NCBI GenBank assembly: GCA_963971425.1
Contig: OZ020519.1
Location: 2,248,028 to 2,312,027 of the forward strand
Direction: 5' to 3'
DNA length: 64,000 bases
Source: Bryoerythrophyllum caledonicum
Lineage: Eukaryota > Streptophyta > Bryopsida > Pottiales > Pottiaceae
A model generated the notes under the pieces. It saw only the letters and a program-made list of their open reading frames with translations. It ran no database searches and was not told the DNA's origin. The translations under genes and the position numbers were made by a program. This document shows, one piece after another, positions 1 through 64,000 of this stretch (position 1 is the stretch's first letter; the number at the start of each line of letters is the position of its first letter).

Positions 1-1
1 C

Positions 2-1105
2 AAACTGATGGATGAGCTCACCCGGGATATTGGCTAGAGAGTGGGGCTCCTTAAGGAGACCAACTACATCATCACCACCAGCGTGGAGCAGATGTTCCGA
101 AGTCTGGACGTCGACCGGCTGGAGGACGCTATCACTAGGGTGGAGGAGCTCCGGAACCGGGAGACGGATGCAAAGGCGCTGCATACGCAACTCTCCTCCG
201 TGTACAAGGCTAGTACGGAAATGGAGAAGAAGATGAAGTGGTACCTGGCCGAAGCAGCCCTGGCGGTGACGGCCCGGAAGGAGGCCGAGGCGAAAGCCCT
301 TGCCTCCGCAGCGGCCCTAACGGAGGTCCGGGCGGCCTTGCAAATTCCGATCGACGTGGTCAACCAGAGTCGGCTCTTCACCGAACTGGTGGAGAAAAAG
401 GAGAAGGTCACTAGGACCAACATCATCCGGTTTCTCCTAGACCAAGCGGAGAAGATGGGCCGGACCTGGGACCAGATGAAGATGTTGGTGGATAACATCA
501 CCGTGGAGCCTCTGGAAGACCCAGCAGCCCCTGGGCCGGACAACACCACGACACCAGTACGGTCCACAGCCTCTCCAGGACCTCCGGCCAGCTCCACTCC
601 AGCTCCGGGCACGTCAGCAAATTCGGAGTCGCTGGACACTCCGTCACCCCGAACGCCAGCGGAGGGCATCGTACTTCCCAACCCGAGTACGAGCGAGATC
701 CTGAAGACCCTTCCGAAGCTCCTGTCGCCTCACAACATGCGCCTGCCAGATCCTCCGGCGGAAGACGACCACCTTGTCCCACCAAGATCCGTCTCCCGGA
801 GGTTGGCATCCGGACCAAGGAGCCCTTTTGGAAGCTACAGGGACTTGGTCCAAGAGACCAGGTCAGCTTCCGCGACGGAAACACCAGCACCCCCGGTCCC
901 GGAAGGATCACCGGAACAGCCCCCTCCACCGCCGGAAGCCAGTACTCCGGTGGTGGCTGCCCCTCCAACAGCCGGACCATCAACCCGGAAGACCGATCTT
1001 TCACCTGCAACGTCCAAGAAGGCGAAGGGCAAGGCGTGCGTTCCGGTGGAGATTTCCCCCTCCCGCCGGAGTGGGAGAAATCGGGGTCCCGGTGCTCCTA
1101 CTTAG
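2..1105 (+). CDS. gag-like coiled-coil, proline-rich protein, C-terminal part (left end outside window)
   Basis: The reading frame enters from the left edge, meets a TAG at 35-37 and is then open to the stop at 1103-1105. The codons on both sides of the TAG read like one protein, so the TAG is probably a nonsense change (TGG to TAG would be enough). The first ATG after it is at 92. About 150 residues are charged, Ala/Glu/Lys-rich and predicted helical or coiled coil; then come about 200 Pro/Ser/Thr-rich residues with a basic tail (KKAKGKA, RRSGRNRG). Codon use is GC-rich, unlike the AT-rich surroundings. No zinc knuckle, protease or polymerase follows. I read it as the structural protein of a retroelement because an LTR-like region follows directly, but the family is not recognised and a host coiled-coil protein cannot be excluded. 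Confidence 0.45.
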
Positions 1106-2112
1106 GGTAAAACTAGGTTGTAAGTTTCTTTTTGGTTATTTCTTTTTCTCAAGGTTAGAGTCCGGATCAGCAGCGACTAACGATGGGGCCCCAAGTGCAC
1201 CCAGCTGCTACCGGAATCAATAGCCAGGTTTTGTTAGAGAAGGAAGTCCGGAGTCCAGGAACTGTTCCGAGATTTTAGGATCTGAGATCCAATCTGGGAC
1301 TTTTCCGGATTTCTCGGATCTTTTAGATAAGATCTAGCGGATTTCCCGTAGTCATGGGTAGAAGGAAATCTGAATTTGGGGAATTCAGAGAGTACTTAGT
1401 AGGAGGTTTTGGGAAAACCTTCATCTTGTTCATTTCACTCGGAAATATACGTTACCTTTTTCACTAGATTTGCTACCTTGTGTTATTGTGGGACGTGTTA
1501 ATCCTGTGAGTGACGGATCCATTCTTAAGGGTGTGGTTGTGTGAGGAATTCTTCCGGACTAGGGTAACTCACTTGTTTTGCCAGAGGGGGAAGTTATCGA
1601 GGGTAGTGTCAGGAGATTGCCCGGGAGAGCTGGAGAGAACTATTGCAGAGGTGTTCCTGATAGTCCCCAGGGTCCGGAAGTAGCCAGGAGGGGAAGAGAT
1701 GAACTGCAGAGGTGTTCTTGGTAATCTCTAGTTTGCAGAGGAAACCGTGTTAAACTGAATTCCGGTCAATACCGGAGTTCTCCCCTAAGATAGGAAAAAG
1801 CCTGATACCAATACCTAGATAAAATAACCATAGCGAACCGCGAGTCTCTGTTCCGGAGATTTACAATCATACCCCCCCGGAATGCCGTTGTAGCCGGGTT
1901 AGTCTCTGTGTGACCGCATCCGGAAGGCCTTCCGGATGTCGTGACAGCCAAAGTCCGGTAGCAGCAATCGAATTACCAGTTAGGATAATAGGGAGAGTGT
2001 TGTTCGGTCACTATAAGTTCCGGACAGTGGGTGCCTAGCCACTTTAAGTCACAGGGCAGTGGGAAACCCATCCACTTACACAAAACAGGGTCAGTGGACT
2101 TCGGCCACTCAT

Positions 2113-2555
2113 TTAACCCCTAAGAGTCCAAGTGTACTTGGGAAGTACGTTTTGGATTTTGGGCATGTACCTTTGAGTGGAAAAAATATTCCGATCCTTG
2201 TGAAAATTTTACACTACATTGTCCTTAAAAAATCTATATGGGGAATTTTTCAAAAATGATTTTGGACTTTTGGTTCAAAAGTTATTAGCCTTCAAAGGTC
2301 AAAATGGGGAGTCTAGACTATTGGGGTAGCCATGTCAACCAATGCAATTTGAGGAGAAAAAAGGGGCAGAATTTTGGGACAAAAGGGCAAGGAAAGGAAT
2401 CCAAACTTCTATGCACGAAGTCCAAGTAGAAAAAGCATTGAAAATTATTTAAAGAGTTGTTAAAATAATTTTAAAAAAAACAGCAATCAATCACCCATCA
2501 GCTGGCCTGCCAGCACCCCGCGTCGGAAGCGGGCCCGCCAAAAAAAAAAAAAAAA

Positions 2556-2596
<41 letters not shown>

Positions 2597-3225
2597 CCCC
2601 TTCCCCCTTCCCCCGTCCAGCTGCGAGGGCGGTCAACAACGGGACATAATGCTTTATTTATTCCATATATTCATGAAAATTATGGATTTTACTATTTTTA
2701 CTCGTTTTTTTCTCTAAAATTAGTGAAAAAATAAATTGAAAGTTTCCACCGTTGGAATTCTCAAAAGCAACAACTTGTATGAAACAAACAATTTCATACC
2801 ACTTACGTAGTAATTGTCAACATTTTGTACCCCCTTTCACTAAAGTGTATATTTCTACATCTATTACCCCTCGAAGTGACCTCAAATTTTGCACACAAAT
2901 AGCTAACAACATATAAGTCATATTGGTAAAAGATTTGATCACATTTCAATGTAAAAACTAGAAGATATACCTAGTCAAAGTAGGCTGACCTTGCCGGGCA
3001 AGGGGGGAAAATAACTTTTCTTTGCACTTCAAACGCTATAATCTTCACATCCGTGCGGTGGATTGCAACAAAAAATTTATTGTAAGTTCATATACGTGTC
3101 TATTTTAAGATTGTACGGTTAAAAGTCTAAAATTAGACTTTAATGTTAGATTTCGTTGCCTCTTGTTGATGATGGTAGTTTTGGAGTGTTTCATGAGGAA
3201 AAATGCCTGGGCTTTTAGGGGTTAA
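2113..3225. mobile_element. TTAA-flanked non-autonomous element, copy 1 (piggyBac-like MITE)
   Basis: The element begins TTAACCCCTAAGAGTCCA (2113) and ends TGGGCTTTTAGGGGTTAA (3225); the ends are inverted repeats matching at 16 of 18 positions. TTAA occurs on both sides, as in piggyBac-type target duplications, and the ends start with CCC as piggyBac ends do. It has no transposase reading frame. It carries a long A/T foldback (2540-2596) and the dispersed interior module near 3030-3120. Because TTAA is palindromic, a TA duplication (Tc1/mariner type) is the alternative reading. Confidence 0.6.
2540..2596. repeat. A19-C-T37 homopolymer foldback
   Basis: Nineteen A (2540-2558), one C, then 37 T (2560-2596) form an almost perfect self-complementary tract. 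It lies inside TTAA element copy 1. It could be two abutting poly(A) tails in opposite orientation or a slippage product; homopolymer length in an assembly is unreliable. Confidence 0.8.
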
Positions 3226-3544
3226 AAATTCCAGGAGACTCTCTGAGGAGGAACAAAGACTAATCAAACTACCCTCCTGATTTCCGGAACCTATTCTCCG
3301 GAAATCATTGTATAAAATCCGAATCCGGACGGATCCGGATCTAACCTAAGTAATAAAGGACTATAGCTAACTCGTAACCGAATTGCTTTGGTAAGCTTAG
3401 TAATCCGGAGTATTGGAAGAAGATATTTAGGTCTCTGCGGGAACGAAACCGGAGCGGTTACTTTGGGAAGCTCTTAGTGACGATTAGGAGCATTCCGGAA
3501 GAATACTGTCTCTACGAACTGCAACAAGCTTCCACTCATGCCTG

Positions 3545-4020
3545 AAGGAGTCGGACGCGTACCTTAAGGGGACAGGCGCGTCCCTAGAGGGGTCCGGCGC
3601 GTACCTTACGGGGCCAGGCGCGTACACCAAGGGGCCAAAGCGTACCTTAAGGGGCGCCGCGCGTGCCTAAAAGGGCCGCGCGCCTATCTTACAGGGCCGC
3701 GCGCGTACAAATTTTTAAATTTTTTTAAAATTTCTTTTTGGCGCACGCGCGCGGCCCTGTTTGGTATGCGCGCAGCCCTTGTTCGTACGCGCCCAATCCT
3801 TGTTTGTACGCGCCCAACCCTTGTACGTACGCGCCCCATCCAAAAGGTCGGGCGCATGCTTACAAGGGTTGGGCGCGTGCAAAAAAAATTAAAAAATATA
3901 TTTTTTTTAATTTGATTTTCGCGTACGCTCGCGGCCCTGTTTGGTACACGTGCGGCCCTTGTTCGTACGCGCCCCATCCAAAAGGTCGGGCGCATGCTTA
4001 CAAGGGCTGGGCGCATACAA
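3545..4020. repeat. GC-rich array of GCGCGTAC-type units, tandem and inverted
   Basis: From about 3550 to 3712 roughly 27-30 bp units of the form GGCGCGTACCTTAAGGGG recur on the plus strand. From about 3740 to 4020 the complementary form (GGCCCTTGTTCGTACGCGCC) recurs. Within the right arm a block of about 80 bp (about 3762-3880 and 3935-4018) is repeated almost exactly across a T/A-rich spacer. The two arms can pair, so the array is a large foldback. Reading frames here are translations of the repeat, not genes. Confidence 0.7.
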
Positions 4021-5374
4021 ATTTTTTTATTTTTTTATTTTTATTTTTATTTTTTACTTTTTACCATTTGGATTTTTATTTTCAAGACCATAAATTTCCA
4101 AAAAAATAAAATGAAAATCAATTAAGTTTAGAATTCCTTTTACTTGCAAGACTATTTTGAAATACTTCAAACTTTGCCCATTCCAATACAAAGAGTAGGA
4201 AAAAAAAAGGTTCATGTTTCACACTTTTGTTACATCTAAAATTTTAGAAAAGTATAGCCTTTTTTGGTCTATTTTCATATAATCAAAATCTACTAAAAAA
4301 ATGAAAAATTGATTTTCTATAGAAGAAATAAACTGTGCTATAAGGTCCTAAAATCACTATGTTTTTTACCCCAAATACTATTATCTTCCAATCCATACAA
4401 TGAGAAAATTTGAAAAAAATATTTCTTATTCTTATAAAATCTAAAATAAGATCCTATGGTCAAAGATGGAAAAAAGAAATGTTCTTTTTTCCTCTTTGAA
4501 TTAAAATTTCTTTACACGGGAGAGGGTGATGCATTCAGAATATTTAGGTGGAACTTGAGAAGCATTGAAAGAAAACGATACTGAAGCAAGAGCGAGTGAA
4601 GGAAGAAGAATAAATATTAGATACAGACTAAAAAATTATATTTGAAAAAAAACCAATACAAAAGGGAAGGAGAAAGAGTATGTGAAATAATTAATAAAAT
4701 AATAAAATAATTAAATATTGAGAGGAGAAAAGGAAGGAATGAGAGTATAATAAATAAATTATAAACAAAAGAAGAAAAAAAGATAATAAGAATTTGTACA
4801 AGAGGAAGAAGAAGAGAGAGAAGGCATAAAAAGGAAAAACATGAAAAGGGAAAAGGAGGAAAACAAACCTGTCTTCTACCATTTATCATAAAGAATCCTT
4901 CCCCTTGACTTTTCTTTTAAAAAAAGTTTGTAATTTTCTGGAAAATATTTTCCTACACCCTTAATTTCTAAACCTTAATATTTTGAAAATTTTCAAGTGG
5001 ATTTGTTGATTACTTATAGTATGCTACATAACATTTTAGAAGAAATGCCAAAGTGGCGTTTTGGATTTTTGGAATCATTGTTGAGCTCAACAGTAGTTAA
5101 TTCCTTCTTTAATGAGCCATGCGCATCCATTAGTGACACGCATCTTGTTTTTCTCTTTGATGTCCACTTCCTTCATTTTCTTTAACCATTGTTTAGTGGT
5201 TCTAATGATTCTTAAAAAAAATTGAAATCATTTGTTATGTTTGATTCCAAAATGGGAGGGCCACCCTAGCACTAGATCTAGAATGTTATATACTATGAAC
5301 ACCATTAGAAGAGATTTTTTTTAGTATAACTATCACAGTCAATGTGTGCATTACCTCCTAAAACTTTACCACCA
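4021..5374. other. AT-rich intergenic DNA
   Basis: No coding potential, structured repeat or RNA gene was recognised. Open frames are short and low-complexity. Confidence 0.6.
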
Positions 5375-6223
5375 TTAACCCCTAAAGTCGAAATCGACGA
5401 GAATGTGGTCGATCTGACTCTGGTCAGGCTCTCAGTTACTAAATTTAGATCGTATGAAGTTACTCTTGTGGAAGATCGTAGAGTTTTCCCATACCTTTAA
5501 AATGACACCATTCATGCTTCAAAATTCCTCATACTTTAGGAGATATTCACGGTCAAAGTTTGAAAACACTGTTAGGGCATGCTGAAATCTGCCCAGAACT
5601 GCGGTATATGCTCATTTATTCTCAAAATCTGCCCAAAATCAATTAGATCGAAGTAACTTCAAAAATTCACCAAAAATTGAGATTTTATTTTTTTTCAAAT
5701 TTTGTTTTTCGTACATGTAAAAGAGGTAGTAAAGCATGATCTCACCGTTTGGATTCTCAATCAGATAATTTTTTACATGCCTTTTTAATTGTTGAAAATG
5801 GGCATTTGTATTTGTATTTCAGCATACCTCCATGTGAAAAATTAAGCATTTCTTTAGGTTTTTTAGGTCCTATGAGGGTAAAAATTATATGGACATATTC
5901 CTTACTCACATAGGAACAAGAATTTGAAGAGCCTCATGTCAAATTTCCTTTCAAAATTGGTTTTTCTGGCCCCCAAAACATTAGTTTTCCATTCTACAAC
6001 AAGGAAAAAATCTTTTTTTTCAACTTTGAACATTACGATCTCACAAATGGAGAGGAATTTGAATCTAAGATTCGGTATGCATGTACATGTACAAGTTAGG
6101 TACTAGATCTTACGGTTACATACTCAAAAATTTGTCAAAAGTTAAAAATTTTCACCTTGCATTGAAAGAGGGCAGTTTTGAGGGTTTTTGGCAGTTTTGA
6201 GGGCTTTCGACTTTAGGGGTTAA
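5375..6223. mobile_element. TTAA-flanked non-autonomous element, copy 2
   Basis: The ends are perfect 19-bp inverted repeats including the TTAA: TTAACCCCTAAAGTCGAAA at 5375-5393 and its exact complement at 6205-6223. Total length is 849 bp, with no transposase frame. The 3-prime part (about 6090-6200) resembles the same part of copies 1 and 3: a ...ACGGTTA... segment, then a GGCAGTT-TTGAGGG segment just inside the end. Sequence outside the TTAA differs between copies, as expected for independent insertions. Confidence 0.65.
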
Positions 6224-6262
6224 TATTTACTACCTTGGATTGGGCTTGTTTGTGAGACCTGG

Positions 6263-6300
6263 AACACTAACTTAGTAATTAAACACTAACTTAGTAATTA
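6263..6300. repeat. 19-bp direct tandem duplication
   Basis: AACACTAACTTAGTAATTA occurs twice without interruption. A similar short duplication of a GTGTTTGATTTAAA unit is at about 6597-6626. Confidence 0.8.
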
Positions 6301-6824
6301 AGAGATGTTTACTGTTTAAAGCACTTGATACCACCTTATGCTTTGTACATCATCCTCCCATCAGTTTATCAGCAGAGGGTACTCCGTGATACTTTGTACA
6401 TAGACAACTTCCCTCCAATTCTTAGTTAATTGCAGTAGGTCTTGACAATGAATCCACCCTACCACCCTCAACAAAGCTATGCTAATTGTGTAATACTAGT
6501 TGTCTACTACCTCAAATTGAGTTTGTCTATGTGCTTGTAGTGGAAATAGAAGATTCAGGATAGTGGTCACCACAACTTTTTTTTAGGAATCAAAAGTGTT
6601 TGATTTAAAGTGTTTGATTTAAAGTGCTTATCTGAAGGCTTTTGGAGAAGGAGCGGTTACACACTATGTGGTAACATCCAATGGGCCCTAGACCTCTAAA
6701 ATTTAGTCTCAGTAACTTCCTTGGCCTTGTATATGTTACAAAAATGAGTCGCTTTTTAGTTGAGGGAGGTTTGTTTCCAGGTCCCTATCTCAATTCATGG
6801 TAATACTAATCGTGTGAATTTATT

Positions 6825-7190
6825 GTGGCACGTGGCATGCAGCATGTAATTGTCAAGCACTCATCCTGGTTTGTATCAACATACGGTAGTTTGGCCATTT
6901 GGTCAACTCAGGGAATGGAAAAAACTCATTATGCTACCAAAAAAGGGTTCACTTCACATACTCAACACGGTGGTACAGACAAGAGACACTCCGCCATCGT
7001 GCAGACATTTCAGTGGTGGTATCGGGTTATACAACACCGACACTTTGATTCAAAAGTTGTTGCTGAAGCACCTATTCAAACCACGGCTGAGAAGGTGCAA
7101 TTAGATGCTAGGCACGAAGTTACTCTTTCATCAAGTGCATGCGAGAAACATCGTGCTTGGCTTGCTGGTCGGAGAAGAGTCAAGTCGTGA
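6825..7190 (+). CDS. unrecognised open frame, possible gene or transposon remnant
   Basis: A 121-codon frame with mixed, non-repetitive composition (rich in His, Trp, Lys and Arg) stands out from the AT-rich surroundings. It includes the strings THYATKKG, THTQHGGTDKRHS and QWWYRVIQHR, which look protein-like, but no family is recognised. The next 150 bp keep a coding-like composition. No splice partners or promoter were found. It could be an exon of an untranscribed relic. Confidence 0.2.
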   Translation: MARGMQHVIVKHSSWFVSTYGSLAIWSTQGMEKTHYATKKGFTSHTQHGGTDKRHSAIVQTFQWWYRVIQHRHFDSKVVAEAPIQTTAEKVQLDARHEVTLSSSACEKHRAWLAGRRRVKS

Positions 7191-10100
7191 TGGGTACCTG
7201 CTACCAATGGTTCAAGTTGACACAAATGCGGAGCAGTGAAGATGTTGTTGACACGCTGCAATGAAGTTGCTGACAACAGGAGGGGAACGACGTTGCTCAT
7301 GTAGAGCAAACAGATTTTCAACTGTTCAAAGATGTGAGGGCCCAAGCTGGCATGTTGTAGTCTCCTAAGATTAGCTTCCTAAGTAGCATGCACTTTCAAT
7401 TTCCTCCAGATGGACCACTCTGAATTTGTCCAAAGTATTGAGTTACCCGTTGTCAATCCATATTACAAATAAAAAACATTTTCCATCAAACAGTGATGAC
7501 GAGCATGACGTCACACCAGGATACCCGCTTCTGACATTGTACAAATAAAACATCGTTTTTTTGTAATATAAAACCTTTCTTCAACACCAGTGCTTTTTGT
7601 CCCGTTGTCTGGTCATTCATACAAGATAGAGACGGATTTTTAGGTACCAGCCTAAGCTAAGCCTATTTATTGAGATGGGATTATGTGTCCATCCTTGAGG
7701 GCCCTCCTTTGAGCTCAAAAATCTTCTAATGTATTTTAATTGCCTTAGAAAGCTTGTGTCAAAGTCTTAGGTGCATTAAGACTCTAATCTAAAAGTTATG
7801 AGGTGAATTGTAACCGGACTTTTGAGAGGAATTCAAAGGCAGAATTTGGTGCAAGGAATCTACGCTTTGAGAGTTTATTGATAGAGTCTTTAGATTTTTT
7901 TTTGCGGAAGTGTTCTTTGATATATAAGTGATATATAAGTGACTCATGCACAAATTTTGAGATCTTTGTCCGTAATAGAATAGGAGTGATGAAGAGTTGA
8001 AGTAAAGGGGGCTTGAAATTAGAGGCAGAGGAGTTTGAGGCCATGGATCTTGTTGAGAATTGATCCAATAGTAGTGAAAATTGATACATAGCTTTTTGAC
8101 AAGGTTATAAAGGTTGTGTTGAAATCCTAAAATCATTGGACTTATAGAAAGAAAATTATGTGAAAATTAGTGATGGGATTTTCAGGGGCAGCATTTGAAG
8201 ATAAGAACTTCTAGATTAAGAGTGTTATGGAAATAGATTAGGAGAAAAATAAAGGCAAAGTAGCCATTTTTATGTTTGTTGAAGCCATACATGCAAGATA
8301 AGTCTTGCGCTTAACTAATTAAATGCAAAAGACCCTGTATTTCCTAAAGCAAAGTTCTCTCATCACGACAACGGTCACCTTAGTTGTAAGGTTTTTCGTA
8401 CATAGTTTTTTCTCATTGGATCGTTCTATATGGATATATATTTTTTGGAAAATGCTCGTACGTGATCAAGAGCAATAAGTAGTAAAAAGGAGAAAATCTT
8501 TAAAATTTTACGTAGACTTTTAAAAGGAAATGACCTTTATTATATTTTTTTCTACTGTAAGACCACCTTTAGACCTTTGCTATGTGCTTGAAGATGCAAA
8601 TAAGTTTCCTTTGGAGAGGAATAAAAAAATGGTGAAGCGTAGTTTCTATAAAATCAATTCAAATAAAAAAAAGTCTATGGAATTTGTTGACTTCCTCATA
8701 TCTTTCATTTGTTCTTTGAGCATGAATCTATATCCAAGCTTTCCTAAAATCAATTACTCTCAATTTGTGTATTATCCTCAAAATATCAAATAAATTAATT
8801 TTTCCACTGTAAGTGTAATGCCTTCAAAAAGACTATGAAAAAATTCCATGTACGCAATGCGTTTATGTATTGCAAGCATATCTATTTCATCTTCTTAAAG
8901 ATTAGTCCCCTTAAAGGAAACGTTCACTTCTTTATTCATGCATCTACCTTTAGTAAGAACGATGCAAAATTAGTTTATAAACGTGACATTTTGACACCAT
9001 TGGCCTTAGCTTAAATGCTTTAATGAAATAAAGGGTTCTACAATGTAATTGGAGAACAATGTGAAATGAAGTGGAAGACATTATAGTGCAATTGACGTGT
9101 TAGTATTTATTGTTGTAATTTTTGCAATTTATAAAAAAAATTGTCTTCATACTTGCTATAGGATTCAATAGTTCATCTTTCATCAATTATTTTTTAGCAA
9201 TGTATTTTTTGGTACCGAGAGGGTACCTAGTCCTCTTGCATAAGAAACTCCAATACTTTGGGTATCTCAATAAATTCAAAAATTCTTTTATTGTCAACAA
9301 AGAAGTTACTTGAAGATCAAACACCAAATCTAATCATCATTCTATTTTTCTTTTTGAAGTTTTTTGATAGACGAAGAACTTCCTTCACCCCTACGCATAC
9401 TCACTATCGATAATCCTTTATACCTTTTAGTGATGTGCATTGTGTATTGAATGTAGAATGAGCAATACGATTTACAGAACCGTGTGGTCTTTCATTCTTT
9501 CTAGCAATAACATCATAGACAAATCAATTGAATATGAAGATCTTTAGAATGCACCTCATAAGTGGTGGCCGTCTTGAGAAGAAGTTCTTCTCCTCCATAT
9601 CCTTTCTTCAAATCAAGCTTGGCCTCCATATCGATCACTACTTTTTTCTTCATGTTTACGTAGTTCAAAGTGATATTGCCTTCCAAAGTCAGCTTCATTA
9701 TTGTAGCCCCAACATTCTCTTCTTCACTATCAATCTCTTCTAGCAATTCATCTAGAAATTCCAATGGTTAGTTGACATCTTTTAGGAAGATAATCTCATC
9801 GTCACTAGTGTTTGTCATCCCTACAGCTGCAATAGACAATGCCCTCCAATATACCCTTTACTAACTTAAAACAATGCTATAAAATGAGGGCCTAACAATG
9901 CTTGAGGTTTGGAAAAGCCTAAAGATTCTAATATTTAATCTAAAGGAATTAATATTTTTTGCAAAAGTGAGAGGAAGTAATAAGAACATTAGAAAGTCCA
10001 CCAAAAATAGTTCCACGGTTATAAGTTTAAAAGTTTTTTATTTTTTAAATTTAAATTTAAATTTAATAATAATCCAAATATTCTCTCAATTTTTTTGTAA

Positions 10101-13100
10101 ACTTTTCTAAAACATTTGAATATTTTTTGCTCTTTATGGCTGAATTTTTTTGTTGTGCGCTCTTTACTCACCGCTCACATATAACTTCCTCATGTATTTC
10201 TCTTAGTTGTTTCATTATTTTTGTTTGTAATTATGTTTTAGCAATCTATCATTTTAATTCTCTTAGCTATTTCACTACAATCTTAGTAGATCTTTTAGCA
10301 ATGTTATACAAAGGATAAAGATCCTTGACTCTAATATGTTATGCCAATATTGATTTGTCAACTATATATCTATTAGAGAACCGACAAAAGAAGTGAATCC
10401 ACCTAACCTTTTTAGTCTTGTTTGCTGCAAGAAGCTTCTTCTTTCTCCACCATAATTTGTTGACCTTGACCACCATCCAATTGAACTTTGATATTGTGTA
10501 CGCCTCACGCATCCTAGGGCAATTTGACCAAAGCATGGTACAAATTATTACCTCCTCAAGTCCACCATGTTTGGCAAGTACAAGCGACTACACAAAAGAT
10601 CATCTTTACGAAAAATTGATTAATATGACATTTAAATTCAAAGACACCTTAATCAAAAGTATAATAGGACACTTGAGAATATGAAAATAGGATCTTTTAT
10701 TACAAAATGATAGAAAGAGATGAAAGTAAACATGACACAAATATAAAAAACATGTTAATAAATTTACTCAATCTTGGAACAATACCGGGTTGCGTCGTAT
10801 TTAGATCTCTTTCCATTCATCATCCAAGGCGCTAGCATCCAAAATTAGAGGTTTTTTTCCTCAAAAATCCTCCACCTATCAACTCATGAGTTTGAATAGG
10901 TCCAGAGACTCCCGCTCAATGCCTATTCAGAGGACATGGACATAAAAACATAGTTACAACATAAAACATAGATGTTGAAGACATATGACATGGTTGGCAT
11001 GGACTTCCAAAACATAAGATGTGTTATTTATAAAAAAGATTGATTTGATAAATTATCAAAGTAGCCATTGAGCATTGCAAATGCCAATGCAACGTGGAAA
11101 TAAATGTGTCTTATGGCAACCCAGTGACCGAAACTTGTAAACTGTAAAATAGGAAACAATTCAAGACGGACTATGAAGATTAAAGAAACAATAGTAATAT
11201 ATGTTAATCTAAATGAATTCAATGACTTTACACTATGAAAATGTAAAATGAAAACTTAAAATATGGTACTTATAAAAAAAACGCTAGCCATGATGCAATC
11301 AAGTCGCAACAAAGAATGAATGTTGTTGGCCAAGATGCACCTACTATTATAGTATGCATCCTAAACCACTTGCCATGCGGTTCTTGCTTCACTTTGAATC
11401 TTCACCCATCTTGCCTTCCGATGCCTATAAAAACTCAAAAATAGAAACAAGTTGGAAGCATTGAAAGAACCATGGTCTGTATCATAAACTTGAACAAGAC
11501 AATAATTCTAATTTTAAAAACTTACTTCAACAAACATGCAACAAGCTTTGCGTCAAGTTCCCTTTGTGTAATCAAATATTTTGTATTCTAAACCCTAAAC
11601 AAGGATGCTCATCATGCGTACTAGACTACTCGTCTATCAACTTCAATAGTACTCTTTGAACTTTTTGGGTACTAGGACTTAGGATTATTTCTTCATTACA
11701 AACATAAAAACTCTTCTAATTTTGTAAAGAAAAGTTGAAGTTTGATACCAATTTAGGAAAAATGTAGGTAGCATTGTTGGAAGAGCTCCACCTCTTTGCT
11801 TGAGCTTTTGTAAGCTCTACAAATAAACCTTCCATATCCAATTTCTAAACTCCAACACGCCAATAGGGGAGCCAAATGAGCCCTAGCGGCGATGTGCAAT
11901 GGACATTAGAACCTCGGGCGTTGTCTCTATTACAAAGTTCTATTGCGTAGGGGGGAAGTGACCAGAGACTGCTACCCGTCTAACAGCGGGTCATGGGCCC
12001 GAAGGTGACGTGGCAGGAACTTGGAGGAGGCAATTTAGAGAGGCAGAGGGACTTTGAGCAAGCTCATCCACCTGAAATTTTGAGCTTGGGCTGCAAGCCG
12101 CTCAACGTTTGTAGTTTGAGATTATAGAGATCCGCTAAAGGGGGCGACAATGTTGTGTAAAGGAAGATCACCAAACACAACAAATCGAGAATCACAACCA
12201 ACATCAAATATACGAAAATTATAGTCAAACACAACTTTGCTAAGCACACCCTCAAGGAGAATGTAGTGAATCACTAAAGCAATCAAGCATCTCGTACTCC
12301 ACAAGGGGAGAATCAACGAGTGCCAACGGAATTAAAGAATGCGGGACCTTCACTAATGATAAACCATCACTTACAAGCAAATGAACTCTCTAGTCACCCT
12401 CGAAACGACTCACAAAGCTCGACTTTACAAAAACGTCAAGTCAAGCGCGTACGCGCCGCTAGACGCATGCACGCAAAACCTAAATGGATGAAAAACATCC
12501 GTTGAGCGGATGTGGTGTGGCAGACATACGTCACTAACAAATGTAGATTAGAACTAGCTAATCTCCTTTAACAATATGCGATGTGGTACGACCCTTGATG
12601 CCACATCTTGTGACAACAAGGTCAAATGTAGACAAAACCTACCATTTTTAATGTTGGTGGGGATTTTTTAATTTAAAAAAATTTGTATTTGTGTTAAAAA
12701 TACTATGGTGGAGTCTCCTAGATTCATTTTTGATATCATGTATCAATTTTGGCAAATTGTTTTGCCAAAAAATATCTAGACCTCGAAAAATAAGAAGGCT
12801 AGAAAATTAGGATGAAGCCTTGTCTTGCAGGCCTAGAATTAGCTCTGGCCAATATGACGAGGGCGAGATTAATTATCAGGGCAAAATACATGGCCTGTAA
12901 CTTTTGTTTTAAACACATTAGGCAATATTTTGCTTATACTTAGACCTCCACCTTTAATTTCAGTACTATGGTATAATTTTACTTTGGACCTATTTCCGTA
13001 GAATACTTGTCCAAGCAAATTTCATTGCCTCATATGTTATGTAACCCTTTGTGTCTACCCTCAAGAGGATGACATAGTTCCATACTACTAATTTTTTGTC

Positions 13101-14230
13101 CGATAGGCATCGACTTTGTGGTGAAACAAACAGACACTTTATTCAAGCTAGGCTCTAATAGAGACCGGACTTCTTCTACTTTTGTAATCCTTTGCAATAC
13201 AACATAGATCCAACGTGCAATAGAGAGTTGCAATACAACACAAATCAATATTTTTAATACTTTCAAGTATCTTTCTACAACATAGATCCACTTAGATCAT
13301 ATTGGGCCCACCACTAACAACTTTGCTGGTAAATGTACATGATGAGGTTGAATCAATGTAGTGCTCATATTACGAAACACAATATCTCAAAAAAATTTGA
13401 AGTATTTTTACGAACCAAATGATTCTAATTGGATTTAATGACATAGCTTTGTTCAAAATTTGACATGTTTTTATATTTATTATGGATCTTAGAAGACAAT
13501 TGCTTATGTATAAAATAACACTAATTAATTTCTAAATAATGAAACCTTTGCTCAATAGTACATCTAAATTCAAATCTTTTAAATTTTTTGGCTATTATAC
13601 TAATATTATTTTGAAAATTTTAATAATAATATAAAATATAATATAACTATCTTACCATCAAATAAGACTGATCCTAAAAAATTATATCAAATCAAATAGC
13701 TTTCATCATATAGAAGATATCTATGATTCCTATTGTTTTTTTCAACTACAATTATTAGGAAAAAAATCCAGATTCGATCTCTGTAATGACATTTGTATCT
13801 TTCATCATGAGATATAAAATTTAAAAACTTCAATAATTGTAGCTACTTCCATATCTTTGTATATGGATTATAGCAAAATGATAGTTAGAGAAAACAACCA
13901 TGGAAAAATGATAGAATGAAACTAAGTACTATCTTGTAATATCCTCAAATATTAGAGTAATCCCAAGTCATCGAGTATAATGTTAATGACAATTTGATTC
14001 CCAACTCTAAAATCTTTTGTTCCTTCTAAATAGAAAATCCTTGCTACAAGTTGCCAACGCAGCAACTCATATGCTTAAAAAAAATAAAACAAAAATGCCA
14101 TTTTTTTTCCAAGAGTGAAAACGCATTTACCCTCATCGTAGAGATGACCAAATCTTGGATGCTAAATACACATTGGACATAAAATCCTAGAGGAAAATGG
14201 CCGGAGTAGCGGGGGGAGTGCCGGGTTGGG
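7191..14230. other. long AT-rich intergenic region
   Basis: No gene was identified. Small observations are a GC-richer patch at about 11870-12110, a hairpin ACATCCG/CGGATGT near 12497-12515, and a minus-strand string TTGGTATCA near 11740 that resembles a tRNA-Met primer-binding site but has no retroelement frames around it. Minus-strand frames at 9513-9764 and 10339-10536 have no recognisable domain. Confidence 0.5.
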
Positions 14231-15653
14231 TCATAGCATAAGGGGCCCGGCATCGTTGGTCATGGACGCAACCAGCGCGGCCGGGCGCGCGGAGAAGCTG
14301 GTCGCCTTGGCGTACAAGTTGCCGCCGCCTGTGGACCCCGAGTCGGTGAAGAAGGCGCCGGACTGGAAGACATCGCCGACGCTCCGCCAGTTCCACTTCT
14401 CCCACCCGTCGACGTTGCTACCATCGTCGTCGATGCGCTTCGTCACCTCCTTGAACGACCCCGCCATGTACCAGTTTCCCTCGCTGTTCACGGTCGGATT
14501 CTCGCTTCCGCCGATGGCGTACATCAGCCAGGGGCTGTAGAAGTTGTTCACGATGTGGAAGTAGCCGAACCGGCACCTGCACCGCCATCGCCAGCCGAAA
14601 AGTCATGTACAGAAGGCAGCACAGACAGATTCACATCGTTGTTTTGCAATCTCATTGAGGGTCTCATGAGAGTATCGAGCTGGTTACCTTGGGATGCGTT
14701 CGACGAGGCCTTCGCCGAAGTGGTTGAACGCAACAGTGACCTGCATTTGCTTGTCGAATTGGTCGTCCGGGTGTCCGCCGAGGAGCATGACCTTGTCGTG
14801 CTTGGTGAAGTAGTTGTTGGAGATGGTGACGGCGGTGGAGGCTTCAGTGACGTCCACCAGGCCGTCCGCGCAGTGCGAGAGGAAGTTGTGGTCGATCCAG
14901 ACGTCTCTGGAGCCGTAGATGGAGATGGCGTCGCCGTCGGCTTTTCCCCGGTCTCCGAAGTGGTCCGGGCTGCCGCGGATTACAGCCGGACCTGTCTGCT
15001 TGATGTCGTGGATGTGCAAACCGTGCACGATGACGTTCTGGACGTGCTGGATGGTGAGCGCCGCGCCGCCGGCGATGTGCACGTTCGCGCCGCGCCCGTC
15101 GATGGTCTTGAAGCTGTTGATGATGAGCTCGTTCTTGAGCTTGATGTTCATGTTGCGAGAGAAGATAATCCAGAGAGGCTCGGCTTGGAGCGCGCCGTAG
15201 CGGAGCGTGCCGGGCGCGGGATCGATCACGTCGTCGTCGCCGTCGTCTGTCACGACGTATATCGGCCCGTTCTTGCCGCCGATAGCGCCCTTGCCGAAGC
15301 CGACTGCGCAGTCCGCGAGCGCTTGCCTGTTTGAGCGCCAGTGCGGATCGCACCTCCAGCAGTCGTCGATAGGATTTCCTGTTCCGCAGCCTGAGAGCAC
15401 TCTCCGTGTGTGGTTGTCAGCAAGAACGTCGCTGCACAATGTAAAAACAGTGTTAGCCATGGCTATGGCGTCACTGTATCATTTCAAGACATGTAACGTC
15501 TTCAAGATACAACGGCAATGTGTTTTACCTATCATGATACTGGACACTTGAGACATCATGTTCACTGGAGAGAGCTCTCAAGGTCTCGTCTATCGCCCGG
15601 CACAGCGGCAGCATTGCAACCAGGACAAGCAGTTGCAGTGAGCTTGGCGCCAT
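14231..15653 (-). CDS. pectate lyase, polysaccharide lyase family 1
   Basis: Predicted exons on the minus strand are 15529-15653, 14688-15431 and 14231-14576. All junctions are GT-AG and in phase, giving 404 residues, a normal size for plant PL1. The enzyme cleaves de-esterified homogalacturonan by Ca-dependent beta-elimination in the cell wall. The N-terminus ([20 protein letters not shown]) is a signal peptide. Family motifs follow in order: [36 protein letters not shown] with [10 protein letters not shown] and HDKVMLLG (Ca and substrate site); AFNHFGEG with ERIPR at the exon 2-3 junction (residues about 285-290, catalytic arginine region); then GYFHIVNN and MYAIGG. Nothing is missing. It lies upstream of two pectin methylesterase genes on the same strand, enzymes that create its substrate. 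Confidence 0.92.
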
Positions 15654-17752
15654 GGCTCCTCTGTTGAAAGACATGCGATGATAAGTATTCTCAGGTGCAA
15701 TTTCTACACCTATATCGTGTCAATCTATTGCAGCTTTTATCGTCAAAGTTTTAATCCTATCAACGTACATTCTGAACTTTTGAAATTTCGAAGTTCGAAT
15801 CCCTAAACAGTAGCATCCGACCCATATTCAGTGAGCCTCATACCTTCACACTACTAGTGTTGTCCTGGAGAATCAAGTATCTACAAACGCACAATCAGAT
15901 ACAAAGAAGTTCCAACAGGTGACATCATGCTTGCAAAACCATGTAATCTACTGCACTCATAGGCTCGAAATGCCTCTGTTTCCGGCTCAAACTCCTCAAC
16001 GAAACATCGCCATTCTGCAAGCGCTCCAGCAGCCTGATTTCCCAAACTTGTCAATGAGACTGACCAGAATGTGCCACAATGTGCAGCACTTGTCTGCAGT
16101 GCATCTTAATCAGCTTCAATATATGTGCAGGCGTTTTGAATGGAGGCTGAGCGGAGTCTGCAGGGTTATAGTACTCTGCTACTGAACAGGTGACCAGGTA
16201 ACAACACAAATTCAACATTCAGTATAATGTCTGACGGCCTGTAAGGGGTTGTTACATGAGTTCGTAGAGGATAGAAGCAAATGATTTAGTATTACTATAC
16301 GGGGAAATGTAAAAAATGCCTTGTCTACCGTAACATGATTGGGACTGAAGCATTATCTCTGACAATTTTTACTGAATTCATTCATAATGGCAGGGGTACA
16401 TAGTACTTCTGAAAGGACTGCAGGGGGAGCAAGGTGCAAAACAAGGGCACCACGGAGGTGTAGCACATTGTATGTTACGCACGAAGGCAGCGATCTCGGA
16501 TCTACCTGTTGCTACACATGTGAAGAAATGACTGAATGAGGGTTACAATGGAGGTAGACTGATCAGGGAAACTCGTGAAGCTGGCGCTTCAAAGTTGAGT
16601 AGCAACGAAGGCTATCTGAGTCACCTACAGATCATACGGAGGCCATAATAGAGGCAGGCACGAGGCTGACCAGAGTCCTCATGACCAAGTTGACGATGGC
16701 GAAGGGAGAATTGCAGGCTTGCCCCATACAGTAATGTGCTTTTCTGACACCTTCCTAATCGGACCCGAAAGCCTCTGCAGCACCATTATCCTCTACCACT
16801 GGGAGTTGTTTTGAAGAACCTACAACCTTCATAAATTACTGACACCATGCCAGACTGATCTCTGGTGGAACTAAATCGTGTTGATGCGCATTTTGTTTTG
16901 GTGTTATAATTGGATCAACGTAAATTGATTAGCTGAATCTACTTATGAATCCTGGTTCAGGCACGATACAAGAGCTGGTAACATATTGCAGTCAATGTGA
17001 GAGCTAAAGCCAGTCGGTACTTTTTCCAATCCCGAGCCTGATCAAAGCTGCTGTTAACGTAATTTGTTGGTTAAGTAAAGATCGGAAATGCCTCAGAAAC
17101 AATATGGTTTTGAACAGAGATTTGATGTACTCGAGCACTTTGATCTGGTGTGACCGTGGTCGGAGGCGTGGTGGTGGTGCTTATTGAGAAAGTTTCTGCA
17201 AGAGAACGTGAGCACATGGCGGATCGTGTAACGGAGTCGCAGGACAAGGAAATCAGAGAGGGGATGCAACCACATTGTCACTGTCATTTTGGAATCTTTT
17301 GTATCATGGAGAGACACTACTTGCAAAAGGGGGATCCCTACGCACGATGTTAGGGTGAGGGTGCACATGCTCTTCATTGCAGTCTTCAGAGCAATCATCT
17401 GGTCCCACCTCTGCAACTGCTGCCGGACTCGTCATCTTGGAACGGTTCAGTCGTGTTTTCAACCAGCGATGATGAACTGTTTTAGAGATATTAATAAGTC
17501 ATTTTCAACTGCCTCGCTTCGTCAACGCTTCATTCCGAGTCTAACTCAATGTTCATATCATCGTACACATTGATGTCTTGCCACCAACATTAAACTATCA
17601 ACAAAGAGATAAGCCATTGTACTCAGCTGGAGTAATAGATCTCTTTTATTTCACAGGACCAGCCAATGAATACCAGGCCATCCTACAGAGCTGGGACCAC
17701 CTCTGTGCACCACCAGCTAATGATCAGAAACCAAGAGTGCTCAGCATGATAT
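15654..17752. other. intergenic, pectate lyase 5-prime flank and unassigned DNA
   Basis: The part next to 15653 must contain the pectate lyase promoter and 5-prime leader, but no core element is clear enough to mark. The rest is mixed-composition sequence with no recognised gene or repeat. Confidence 0.5.
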
Positions 17753-18164
17753 TCATTCGTGGGACTTGCTGCCAGAGCACTCGCGGTTGAACTTGTGCGT
17801 AGCGAGCCACCGGAGTTCCCCACCGAGTCCTTCACGCCCGCTTCGCGATCGGACCCGCTCACCGACTCTAAGCCTTGCTCACCGCCTTCTCGTAGCTCTT
17901 GTCCACATCCCCCACATCACGTACAGCCGCGTCGGGCAAGCCGGCATCTCCGGGATGCCGTCCCTGCACCATCACCACCGAGTCGCTGATCTTGAGAGAC
18001 GCGTGCAGGACCGTCTTCTTGTCGTCGCCGAGCATGTGGTGGAGAGAGCGCGCGTTGAGTACCTCTGTGGCGAAGTCGATCACGGGCTGCGCCTCGTCGG
18101 CGACGACCCACGCGTTCACGGTGGAGTGCTCCTCCCTCTGCCATTGCTTCGCCGGAGTCGCCGT
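17753..18164 (-). pseudogene. decayed copy of the neighbouring VOC (glyoxalase/bleomycin-resistance fold) gene
   Basis: The sequence aligns along its length with the intact gene at 19253-19717. The start codon is ACG (18162-18164) where the intact gene has ATG. One inserted G after GATAGC-like codons for VVMVQ and a missing base before GDVDKSYEKAV form a compensating frameshift. A lost base plus a substitution then create a stop after YEKAVSKA. About 18 bp, covering the DQPYGD-type segment, is deleted, and another base is lost near the final tryptophans. Several independent disabling changes make it a pseudogene, although the first two thirds are still highly similar, so the duplication is not ancient. 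Confidence 0.85.
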
Positions 18165-19252
18165 GGGAGCAAACTCTCACTGTGTCTTCTCTGAACTGAT
18201 TCTCCAAATACTAACTGCGCAAAATGCGAACTCATAATATCTAAGAATCGCGATCGGAAACCCAAACGAGAGATGGCTGGTTTGATGATCGGATTCGTCT
18301 ATGCATTCGAGGTATCTGCAGCGTGAAGCTTTCGCGTCCCGCTATTATGAGGTGTTCGGATTTGTTGCTAGTTTAGACCTGCTTCTGTACAGTCACTCGC
18401 ATTCAGATTCGTTAGAAAACACTGAGAGTGCAAATCGCATCTCAGGTTGTTGCAGATCAGAAATTTTTGTTTGAGCTGGCTGAAGCATTTGATGCTTTTC
18501 ATAGAATTTCCAGTAAGAGTTTTCAGACAATTGATTCCGGACGGAGGATGTTCAACGGATTGACGGCGGATGGAGGTGTGTGCTCACGACATTGTGCGAA
18601 ACCTATCTAGCGGATCAAGTCGGAAAGTTAAATGTTGCTCTGACACGACGGGTCAGATGAGATTCGTGAGAACAAAAAATCAAAATACACAACAGAGACA
18701 AGATCACGTTGCTAAAGACGCACTCGGAGTACTTCTCGTACTAAGACATGTCCTCGAGACGCTCGGAATTCTTCGGGTTAACACTCGGTTTCAACTCTCA
18801 AACTCGAATTTGCGGGCTGGAAGGCGTTTCACGTCCAGCTCCCAGAGATCAGTTCTAACGCTTCAGGTTTTTGTTTTCCAGGAGTGTTTCGGATGCTCCA
18901 TCGCAATTCACAAGCAGCGCCATCCATTGGATAAATTGACGGAAGGCTGTGTGTGAGGGGAGAGTGAAGTGGGATGCTTTATGTTCACTTCAAGTGCCGG
19001 AATGTTCATAGTAAAAGCATAATGCTATAGGAGCAGGGAATGGCACACCGATTCCGTCTTGAATTTCGCGGACCAAATAACAGAAGCAATCAACTCCAAG
19101 CACGCAGATCGAGCTGAGATCTCCGCTTCATACCCGAACGCTAAAATATTAACTGTATTGATGCTCTGTGCTACGACGCTGCACTGATCGCACTGCTCTG
19201 CAGAGAATCGAGGTGCAATACAAACCGTTTCAAATCATGGACGCTCATCAAG
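18165..19252. other. spacer between the VOC pseudogene and the intact VOC gene
   Basis: No gene or structured repeat is recognised. It contains the former upstream region of the decayed copy. Confidence 0.5.
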
Positions 19253-19717
19253 CTAGCATCTACACCGAAACAGGAAGGTTGCATCACTCCTGAGTCTTCG
19301 TGGCGCTGAGTAGCTGGGGTTGAACTTATGAGTGGCAATCCACCAGGAGTTTCCCGCGGAGTCCTTCACGCCCGCTTCGCGATCGCCGTAGGGCTGGTCC
19401 TCGGGCCCGCGCAGCGACTCAAAGCCCTTGCTCACCGCCTTCTCGTAGCTCTTGTCCACATCCTCCACATACACGTACAGCCGCGTCGGGCAAGCCGGCA
19501 TCTCCGGGGTGCCGTCCTGCACCATCACCACCGAGTCGCCGATCTTGAGAGACGCGTGCAGGATCGTCTTCTTGTCGTCGGAGAGCATGAGGTGGAGAGA
19601 GCGCGCGTTGAGCATATCTGTGGCGAAGTCGATCACGGGCTGCGGCCAGTCGGCGATGATCCACGCGTTCACGGTGGAGTGCTCCTCCCTCTGCCAATGC
19701 GTCGCCGGAGTCGCCAT
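19253..19717 (-). CDS. VOC-superfamily (glyoxalase I / bleomycin-resistance fold) protein
   Basis: A single uninterrupted exon encodes 154 residues starting at ATG 19715-19717. The fold is suggested by the motif series NAWIIADWPQPVIDF, HASLKIGDSVVMVQD, LYVYVEDVDKSYEKA and YGDREAGVKDSAGNSWWIATH. The last string matches the C-terminal half of PhnB/YdcF-like VOC proteins common in bacteria, which form beta-alpha-beta-beta-beta dimers and often bind a metal. No signal or transit peptide is visible, so a cytosolic location is likely. The substrate cannot be inferred. The lack of introns, while neighbouring genes have several, fits a retrocopy or an old transfer but proves neither. A decayed duplicate lies 1.1 kb downstream on the same strand. 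Confidence 0.75.
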   Translation of the reverse strand: MATPATHWQREEHSTVNAWIIADWPQPVIDFATDMLNARSLHLMLSDDKKTILHASLKIGDSVVMVQDGTPEMPACPTRLYVYVEDVDKSYEKAVSKGFESLRGPEDQPYGDREAGVKDSAGNSWWIATHKFNPSYSAPRRLRSDATFLFRCRC

Positions 19718-20229
19718 TGGAGCTAGCTCTCACTGTCTCTACTCCGAGCTTTAGCGCCAACCCCATTTCGTCGTCTACTTAACAAGAGAATAGAAATCAA
19801 TCAACGCTGAAAATGATGGAATGGTACCAAATGCGCCGTGCCGATCGAGTTTTGAAGGAGCCAAAGCTTCATCGTGAAGCCATCGGCTGCCGCAATTTTC
19901 TGAATTATTTAGTGCCATGCCGCCGCTGGAACCACGCCTACAGTTCCCTTGAAGTTGGGAAATTCTGTCGGAGTCACTACAGTAGTGCGGAAGTGGCGTG
20001 AACATCATATGATGTTGATCTAAGTTTTCTTCGTTTATTCTACCTAGGCATGCAATGTGTTGAAGTCATTGGTCGTACTGGAAAGATATAATCTAAGAAA
20101 GGAGACATCGTGCGACATCTACCATCCGGCGAGGTGAAGTGAATGCCCTGACGCAGCTCTAATCTGGTCAATTCTCTAAAAGTAGTTGGGATGTTTTTCG
20201 AGGTAAGCACTTACGTAATTTCAAGGCAG

Positions 20230-20641
20230 TAACGTCAAAATACCTTAAACCGACACTTTAGTGATTGTGTGTTTCAAAAGTTGAGATTTAATTGCAAAAA
20301 AAATATGCTTGGGTAGAGAAATAAGGTTCTGATTTGTGAGAGAATTTTTTTTGAAAACAACGCTGTAGATTGTGAGAAAAAAGAATGAAAGTGGGTTTTC
20401 TCCAATCAACCCTAAAGCGACCAGGTTTAGTGACAAAACCAAACCTTAAAAGCACATTAAACCGTCACCTCTATTCCACCAAACCGCCAGCTCCATCCAG
20501 CTCCATCCTTGCATTCATTGGTGGGCTTGGAATAGACTTGGAATATTTCTGACAGAAATTATGACAAAAAAAGAGAGGAAGAAATCCGGTTCTGCAGGGT
20601 CGCTTCAGGGTTGAGTGTCGGTTTAAGGTATTTTGACGTTA
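20230..20641. mobile_element. MITE with perfect 28-bp inverted ends
   Basis: The left end (20230-20257, starting TAACGTCAAAATACC) and the right end (20614-20641) are exact reverse complements over 28 bp. A second inverted pair lies inside (20407-20422 and 20598-20613, 15 of 16 matching). There is no transposase. The outermost TA on each side could be the target duplication (Tc1/mariner or Stowaway-like). The very high end identity suggests recent activity. The remaining flanks (19718-20229, 20642-21261) hold no recognised gene; the latter includes the 3-prime region of the first pectin methylesterase gene. Confidence 0.7.
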
Positions 20642-21261
20642 ACATCGTCTTTCGTACAACTGCTGTAACCACACTTGGTATAAGGTCTACAGTAAAACCC
20701 TGCCAGTGAACTTGGCGACCCTGACTTTTCCATTTTACAGGTCAGAAACTGAGGATTTGAGGTACTTTGCGGATAACTCTAACATAATCAAATTCAAATA
20801 CCTCATAAGAAGGGGAAAGCGGAAAGCTTCGGGATGAAGTATTCGACCTCCCGATCATCAAAGGAACCTTCTGTTTCCGATCGAGACAGTGAGACCTTTT
20901 CACCTTGCAAGCATTTTGAACCATGTCTGTGGGCTGATGCAACAAGGCATGATAGTTTTTTCGCATGATGGAAGAATGATCGATCAAAGAAAGATGGCAC
21001 ATTTGAAAGCTGGAATAATGAGTTGATAGAAATACTCCATCTTGAAATCAATTTGGAGAAGCAGAATACATATGACACTAGACAACTAGCTAGTAGTACA
21101 GCCACCACGTATCTGTCGTGTGGAAACTCAAAATCACGGTCTCGTTCCTTCACTGATCCTCCCCATGTATCTTTGCCTAGGTCGTCACCAATGCTTCTTA
21201 TATTTTATAAGCATGGAAGCACGTACAAGCGGTGGACTTTTCCTCACTGATGATAAGCAGT

Positions 21262-23870
21262 TCATACTTCAGTGACCCACAAACTTCCATCGATGTATCC
21301 CAGGCTCATGAAAGGTGCCGCTTGCGCGTCTGTGAGTTCATTGGACCACGCGACGCGGTTGGCCTGGTTTGCACCGGGGCCGAAGCACTTATATTGCCCA
21401 TAAAACACGGTCCTGCAAGCAAACCAACCAACAAAGTATGCTTGTCAATAGGGATATTCGAACACAGTTTCTGAACAGCTGCTGGTTGTCATCCAGAAGC
21501 TCCCGACCCATCCTAATGGCATCCAGCAACTCTGCCACCAATCGTAATCCATACTTTTGCAATCACCGACTCTCTCTGTATGCAACGGTTTGAATACCCT
21601 TAATTATGTCATGAAATTATTGTTTGGGAATGTAATGGTTATATTTCAATATATAGGCAGTTTTCACATTTCCAATTGCACCAATCATTGAAATGTGTGA
21701 CAAATCTAACCTACACTATTGCGACTGCACAATAGAGCCTATTTAGGATACAAAAATGGCATTAAAAATCTTTGAATAGCACATAGTCCAAGTCTTACCC
21801 TTCCCGGGCGGCGTCACCCCAATTGTACCATCCAACAGGATTGATGATGTTGGCAAACTCAGTGAAGGCGAACACGACACGGGAATAGGGCCCCCAGGCA
21901 CGGCCCAAGTACACGGTCGCAGGTCCGGACCCGGTCACCTTGCAGTTCACAAAAGAGTAGCCTGTGTCCTCACTCAAGCTCAACCTCTTTTGTGCTGTGA
22001 GGGAGCCACCGCCTGAGGGCAGCACTTTCAGCTCACAGTTCTGCAGCCCCACTCACATCACAAAATCGTTAAAGTCTAGTGGTAGTTCTACTCTAAGTAG
22101 ATGACGGATTAGATAAATAATCCAATCAAATAATTCTTGGGAAATTCGTGAATAGTGTACCCAAACCGTTCTTAAACTTATTAAACAGGATAGTTTTATT
22201 TGAAATTTCCTTTTTAATAGATGAGTGCTGAATCTTTACCCTACTCTACCATACATTTACATTACTAACGTACACAGTTAGCTCATTAGTGAAACAAACA
22301 AAGACTTAGTCTTTATTCACACCAGCCATCTTTCAACAAAAGAACTTACCAAGCTCACTAACTGTAAACATATAAAGTACCTAACTTACTCACTGGTAGG
22401 TCTAACTAACTTACTAATGAAACAAATAAACTCCAACCAACCAACTTTACTTGTGGAACAGAAAGAAACACAAGCAAACAAAGGGCTCATGGGACTAGAG
22501 ATGAGTAGATGATGTGTGTAGCTGGTACCTTGTAGAGTTTGTAAACAAACGATCTAACTTACTAGCGAAACAAACAAACACAAAGAAACAGAGCACTTGA
22601 GATGCGAGAGATCACGAGTAGATGATGTGTGTAGCTGGTACCTTGAAGAGTGACTTCCCGTCTCCGAAGATGAAGTCGACGGATCCGACGATGAGCGAGT
22701 CCTTGAAGTAGTGCCGTCCTCGGTCGTCGTACAGCGTGTCCTGCTGCCCGTAGAACGCGCACCCATAGAACGCGTTGAAGTCGCCCGTGGTGCGCAGCGC
22801 CACCGCTTGCTGCTGCGCTCCCCCGGTCGGCGCCGGAGACGAGTTCTGATCGTCATATCACACCATCCAACGTCACGCACCAAGTGAAACCTCTCTCGGA
22901 TCATGTCAAAAACGCTTCCTCCTTATCCTTTGTGACCAAACTAGCTCACCCTCAAAAATAGTAAGTGAAATATGACAGGTTTTTGCCACCAGTGACACCA
23001 AAAATGAGGAGAGGATGCCGATGCCCACCTCAAAGGAAATGTTTCTGGCGGTGAAGTAAGGCGCACTGATGCCGAAGGTGGACGTGGTGTATGTGGTACC
23101 AGTGTCCCCAGCTGCGTTCCTGGAGGTGATTTTGGTCATATCTCGCCCGGCTCCTTGCAAAGTGATGCGCCACTTGCTCTTGGGTACCACCACCTTCTCA
23201 CTAGTACAATGCACACAGATGGAGATCAATTCATCACAAATTTGGCACTCGTCTCTCAGATTTTGATTTTTAAGCCTCAAAATAACCTACACTTTCATCA
23301 CTAGGGAAGAGATGGTCTGAGTTGATAAAAAATGACTAACATCGGTAATGTACTCAAACCATCTTTCCACTGGTACCTGATTAGAGATGGCTTCCTAAAC
23401 TGCCATAATATCAAAGAAACTGCCAATTATTTCAGAGCTCCTAAAACTACAAATGACTCCATCTTACAATCACACCACTGCTACAAAATCTACCATGAAT
23501 CCAAGCTGCACCACTCCAGATACAATAAACTGAAAGTGTGCGAACTTGCTCACTTGTACGTCCCAGCATTCACTTGGATGGTGATGGGATTCTTGTTATG
23601 GAGGGGCACAGCATCAAAAGCCTCGTTGATGGTCTTGTAGTTTCCCAGGCCACTCTGATCCACCACAATCACAGTGGTCTCCCCAACCTTGATGTCACCA
23701 CGGGTTTTTGCAACAGTCTCAAAAGCTGCAGCTTTTGCACCAACGTGTTCAACCCAAGCGTGGAAACTCGCCACCACCTCATCTTTTGTGGACGGAACAG
23801 AGCCCACAAAAGAAAGACATGACAGTACTGATACAACAATGAAACTCCACATGATGATCCCTCTTGCCAT
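21262..23870 (-). CDS. pectin methylesterase (pectinesterase, CE8), gene 1
   Basis: Exons on the minus strand are 23554-23870, 23029-23200, 22642-22845, 21799-22040 and 21262-21412. All junctions are GT-AG and in phase, giving 361 residues. The N-terminus ([24 protein letters not shown]) is a signal peptide, and no inhibitor-like pro-region is present, so this is the short secreted type. The enzyme removes methyl groups from cell-wall homogalacturonan. Catalytic motifs are QAVALR (Gln about 176), QQDTLYDD (acid Asp about 199), VDFIFG (nucleophile Asp about 220) and YLGRAWG (Arg about 278, Trp about 280). An oddity is YFKDS, where most relatives and gene 2 have YFKDC, so the disulfide that usually closes the active-site loop is missing. 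A related gene lies about 8 kb upstream on the same strand. Confidence 0.9.
22420..22645. repeat. about 113-bp tandem duplication across a splice donor in pectin methylesterase gene 1
   Basis: A 30-bp core including the exon 3 donor is present at 22616-22645 and again identically at 22503-22532, with weaker similarity before each. The copy in the intron is therefore a decoy 5-prime splice site. Shorter echoes of a TTACTAGCGAAACAAAC motif recur at about 22284, 22405 and 22553. Confidence 0.7.
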
Positions 23871-26800
23871 TACTAAGCAGCGAGAGTTGGGTGTTCAACC
23901 AAAAAAAAACCACATTCAAATATATTCAAACTTGCAAACGTGCCACAGAAAAGTCAACACTAGGCATCAATCACAATGATAGCTAACATTAAAGCAAGGA
24001 GCTACACTCACATCCACTTTTGCGCTTATCTCTCAGAATCTAAAGTTCATTTCCTCTCATACGTATTCCAAATCCTCAGCTTGCAGATGCACAACCTCTC
24101 ACACTAGCATGAGTTTATGACTACAACGTCCACCCGAGTGACACTATAACAACTGGCAGCTACAAGAAATCGATGTTCTGATGCTCGGGCAGCTTTCATT
24201 TCTCCCTTTGATGGGGAGGAGCCAAGTGAATGAAGCTCAAATGACAACGATGATCCCGGCAGATGTGGAGGATGTGTGAAATATTGTGCTACAACGCTGA
24301 CACAAGTTCAAGCTTTGGGCACACTGAAAGTGTTATACGTTTACTGGAAAAGAAACATAGGATAGGGTTTTAAAGAATGTGTGAGACAATAACAGTGCCA
24401 GTATTTAATAATATGCACATGAAGGTGGTATGTACCATTGAGTTGTCATCATATCCGTTATATGAAATGTTATGTGTGCTGTTGATCTGGCTCCAGAACA
24501 GATCTGCCTGGGATTGAGGAAAGGAAGCTGGCATATGAGTACCGGTGATCAATTGTGTCAAGGTTCATGTCCCCATTTCCATCTATGATTTTTTTAGTTT
24601 TTTCTATCTTTTAGACGCATATATTTATTTTCAAAGAATATTTTAAAATAAAAAGGATTTGTCTCAAGAGTGACAACGCTGCTATGGTGCTACAACTTAA
24701 CCCTGTAACGCTGAGTTGATCGTTTTCGAGTTGTTTTCCTATCATTTCTCCTTGTGCGTAAGTTGGATGGACTTTTTTGGGTCGCAATGTGTCTAGCACG
24801 AGTTCATACGCTTCAAATGGAACAAATCCTAGGCGCATCAGTGCAAGTATTGGCGAGCTACAATGATTTCTGTGAAGTGGGGTCAAGAGTGAAATGTACC
24901 ATATGTGTAGATGATATATTACACTCGTGGATTCTCCCTAGCCTTTAGAATCTCATCGGCAGTAAAGTGTTAAGCATGCTGATTTCCTGTGTACCAAAGT
25001 TTGTGCACTGCTGCCAAAGCTCCAAATATTTCATTCACTTTTGTTTTTTTGTCGGTTGGAGATTGTTATACCGCTACTTCTAAAACCACATTTCAAAATA
25101 AGTCCACTTTTTGTTGTTCAGAAAAATAAAGGGCTGCCATTGTTCTTTGAGTACACCCATCAACGCTTCAATCACTGAAAGGTTGGATATGTGAGCCAAA
25201 AATTCAAGGCAACTTAGATTTACTTGGTAGAGATGCAAGGATATGTTTGGATAGAAATTCCAAACATCCGTACACAGTGAATTCAAGGCAAAGATCATTT
25301 TCAGTCACAGGCTACAGCTGTTTCATTAGTCACAACGTACCGGCCATTGATGTGCAATATGTTGACCTTGTTTGGAGCTTCTCGAGTGCAAGTGTTTTCA
25401 TGCTCATGATTTCATCACCCTCACAAGTAACTTCATTTTTTTTTATAATTATTTTTAAACATCACGTAGAATGGCTCAAAATACTAAAAAGAGAATATCA
25501 TCAACTATTTACTCTATTTTCATTAGTTTTGCATATATTATTTTCTTTTATAGAATTATTTTTTTGCTCACAGATTTCTCTGTTTTTCCTATTTACGCTA
25601 CCCAGCTACGGTATTATGGTACCCCTCCCAAGACTTAACCAGATGTTTCAAGTGGATTCAAATAATACAGTCCTTGTTGCCCGCAAGCATAGGGTACTGC
25701 AACCCATGTTTCCAGTTGCCATCAACACTGTCAGTCAAGTCACATTCCCTCACCAAATGTATACAGTGTACACTACCACAGACGTGCACATGCCGGTCAT
25801 TTTTCATGACATTGGCAAATGGTCAATTATATTCTCCATTAAGGTTGGCATGTGATTTTTTTATTTTGCAGTGGCCCATTGTCATGGTGGAATGCCTCTT
25901 GCAAAGTTCACAATGGTGGGCCATACACCATGTTGTTTTCATGAAGGTCATATCGATTTTGCAAGGGTTTTATAAATTTGATTTTCATGACATTTTCAAA
26001 AGATAACTTCAAATTTTCTGGAATCTGTAAAAGCATATTTTTTTCTACCAATTAGCCTTCGAGCTCAAGTACCTAAAGCCAAAACTGAACCATTGTCCAT
26101 GCTTGCTTTAAATGCACATTGGTACTCACATATTACCAGCTGTAATATGTCCTCTGTCATCATCAGGCATAATGTACATTAACAGCGACCTAAGTTTGAA
26201 TTATCATTTCGTCCCAAGCTTCTGTATTATGTTCCTCCATGAAACCTAGATTGACATTTTCTGTAATTCTTAGATAGTGTAAGATTTTGAGTTCTAGTAT
26301 AATTCTAACATTGAGTTCTTCATGAAATTAGATTTTAATTTTTTTCCATCCTCCACAAATCAAGCACGCAAGAGATTAGACTTTCTCTGGAAGTAAAAGG
26401 GGTAGCCCGGCATGTCACCCCCTATTTTATGGTTTTATGTTAGGTATTGGGACCATATAGACATGGTGACTTGGTGGGAAAACTATTGGTCAACCCTTTG
26501 AAAACTTAAGGTGCGGCGTGCCTTTCGCATTGGTTGGTTTAGGACACTCCTTGCCAAAGTATTTATTTTTTCCAATTCACGGTGGTTTGGACACAATGAG
26601 TATCACCTAAAGATTACATGAGTATCTTCTAGATATTACATGGGTATGACCTTAGATAAATCCCTTGAATTTTCCAAAAAATTTGGACATTCTCCATTGT
26701 GAATTTATTATGTATAGTACAAAACCAACCAATGCATAGGGTACTATGGGGGAACTTTAGCTTGCATTGGGTACGGCTCAATTTATTTTTTTCATTATGT

Positions 26801-26875
26801 ACATGCATGCAAAGAGTTAGAAATAGGGCATCTAAGTTGGATTGATTATAAGGCAAGGATGTTATAAAGAACCAC
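23871..26875. other. intergenic, upstream of pectin methylesterase gene 1
   Basis: It contains the promoter side of the gene (no core element confidently seen) and AT-rich sequence. The 202-codon frame at 25247-25855 is low-complexity, Phe/Ile-rich and not convincing. Confidence 0.4.
24699..24974. mobile_element. possible TTAA-flanked MITE, diverged
   Basis: TTAACCCTGTAACGCTGAG at the left faces the complement of TTAACACTTTACTGCCGA at the right. TTAA flanks both ends and the first 14 positions match at about 10, with further partial similarity inside. No reading frame is carried. The match is weak enough that chance is possible. Confidence 0.3.
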
Positions 26876-27069
26876 TACACTAGAATTGATTTTAGTGTTA
26901 ACCAAACTAATTAACTTATAAATGTTATAAACTTTTATTCTTGATGAGTATTTTTTCCAACTATGTTTACAATGATCCCCCTTTTGAATAAAATAGACAG
27001 TTGTACTCTTAGTGAAATTATTCATTAAGAGCAAAAACTTATAGCATTTAAAAATCAATTTTAGCATAA
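26876..27069. mobile_element. short MITE, family M copy 1
   Basis: The inverted ends are of the type TACACTAGAATTGATTTT, and the core is conserved with two other copies at 40972-41191 (inverted) and 51007-51197. All three share a segment reading CCAACTATGTTTACAATGAT followed by a GATAGTTGTACTCTTAGT-like segment. No coding capacity is present. TA at each end would be the target duplication. Confidence 0.55.
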
Positions 27070-27731
27070 TGACACTTGAAATGGTACATGTTGGAAAAAC
27101 GCACCCTCACATCGATCTTAATGAAATAATGTGTAGTTGCCAATGATTATTCCTTTAAGGATGATGGTCAATTCTGGTCGTTGACAAAATCTACGACCCT
27201 TGTAGATTCTGTTAGCGATCAGATTCAACCATTGTCCTTCAAGGGTTAAGTGTATGATATGCAAGTGGCAACAATGGAACATTTTGTTCAAAATCACAAT
27301 ATTCACTGGAAATAACAAGTTCAATCTACACAAAACACATTCCATACTATTCCTTAAGGACGCTGTTACGCTGCCTTTTTTTTTTGGAGAGATTTGGAGC
27401 CTAAAGGCGGGAATATATATTCATACTACTAAAATCATGATCCGCACAGTGAACCACGCGGCCATCAATTGTGCAGTCAACCGTGCAATGAACTGTACCA
27501 ATGATGCAATCAACGGCGTAGTTAATTGCGCATCCAACCGCGCAGTGAATCATATTACCTTTTTTAAAAAATATAGTTTGTAATATAAAAACTACATTAA
27601 AATGGTTGGACTAATGCGTTGCAAAGCATTAGCTTGAGTTTTTGGGTGTGAAAAATTTGCAATTTGTGTGCTCTTGTGTGTTGCAATTTGTGCTCTTGAT
27701 TACAAATTTGACGTTCAAAATATTTTTTGAG

Positions 27732-28547
27732 TTAACCCCTAAAGGACCAATGTCCCCTCGGGGGACGTTTTGAGTTTGGATAAGGTACCACGTTCTCAAT
27801 TCTAGGCATTATTTTCTGAGATTTTTTATTGAATAGCCAACTTTTGATTAGCTTTGCGTAGACACAAATTTCGTAGAATTCCGACTTACGGTTCAAAAGT
27901 TACAATTTATTTTCACTTACATATACAAATAGTGCAGCAGTTTAGTGTGACATATCACAAATACTGTCACCAAACTTTAATAACTTCTAAATTCAATAGA
28001 AATTCGAGTTTTTGTCCATTTAAAAGAAAGAAAATGTCCTCTTGGAAAGGAAATTGAGATCATTGCATCTACCATACGGATTTGTGAATTTCAAATATTT
28101 GAGAAGGATATGATATATGCAAAATATAAAGTGTATTGTTGATTCTCGGCACATAGTTGCATTGCAGGATGTTTTTAGACATCTTTTACACCTCTTCTAC
28201 TTCTAAAATTTGGTGCACATGTGCCTAACATGATCCTTTTCAAGTTAAGACAATAAAATCACGGCCCGTAGTGCAAAAAGTTGCCATAGAAGGTGGTCGA
28301 AGTTTGTTGAAGGTGTATAGTATGACCTGAAAAAGAAGTTATGTCGCACTTCAAAGGCTAATATCTTTCAATCTGTGAGGTCAAACTTACCAAAAAATTT
28401 ACCACACACTCTCATACAAGTCTAGTACAAGATCCTACGGTTAAATTTTCAAAAAAATGATTTTGTATCATTTTTTGTTGAATGTGCTGAAAATGGCAGT
28501 TCTGGAGTGTTTTTGAGGAAAAATTGCCTTGGTCCTTTAGGGGTTAA
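27732..28547. mobile_element. TTAA-flanked non-autonomous element, copy 3
   Basis: The ends are perfect 19-bp inverted repeats including TTAA: TTAACCCCTAAAGGACCAA at 27732-27750 and its exact complement at 28529-28547. Length is 816 bp, with no transposase. The interior module (cttcaaa..ctttcaatctgtgaggtcaaa, about 28350-28395) and the sub-terminal GGCAGTTCTGGAGTGTTTTTGAGG segment are shared with copies 1 and 2. Confidence 0.68.
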
Positions 28548-28559
28548 GCACTAAAAGAT

Positions 28560-28790
28560 TGAATTGTAAATTATGAGTTGAAAATTGGAGTGAAAAAGTT
28601 GTGAAGTTGGAGTTGTGATCTTGGAGGTTGGCATACAAAGTTGGAGTTGCAAAATTGCATATTCGAGTTGTGGAGATTGAAATTACAAGTTTTGAGGTGA
28701 GATTGCAAGTTTTGAGATTGTAATTGCAAATTGAGTTTGTGGGTGTGTGAAATTTGCATTTGTGTGTTGCAATTTGTGCTTATCCAAAAT
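28560..28790. repeat. degenerate GAGTTG/AAGTTTTGAG short-unit repeat
   Basis: Variants of TTGGAGTTG and CAAGTTTTGAGATTG recur imperfectly over about 230 bp beside TTAA copy 3. The frames here are repeat translations. Confidence 0.5.
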
Positions 28791-29046
28791 AAATTTGAAA
28801 CTCTTGATTACAAATTTGATGTTCATTACGTTTTTGAAATTCCAAGTTAAACTGCAAAAAATCTAAAACCTACTTTTAATTTTTTTCTATTCTATTCTAT
28901 TACATTATTAAAATTCATGCATAGGTTTCAAAGACATATTTATATTTTATGTAGATTGTTGTTACCTTTCTTTTTTATATTTTGTGATATAAAAACTACA
29001 TTAAAATGATTGAACTAATGCATTGCAAAGCAAGCGCCAATTGCTA

Positions 29047-29047
<1 letters not shown>

Positions 29048-29080
<33 letters not shown>
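29048..29080. repeat. (TA)n microsatellite
   Basis: Uninterrupted TA dinucleotides run for about 33 bp. A short coding-like stretch (two copies of a CTGCAGACGACTCTTGAG unit at about 29103-29145) follows; it reads like a coiled-coil gene fragment but soon meets stops. Confidence 0.9.
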
Positions 29081-29083
<3 letters not shown>

Positions 29084-29656
29084 CGAAAAAAGTGGAAAAA
29101 TACTGCAGACGACTCTTGAGCAAATTGCAGATCTGCAGACGACTCTTGAGGAGGCTCATCAGATGAGGCCAGTGCACAAAATCGTACAGGACATGGACCA
29201 CTCTCACGTTATGTGTATGATAAACCTGCACATTGTTGACTTTGAATGTGCCATTTTTGGCCTGAGTGCAATGGTGATCAATTCTTCTGCAGATTGTTGA
29301 AAACCTTCGTAATTATGATACCCTCACCAGGCTTGCGTAATAGGCGTCACTGTGCTTCTATGTGTATGGGAGATGAAGCAAGAATAAGGCAACCCAACGA
29401 AGAAGAAGAACTCCGGTCCTCGAAGAGGCCCGAGTGAATAAAGTGTCTATTTGTTCCACCACTAAATCAATGTCCACGGTAACCCAACTCACATAACCGA
29501 GATAAATGTAAAGTAACACATAAGAGAAAACCTAGCATACCTACTCCCCTTACCCTCTCAAAATTTTTGTACTTGTAATTTATATTCTAAATTTTTTAAA
29601 TTATGGAAAGGTAGATCACCCTGACAGGACAAGGAATCGTGGACCATCTTCTTGTC

Positions 29657-29787
29657 TTAACCCTTCAAACGTCGGACTGGCTATGGTGCGACCATCCGTC
29701 TACAAATGTAAAAGATATTGCATTTCAAAATCTATTACTCTTGTAGATGATGGTTGCGCCATAGCCAACCCAACGTTATAGGGTTAA
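29657..29787. mobile_element. 131-bp TTAA-flanked MITE with ends covering most of its length
   Basis: From TTAACCCTTCAAACGTCGGA at the left, about 47 bp pair with the right end (reverse complement begins TTAACCCTATAACGTTGGG). They share a GGCTATGG-GCG-ACCATC core, and TTAA stands on both sides. The element could fold into one long hairpin. Confidence 0.6.
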
Positions 29788-30126
29788 TGGAGCTTCTCCA
29801 AACCTATAACTTGCCTGACATGCAAAAAATTAGCTTCCATAGTGTAAAATCTCACTCCAAGACAAACCAAAAAAAATTCACCATTCTAAAGCAACGTTCA
29901 AAGAAAAAATATTTCTTCATAAAAATTAGAGACCTTCATTTTTGTTTCATTTCCTTTTTTACTCCAAGAAGAAACATGAAACTTTGTTTTAATGTGTTTC
30001 ATTTTCAATTACACAAGAATGAATTTATCTAAAATTGAAATGTGGTATGGTGATTTTTGACCCTCTCGTCGTTGTTTAATTTTTTGAAAGCTTTATCTCT
30101 CCAATACCTCTAAAAATTGGTGTATA

Positions 30127-30281
30127 TAAACCCTTTAGCGCCAAGAGAGCCAAATTTGGTTGTCTCCTCGAGTTTCAAAATGTAGCGAGCATAAAGATTT
30201 TAGCGTCAAAATCTTTTTGCTCGCTACATTCCAAAATTTTAGGAGTTGACTTGAATTGGCCCTCCAACACTAAAGGGTTGA
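30127..30281. mobile_element. hairpin MITE, TTAA family relative
   Basis: The outer ends ACCCTTTAGCGCC and GGCCCTCCAACACTAAAGGGT are diverged inverted repeats. The flanks TAAA and TTGA are each one change from TTAA. The centre holds a 23-bp stem (30179-30201 with 30208-30230, one mismatch) around a 6-base loop. Confidence 0.5.
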
Positions 30282-32033
30282 AAACTGGCATTACACAAAT
30301 CATAAATTATGGTACAAATGTAAATAGATGTTGTCCCCAACATGGCAAAGGCAGTCCCCGCTGACGTAAAACTTGTCAAAAATTTAAAGAGTAAATGAAA
30401 ATTACATTGAAAAAGAAATGCAATTACCAAAGCGCTTTGTTGTAAACAACATTGCACATTATTTTGTCATCTCCATGCGACTCTCCTTCCAAAAGCACCA
30501 ACACATTTTTGGGAACTATCACACGCAAAAATGCAACATACAATTATCCTTGCAAGAAAATGTCCTTGGACTTGGAAATACCAACTTTGAAAACCGTTTG
30601 TCCTCAAATACGTACCCTACACAATCACCTTAAAGGACTTCCGCCTCAATCACACAAGCCGAGCAACAATGGACAACGGATCTTGTGCCAATATTGTATA
30701 ATTCATTTGATGAATCTAAGTTATGTAGAAGCATCACGGGTGTACCAACTTTAAGTGTAAACTCATGCGGTGGCCAGGTGTTTACTTTTAGCATATTCAA
30801 AAGCCAAATCAATGAGCATGGGCAAAATTGCCAAAGGCGATGGAGGAGCAGCTGCATACAAAGATCTCCACGAGCCTTTCAACACGCGCTGTGGTTGTGG
30901 ATCAAAGCTGAATATAGCCGTTGTACATTGCACCACGCGTGTACATTATATATATGAAGTAGAGCCGGTGTAAAAGAAACCAACAAGTATGGTGCCAACA
31001 TGGCACGTGGCTTCGAAGGGTTCCATTCTTGGCAAGCCATAGCTGCTCGTTGGTGTTCATCCATGTGTCCACAAAGACAATGAAGCTATTTCTAGAAAAA
31101 AATCAAGATGGATAGAAAAGGAAACGCCACGCGTCACTCCCTAGTTCATTTAACGAAGTCTATTTTTTAGGATGTGTACACTCAACTTTTGCCAGATACT
31201 CCAAACATAATCCCAAATACAACTTGGCCTTCCTACGACCTCACTAGCTGACTAATGGAGCCAAAATTGGAGAAGAAAGTGTTTTATCCTGTGCAGATCA
31301 ATCTCACTACGGCAATTTCTTATTGGAGCTGGGGTTTCACGGATAGGGCTGAGTGATTCACCTCCTCCCTAAATTCAATGATGTCCTCTAGTTTTGGCTC
31401 CGGCTTTAAAGGATCAAAGAACCAACATCTTAAATTTTATAATGGAATAAAATTTTGAGCTTTTGTATTTCAAAAAGTTAACAACAATTGAAGTCAAAGT
31501 CTACAAATCTTTGAAACACATGAAGGACACTTTTCTTCTTGGCTAAAATACTATAATCTTTTAATCCTTGCGGTCAAAGATTATAAGAACTTGTAAGCAT
31601 GTGAGTTTTCAAGTATATAGTATAAAAACTTATGAGCTTGTGGATAGATGTGGAAATAATAGTTTTCTTCTCATTTTCATACTTTGCAGTACAATGAGCA
31701 ACTTTCAAGCATTTTTTGTGAGAAAATAGCCAATATCTCTGCTATCTTAGAGTTATCCATGGCAATGGTGGCAAGAACTTGAAGGGTACAAGCCAATCAG
31801 AAGCAACTAGGCAAATGCACAACCACTAAACACAAATTGGAAATTGTGGAAGTGGGAAGAAAGATGAAATACAAATCTAATCCAACATATTTTGTTGGCA
31901 CTATAATGTAAGACATCCACCATCCTCATTTGTGTAAAAGATTTAGCAATTCATGCTTATATGGTTATTTTTATTAAAAAGAATGATAAAAGAATAACCT
32001 CAGGCGTTGAAGGAGATTGGGCCTAAGGTTTTC
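30282..32033. other. intergenic DNA downstream of pectin methylesterase gene 2
   Basis: No gene is recognised. A diverged copy of the dispersed interior module (ctataatcttttaatccttgcggtcaaag) lies at about 31549-31580. Confidence 0.5.
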
Positions 32034-35000
32034 TCATACAAGAGGTTGCATAGGTCTCAAGTTCTCTGGAATCCAAGCCTCTCCATCTACAAAGCTGAGG
32101 GATAGAAAAGGAGCGGCCTCCACATCTGTGAGCTCATGCGACCATGGCACTCGGCTCGCTTGATTGGACCCCGGCCCAGTACACCTGTATTGCCCATAGA
32201 ATACAGTCCTGCAACACCACTTAACATCAATTTCTACCTCTTCCACTATCCAAAACACCATAGTACTGGGGGAACAAACTAGAAGAGACTTGAAAAAAGA
32301 AACTTGATAAGGGCCATACCAGGCACTGTAATAAAACTATGGGATTTATCTTGTTTTTTGTACTCAACTTCATCTAAAGGTAGATATTGAATCATGTGAA
32401 CAACTCAAGGAAGAGAAAGGCAAGTGAGATTCACGATTTTCACCTACTTCAAAAACTTCATCTAACTTGACTTTAGGAACCACCAAGCTAGATTTTCATT
32501 GATTGAATTGAAGGATTCATCACAAACGCTCCCATTGATCTAAGAGTGAGAAAAAAGTTGTATGATATATCAAAAAGAGGGGGTAGCTTAGCAAAGGATA
32601 GGGTGACTTTGGAAAGAACTTCAATGGATACATCCATGACAAGGGAGAAGTGCGCTTACTCTTGTCGCGTGTAATTGCCCCAATCGAACCATCCCGGAGC
32701 ATAGATGACATCGTTCATCCACGTATAGGAGTACACCACGCGCGAGAACGGCCCCCATGCACGCCCCAAATACACCGACGTTGGCCCCCCGCCTCCCGTG
32801 ATCGAGCACAACTGAAACGAAAATCCAGAGGCGTCGCTCGCATTTTGCCTCTTCTGCGCAGTCACTGCTCCAGACGTCGTCGGCACCACATTCAGCTCAC
32901 ATTTCTGCACATGGCATGTCAGGAGCTCGGATTAGGTGTTTACAATCTAGGTCCTGGTGACCTAAGTAGTAGCGCTACCCAAACAGAATCTTTATTCACG
33001 CTAGTCAATAAGGCAAGCGTCACTCTCGTCTGCCCTTCTTTTTCTGTTCAAAGATTGCACAATAAACTACAAAGTTCTCAGTTTTAAAGTGGCCAACTGT
33101 GCAATATATTTCACCAATTTGAGTTTTCTTTCACTTACTCATGTCACAAATCTAATCTACCATGTGACAAATCACATGATAGAGCCTAGCATAACATTTA
33201 TATAACACAATTTTTAAAAAGAAAAAAACATTGTACTATACTAGATGTGCACTTTCCACTTTTTGTGAAAATGATATGAGTTCCAATAAAAATACGGTTG
33301 TTTTCTATTCTCTAGATATGACACCTTTACACTACATGTACAAGTTTTCTAACACTTTTTCTGACGCTTCACCACCCAAGTGACAAGAACAGCCCCATTT
33401 GTACTAGAACTGTGAAGAGAATCAGTGTCGTACATGGTAGATGGAGAGCCCGTCTCCGAAGACGAAGTCGATGCTCCCTTGGATGAAGCAGTCCTTGAAG
33501 TAATGCTTGCCGTTGTGGTCATACAGCGAGTCCTGGTTGCCAAGGATTTTGCAGTTGGAGAAGACGGCCACATCGGAAGTCACGCGAAGGGCCACTGCTT
33601 GCATGCCTACAGCTCCGGGTGGAGGCGCTGGCGCAGAATTCTGCACAGATTTATGTACATTACACGATTGTCTTAGAGCAACATGACAGTATTCTACGAT
33701 GTGTAACTGACAACAACAAAACTGTGGCTATTAATCTTCTTCAGAAAAAGTTATTTTCGTCAGATTGATGGTTTTGTGCTTTCTCACATTTCTTTTTCTT
33801 TCCTTGAATTGCGTGATAAACTTGACATGCTCTCATGGTCCTATTGATAGATGGAAGTGCCTATTGATAGATGGAAGAGCCTATTGATAGATGGAAGTGC
33901 CTATTGATAGATGGAAGTGGCATAAAATTTCAATACATTAAAAAGACTTGAACTGTACTCAGGATTTGCATCTAGAAAACGTCGCACAGAAGTGTAGATG
34001 TTACTAGAAACTACCAGTATAACAAGTACAACTTCAGAAGTGTTGGTTGCCACTTACTACGTACCTGAAAGGTGATGTTGATAGCCATGAAGAAATCCCC
34101 ACCCACACCAAAAGTGGCGCTTCCAAACGTCCGGTTGCCTGCCACGGTTTTGGTGTCGTCCCACACAATCACAGGGTCTCCAAACCCGACCATGGTGATG
34201 AAGGGCTTCTCCTTACCGATGTACAACTTTTCCCTGCATTTCGACAAGATTTACAAGCGCTCAGAATCTCAAAAGAGGCAGTAGTTCAGTGGAGCGAACA
34301 AACAGAGACTATATTCATTCGAATCTCCTTCAGAGTCCATCTTTCTTTTGTAGAAATTGAGAAACTAGGCATTCACTTTAGTAGATAATGGCATTGAAGA
34401 TGCTCTATAAAGTGATTCTTACTTAAGTTACATGGATTTGTTTTACAGCACCTGAGCTAGTGTGAACTTCAGCAGACACTACTTTCCATTAAGAGTAACA
34501 TTCTAGATGCTTTATTCTTAGGAGCAAAGAAAATGGGGCTCCTAAAATCTACCGAGTCTGACAGGGTAGGTCACGACAAGAGCCCCGTGACTTGCTACTT
34601 GTTGTGGAGACCTGCGATGAATAGTAGGCAGTACAATTTACACTTGAGTGTAGTATGCTACAAGCATCACTGATGAGATTCAATAGAATAATGCCAAGAG
34701 TGCTGGACGTGGCGATGGATTGGATCAAACAACTTGTACATAAATGGGCATATTTATCGAACTTCAGCATTGGTATCCTTCCCAATATGAGACTTTCAGG
34801 TACAAAATTCGTTCAAGATACAGTACTTTTTCGTGACAAGACACACTTACAACGTACACAAGTTTGAACAACGTGAGTCGACCTCAAGGACGAAACTCGG
34901 AACTCTTTGCGAACTCCAGAGGAGATTAGTGGTGTGGAGAAATTCCCCCTTTTTTTGCAATTCAACGAGGTTATGAGTCTTGACTGTAGAGAATGAGAAA

Positions 35001-35370
35001 CGAACCTGTAAGTGCCGGCATTGACTTGAATGGTGATGCGGTAGCGCCGCAGCGCATCATTCGGAATGGAGTCGATCGCTTCCCCGATGCTCGCGAAGTT
35101 GCCCACCCCACTCGGGTCCACCACGATGTACGCGCCCGGCGCCACCACGCTCTCCCAGTCCGAGTACTGCTTCACCCCCGGAAACATGGCCGACAGGTCC
35201 GGCTGCACAACAAACGCCGGATCGCCACCACCTTCCTCTGCCAACGCCAGCTTCGCCCGGTGCCTCTGCCCCACTCTCGCCACCCACGCGGCAAACTCAT
35301 CCGCCCCAGAACTATCAGGTCTGGCCAGTCCCACGCTCAGGAGTAGCACTGATAGGAAGAGAACAGACAT
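32034..35370 (-). CDS. pectin methylesterase (pectinesterase, CE8), gene 2
   Basis: Exons on the minus strand are 35006-35370, 34065-34233, 33434-33640, 32660-32904 and 32034-32208. All junctions are GT-AG and in phase, giving 386 residues. I start at ATG 35368-35370; the frame opens earlier only through non-ATG codons. The N-terminus ([18 protein letters not shown]) is a signal peptide. After about 70 variable residues comes the CE8 domain: [18 protein letters not shown] (Gln about 192), NQDSLYDH (Asp about 215), IDFVFG (Asp about 236) and YLGRAWG (Arg about 295, Trp about 297). Both cysteines around the first Asp are present, unlike gene 1. Intron positions match gene 1, and the internal exons each differ by three bases, so the two are paralogues. 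It has no inhibitor-like pro-domain and is probably secreted to the wall. Confidence 0.9.
33841..33920. repeat. 20-bp tandem repeat, four copies, in an intron
   Basis: CTATTGATAGATGGAAGTGC is repeated four times head to tail with only single-base differences, inside intron 2 of pectin methylesterase gene 2. Confidence 0.9.
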
Positions 35371-38264
35371 GGCTCCTGTAGTCAAATAATACTACTCAAA
35401 CTACAGTGCTTGAGGACTAGAAGCGGGGGCTGATGTGAGAGGCTAAGGTGTCGCACATTTAGTCTAGCTGAAATGTAGAAATGGGTGCACTGTCAAGAGG
35501 TGATCAATCACCTTGAAGATGGCCCACCCTGAGAAGCTGAGAGAATGGTAAGTTCGTTAAGAGAAATCTGTATCCCAGATGCTAAAACGCTGCTCGAAAA
35601 GAGTACGAGTCTGGTCTAGTGTGTCAGTTGGCTGCTGAGTACGCACTCTAGATAGACTCCAGAGACCTATCCTCAAGAGTGAACCGGGGGTTTGGCCGTG
35701 AGTTGCAAGTGCACAGCAAACCTTACTAATCAAGGACCGACTAAAGACATAAACAGCACCTAAAGTACTCACCAACACTATGAATCTGGACTAATCAAAC
35801 TCCCGGGTGGTTTGCGGGATTAGACGTGGCCATGAGAGGCTAGCAAGGTGTTGCATCTCTGCGTGTGACGACAAAAGATACACGGTGGCGGAATGGGTGC
35901 ATTGTCAACTTCAGTGAGCTGCTTCGCCGTCTCCGTCAATCAGGGTACGGAGTGCAAACTTGATGCTTGGCACTGGAGGAGGAGGAGCTGGAGCTGGAGG
36001 TGGTGAGCAGTGAGTAACATTATGAGATAAGTTGGTTGCAATCAATTGGGTGGGGTGCTCTGTTAGTCATGGTTGTGCACTGAGGTGTTGCAGCAGCAGC
36101 CCTGGAGAGTAGCTAGCTTCATGTGAGTTAGCTGTACTAGTGTTTGTCAGAGCTGCAACGGTGGGATCCGGTGAGGAAGCCAGCGACGTCAAGGTGGAGT
36201 TTTCGGGTCATGTGTGAGCATTGAAGGCTCTGTTGACGTTCAGCTGACAACGGTCACTGATGCCGCTTCTTCGTCAGCCCGAGTTCGGCGTGTTGCTGTT
36301 ATGGTTTGGGAGTGAGTGCGAATTTACTGGCCTCACAGGCGAGGTGATTAACCAAGTGTCCCTCTCGAGTACATAATAAAATAAAAAAATTCACTTTGAT
36401 TGTGATTATCTTTCAATCCGTACGGTCGAAATTCACGAAGTTTTACCACATCATCTCATGTAAGTTTAGAAGAAGATCCTTTGGTTACATTTTGAGAAGG
36501 TTCATCATGGCTCTTTTTAGTCAATGGAGTAGAGATTCCTCTAAAATGCCTTGATTCCTCTAAAATGTGGGTTCATGGATCATAGATTGACTTTCACTTT
36601 AGAAGGTATCCCTCTCATGTAATTTCTTGGCCCAATGAAGGAGAGTGTGAGCGTGTGAGCCTTATGTCTTAACCTCTACAAGATCAAGACTATCTCTTGG
36701 AGCCCATGAGACCCATATGTGGACTTTGCAGGTGTTAAATCTCAATTTGCATGACATCCATGAGGAATTAGGGTGTGAGATTTATACATTAGATTTGCGC
36801 ACATATCATATGAACGCTCTGTCAAAATCGTATCATGATTCGGAGTTTACTCATGGAAAAGCTTGGAATACAACGCAATCACATCAAATACACTAAAGTA
36901 CAAATGAATAGTACCATGCTATATACTATGTTGTAATTCATATACATGCAAAATGGTTTTGGCCTTATATTTTGATTGAAATTTGTCTTCAAGGGACTCT
37001 TCATTGTTTTGTGGTTGTTGATTTCTCTCATTGCATACAAAACTTCCGATTTAATTTGTATAATTAACACGCAATTAAGCAATTATGCACTTGGCCATTT
37101 AAAAGTGCACTTGGGTACAATGACGGCCATTGCGAACAAAAGTGGCAAAATTGAAAAAAAAAAATGTTTCTCAAAGAAAAAAAAATTGAGCTTTTGCAAC
37201 AATATTATGTACAATTATGGTTGTTAATATTGGAAGCAATTTTTTGGCATTTTCAACTAATTTTTGGTGGCCCCCCGTTAATACTAGATAAATGTGTATT
37301 TAATATAGTTTTACAATATTTCAAAGATAGATTTGAAGGATTGTAGTATACAAACAAGCGTAATCACAAAAAAACATACTTTATGCAAGGGTTGGAAGTT
37401 GATTAAAAGATATTCTACGTGGTACATAATGCATACAATGGTGAAAACTAAAATATAGATGCTTCTACAAATGGACTTAGCACCAATAGTAAAAACACCT
37501 TTACTCTATAGGATTAATGATATACCGTCTAACATCAGCCTTAGAATATACTGCTCTTACACATACACTATATATCAATTACCATACACAACTAGTATAC
37601 TCTCATAAAGGCACACTATCTACTTCATAGAATTTAGGGCTGCTTGTAAATGGTCGTCATTGATAGCTTGGGTTTGCATTGCAATATATTGTAGTATGTG
37701 AGCCTTTGCCAATTGAAGAATGCAAATCCTGCTTTCAACCTGCACTCCAAATACATTGCGTTTTCTCCACCTGCTCGCCTCAGACATGGTTCTTTCCGGT
37801 GTGTCTACCCATGAAAGCACATTGTCCCTTTGGATGTGTGGCCGTATCGAAGGAGTCTGAATCGTGCGGCTCTCCATTATCAATATTCAAAAAATAGGAA
37901 CATTATGGCTGCACATTAGTCAAAATACATGTACTAATTGTTAACCTTCAAAGCACCATTCATCTGATAAAAGATATGTTTCTAAACACATATATAGAAA
38001 ACTTTTGAAACCAAGTAAACTGAACTCTCATAATCAACTGAGCCTAGGGAAGAAAATGAACCATGTTGTCTATTACAAAAACTTTAATCCTTCAATCCGT
38101 ATTGTCAAATCTTTTGAAAGCTTCTGAGTATGTTACTAAACTCTTGAAGAAACAAGGCATATTCACAACAAAATACTTCACAATTGCTCATTCTAGTATA
38201 TTGACTACTAAAGAAAAACATAATTTTTTGACACATCTAATTATATGACTTCAATTCATACTTA
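35371..38264. other. intergenic, upstream of pectin methylesterase gene 2, then AT-rich DNA
   Basis: The first part contains the gene promoter (elements not identifiable by eye) and a GC-richer stretch at 35900-36350 without a convincing frame. A clear copy of the dispersed module (ctttcaatccgtacggtcgaaattc) is at about 36409-36440, followed by its usual AAGTTTAGAAGAAGATC continuation. Confidence 0.5.
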
Positions 38265-39212
38265 TTAGCCATTAAAGGACCAAGTGTCCGGAATTGACAA
38301 TTTGAAAGATCAACCGGACTCCTATGGTGTCAATTTCTAACATTTTTCTATTAAACATGTACTGTAGATGGGCATTACTAATACCTTAATGGGAGATGAA
38401 ATTTATCTCGTATCCAATTTTCATGAAAAAATTCTAGGGTTTTCAATTTTATTTGGCAAAATCGGGCACGTCGGGCACCTGAAAAACATTTGCTAGGATA
38501 TTCTATTGAAAGTGAGAATTTTAATACTAGCAAGTAATATTGTTTCCTTTCATATTGTACTAAAACTTATTATCTTTAGTGAAAAATAGCATATTAGCCT
38601 AAGTCAAACATTCTCACACATGGTAACACTTTGTCGGGCAAGGTCCCAAAAAACTTCTTCCTTTGCTCATAAAACTTAGAGGTCTTTGTATTTTTTTTGC
38701 CCTTATTTATTCCACATCAATATGTGGTGTGAACCTTCCTATTGACCATTTGGATTGTCAATCTAAAATATCTTAAATTCACAAAAAATAAAACGTTAAT
38801 TGAGAATTTTTGAACCTCGACTTCTTGCATAGTTGTTTTGAATATGCTACTAAACTCTTCTACATCTAAAAATTCGTGTATAAGGAACTAACATCATGTT
38901 TAACACGATGGTACTGGATTTAAATATTGTGTAGTGCAATAATTTGATACCAAGTGAAGTCAAAGTCTATTGATTCGATAAACGTAGGAAAGAAAATGAA
39001 CCACTTGCTTGACTTCAAATACCATAATTTTCTGATTGGTGCAGTCGAACTTTATAAAAAAAATTGATTTTGTAATTTATCACGTTTTCATTTAGATCAT
39101 GTGGTAAAAAGAAGAGATAAACAATTTTTATTTCCTTCTTTATACATTGCACTAGAATTGAACAGTTTGAAGTGTCTTTGATGTGAAACTGTCACAATAC
39201 CTTAGGAGTTAA
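38265..39212. mobile_element. decayed TTAA-type element, copy 4
   Basis: The left end TTAGCCATTAAAGGACCAAG is a mutated form of the copy 3 end, and the right end CTTAGGAGTTAA is a mutated form of CTTTAGGGGTTAA. Inside, GTCGGGCAAGG and the following CTTCTTCCTTTGC match copy 1, and the dispersed module is present in direct orientation near 39025. It is the oldest-looking member. Confidence 0.5.
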
Positions 39213-40067
39213 GGACGTCCTCACAAAATTTCGTAAATTTTCACCACACGGATTGAAAGATTATAGTGTTCAAAGTACAGAATACATAATGTTAAAGTAC
39301 ATTACCATCCTATTAATTTTGATGTTATTTCTTTTTACACGAATTTTAAGAGGTAGACAAAGGGTGTAGTCAAAACAATTGTACAAGGACTGGAGATTCA
39401 AAATTTACCATCCTATTGTGCTTTATTTTTTGATGACCTCATCATGTTTTAAAATGAGAATTCAAATGTTCAATAAGAAGATTTACACCACATCTTTTTA
39501 TAGAGAAAATAAAATGAAAATAATATAAAGATCTCTAAGCTTTATGTGGAAAGGAAGAAGTTTAGTTTGTACATTGCCTAACAATGTGTGACCATGTGTA
39601 TGTGGAATTGACTTAGGTTAATGTAGAAAATTTCACTAAAGACAACAAACGTGTTTTATCGATATGAAAACAAATAATATTACTTACTATTATTGACACC
39701 ATTAGAACTTGATGTAATTGCTAATAAAAACAAAGGGATTGAACATCCACAGAAAGGTTATTCTACAAACAACATAGTATAGAAGATCGATCAAGAATCA
39801 ATCTCAAATATGTATAGAAATAATTGATTACCTCAAAGTATGTTGCAGGTGTTAGCGATACAGACATCATTGTTTGATGGCGTTCAACATTGAATCACCA
39901 TTCCGTTCTTGTTGTTGGACATGTTTTCAACTCTTCCAAGAAACCTGCAAAATGTGCATAAAATTTTTATGGTGATTTGTTAAAATCATATGATAAAAAC
40001 TAACAAGTATCTTCGTATTATTATTTATATATTATTAGACCAAAGGTTTAATATAATATGTAAAAAA

Positions 40068-40517
40068 CCAGAGTGTTACCCGTGTCCTCCGGACACAACA
40101 TTTTTTTGTGTTGAGTCCCCACCTCCCCATCCCCTAGCCCTTTCCCTCCAATCCATCGTCCCCCCGTCCTTGTCCCCTTGTCCCCGTCCCCGTCCCCCGT
40201 CCCCGTCCCGTCCCTGTCCCCGTCCCCCGTCCCCCGTCCCCGTCCCCGTCCCCCGTCCCCATCCCCGTCCCCGTCCCCCGTCCACGTCCCCATCCCCCTC
40301 CACGTCCCCGTCCCCATCCCCATCCCCATCCCCATCCCCGTCTCCATTCCTACCCCGTCCTTTTATCCAAAACCCTAACTTTTAGCTTTTATTTAATTTT
40401 TAGCTTTTAACTTTTAACTTTTGCATAACTTTTTCATCCAAGCTCGACGTGTCGTTTTCAATAACGTGTTCATCCATTCAACGGATTTATCATCCTGTAT
40501 TCTTTTATAGATATAGA
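40068..40517 (-). mobile_element. short Helitron-like element carrying a minisatellite
   Basis: Read on the minus strand it begins with TCTATATCTATAAAAG (40517 leftward, after an A) and ends GGGTAACACTCTGG (CTRR-type, 40071-40068, before a T). A 6-bp stem with a 3-base loop (40082-40096) lies 10 bases before the end. These are the three signatures of a plant Helitron, including insertion between A and T. It is 450 bp long with no Rep-helicase, so non-autonomous. Most of its body is the CCCCGT repeat. Confidence 0.6.
40150..40352. repeat. CCCCGT/CCCCAT minisatellite
   Basis: About 200 bp of CCCCGTC, CCCCGT and CCCCAT units. The minus strand is GGGG-rich and able to form G-quadruplexes. It is not the plant telomere repeat. 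Pro/Arg and Gly/Asp frames on either strand are artefacts of the repeat. Confidence 0.9.
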
Positions 40518-40971
40518 TTTATACAGTAGAAAAAACAAAGTCAAAAGTCAAAAGTTAAAATTGGACAAATCAGCTTGAGGCACAAGGTTTGAACTTCCAC
40601 TTAAGGTTTCTTTACAAACCCTAGAGGTCTCTTCTCTTCCCAATTTCAAAGGTGATCTCTCTTGCAATCATGTTGAAGCCATGTCAATTTTAATTTTTAT
40701 TTACTAATTTTTGTGGGCTTTGCATGTGATGTGCAGACCGGAGGAGGAAATTTGTGTTTAGAGGGAACTTATGGGAACAAGGTAAGTTTTCCTAACTTTG
40801 TTTATTTGCTGAATTAGAAATAGGCAACTCAAAGTTAAATGATAGTTACAACTTACAGTAGTGTAAGGTGAAGCAAAATCAATCTATAAGCACACAAAAA
40901 AGACACCAAATAATATGTTCACATCAAATTTAGAAGAAGTTGAAGGTTTATACAAGGTGGAAAACATCGAC

Positions 40972-41191
40972 TACATTAAAGATGATATTTAGTGTAACCA
41001 CACTAATGTTTTTGGATATGTAATAATTTTTTTCTTTTGGAAAAGATTTTTACCGAGGGCACAACTATCAATACTATTTAAAGAGAGTTATCATTGTTAA
41101 CATAGTTGGTAAAAATATTTGTCAAAATTAAACACTTATAGCACTTTTAAACAAATTAGTGTGGTTAACACTAGATATCATCTTTAGTGTA
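40972..41191. mobile_element. short MITE, family M copy 2 (inverted)
   Basis: Inverted ends TACATTAAAGATGATATTTAGTG and its near complement at the right, flanked by TA, surround a core that matches copies 1 and 3 in reverse orientation. Ends extend through AACCACACTAAT on both sides. Confidence 0.6.
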
Positions 41192-41383
41192 CTGAGTAGC
41201 ATCAAAACCACTACAACTGAAGCCATGTGTAGCTACACAAATCAGCCCACAAATTCAAACCCTAGCCGCCACAGATCAAAATCCTAGCCGCCGCCACTAG
41301 GAATCCAAACCCTAAACTAAAAAATCCTAGCCATTGCGTTCCCATGAGATCCTAGACGATCCCATGGAATTCCGTAGACTAGA

Positions 41384-42874
41384 GGTGTGCGCGCGCACAC
41401 CTCCAACTACTGGTGCTCCTCCATCCAGCACATCCGGACGAGATCTTGGACAAAAATTTCTGAGAGCGTTAGCAGTTGATAATTCTGAGAGATGAACACG
41501 CTTACATGAGGATCAATGATTCGAATTCACACACTATCGGAGCAAACAGACGTGGAGTCCTTGGAGCGGATGGTTAGATCTACAAAGTCTGACAACGAGG
41601 AGGCCAGCTCCTCTGCATCTGAAAGCAACGAGAAGTAGACAAGAAGAACATCCCTGTAAAGATCAACAAGCTGGGTTTCCTTCTGTGAGCATAATTTCAG
41701 TGAGATTAGATTAATTTCAGTGAGGTTAGATTAATTTCAGTGAGATTAGATTAGAAACGGAGTGCATCAATTGGACTCGCGCGAGAAAGAAGAAGCGCTG
41801 GCACTTAAGCGCAAGAACGTATACTCCCTACAGATCATCGTGCACTCACAGGAAGCTGCAGAGAAGAAGGCTCGAAGATACTTCGACCAACTAGGCGACG
41901 GTTGGTGCAGCGCAACTCCTGTGAAGACGTCGGGTCGGAGGTCGGTGCAACTCCTGAGAACCTCGACGCGGGTGGTGAGTGCCGCCACCCCAACTCAGTG
42001 TGTCTAGATACGTCTGGCCCGTATACACAAGCTGCACTTGCTGATACATCAATAGGCCCACGCCCACCGCCACAGACAGGGATGCTATCAACAGATACGC
42101 CAATGCAAACGCACGGCTAGAGGCTGCTGACTCCACGCTCCCCACCACTGCGGCCACTATGCCCAGTGACCCGACGAAGCAGACTTGCGAACAAAGAGCG
42201 TCTCTGCTGGTGAAGTTGTCGGGTGCTGTACAGTCGTCGGGTCGGAGGTAGGTGCGGAGGTCAAGCGACGGCCGAGATATGATCGGAGGTCCTGTGAAGT
42301 CGTCTTCTCTGCTGGTGAAGTCGTCGGGTCAGAGCTGCTGCTGAAGTCGTCGGAGGTTCTGTGATGTCCTCGGGTCGGAGGTAGGTGCGGAGGTCAGGCG
42401 ACGTCGTGCCTGAGGTCGGCACATCTCGGCCCAACTCCAAGACTGCGGAATCAGACTCGGGTCAGACGACAGTACATGCTCGGACTGCAATACGCTGGTT
42501 TCCCGGCCTCGTGCAACGTCGTCTAGCAGACATGCTCTTCAAGCAACGTCTTCCTGCAACGTCTGCTGGTTTCCCGACCTCGTCGTCTTCACAGGTACAA
42601 CGTGCGGCCTTCACCCGCGCGCACATTTCCCGACCTCGTCGTCATCGGTACTTGGAACGGCACAAATGCAGAGGTCGGTGCAAGACTCGGGTCGGTAGAG
42701 GTTGGCGCAAACGTGCAGGTTGGCGCAGAATCCCTCTCTCACAAGCCCCTCTCCCAAATCCATCTCTCCCGAACTCTAGCCGCCCACATCTTTCTTCCCC
42801 TCCTCAACTCCTCTCCATTGTCCTCCCTCACAGCCTCCCTCACAATTACTGCGAGGGGTGTGCGCGCGCACACC
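41384..42874. mobile_element. GC-rich segment framed by two identical 18-bp palindromes
   Basis: GGTGTGCGCGCGCACACC occurs at 41384-41401 and 42857-42874, and nowhere else noticed. Between them the composition is GC-rich with imperfect repeats of GTCGTCGGGTCGGAGGT. A minus-strand stretch (42157 to about 41960) encodes a hydrophobic segment containing FALAYLLIASLSVAVGVGLL followed by YTGQTYLDTL, which looks like a captured membrane-protein fragment. I suspect a gene-capturing transposon, but target duplications were not found. Confidence 0.35.
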
Positions 42875-44761
42875 TCTCGTAGGACTACCCAACGGTGCAA
42901 TGGAATGATACCCACATTTCAAAACCCTAATCCAAAACCCTAAAATGATACCCTAAGTTGATATCGTGGTTGATAACCGGGTAGTGATGCCCAGGAAGTC
43001 ATACCCTGCTGGTGATACACTTGTTATTGATACCCAATGTACGTTGGTCCATGAATTATATTGAGAATATCTCAACCAAAAATCGTAAAAAATGCTTGTT
43101 TTTGTGCAATTAGCAAGGAAGAAAGAGTAAATTTTTTTTGTAGCTCCAACCGTAGGATCTGAATAATGACTTATTCAGTAATATGCTCACAAAATTTCAT
43201 AAAGTTTAACCGCACAGATTGAGAGATTATAATGTTTGAAGTAGAAAAAAGGCTCATTTTCTTCCCTGCGTTTTCTGGATCAGCAGACTTTAACTTCAAT
43301 TGGTGTCTAATTTTTGCACTATAAAAGGTTTCAAATAATTACCATAATGTTAAGCACGTTGTTAATTCCATGTGTACCAATTTTTAGAGGTAGAAAAAGA
43401 GTGTAGCACATTCAAAAAAATTGTGCAATGAGTGGAGGTTCAAAAATTCTCAATTCACGTTCGGTGGGTGGTATATATTTATATATTGGCTGGTCCATAT
43501 GATATGTTTGATTTTAGAATCCCTCTGCAATAGTGTGGAATTGCTTGATTATGTATGTTTTTGCATTATAAAATACAGTGAGGTACTTTACAGTGTCTTA
43601 GGAAATTGCATATATATTTTTGTATCTCTTACACATTGTATTTGTAGTGCAGTACTCTAAAATCCTATAATAACTCAAAACACATTTATAATCTCTTTGG
43701 CCACATGATTATTATTTTGTAGCAGGATTTGCAAACTAGATTAGAAATCATATATTTTCTAAAAAAAGGTAGCAAATATAAAAAATATATCACTTATATG
43801 AACATGAAGATGTCAATGTTTGACACAACAAACACCAAAATTTTGTGACAAAAAACAAACTAAACTCTTGCCAAATTTTGATTTTTTTTACGTTAGGAGC
43901 AAAAAACTTGCGGCTTTCTACCAACAATCAGTGCACTTGGCTAAGTGCATAATTGCTTAATTGGGTGTTAATTTTGGAACATTTTTGTATTCAAATTTCA
44001 ATCAAGTAAACAAAGGTTTTAAAAATCATCAATAATCATGTATATAAATGTTCTCTTCACATATGATATGCCAATGCAAAGCTATCAACCTAGTGCACAT
44101 GTGAACCTCTTTTATTCAAAGTGCAAAAATTCTTGCAAGAATCTATTGATGGATAAAGTAGTTTACCCTCCAAAGTCTACATTCTTTGATAGCAATATAC
44201 GGTAACTTTAGACACTATAAATTGTTGGATGTTGTGTAAATTTTCCCCAAAGTTCAAATCATGGTTGGAGTTCAATTTTGTTAGGTTAGATACTATAAGT
44301 AGGCATTGTGTTTCCATCAAATTTAGATCAAAGGAAAAAATCAGCACATATCTTGGTTTTGAAGAAACGTGAATTGGACACCAAAGGGCTATGCTGACCG
44401 AGACTATGTTCACCAAAACCACCCCAAAATTGCTTTTCTTAGTGGAGATGTTGTAAGGTGAATTTCAAGGAGACATTGCAAGGCTAATTGAAATTTGAAA
44501 CCACTATTTTCTATAACTGACCGTGTGATCTCGAAGCTAATTAATGTAAGAAGACGCTTAGAATTTTTGTAAACTTTGACCACATGGATTGTAAGATACA
44601 TGCATTAAAAAGATGTAGTATGGATTTTTTTACACCTACCGAGATAGGGTTCCAAGATCAAAGGATCAACATAGTTTGACTCAAAATGATGGCATATATT
44701 TTATTGCACTAGACATTGCATATATTATATGGATCTATGTTCTACCTTGAGTTTGGTCATT
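42875..44761. other. AT-rich intergenic DNA with inverted copies of the dispersed module
   Basis: Reverse-orientation copies of the module are at about 43150-43240 and 44525-44600. No gene is recognised. Confidence 0.5.
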
Positions 44762-45179
44762 GTTAGGGACATGACCTCTGGAACCTTCTAGTCCCTCTTA
44801 TTCTAGATTAGGCTTTTACTTTAGAAATCCTTTCACTTTAGATTAGGTTATACATAAGGGTCAAGGCTGAAGAGTCCTTTAGTCTCAACAATGCATCTCC
44901 TGGAGCCATCGCTCATCCATCTTCTTGTTTCGTGTACTCATCTTGTTAATTCGAGTTCATATCAATTTTCCCTCTTCTAGTTCTTCAGGGTTCTAGTTCT
45001 TGTCAAGTATTCTAGTATCTTCTGTCCCTAATTGTTTGTCGAGACTACACTCACTTGTGTATAAGAGTTAGGGCCTTTCTTGAGGTCGCAATTTACCCCC
45101 TTGTTTTTTAGAGTGTATTAGCAATTTTAGAAGGTATGATTTACCCCCCTCTAATCTGATATCTCAATTTGTCACAACA
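44762..45179 (+). mobile_element. possible 5-prime LTR of the decayed gypsy element
   Basis: The stretch begins TGTTAGGGACATGACC, contains a TATACATAAGGG promoter-like string, and ends ...GTCACAACA shortly before the gag remnant. A 3-prime LTR was not found because the element is cut off at about 48535, so the call rests on position and TG...CA ends only. Confidence 0.3.
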
Positions 45180-45327
45180 TTTGAGTCTTGTTCTTCTTGT
45201 GAGAACAACGGACAATCCCTCTCCCTGGAGGTTTGAAGGTTCAAAGGTTGCAATTTATCCTCCACTGAGCCAAGATTTTATTTTCAATTATTCTCGTCTT
45301 TTTGTATGGTTGGGACTCAAGACTTTA

Positions 45328-46950
45328 TTATGCCTGAATTTGCCAAGGCTAAGTTAGACGCTATCTTTAATGCTATCAACATGTTATTGGTCCGGACCGC
45401 AACCATTAAAGGAGTTATTGGTGGCCTTTAACAGCATCAATCTCCCGCCAACCTAGAGGAAGGAGTTTTGTTGCTTACATGTGATTCGACAAGATCCACC
45501 ACCACAACGGAAGGAACCTTGTGTAAGCTTGCCTGAGAAATTTCATGGCACGTGCTCCAAGTTTTGAGGGTTTGTCAATCAAATTTGATTGATAATCGCC
45601 TAACGGTCGGAGTGCTACCCAACAAAAGAATCACGCGTCGGATTTATTGGGGCGCTATTTACGCGACAAGCTTTATCATAGTTTGCTCCCTTGTTTGAGA
45701 AAGGTTCACCCATCTTGAACAACTTTGGCACTTTTTAAGAGGCCTTTACAGAAGCATTTGGAAAACATGACAAGGCTCATTGGCCAACAACAAAGATGCG
45801 GTCCCTAAGGCAAGAGACACGTTCTGCATCGGTTTATGTCTTAGGGTCGCTTCACACAATGCCCAAGGCCAGTGACCGTCCGTCAAAATGAGTGGCCAAA
45901 CTATGACGAGAGGCCAAACTTTTTTGCCAAAAAAATACATTAAATAATATAGATTGAAGGTTTGGCCGGTCGTGGTGTGAAGCCCCAAAGGCCAAGTCCA
46001 AAGTCCAAATCCCATATCATTTCGCCAAAAAAAAACCAGCCCTAATAAATCACCCAATAAAAATCATCCAAAAAAATCAACCCAAAATAATCAGCCAAAA
46101 ATTTGGCCTCTTTCATCTAACGGTCTAGATCTTGTCAGTTTTTTACTATTTTATTAAAAAAATTGACGGACTCTCGATTGTAGTTTGGGTCGACTAAAAT
46201 GGGCGACCCAAGTTTTGCTTGAGACGCCGTTGCTTTGGTGCCAAAACAACCCAAAAGTGTTGCCATGTAGGACGACGGCCTTTGGAGTTTGGGCACAAGT
46301 GTGAAGGCCCAAAGTCCGGACTTTGGCCATTCTAGCAATCTCATTGGTGGAAATCGACGACCACTCAACTTGGCCACCAAGTGTGAAGCGGCCCTTAGAC
46401 TTTAGACAACTTGCGTGCGACATCAACTGGGATGAAGGAGCATCTATGAGCCAATTCTATTGGAGCTTGAAGGATACTGTAAAGGATTTGTTGTTGTCAC
46501 TCCCTGACCCGCAAACGCTCAATGAGGCAATTAGTTAAGCGGTCAAGTACGACGACCAACTCTTCCAACGTCGCAAGGATCAGAGCTCATGGAGTCCATC
46601 AAGGGAGCAGACGATCCGACAGACGTAATCTATGTTAGCGAGCAGTACGAGTTCTCATTTGAAGGTTGCAAATATGCAAATCAACGCAATATGTATCAAA
46701 CATCTTACTCCGGAAGAGAAGAAGCGTCGGATGGAGGAAAGACTATGATTGTATAGTGGCAAAGAGGGTAACAGAGTCCCCATTTGCCCGAAGAAGTCGA
46801 ATCAACGTATTATTAAGAGTAGAGCCGCCATAGACCAGGAAAACAAAGATGCCCAGTGACAATAAGAAGCATGTGACTGGTCAATTCAATTTCACGACAA
46901 CATTTAGGTTCCTCTCTTTCCGCTCAGTCTACACCTTATTTTACAATTCC
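45328..46950 (+). pseudogene. Ty3/gypsy gag remnant, interrupted by a MITE
   Basis: The coding remnant starts MPEFAKAKLDAIFNAI and carries stops and frame changes. After the MITE at 45844-46394 the frame resumes with DFRQLACDINWDEGAS, QFYWSLKDTVKDLL and LPDPQTLNEAIS, typical of the gypsy gag capsid. Around 46720-46800 the zinc knuckle is recognisable but broken (LYSGKEGNRVPIC in place of a complete CCHC). It is not expressible as a protein. Confidence 0.7.
45844..46394. mobile_element. Tourist-like (PIF/Harbinger type) MITE inserted in gag
   Basis: The ends GGGTCGCTTCACAC and GTGTGAAGCGGCCC are inverted repeats (13 of 14). TTA stands directly outside both (45841-45843 and 46395-46397), the three-base duplication typical of PIF/Harbinger elements. 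Removing the element with one TTA rejoins the gag reading frame, which independently confirms the boundaries. It is 551 bp with no transposase. Confidence 0.8.
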
Positions 46951-46951
46951 C

Positions 46952-48535
46952 TTGTCTTTTGGTCCTCAAAAACTTAAAAGCAGTGTTTTATTAGATTTAG
47001 GAGCATCTACTTGTTTTCTAGATGAAGAATTTGTCAAGAGTCACAAATTTCCTCTAGTTCAAAAATCTCAGCCCGTCCATGTAAAAGTGATAGATGGACG
47101 ACCTTTGTCCTCAGGTAGTGTTACCCATGAAACAATGCCTTTCGAGGTGACATTTAAAGGCCATAGTAGCCAAATTATCTTCAATGTCATTAGAACCCCA
47201 TCAAGCCCTATTATTCTTGATCTCTCCTGGTTAGAAAAATACAACCCATCTGTAGACTGGGAGTTGCAAAAGATGACTTTCCCCTTCCCTTTGGAACATC
47301 TAGACAATAACCTTGCTAGGAAAACCTGTTAGCAAACGTGCTAGAAAATCACGAATGAAGAAACTTCTTTTCATTGGAGCAAGGGCGTTTGTAAGATTGT
47401 CCGAAGAAGGCACATCATGTGTCATCTATGCGGCTCCAACTAGCGAAGAGAAGACCTCAACAACCAATATTCCGGAGCAGTATAAGGATTTTAAAGATGT
47501 GTTTTTGAAGAAGAATGCCGACATACTCCCGGAGCACTGTCCATATGATTGTGCCATTGGTTTGGAAGGAGCGCAACCACCCTTTGGCCCGATCTACAAC
47601 CTATTGCAAACAGAGTCGGCGGAATTACGGAAGTAAATTGACGAGAATCCGGCCAAGAACTTCATTTGCCACTCCAAGTCATCAGCTGGAGCGTCTATTC
47701 TATTTGTGAAGAAGAAGGATGGCTCATTACAAATGTGCGTGGATTATTGAGGTCTCAACAAGGTGACAAAGAAGAATGCATATCCATTGCCCTTGATCTC
47801 AGGACTTTTGGAGCAACTCGGAAGTGCGCATGTCTTTACCAAGATTGACCTGCGTGGAGCTTATACCTCGTACGAATCAAGGAAGGAGACGAATGGTAGA
47901 CATATTTTCGTACAAGATATGGCCATTTCAAGTACAATGTAATGCCTTTCGGCCTTACGAATGCCCCAACAGTTTTTCAACACATGATGAATGACATTTT
48001 TCGGGAGCACCTTGACGACTTTTTTGTCAACTATTTAGATGATATTATGATATTTTCCAAGAATGAAGAAGATCATAAGAAGCATGTTTGTTTGGTCCTT
48101 AAAAAATTATGCAAACAAGGACTCTACGCATTGCCAGACAAGTGTTTATTTCACCAAATCAAGATTGAGTTTTTGGGATTCATTGCAAGTACAGAAGGCT
48201 TGAAGATGGACTCGAAGAAGGTAGAAGCTATAGTGTCTTTATAGAAAGTTCCAAAAGACAGTTCAAGACGTATGGTGTTTTCTTGGCTTTGCTAACTTCT
48301 ATCGAATTTTCATCAAGAATTATTCACTAGTGGCTACTCTACTCAGGCAGTTGACATGCAAAGACAAGCTTGATTGGGGCCGTCAGCAGAGAAGGCATTT
48401 CAAGATCTTAAGATGGCATTTACAACCGCGCCAATCTTGGTGCACTCGAATTTTATGAAGACATTCTATTTGGAGACTGGTGCCTCGGATTTTTTTTTGG
48501 GAGCTGTACTTTCACAAATGGGGGAGGAAAAATGA
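46952..48535 (+). pseudogene. Ty3/gypsy pol remnant: protease, reverse transcriptase, start of RNase H
   Basis: The protease domain (from 46952) has LLDLGASTCFLDEEF, where the catalytic D-S-G has become D-L-G, and later IILDLSWLEKYNP. Reverse transcriptase follows with [36 protein letters not shown] (47948), YLDDIMIFS (48032, catalytic YxDD kept) and FLGFIAS. RNase H begins near 48395 (FQDLKMAFTTAPIL) and stops after FFLGAVLSQ, where the similarity ends. In-frame stops occur near 47635, 47747, 48242 and later, with frame changes. Integrase and the 3-prime LTR are missing. Confidence 0.85.
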
Positions 48536-49984
48536 AAACTATAAATTAAATTTCTCAAGTTTTTAACATACTTCGAAATCTTCTTATTTATTGTTAAAAT
48601 TACCTTCTGGTAGGATAAAAAATGTCATCAAATAATCATTTATTCAAACTTTTTCCTAAAACTTACTATATTGACAACCGCCCTATGAGCCTACAATGAT
48701 GTCAATATTCACATTGGAAAAACTATTGAGTTGAAAGTCAACATATATATTAAATATAACATAGAGAAATTGGAAATCTATACAAATCTAATTCTCAATT
48801 CCTATCCTTAGTTGTGTTATTTCACATCGTTTAATGTGATGGAATGATATCACCTCAATACAAAAGTTCATCAAGTTGTTAAATTTTATGTAATTCTAAT
48901 ATACTTTGGGAACAAATCCAGTATTGAAACTTCATAAAAATGATATTGAACCACATAAACCTTGCATCAGCATAATAGATCAACAACAAGAGATTTTTCC
49001 GATGCAATCCACTTGAAGGAAATGGAAGAAAATAGTAGAAACCAGGGAAGGAGGAGGTAGAGTCAACTCCCTTTACAAGAGCCTCGTTGGTTCTGTCTGC
49101 TACACATAGAGGCTATTGTAATTGGCGGTTGTTATAATGGAAGGGGTCTGTGAAGGTTGTAATGTGGGAATATTTTTTAGTTTGGTGGGAGTAACGACAA
49201 CTTGGAAGTGCACAAAAAGTAAGGCCTAGGGAAGAAAGTTGATGATGAATGAGGCTATAATAGCCAATGGCTCTTGTAATGAGTATAAATTTGTCCGTGA
49301 TCCAAGCTGTGTCTTATACAGAGATTGCTCTTATATCAAATTCCTTATCAACCCTTCAATGCCAACGTGGACCACGAGACTCAGAGACAATCTACAAGTG
49401 TAATAGATTAGGCAAAACAACATCATCCACACAGTGGGTACATTCCAGCACAAAAAATCTACAACTCCACTTCACGGAAATCACTGTAGTTTGTTGATGC
49501 CTGCATTGATTAGAGATTGGAATGATTGGTTGGAAAGCTAATGAGGAGCTCAAAACGCTTGCAGAGTACGCAAAAGACAATAGATTACTCTAGATAGAGT
49601 TACAAGAAAGAGCACAAAAAACGCCTCTCAGGCGCTATAGGATTAATGCGAGCTGACTATAAATGAGAGAAGGAAGCCCAACGTTTTGGACAGAGAAGTC
49701 GTCCTCATTCGAGAAGCGGAGTCGACTAGAGGCGTAGGAGGCGCGAAAGTTGCGACTTTTGCATCTGTGAAAAGCGTTCACATATGTAAAAGTTGGTTGT
49801 TTTCACATATGCGAAAGTCACAACTTTTGCATATATGAATACCTCCTGGCCCCCTTGTGCGTTTTGTGGTGCACAATGCACACGAGAGCATGGAACAAAC
49901 GACTGGCTCCCTGGATTCCCACCAAGCTCTTGGAAGCTGCGTCCTTCACAGTTGCTGTTGCAGCTGGAAGCAATTGCAGGCGTA
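48536..49984. other. intergenic, with an imperfect palindrome upstream of the PDZ gene
   Basis: No gene is recognised. At 49745-49840, 150-240 bp before the PDZ gene start, motifs AGTTGCGACTTTTGCAT, TTTTCACATATG and CACAACTTTTGCATAT form overlapping inverted repeats that could fold in the leader or promoter. Confidence 0.5.
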
Positions 49985-51985
49985 ATGGCGATGGCGGGTC
50001 CAGCTTTGCAGGCCTGCGCCCGCTCCACATCCCTGCTCTTCCACGCCACGGCCGCCGCGCAGCTCCCGAGTTCACAGCCGCTCCAACTCAGCGCTGCCAC
50101 TTTCCGATGCGCCTCTCATCTGAGTAAGTTACGCTGTGGTCCAGTTCTACACGTCCACTTCTTTGCTAGCTCTAAGTTGATTCTAGACATGCATTCTCAC
50201 TTCTTAGTGTGGGTGTTAAAGCGGCAGCGGCATCAAGGAAATCCGTGTTCTTCGCCAGAGTTTGTGAAATGCCGCATTTTCAGTTGGTTGTGCAGAGGCA
50301 GCTCGAATGTAGATTTTTCACGTGAGTGGTGACATTGAACTTTCTACTAGATGCAACTGCTAAGCTCAATTAGGATACCATTAGGGTAGCAAGCAGGACA
50401 TGGTAGATGATTTGAGCGGAGGAAAAAATTACACAGATAGCATAAGCTGCTGTTTGTTCGAACAAATCTTGCCTTCTTGTTTGGAAGATTCTGACTGCGA
50501 GTGCTGGGCTGGGTCGGCGAGTGAGTGAAAAGTTTGGCTAACTTTGGCACCTGCTCAGGCACAGCAGGAAGGCATGGGTATGGTGACTTGTGGGCCAACA
50601 ACCAATTATCCACAAGCTCACACTCCTTGAAGGCCATCTTCAGCTCAGAGACCAACTCGTCCGCAAGCGCTAGTGACGACGACGACAATGACGTCCCTCC
50701 TGCTGGCTGCAGCCGCATCAAAGTGGAGCTCAAAAAACCATTAGGTACGAAAAAGGCTATCCAAGTTGCAGTCCTTTCTAGGTGCTAATTCCAAGTGCAA
50801 TTCAGACTTTCTAAGTTTCTTGGTAGACAGAAACATACCATGACTAGTTTGGCACTTTTGTACAAGACTTTTTTAGGTGGAAATCTGAAGGGTTTGTTTT
50901 GATACCACTTGCGTAGGCTCTACTTACAGTGAAGATGCAGCAAGCAGAGCATATAAAATTTTATCGCATGAGTAGAGAATAAGAGTGTAAATGGTTCCGG
51001 CAACAGTACTCTAAACTTTATGTGTGGGCTCACTATATGGTTTATAAATCCTGTAAGTTTTACTCCCGATGAATGTTTCTACCAACCATGTTGACAATGA
51101 TCACCCTCTTTAAGTAGTATAGATAGTTGTACTCTTAGTAAACACCAGCGCTTTCAAATCGTAAGGTACCACTACACTAAACATGAAATTTAGTGTAGCA
51201 CTTTTGTTACAAAAATTTCTAGGTGAACATTTTCAGTTTTTGGATGGACTTTCCAGGTGCAACCAAAGTGCAAACATTTTTAGTTTTTGAATGCCATGTT
51301 TGTGGTCTCCATTTGCGAACAGGGGGTGTTAGATTTTATCACATGAGTGTTAAAACTATCGGTGTGATTGAACAATATCAGCACACATGAGAATCCATGA
51401 TTATGTGATTGATTTTCGTGTGGTGTTATCAGGGATTGCTTTTGAAGAGGACGAGCTGGGGAGGATGGTGGTGGGCGAGGTGATCGCCGGTGGAAACGCG
51501 GACAAGGCCGGGGTGGTGGACGCCGGCGACCAACTCATAGCCACAAGTGCTATAGTGTATGGGTCGGAGCAGGATTATGGAGGCGTGATGGTCAAAAAGG
51601 GCATGCAGAAAATCCGGCTTAACGTGCGTGGGGAGAGGTTCGAGACCGTCATTGCTGCTATTGGCACCCATCCGTATTACATTCAGGTGGGGTAATTTTT
51701 ATCTCACCTCCTCGTATGTTTTCCCTCTTTCCATTTGAGGCTGTAATCCTCATTCTCTTGGCGGTTTTCACATTGCCAACCGTGGTGCGGTATCTCTTTT
51801 TGAACACTCTGGAGGATTTTTAATTCTAAATTTTAACATTCCGTGTCTTCAATGTATCTCTAGGAACTTGCATCTGCACCTTTTCTCACTATTTTTGAGG
51901 TTGTTGTGGTGTGAAGGTTGAAATGGAGTTCCAGAAGTGCATACCTGTGCAGCCAGATTCTTTGAATGGCTCCACAGGAAACTGA
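49985..51985 (+). CDS. PDZ-domain protein with transit-like N-terminus, probably plastid
   Basis: Four exons are predicted: 49985-50123, 50559-50744, 51433-51686 and 51917-51985. All junctions are GT-AG and in phase, giving 215 residues. Exon 2 could also begin at 50568. Residues 1 to about 45 (MAMAGPALQACARSTSLLFH onward) are Ala/Ser-rich, basic and without acids, like a chloroplast transit peptide. An acidic linker (SDDDDND) precedes the PDZ domain: RIKVELKKPLGIAFEEDELG (carboxylate-loop region PLGI), VIAGGNADKAGVVDAGDQL, ATSAIVY, then VRGERFETVIAAIGTHP and a conserved EFQKC end. Plant plastid PDZ proteins of this shape are known, but the partner is unknown. If exon 3 is not spliced, a stop follows at 51693-51695. 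Confidence 0.82.
51007..51197. mobile_element. short MITE, family M copy 3, in intron 2 of the PDZ gene
   Basis: The core (about 51070-51145, ACCAACCATGTTGACAATGA and GATAGTTGTACTCTTAGT) matches copies at 26876-27069 and 40972-41191. Ends are TACTCTAAACTTTATGT and the complement of TACACTAAATTTCATGT, with TA at each side. Confidence 0.5.
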
Positions 51986-53627
51986 TTCATGGAGGCAAGA
52001 ACTTCTACCATCCTTAGTTTATCCACAGTTTTTAGTTTTGTCTCTCAGGACATCGTACAGATGTGGATTGAGAATTGAGTTGGACCACTGTAATTTGCAT
52101 GTACTAGAATTAGTGTAGGTATTTTGAAATAGTCTGGTCCACACTACACTACATGCAGTGTTGGTGGAGTGAAACAAACACAAAGATACAAAGCACTTCA
52201 GTTAAAAGTGATAGTTTTACCTATGTAAACCCTTTCAATTGGAGGTGAGTGTTCATGTTGGATGTTGGTTGAAACAATGCTCCACCTTGCTTACTTTCCT
52301 CTTGTAAAACAAGTCAATCAAAAAATAAAAACAAAAAGTACACAAAACACGAAAACAGAAATAATACTTTTGTTCACGTAACACTAGACTAAACAAATGT
52401 CCAATTTTGGAATGCACACTTAGTTATACTGTGAGTTAACCACTCGTAGACTTATGTTAATGCATGCATCCAATCTCTTTTCTCTTGTAGTAATTGGAGA
52501 CGGGCGTTGGAGATGGTCGAACGGGCGACGGGGAGAGGACACGACAGCGGAGAGAGGGAGGGAAGAGCCTCAGCGGACATGGGGGCGGACAACGCCACGA
52601 GGTACCTAGTGGCCGTGGGTGGGAGGAAGCACTAACCGTTTGAAGCGCGCAGCGCTCAAAAAAATTGACCTCAGGCACGGGCATGTGGTTTGAGAGCGCA
52701 TGTTGAGAATTGTAGTCAGGGTTTTGGAGCAAGAGTTGGAGCAAGCCATGCACCTCGGAGACGGCGCTCTTGCAGATGTGATTCCCGGCTATGGCAAAGA
52801 GTAAGGGTTGTCGTCTCTGAAGTTTTTCGGATGTCGCGCATATTTGATGTGCGAGGACGCTTGATTGAGGTGTAAGTATGCTTGATCATTTTTTATGTTT
52901 GGCTGATGGAGAAGTGAAAAAGTGAGATTTGGCTTTAGGGCTTGACATGGCAAAATTCCGGGCAGAAATTTGGTGCTCATGATGGAGGTGTACGATCTAT
53001 TCTCATTCATGCATGTCTCCAAAGAAATATCGTCTGCAGTGTATTGCTATGAGTTTTTTTTGTTCCTAGAAAGAATATGTCTTCTAAGAAGCTTGACAGT
53101 AAAGCATTTGGATGCTCTTCGAGAACGAGAGAATCGAATCTTGGTAGCTAATAGAAATTGTGAGGCTTCATCATGTTGAGAATTGCACGTTGCTTCTGTG
53201 AAATGAATTTCTCATTGGTTGTAATAATTGACAAACATCGATCTAGAAGTCATGGTTGCTCTTGCTATGATTTGCAAAGCATACTATTGCAAAACAAACC
53301 TGCACATTGTCGAGGGCATTTGCTACTGAAGTTGTCGTTATCGGTGCTCAATAGAGGATGCCCCCCAATATAATTTCAATTTCATCTCAACCTCAACATC
53401 TACAACATATCATCTAAACGTGTGGAAGTGAATGACTTGATAAATGCTCATAAGAACATACCCTCGCCATGCTTTGATGCACTTTTTTAAACCTTTTTTC
53501 TAATAAATCTTACTTTAAGTTCTTATTTACATTTGGACAAATGTTTTCACTATGACCACAAATATCTTTCACTCAAAATCCATACAACCAAAATTCATAA
53601 AGTTTTTACCACATCATCAACCATGAC
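51986..53627. other. intergenic, with a GC-rich island
   Basis: The PDZ gene 3-prime region is followed by ordinary sequence. At 52497-52870 the composition becomes GC-rich and looks coding in short stretches on the plus strand (for example GADNATRYLVAVGG near 52585), but frames are broken and no family is recognised. A GAAACAAACACAAAG motif near 52172 resembles one in intron 3 of pectin methylesterase gene 1. Confidence 0.4.
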
Positions 53628-53778
53628 CACAAACATATGTTCTAACTAGTATATTGACCCTAGTCCTCGTCTCCATCCTTTCCCTGTCCCGTTTGAGAAT
53701 GTAACCGTACGACCTTCTTCTAAACTTATATGAAATTGCCCCAACGGGTCAATATACTAGTTAGAACATATGTTTGTG
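53628..53778. repeat. perfect 33-bp inverted repeat with 85-bp spacer
   Basis: 53628-53660 and 53746-53778 are exact reverse complements. The spacer contains the dispersed module in reverse orientation (complement of AAGTTTAGAAGAAGGTCGTACGGTTACATT), while the module in direct orientation stands just left (about 53577-53620). An inversion or foldback duplication within a module-bearing element explains this arrangement. Confidence 0.85.
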
Positions 53779-54827
53779 CTATCTCTATCTACTTTCTACT
53801 TCTATAAAAGATATAAGTATATATAAGAGTATATAGAATTCTGGACAATTCCATGCCGGAATCTGCAGAATGAACATAATTGGATGAAATTTGTCGGACA
53901 ACCTGTAGGCAGATCTGTGTGTTGTCCAAGCCATTTACATCGTCACCTATCGTATCTGTTTGTTATCGTATCTGTTTGTTGTCAGATACTTAGATGTTCC
54001 TGAAATATGTTTGTCCTTGGTTTCCGGCATGCCAAGAGAAAGTAAGCCTCCTATAACCAACAAAAACTCATAGCCAACGCTTATAAAATTGGGGTATATC
54101 CAACCCTCTTCCATCCCATTACCACCAACTCAGCTCCAAATGAAGGTTTGCTATTAGTCAAGACCCTTACTTTTGGTCGTTGGTTATGGGAGGTACCTAC
54201 TTCTAACCACCCACTAAACATGGTTGCACAGTTTGAAAATTCATAACAAATTCGATTTTCATCGAAAAAATATGAAATCACTTGGGTTGGAATTGTAATT
54301 CTATTGGCTATCACTGAAAAATAATAGTATAATTATCTCCTCTCTCCATATATGCACATTCCTATTGTGGCACTAAACTCTTAGATTGGAGACTGATTAT
54401 CCCACTTGTATTTTTTTTTCAAGGAGAGGTGAGATGAGAGAAGAGTAGCTCCGCAAAACCTGGTGAGGAGGGGTCTTCTTGGTGTTAGGCGTAAATACAA
54501 TGCACACAACAATGAGGGTTGCTGGGCTCATTGTAAATCCCGGTATGCATTCCTTTGTTGCTGAACGGTATTAGGATGGTGTAGAGAGTTGAGAGGGATT
54601 GCAAATCTTAGTTCTACTGACAAAAGTATGTATGAGGATGCAACAACCTAGCACTAGTTTGGGAGAGTAGATCTGAGGCGGGGCTCTGTGTTGGCCCAGT
54701 TCTAGATCTAGAGGTTGCAGCCTCCATACCATGCCCTAGTCAGTCAGATCTAGATCTAGGTTACCACGACACCATAGAAATACCACACACCAAACCCCCC
54801 CTCCTCAACTAGGACTCTAGCACTACC
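53779..54827. other. AT-rich intergenic DNA
   Basis: No gene or clear repeat was recognised between the foldback and the leader of the LINE-type element. Confidence 0.5.
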
Positions 54828-57800
54828 GTGAAGATGAACTACTGCCTACACAAGACTAGAACCAGCCGCCAAGACACAAGACAGCACCAACAGGCACCAC
54901 ATTCAACAAAATCAGATAAGTTACCCTCTTACAAAATGCAGCATACAATGTTCCTTGCTAGAAAATGCAAAATAGACGCATGCTGCAAAATACACCTCGT
55001 AATATCTCATTTCTGGTATTGCAAGTTAGTTTTACATAAATCAGGAATAGTGGTAGAAGTAGGTTCACTCTATAACCGCGCAGGCACAGAGAAGCACAAT
55101 AGCCACTTGTTGCAAGCACAAGAAACCAATGGATCGAAAATGCTACACTCAGAGCCCACCCAGGCACAGCAGCAACTCAACACCGCCAAGGAGCCCTACC
55201 GGGCATAGCAGCAACTCAACATCGAGGAGGAGATGAGTCAAAATAGTAAAGGCAAGGATTCACAGAGATTGCCCCGAGCTAAAGCAGCAGCAATACACCT
55301 GCACCAACAACAACAGGCATGCGTCAGAGAAGACACGGCGACAACCTCAACTAAGGTAAGTACTCTAACCACATTTTCAATTTTCAAACTACCACTAACC
55401 CCTTCCAACAGATTCAAACGCGCCCCCACGAGATGGCTAGCAATAGACAACAAAAACCCGAATAAACAACACAACATGTACCAACTAGCAGCAGACATGC
55501 AAGTGGAGGACTTACAAGAACCCACAACAGAGCCCCCTGTTGGCCACCAGCGACGCCGCGGCCTGCCCACGCATGAGGCAGATCACCTGAAACTCACAAA
55601 GGAGCCCCCTGCCGACCATCACCAACTCTGTTGCCTGCACATACACGAGGAAGCCTTTCAAGAACCAACACTGGAGTAGACCCGCGCGGTTGCGAATATC
55701 GTCAACATACAAGAACTGAACCTCGAAAGAGAAGGCAAGGACGCACCACGACCCCGACGAGCCCAAACACACAACACCCACGAAGAACATACAGGTAAGT
55801 ATCTTTCTAACTCCAACTCATTCCTTTTCTCTTTTCACATGATTCCTTGCACACCAAAACTCTCTATAATCACCACAGCACCTAGACAACGCACAATATA
55901 CAGGCACGACATAGTGAGAAACACAAGATGTATAATCTCAAAAATAAACAAACACATAAGAGTAGCTATATTAGCCTATAGAATACATATGCATGTACAT
56001 GGAGAAACATCATTTCAGGACGTGCTGCAAAACGCCAAGGAGCGACATTACTCCAGGATGCGCAACCGAACTTCGCTCCACCGACCAATGGCACCTGCAC
56101 AAGGACCACCTCAACCCCATCAACAAGTGAAGATCAAGTCAACAGTAAACAACAGCAACAGAACAACAAAGCGCCGAATGGAGAGATACGTACCAGATAG
56201 TCGAAGTTACCGCTGTCGTGCACCTGCACAGGGACCACCACAACTCCATCAAGACGCGAAGATCGAGCCAACAGTAAACAACGAAACAATAGAGAGCCGA
56301 ATAGAGAGACACGTACTAGATGGTCAAAGGTATCGTTGCTGCACACTCCATCAAACAGATGGCCCCTACTGCTGCACCTGCTGTCCACAATGCGCCAAGT
56401 CCAAGAACGCCCACCTGAGACATACAGAGCACGCCCAAGAACACAAGATTCAGTCATCATCAAGAAAACGACGACAAGCAAAGAATAACTTCATCACCAT
56501 TAAGGTAAGTTCTCCAACCTCTCTATCATTTCACTCTCCTAACAAAAAATTACCCTGGAAAATATGTGCAGAAAAGCACAAGAGAAGGTGCTGCAGTGCC
56601 CAGACATGCAAAAATAGCAAAGTTAGAGCATCAAACAGACGCTCCAACAGCTCCCTTGACAGCCAAGACTCCACGCTGCCCCGCTCCAAGCCATCTTCGC
56701 CAACAAAAAAGTTGGCACACAACGCCACCCATGTGACACCCCAAATCCGGCGCACAGCAACCTGGCAAACAAGATACCCACTATTTTCAACTGAAAGCCA
56801 AAGATCAACCCAAACGCCAACAAACCCTAGAATGAGGAAGATGCAGCAACGGCGCCTCTCTTCCCCTCACGACTCCCCTAACAAAACCCTACTCCCAGCA
56901 AGTAAGTATAAATACTCTTCATACAAACTCTTCTGCTCAACCTTCTATCTAGCCTCTCACTACTCAGATCCTCCTAGACATCTCCATAGTGGCCGAACAA
57001 AGCAGACAGAGAAGTATAGAGCTCCTGTGTGTAGGCAGAGAGCATATTACCTTAGAATCACGTACGTAGCATCGCCCCAGTTCTCCACTCAGGCTGTCAC
57101 TCCACCCCTAGGCAGCACACAACCAGATCCGTAGTACCCAAGAACCGATCTCCAAGACGTCGCTCCCCCACGCTGTAGGCCAAGCAGACAGAGTGGTCGA
57201 CCTGCTTTTCGCAGAGTGGCTTCTCGGAGAGCCACTCAGTGCGGCTGCCGAAGTCGAAGAAGTGCCCGACATCAAATCGCTCTGCATAGTGTTCGGCTTT
57301 ACTACTGCCCAAGATGTCCTTACTGCCGCCCAAGGCGGAGGAGTGCTCGACAACAAACCGCTCCACACGGTGATGCTCGCCTGCGCCACTTTCCAAGTCG
57401 TCTTTGCTGTTGCCCAAGTCGGAGGAAAGCTCAACATCAAACCGCCCCGCACGGTGCTGCTCATTCATGCTGCTGCCCAAGGTGGAGGAGAGCTCGGCAT
57501 CAAGTTGCCCAGCACAGTGCTGCTCGTCCATGCTATTGCCCAAGGCGGAGAAGAGCGCGGCATCAAGCCGCCCCGCACGGTGCTGCCCGTCCCTGCCGCT
57601 GCCCAAGACATAGGAGTTCCCGACAACAAGCCATTCCACAAGGTGCTGCTCGCCTACGTTGTTGCCTAAAGACTAAACGGCATTCTCAGTCAACACAACT
57701 CGACGGCGGAGGTGCACCATCAGGCAGCAGCTACTGGACTGGGAACCCTAGGACGGCGAAGTGGTGGGGTGAACAAACTCGGAGTCAAGGGCAACCGCTG

Positions 57801-58334
57801 AACACAAGGAAAACCAGTGCGAAGGTCCAGCAGAACCGAAACGCGGCGTTCAAGAGAGAAGATCAGCCTCCACAAAGCCGAGTAGGAGTATCGCCCAACG
57901 TGGGTACTAGCGGCCCAAATCAGGCAAGCCCCTGTGAGGTGGAGATAAGCGGGTGGAGGTACTACAGAGCAAGATACGATCGGAGCAAGACATACGGTGA
58001 GGAGGTGGCAGCCGTGCGGAGACACTGTGAAGCTCGCCGCCAGAACAACCATATGCCCAACAGTGTTGGTATACACTACAGAGGCAAACATCGTACTATC
58101 CCCTTTGCCCTGCATCAAACGCCCCTCCATCAAACAGGTAAGCACTCTCTAAGTCCCAAATCCTTTCTATATATTGCATCAATTTTTATCTTCTCATGCT
58201 TTTACTTGTTATCACGACCTGCAAGCCCACAAAGTAAGTTGTGGGATGGAAGTGATTACATAGTACCCCTAAGCAACTCTACACTTGAACTCGTAGAAAA
58301 TGTTAATAACACCCTCTTACCTTTGACATGCAGA
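54828..58334 (+). other. repeat-rich leader region of the LINE-type element
   Basis: No conserved protein is seen, and reading frames here are repeat-driven. Splice-donor-like GTAAGT/GTAAGC occurs at 55356, 55795, 56505, 56902 and 58138. Each is followed by a pyrimidine-rich CTAAC-containing stretch and a candidate AG; the last candidate (CAG at 58331-58333) sits directly before the ORF1 start. Imperfect tandem duplications are present at about 55160-55225 (GCAGCAACTCAACA units), 55520-55670 and 56090-56340. I infer a 5-prime leader grown by tandem duplication; whether it is spliced is unknown, and its left boundary is not defined. Confidence 0.4.
57290..57670 (+). repeat. 63-bp tandem repeat, about six diverged units
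   Basis: Units of the type CACGGTGCTGCTC...GCTGCCCAAGGCGGAGGAG...ATCAAACCGCCCCG recur with a 63-bp period, a multiple of three. One frame therefore reads a 21-residue repeat (HTVLL..HAAAQGG..LGIKPP) and other frames also stay open. The open frames are by-products of period and composition unless the element uses them. Confidence 0.75.
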
Positions 58335-60024
58335 ATGACAGAAACTACCACCGCCTCCTCTTCCAAAGGACCAGACCGTATGCTTGTTGATCTTACTGTC
58401 CCCCCTCACAATGGTCCTGTACTAATGGAAATTGTTGAGGAAAACACATGTGAGATTGTTGCATTGCACAAGAGGACCAATGATGAGATGGAGAACACTT
58501 CTAACCTAAAGAAGGTTAGAGCATCAAAATCTTCTCGTCCACCTTATTGGCTGGGTTTTAGGGCACTTAATACGATAGCTTTGCATAGTGGTATCACCAA
58601 GGAACCTGTCCTAACAGTCTCTGAAATGATTGAAATGGGAATGTCTGATACAGAAGCACAAGAGAAGGTTGTGGCATTGCCTTCCTTCCCCTTTGTCGTC
58701 CAAGAAGAGTGGCCTTCGCGAAGGACAGATGGGAAAGAAGGTAATCACTTTAACCTAACCCAGGTACCCAGTGAGGTAGAGACCGATGAACATGGATATG
58801 CATTAGATTATCAAATAGCCATTTTCTTTGAAATAGGTGAACAAATTTACTCAAGGGATGCAATCTATGCCATGGTTAAAATGCGACTTCTTCACATGAA
58901 CATTGGTTTAGGAGACTTGTTAGGTGAACCAATTGCGATTTTATGCCACCACAAGACGGATAGATAGAGTGGCAGCATCAAACTCCACCTCAAAAACCCT
59001 GGTGTGGACGTTAAAGGGCTTCTCAAAGGTACGAGACCCTTCATCTTGAGCCTTAATGAGGGCATTCCTTGTAGAGGGAAGGTATGCAAGAGTTATGATT
59101 CCCTAGCTCTTGCAACCTTCTATCAGTTAAAATCTCTGGGGCTAACTTGGCCCAAAAACCATGGTATGTTTTGCATGAGGAAATTGTGAAGGAGGGTTTG
59201 TTAGAGGATTTGAGTATGAAATAATAGATGTTCAAAAGAAACTAGAACTAGAATTCGCTTGGTTAAAAACCCCCTCCCCCGAACAAGCTCAAAAAGTGAA
59301 AGACCAAAAGATAGCTTTTTCGAACGAGATTTTCAATCCCTATTTTGCTAGTAAAGGGAAGATGAGTGAAAATGATAAAGCCAAAAAGAACGCCCTCATC
59401 TTGATCGCTAAAAACTTAAACAAAACAAAGACTGTTTGTGCGTTAGAGCAAGGTATCAACGCATTTATGGGCAAGGAGAATGTCGTGGACATCTATTTCA
59501 AGCTCGAACATGGTCGACATGTTGGGATATGTAACATCCAATGCTTGAATGCGGCAGTATACAAAAAATTAGTAAACACCAGCGGTAAAATCCTAGGTAA
59601 ATATGTGGAATTTACCCCTCACCCGAAAAGCCTGAACGGAAGTAGCGCCCCTTCGGGTGAATGTGTCACAAAATGGGGTTTCAATGAAGTGAACACGGCG
59701 GTCGCTAATGCAGTCATTGCACTAGAGAATGCTCCGAAAAATGGATATAGCAAAGAAGACCTTCACAAGATGGTCCAAGAGGAGGTGAAGAAAGGGACCA
59801 GTAGTACCATTATGGAGGTAAGAAAGGAGATGGCATCACTAAAGACAGAGATTGTACAAGAAGCTCAAGTATATGCAGACAATGTCTTAGCTAAGACAAC
59901 AAAGACACTTCGAGGGGAGATGTCTTCACTTCGCATGCACCTCGTTCAAATAATCCAAGCACATGAAGAGGAAGCCTCAAAAGAGTCATCCATGGTTGTC
60001 AAACGACCGGACTCGTTAAACTAG
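58335..60024 (+). pseudogene. LINE-type ORF1 protein, damaged
   Basis: Translation would start at ATG 58335, directly after a CAG. The frame runs to a TAG at 58965-58967 and continues in the same frame with GSIKLHLKNPGVDVKGLLKG to about 59186. It then changes frame once or twice before the open stretch ending at 60024. The last part contains VDIYFKLEHGRHVGICNIQC and EFTPHPKSLNGSSAPSG, a folded domain, then a coiled coil (KMVQEEVKKG to MHLVQIIQAHEEEA). A central folded domain plus a coiled coil matches the plan of RNA-binding ORF1 proteins of non-LTR retrotransposons. The assignment is by architecture and its place before an endonuclease ORF2; no family match is claimed. Confidence 0.5.
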
Positions 60025-60055
60025 TTCCGACCCACAACAAGATAAAATACCTAAA

Positions 60056-60149
60056 AGTATATTTATATACTTATTTACCATCAAACAAGAAAATCCAAAA
60101 AAATAAAAATAATACCATCGTAATATATTCAATAGTATATTTATATACT
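60056..60149. repeat. pair of identical 16-bp hairpins
   Basis: AGTATATTTATATACT (7-bp stem, TT loop) occurs at 60056-60071 and again at 60134-60149. The pair lies just after the ORF1 stop, where the sequence turns G-poor. Confidence 0.8.
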
Positions 60150-60272
60150 ACCTCAAAAATTAAAAAAAATTAAAACTCACCAAAATATTTAAAAGGGAAC
60201 CTACATATTTCTTTAAAACCCCATATCCGTAGAACAACTACAAAAGAAAAAACATATCCCAACCCCAAACAT

Positions 60273-61217
60273 ATGACAATTAACAACAAAAATATGACAG
60301 ACCCATTACTATACCCTTACACCCTACACAACAAAACCAATACTAAAAAATACAAAAATAAAAAAGACATACATAAAACACCAAAAACCAAAAACAATAA
60401 CACAAAACCAAAACTCAACCACTATAAGAAAATATCAAAATCCAAATCATATCATCAACAATACACTCTCAACCCCAAACTAAAAAATACATACCACAAA
60501 CATTACCACCACCCCATAACTTACTCCCATACCCCTACCCCTAGAATCCACCACGAATTAATCAACCCCTCCACCAACCATCTTATCACCAAAACATACT
60601 ACAAAATAGAAATTAGACACAAAAAAGAAATATCTTACCGCCTACCCTATACTACCACTTTCACCCCACTGAAACACTTTGTCAACGTCCCTAAACTCAC
60701 CCACAAGAGTAATTTCGCCAAAAATACGCACTACATCCTAATCACACCTATTGATAAACATATTTCTTTCCATGAAACATCAACACCAAATAACACACCC
60801 ACCAATTTCAACCCCCGCATATACACCTACAAACCAAAAACTCAATACCACACTACACTCATTATAAGTAATACCCCAAAAAAACATACATACCCATACA
60901 CTAAACACCAACCACCAATCTTCACCACTCAAAACAACTGTATTTCTATTATCGTATACCACATAAAAATCAGCTATAACCATTCCACTATACATTACAC
61001 CTCTAACCTCCTACCAAATAGAGAAAATAAAATTCACAAATTAACCCTACCAAACGAGGAGAACATCATAACACACCAAAACTCCACAAGAGAAGTATAC
61101 CCACAAGTCCTCATTTCAAAACTATTACACCTACAAACACACATTTCACCAATAAATAAACATACTATAACACCCCCCCATCAAAACACAAAAAATAGAA
61201 ATTTTATTACATATTGA
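60273..61217 (+). CDS. long unrecognised frame in the G-poor half of the LINE-type element
   Basis: From ATG 60273, 314 codons are open to TGA 61215-61217. In DNA this rich in A a chance TAA should appear about every 25 codons, so the open frame argues for real or recent coding. The product is basic and rich in Lys, Asn, Thr, His, Tyr and Pro. No zinc knuckle, RNA-recognition or enzyme motif is seen. The more protein-like part is toward the C-terminus (LPNEENIITHQNSTREVYPQ). The stop overlaps the beginning of the next frame, which opens at 61199, a stop-restart arrangement often seen between LINE reading frames. Confidence 0.4.
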   Translation: MTINNKNMTDPLLYPYTLHNKTNTKKYKNKKDIHKTPKTKNNNTKPKLNHYKKISKSKSYHQQYTLNPKLKNTYHKHYHHPITYSHTPTPRIHHELINPSTNHLITKTYYKIEIRHKKEISYRLPYTTTFTPLKHFVNVPKLTHKSNFAKNTHYILITPIDKHISFHETSTPNNTPTNFNPRIYTYKPKTQYHTTLIISNTPKKHTYPYTKHQPPIFTTQNNCISIIVYHIKISYNHSTIHYTSNLLPNRENKIHKLTLPNEENIITHQNSTREVYPQVLISKLLHLQTHISPINKHTITPPHQNTKNRNFITY

Positions 61218-61302
61218 TAAAACCCCCCCTATCCGATTACGGAGAGACAATAAACAAAATCTTGGGCCAATCCCAAGTAATATCAAACTCCGACCGAAAT
61301 AC

Positions 61303-61494
<192 letters not shown>

Positions 61495-61564
61495 CCAACC
61501 ACCACCACCACAACCACAACCACAACCACAACCACAACCACAACAACACACGCCCCCCCATCTA

Positions 61565-64000
61565 ATGCCCATAAACATTACTCATTGCAAACTATTAATT
61601 ATACTCGGTGGAGACATAGAAACTAACCCCGGCCCAATGCCAAATGTCTTCCATAACCATCCAAAAAAACACAAAAGATCATCAAAAATATACTTCATAC
61701 CGAATACTATAAAACTCCATCCCGAATATCAACATCTAGCATCTTCCTTTGCACCACTTCTAAAAAATAATCACATACTTCACCAAACATACTCTACCCT
61801 CTACCCCAACATATCTCACTACATACACCAAAAAAACAACTACCCACCCACACATATATTATTCGCCATAATCACCACCCTACACCCTTCAATAGACGAA
61901 TGCAACAATATCACCAACCAACATCCTTCCAACACAAACCCCACACAGTGGACTAACATACTACTAAATACCCTATCCTCTCTACATAATCCCCCTGAAA
62001 GACATATAGATACACTCCACCCATACACTAAATTCCTAGAAGAAAACCAACACCTTTTTGAACACAAAACCTCTCTACACAATGACCTATACAACTTTAT
62101 TCATAGCCAAACCACACCTCCTTCCCCCGGTGAACTACAACGTCATTTTCCCTACTTCCCGCACAATCTTATCCTTGAAGCTCTTAGATGCTTTGAACCA
62201 ATTCATGCCTACACACATCCCACCCCGATACCCGCATACATTTCCCCTCCACTCTGTAACCATGACATTATAGACAATAGAAACACACATATAATTACAT
62301 GGAATGCGTCGACGTTAAACACTGCTTTACCGTGCATCCACAATCTGACCGCCCACACCAACACACCACCCGCCATAATTGCCATACAAGAAACTAAATT
62401 AACCGCTACTAAATCCACAAAATATATCCAAAAAACTTTCCCCGATTATAAACTTATATTCAATAATACTCACTCTCTCACACGATGCATCCAACAACGA
62501 AGGCCATATACACCCGCAAGAGGAGGTCTACTCATGCTCATACACCAATCATATGCCTTCCCCGGGAATATTACTAAAATCCCTACCTCGGCTAATATAT
62601 CACCATATCTTCAAATTATTGAAATTACTAACAGACCCCTCCAACCATGGCTCATTCTCCATCTATACATGCCCTCACACATAGAAGACTCTAGGCTTAC
62701 CCCGGAAATCCAAAATTCCATCACTTCACAAATCAACACACACACTAACCATACAATATTACTTTGCAGAGACTTTAACCGAGATATTGCCCTTATTGGA
62801 CGACAAAACGGAGGGCTTTTTACCCCCCCCCACTTGACATAGACTATCAATGGCAAAATTATACGGATAATCTAGAATTACATTTAATCCCAACCAATAC
62901 ACAATACTCTCGACAAGGAGGTCCTAATTACACACATACTAGCCTGATTGATGGATTTTACATCAAATCACCTAACCATACCCAATATACATCCATCACC
63001 AATACCACAACCAACTTAAATTCGGACCATTTCCCAGTCCAACTAAACATACCACACAACACCCTTAAAAATAGACCTCCTCCAATCATCAACTCCAATG
63101 ACATTAAAATACTTAACCCCATCCCAAGAGAAAACCTTGATAACTTCAACACAATGTTCTTTGAAAAAAACTCACTTCAAATAGACTCCCTAACAGATAT
63201 CCTTTCTAACCACCAACACCTCACACATATACAATGGCAAGAAGCTTGCACAACTCTTGACAAACTTATTAAAGAAATTTCTACTACATTAGAAAAGACT
63301 TGTAAAGCATCCCCGATTCCACAACTCACTCCTAGAACCTCGAAACAAGGGGGGTATCTCCCAAGAAAACTAGCCAAAAAATGGAAACAACATCTTGTCA
63401 CATACCACACTATTCGAAAAATAATATATATTGTTAAAAGTAACCAAAATTGGCGAACCCATCCCATACTCTCCGAACTACAAAACATTTGTCACCCCCA
63501 AATACCTCAAGTACCACCAATCAACACCCCTCACGAAGATTGGCTAAAAGACATTGCAACCATTGCAAAAGTCGCCAACAAAGAAGCTCGGAAAATTACT
63601 TCAAAGTATGCTAGAGAATGTGTCAAAAAAGCCATTTCGAAATATCGACAACTATACGAAACTAGCCCAAAAAAGATTAATAGAAAAGTCTTTCAAAATA
63701 ACACAAACCTGCCACTAGACTGTATTCTAGATCAAAACAACAACATTCTAACTAGCCCAGATGACATTGCAAACGAAATACATATTCAACAATCCATAAA
63801 CAATAGACCAACCACCCCCCCATGTCACTTTCAACCACAACATACACCAACATGTACATGCGGAGTTAGACAATACCTGTGGCATGATCTAGACGGATTT
63901 ACTATTGATAAAAGGGGCGAACCAACAACACCTCTCCACACATATTATAACAGAGACACATACAACATGTGCCTAAAAAATTTGGGGACTAACAAAGCCC
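61565..64000 (+). CDS. LINE-type ORF2: 2A-like leader and AP-endonuclease domain (continues past the window)
   Basis: The frame opens at 61199 with no ATG until 61565, which I take as the start. Residues 10-24 carry a 2A-like motif. Endonuclease motifs follow: TWNASTL (62297, Asn), IAIQETKL (62384, Glu), RGGLLMLI, ILHLYMPS, RDFNRD (about 62768; the usual GDFN has Arg for Gly) and, after a frame change, LNSDHFPV (63016, catalytic Asp-His). The break lies in a run of nine C at 62823-62831; one C fewer keeps the frame open. From there about 390 codons continue without a stop to the window end, into the linker that precedes reverse transcriptase (PDDIANEIHIQQSINN). The polymerase itself lies outside. 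The single break could be a real mutation or a homopolymer sequencing error. Confidence 0.8.
61610..61636 (+). other. 2A-like (StopGo) ribosome-skipping motif GDIETNPGP
   Basis: The codons GGA-GAC-ATA-GAA-ACT-AAC-CCC-GGC-CCA match the 2A consensus D-(V/I)-E-x-N-P-G-P exactly. They are preceded by the hydrophobic, helix-prone stretch KLLIILG, as 2A sequences require. In 2A the ribosome fails to form the Gly-Pro bond and continues. Here that would release a 23-residue leader (from ATG 61565), or a longer polyAsn product if translation starts upstream, and begin ORF2 protein with Pro. N-terminal 2A sequences are known in some animal and trypanosome non-LTR elements; activity here is inferred, not shown. 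Confidence 0.75.

Follow-up and report, generated by a model that had tools for sequence, protein, structure and literature searches.

An abundant group of LINEs in the genome of Bryoerythrophyllum caledonicum probably uses a 2A (StopGo) peptide, placed where a translated, disposable linker meets the enzyme encoded by ORF2, a reading to which a probability of about 0.7 is given. The motif is present and selected as a peptide, stands at an internal place, is preceded by an open and unconstrained linker and lies where the constraint on the protein begins, and these points are directly supported by the copies compared.

Layout of the copy in the window

In the window, which is the whole stretch of 64,000 nucleotides analysed, positions 61589-61636 translate in the endonuclease frame as KLLIILGGDIETNPGP, an exact match to the 2A consensus. 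The hydrophobic lead-in and the core (61610-61636) are thus as an earlier note on this DNA had described them. The translation of 61565-61636 on the forward strand, MPINITHCKLLIILGGDIETNPGP, shares its frame with an open stretch at 61214-62842 that includes the start of an APE-type endonuclease. The residues MPNVFHNHPK follow it directly, the endonuclease lying further downstream. The features of this copy (L009) are as follows.

up to 58967, in another frame (+): upstream part of ORF1, which is frame-broken in the window copy
59179..60024 (+): 3' part of ORF1, with its stop codon at 60022-60024; open to the same stop in copy L010
60055..60072 (+): hairpin 1, AAGTATATTTATATACTT, at +30 from the ORF1 stop
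60133..60150 (+): hairpin 2, TAGTATATTTATATACTA, at +108 from the ORF1 stop
60273..61302 (+): G-poor linker; 60273 is the first AUG past the ORF1 stop
61303..61548 (+): (CAA)n, then repeats with CCA, which open copies read as polyQ in the 2A frame
61589..61609 (+): hydrophobic 2A lead-in KLLIILG, codon position 2 held across loci
61610..61636 (+): 2A core GDIETNPGP, exact consensus match
between the G codon 61631-61633 and the P codon 61634-61636 (+): predicted skip site
61637..61639 (+): conserved ATG immediately behind the 2A proline, which may serve as a second ORF2 start
61637..62842 (+): ORF2 body as far as the frame break (C run, ~62830), with the MPN..HP..HKK..YFIP.TIKL region and the first part of the endonuclease
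62294..63038 (+): APE-type endonuclease domain, position transferred from L010; frame-broken in the window copy
63154..64000 (+): continuation of ORF2 in another frame toward the reverse transcriptase (RT); RT, PCIF1-like domain and RNase H fall past the window end

The window copy is damaged, its upstream frame being broken at about 61217 and its endonuclease frame in the C run at about 62830, and the element extends beyond the end of the window. The AUG at 60273 is likely the start of ORF2 in the group A copies; in the window copy, after the break at about 61217, it is now out of the 2A frame, and the (CAA)n/CCA repeats are mostly read there as Asn. Pfam detected no family in the window's own piece of ORF2, the families described below being found on L010, and no match for ORF1 at the curated level. 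Rfam at the gathering level gave 0 families in the window.

The window also contains a pectate lyase fragment at 14687-15478 (-), a glyoxalase-type fragment at 19256-19729 (-) and the retroviral-type aspartyl protease of another retroelement at 46877-47329 (+). A pectinesterase considered at 34813-35391 has no Pfam support and was discarded.

Anatomy and classification of the element

In copy L010, the ORF1 stop lies at 1276, and from 1429 onward another frame stays open for at least 2857 codons. This frame encodes, in order, a Thr/Asn/Lys-rich linker, a polyQ tract, the 2A peptide, the endonuclease, the RT and RNase H. Pfam assigned L010 the families Exo_endo_phos_2 (E=7.9e-6) and Exo_endo_phos (E=5.9e-5), which fall slightly short of their curated cut-offs, and RVT_1 above its cut-off (E=1.3e-12). 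The element combines an APE endonuclease and an RT in ORF2 with multiple dispersed copies and is classed as an APE-type non-LTR retrotransposon. The label of a plant-type LINE given in the earlier note gains no clear support from this comparison, as the best PDB matches of the RT are to R2 (5.3e-31 to 9.1e-27), followed by L1 (4.5e-19) and another R2 (4.7e-18). By eye, a C-terminal KPD...EF...NKY-like stretch resembles a restriction-type endonuclease; a PDB sequence search for this second endonuclease returned only insignificant, unrelated matches.

The RT, a PCIF1-like domain and RNase H were seen in L010, L023 and L024. The PCIF1_WW family, that of the cap m6Am methyltransferase, scores above its curated cut-off of 31.1 bits in L023 (38.8) and L024 (39.1) and below it in the scanned piece of L010 (21.3 bits). 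The sites precede RNase H, within L023:7000-9999 (aa 291-418) and L024:7150-9999 (aa 236-363). The catalytic motif of PCIF1 is NPPF, and by eye the corresponding site seems to read HPHN in the LINE copies, which makes a PCIF1-like activity doubtful. No paper pairing PCIF1 with 'non-LTR retrotransposon' was found in the literature.

In BLAST comparisons, the similarity of copies L020-L028 to the window begins only around the (CAA)n tract, and their ORF2 side is about 90-92% alike as DNA to that of L009-L019. The ORF1 proteins of L010 and L024 are 60% identical, against about 92% for their ORF2 as DNA, so that the two halves point to different histories; the repeat seems to be the point at which L020-L028 and L009-L019 exchanged their 5' modules. 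In two pairs of loci on contig C1 (L037 and L051, L048 and L053), the upstream open stretch carries, by eye, earlier decayed 2A-side segments, which looks like the outcome of a tandem duplication of the 5' part.

Occurrence of the 2A peptide and selection on it

The genome searched comprises 437 Mb in 894 contigs. It has 31 matches to the NAC (NAM) family, many being paired exon pieces, and 10 to dynein heavy chains, while 14 control genomes yield neither. NAC genes are a mark of plants, a small set suits a non-seed plant, and flowering plants have lost dynein heavy chains, so that these counts agree with a non-seed land plant as host. A degenerate 2A pattern matches the genome at 1621 places (825+796), whereas the reversed control gives 0+0, by which a chance match is ruled out. 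An ATG follows the motif immediately at 1590 of the 1621 places, and a Met does so in 48 of 50 aligned loci.

Other copies of the element were compared in two ways. A DNA search yielded 2093 candidates, among which 40 copies (90-100% alike) were scored, and 20 of these, taken at 10 kb each, formed a set of close copies. NPGP is kept in 17 of the 20, the others reading NPCP (L014) or NLGP (L015 and L028). A set independent of the motif was anchored on the downstream peptide YFIPxTIK, found at 1774 places against 4 in the control; 100 of the 1774, all on contig C1, were analysed. The exact motif stands 74-84 bases upstream of the anchor in 75 of these loci, and at exactly 81 bases in 68. Each of the remaining 25 has a recognisable decayed motif with one or two residue changes, five of them in a frame that differs from that of the downstream peptide. 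Thus, no anchored locus was found that keeps the endonuclease side while the motif is missing outright.

Across the eight fixed codons in the 100 loci, non-modal cells amount to 36/1600 at codon positions 1 and 2 and to 196/700 at third positions. Since the first two positions are held while the third varies, the peptide GDIExNPGP is under purifying selection with x left free, and this is the 2A rule. Indeed, x is T, Q, K, A, I or R, whereas D, I/V, E, N, P, G and P are held in most loci. The core conforms to (D/G/C/N)(V/I)ExNPGP, and the context upstream is Leu/Ile-rich at positions -6 to -2 and kept as peptide. The held and free positions of the plant LINE motif agree with the 2A consensus as given in PMC4981915 and PMC12846837. 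The proposal that a selectively maintained 2A is sited in a plant LINE for the endonuclease-RT protein to begin with Pro accordingly stands as regards both placement and selection.

Where the constrained protein begins

The variation at codon positions 1 and 2 relative to position 3 was followed across 50 loci, L032 being left out as degenerate. The ratio is 0.98 in codons -20 to -8 of the adjoining linker, 0.75 in the lead-in, 0.15 in the motif and 0.43 just downstream of it, values which are descriptive as the rows were chosen in mixed fashion (19 by exact motif, 25 for lacking it and 6 from the DNA search). In the lead-in, non-modal cells number 30/350 at codon position 2 but 146 and 118 at positions 1 and 3, respectively, and the holding of position 2 is the pattern of Leu/Ile exchange. 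By this measure, the protein visible to selection starts at the 2A peptide or its lead-in, and a boundary at the lead-in is what is expected if 2A cuts a disposable leader off the enzyme.

The linker upstream of the 2A peptide

In the 390 nt upstream of the motif, the 20 diverse loci have 43 stops in the 2A frame versus 183 and 146 in the other frames, and 19 close copies (L014, with no motif match, being left out) have 17 versus 92 and 35, in comparisons that count related loci as independent. Several close copies do carry linker stops in the 2A frame. From the first AUG to the (CAA)n tract, 10 group A copies in which the start was found could be counted (it was not found in L019). Six of them (L010, L011, L014, L016, L017 and L018) have 0 stops in the AUG frame and 13-27 in each other frame; the remaining four have 4 (L009, the window copy), 6 (L012), 19 (L013) and 6 (L015). 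Among the six, 2A is now in another frame than the linker AUG in L014 and L017, and L018 meets a stop further on.

The linker nevertheless drifts. In group A, its substitutions fall at 96/87/71 by codon position and its unique changes at 35/37/38. None of the 248 single-change linker codons of group A has become a stop. The 2A frame gained 0 new stops versus 3.3 expected, a small number; the other frames gained 7 and 5 versus 4.4 and 5.6 expected. The C-terminal substitutions of group A are nearly flat as well (618/588/770), possibly from decayed or non-homologous ends, so that the linker stands out less clearly against them here. A linker that is poor in stops yet free to drift points to a sequence that is read by ribosomes and whose encoded content is irrelevant. 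Thus, the linker appears to be translated while its coding content is without importance.

The coding strand has 0-10% G in many 100-base bins of the window at 60025-61560 and upstream of the motif in L029-L058, L032 and L036 being exceptions. Low G in the linker also reduces AUG, UGA, UAG and RNA structure.

Start of ORF2 and hairpins after ORF1

The earlier note had placed the motif 16-24 codons from the first ATG. The distance is true of the window copy, where, however, the upstream frame is disrupted; of the 17 close copies that bear NPGP, 8 retain this ATG, which stands 21 codons upstream, and 9 lack it. Among the 20 diverse loci, none has an in-frame ATG open to the motif within 40 codons, 6 have one at 44-111 codons upstream and 14 have none within the 133-142 codons examined. 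Upstream ATGs are distributed as 17/19/15 by frame, without enrichment of the 2A frame. An N-terminal leader of 23 residues starting at the ATG at 61565, also proposed at the outset, must be given up, as conservation of that ATG is lacking and the translated frame appears to extend well upstream of the motif. In this element, the 2A most likely acts from an internal place rather than in an N-terminal leader.

The first AUG past ORF1 was surveyed in 21 loci with a located ORF1 stop, many of which are decayed copies; L015, L023 and L045 were left out as the stop context was not found. In five loci (L010, L011, L016, L020 and L030), this AUG shares the 2A frame and leads to 2A without a stop, while in four (L018, L019, L026 and L043) it is in frame and meets a stop. 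It is out of frame in nine (L009, L012, L013, L014, L017, L021, L027, L028 and L029), the position of the ORF1 stop being doubtful in L027. In the last three (L022, L024 and L025), no AUG of any frame lies between the ORF1 stop and the ATG behind 2A, and the 2A would remain unread there by ordinary initiation. The 3' parts of these three copies are 99.4-99.6% alike, and this near-identity suggests that the form without an upstream AUG has multiplied recently.

Hairpins are abundant after the ORF1 stop, with 53 in the 21 loci versus 6.6 in shuffles. Most of the families compared, though not all, have hairpins of the type AGUAUA...UAUACU in two zones, about +30 to +37 and +107 to +126. Hairpin 1 stands at +30 in 10/10 group A copies with the ORF1 stop found (the stop of L015 was not located), and similar hairpins occur at +33 to +37 in L020, L022, L024, L025, L026, L029 and L043. 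The same 10 group A copies carry hairpin 2 at +107/108, with a counterpart at +125/126 in L020, L021, L022, L024, L025, L026 and L029. Both sides of the stem have changed in L028 (AGTATC...GATACT) and in the L043 hairpin at +33 (TAGTGTA...TACACTA). The search detected no hairpin in L027 and only an unrelated one in L030. These hairpins may aid re-initiation after ORF1.

Proposed mechanism and alternatives

After the end of ORF1, ribosomes would re-initiate within the linker, and some families probably use the first AUG past the ORF1 stop for this. They would then read a G-poor, repeat-rich stretch that needs only to be free from stops. At GDIExNPG|P, the nascent peptide is predicted to make the ribosome skip the Gly-Pro bond, upon which the linker product would be released and the protein carrying endonuclease, RT and RNase H would begin with Pro-Met-Pro-Asn. 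The presumed benefit is an enzyme with a clean N-terminus. A more specific version of this scheme is tentative: the linker, led by the hairpins, would be a disposable runway that ferries ribosomes from ORF1 to ORF2 and is cut off by 2A, while the ATG behind the motif would provide a second start with the same N-terminus.

Since it stands behind 1590 of the 1621 motifs, that ATG may serve as an additional point of initiation from which almost the same enzyme is made. It can also be taken as the true start of ORF2, the 2A being rarely read or mattering only as a back-up for ribosomes that started upstream. Its frequency behind the motif, the Met of 48 of the 50 aligned loci and the three copies without an earlier AUG speak for this latter account. 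The account is nonetheless unlikely, as the motif and lead-in are kept as peptide and stops in the 2A frame are depleted upstream, neither of which is expected of an untranslated leader. Somewhat less probable again is that the endonuclease protein has here a segment with a structural or binding role, 2A-like in appearance but without any skipping. The conservation does run on into MPN..HP..HKK..YFIP, but the positions that are held and those that vary match the 2A consensus, there is a short hydrophobic lead-in, and the constraint starts there and not before.

The idea that an N-terminal leader joined to 2A serves for signalling or targeting, which the earlier note had raised, has a hydrophobic lead-in in its favour, as well as a precedent in the NLR genes of S. 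purpuratus, whose signal sequences are linked to 2A (PMC4981915). It is very improbable here, since the hydrophobic run is internal and only about six residues long, the ATG 21 codons upstream is missing from 9 of 17 NPGP-bearing close copies, none of the 20 diverse loci has an open in-frame ATG within 40 codons, and the precedent concerns sea-urchin immune genes, not LINEs. A programmed -1 frameshift from ORF1 into ORF2 is not favoured either, though it may apply in L022, L024 and L025. The offset between the ORF1 and 2A frames is the same in L010, L011, L020, L022, L024, L025, L029 and L030, as a frameshift would have it, but it differs in L016, the 2A frame of L010 is closed from the ORF1 stop to 1429, and no canonical slippery heptamer was seen by eye in the overlap of L024. 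A fused ORF1-2A-ORF2 polyprotein was rejected as a general rule: L037 is open for 733 codons across the motif, yet this stretch shows, by eye, repeated 2A-side segments and no ORF1.

Comparison with known systems and significance

2A-like sequences are known in APE-type non-LTR elements, namely L1Tc of trypanosomes (Heras 2006) and elements of other multicellular organisms (Odon 2013), as cited in PMC4981915 and PMC12846837. Those elements share with the plant LINE the core D(V/I)ExNPGP and the status of non-LTR elements with an APE-type endonuclease. The present case differs in its plant host, its stop-poor drifting linker, the conserved ATG after the motif and the 1621 places in one genome. 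Viral 2A/StopGo sequences have the same consensus and presumably the same ribosomal mechanism, whereas the plant case is a retrotransposon (PMC12846837). The sea-urchin NLR genes likewise place 2A upstream of the main protein; there, according to PMC4981915, it belongs to the N-terminal signal sequence of immune genes, whereas in the plant LINE it is internal and the preceding stretch is unconserved.

Among LINEs, the Dualen/RandI elements, as described in PMC4640811, PMC8226300 and PMC3747384, compare with the plant LINE in the APE-type endonuclease, the R2-like RT matches, RNase H and, as far as inspection by eye goes, a putative restriction-type C-terminal stretch, and the plant LINE is a possible member of this clade. 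In the plant LINE table of PMC3747384, the families of flowering plants are L1 and RTE, and that of green algae is RandI.

According to PMC4981915, 2A is active in plant cells, and a 2026 survey of StopGo sequences (PMC12846837) concurs, while finding nothing to indicate that plant viruses use it naturally. Among the matches listed, no title or abstract describes 2A in a retrotransposon of plants, and any priority is provisional. As far as the literature found goes, natural use of 2A in plants would be new. If the linker does act as a disposable runway, this would be the first natural plant 2A and a new route of expression for the second gene of a bicistronic LINE. 2A peptides are already used for multi-gene expression in plants, and the 1621 exact 2A places in one plant genome suggest that natural plant variants exist; these places also form a large natural alignment of the 2A positions held by selection. 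The finding thereby makes it testable how LINEs express ORF2 from a bicistronic RNA.
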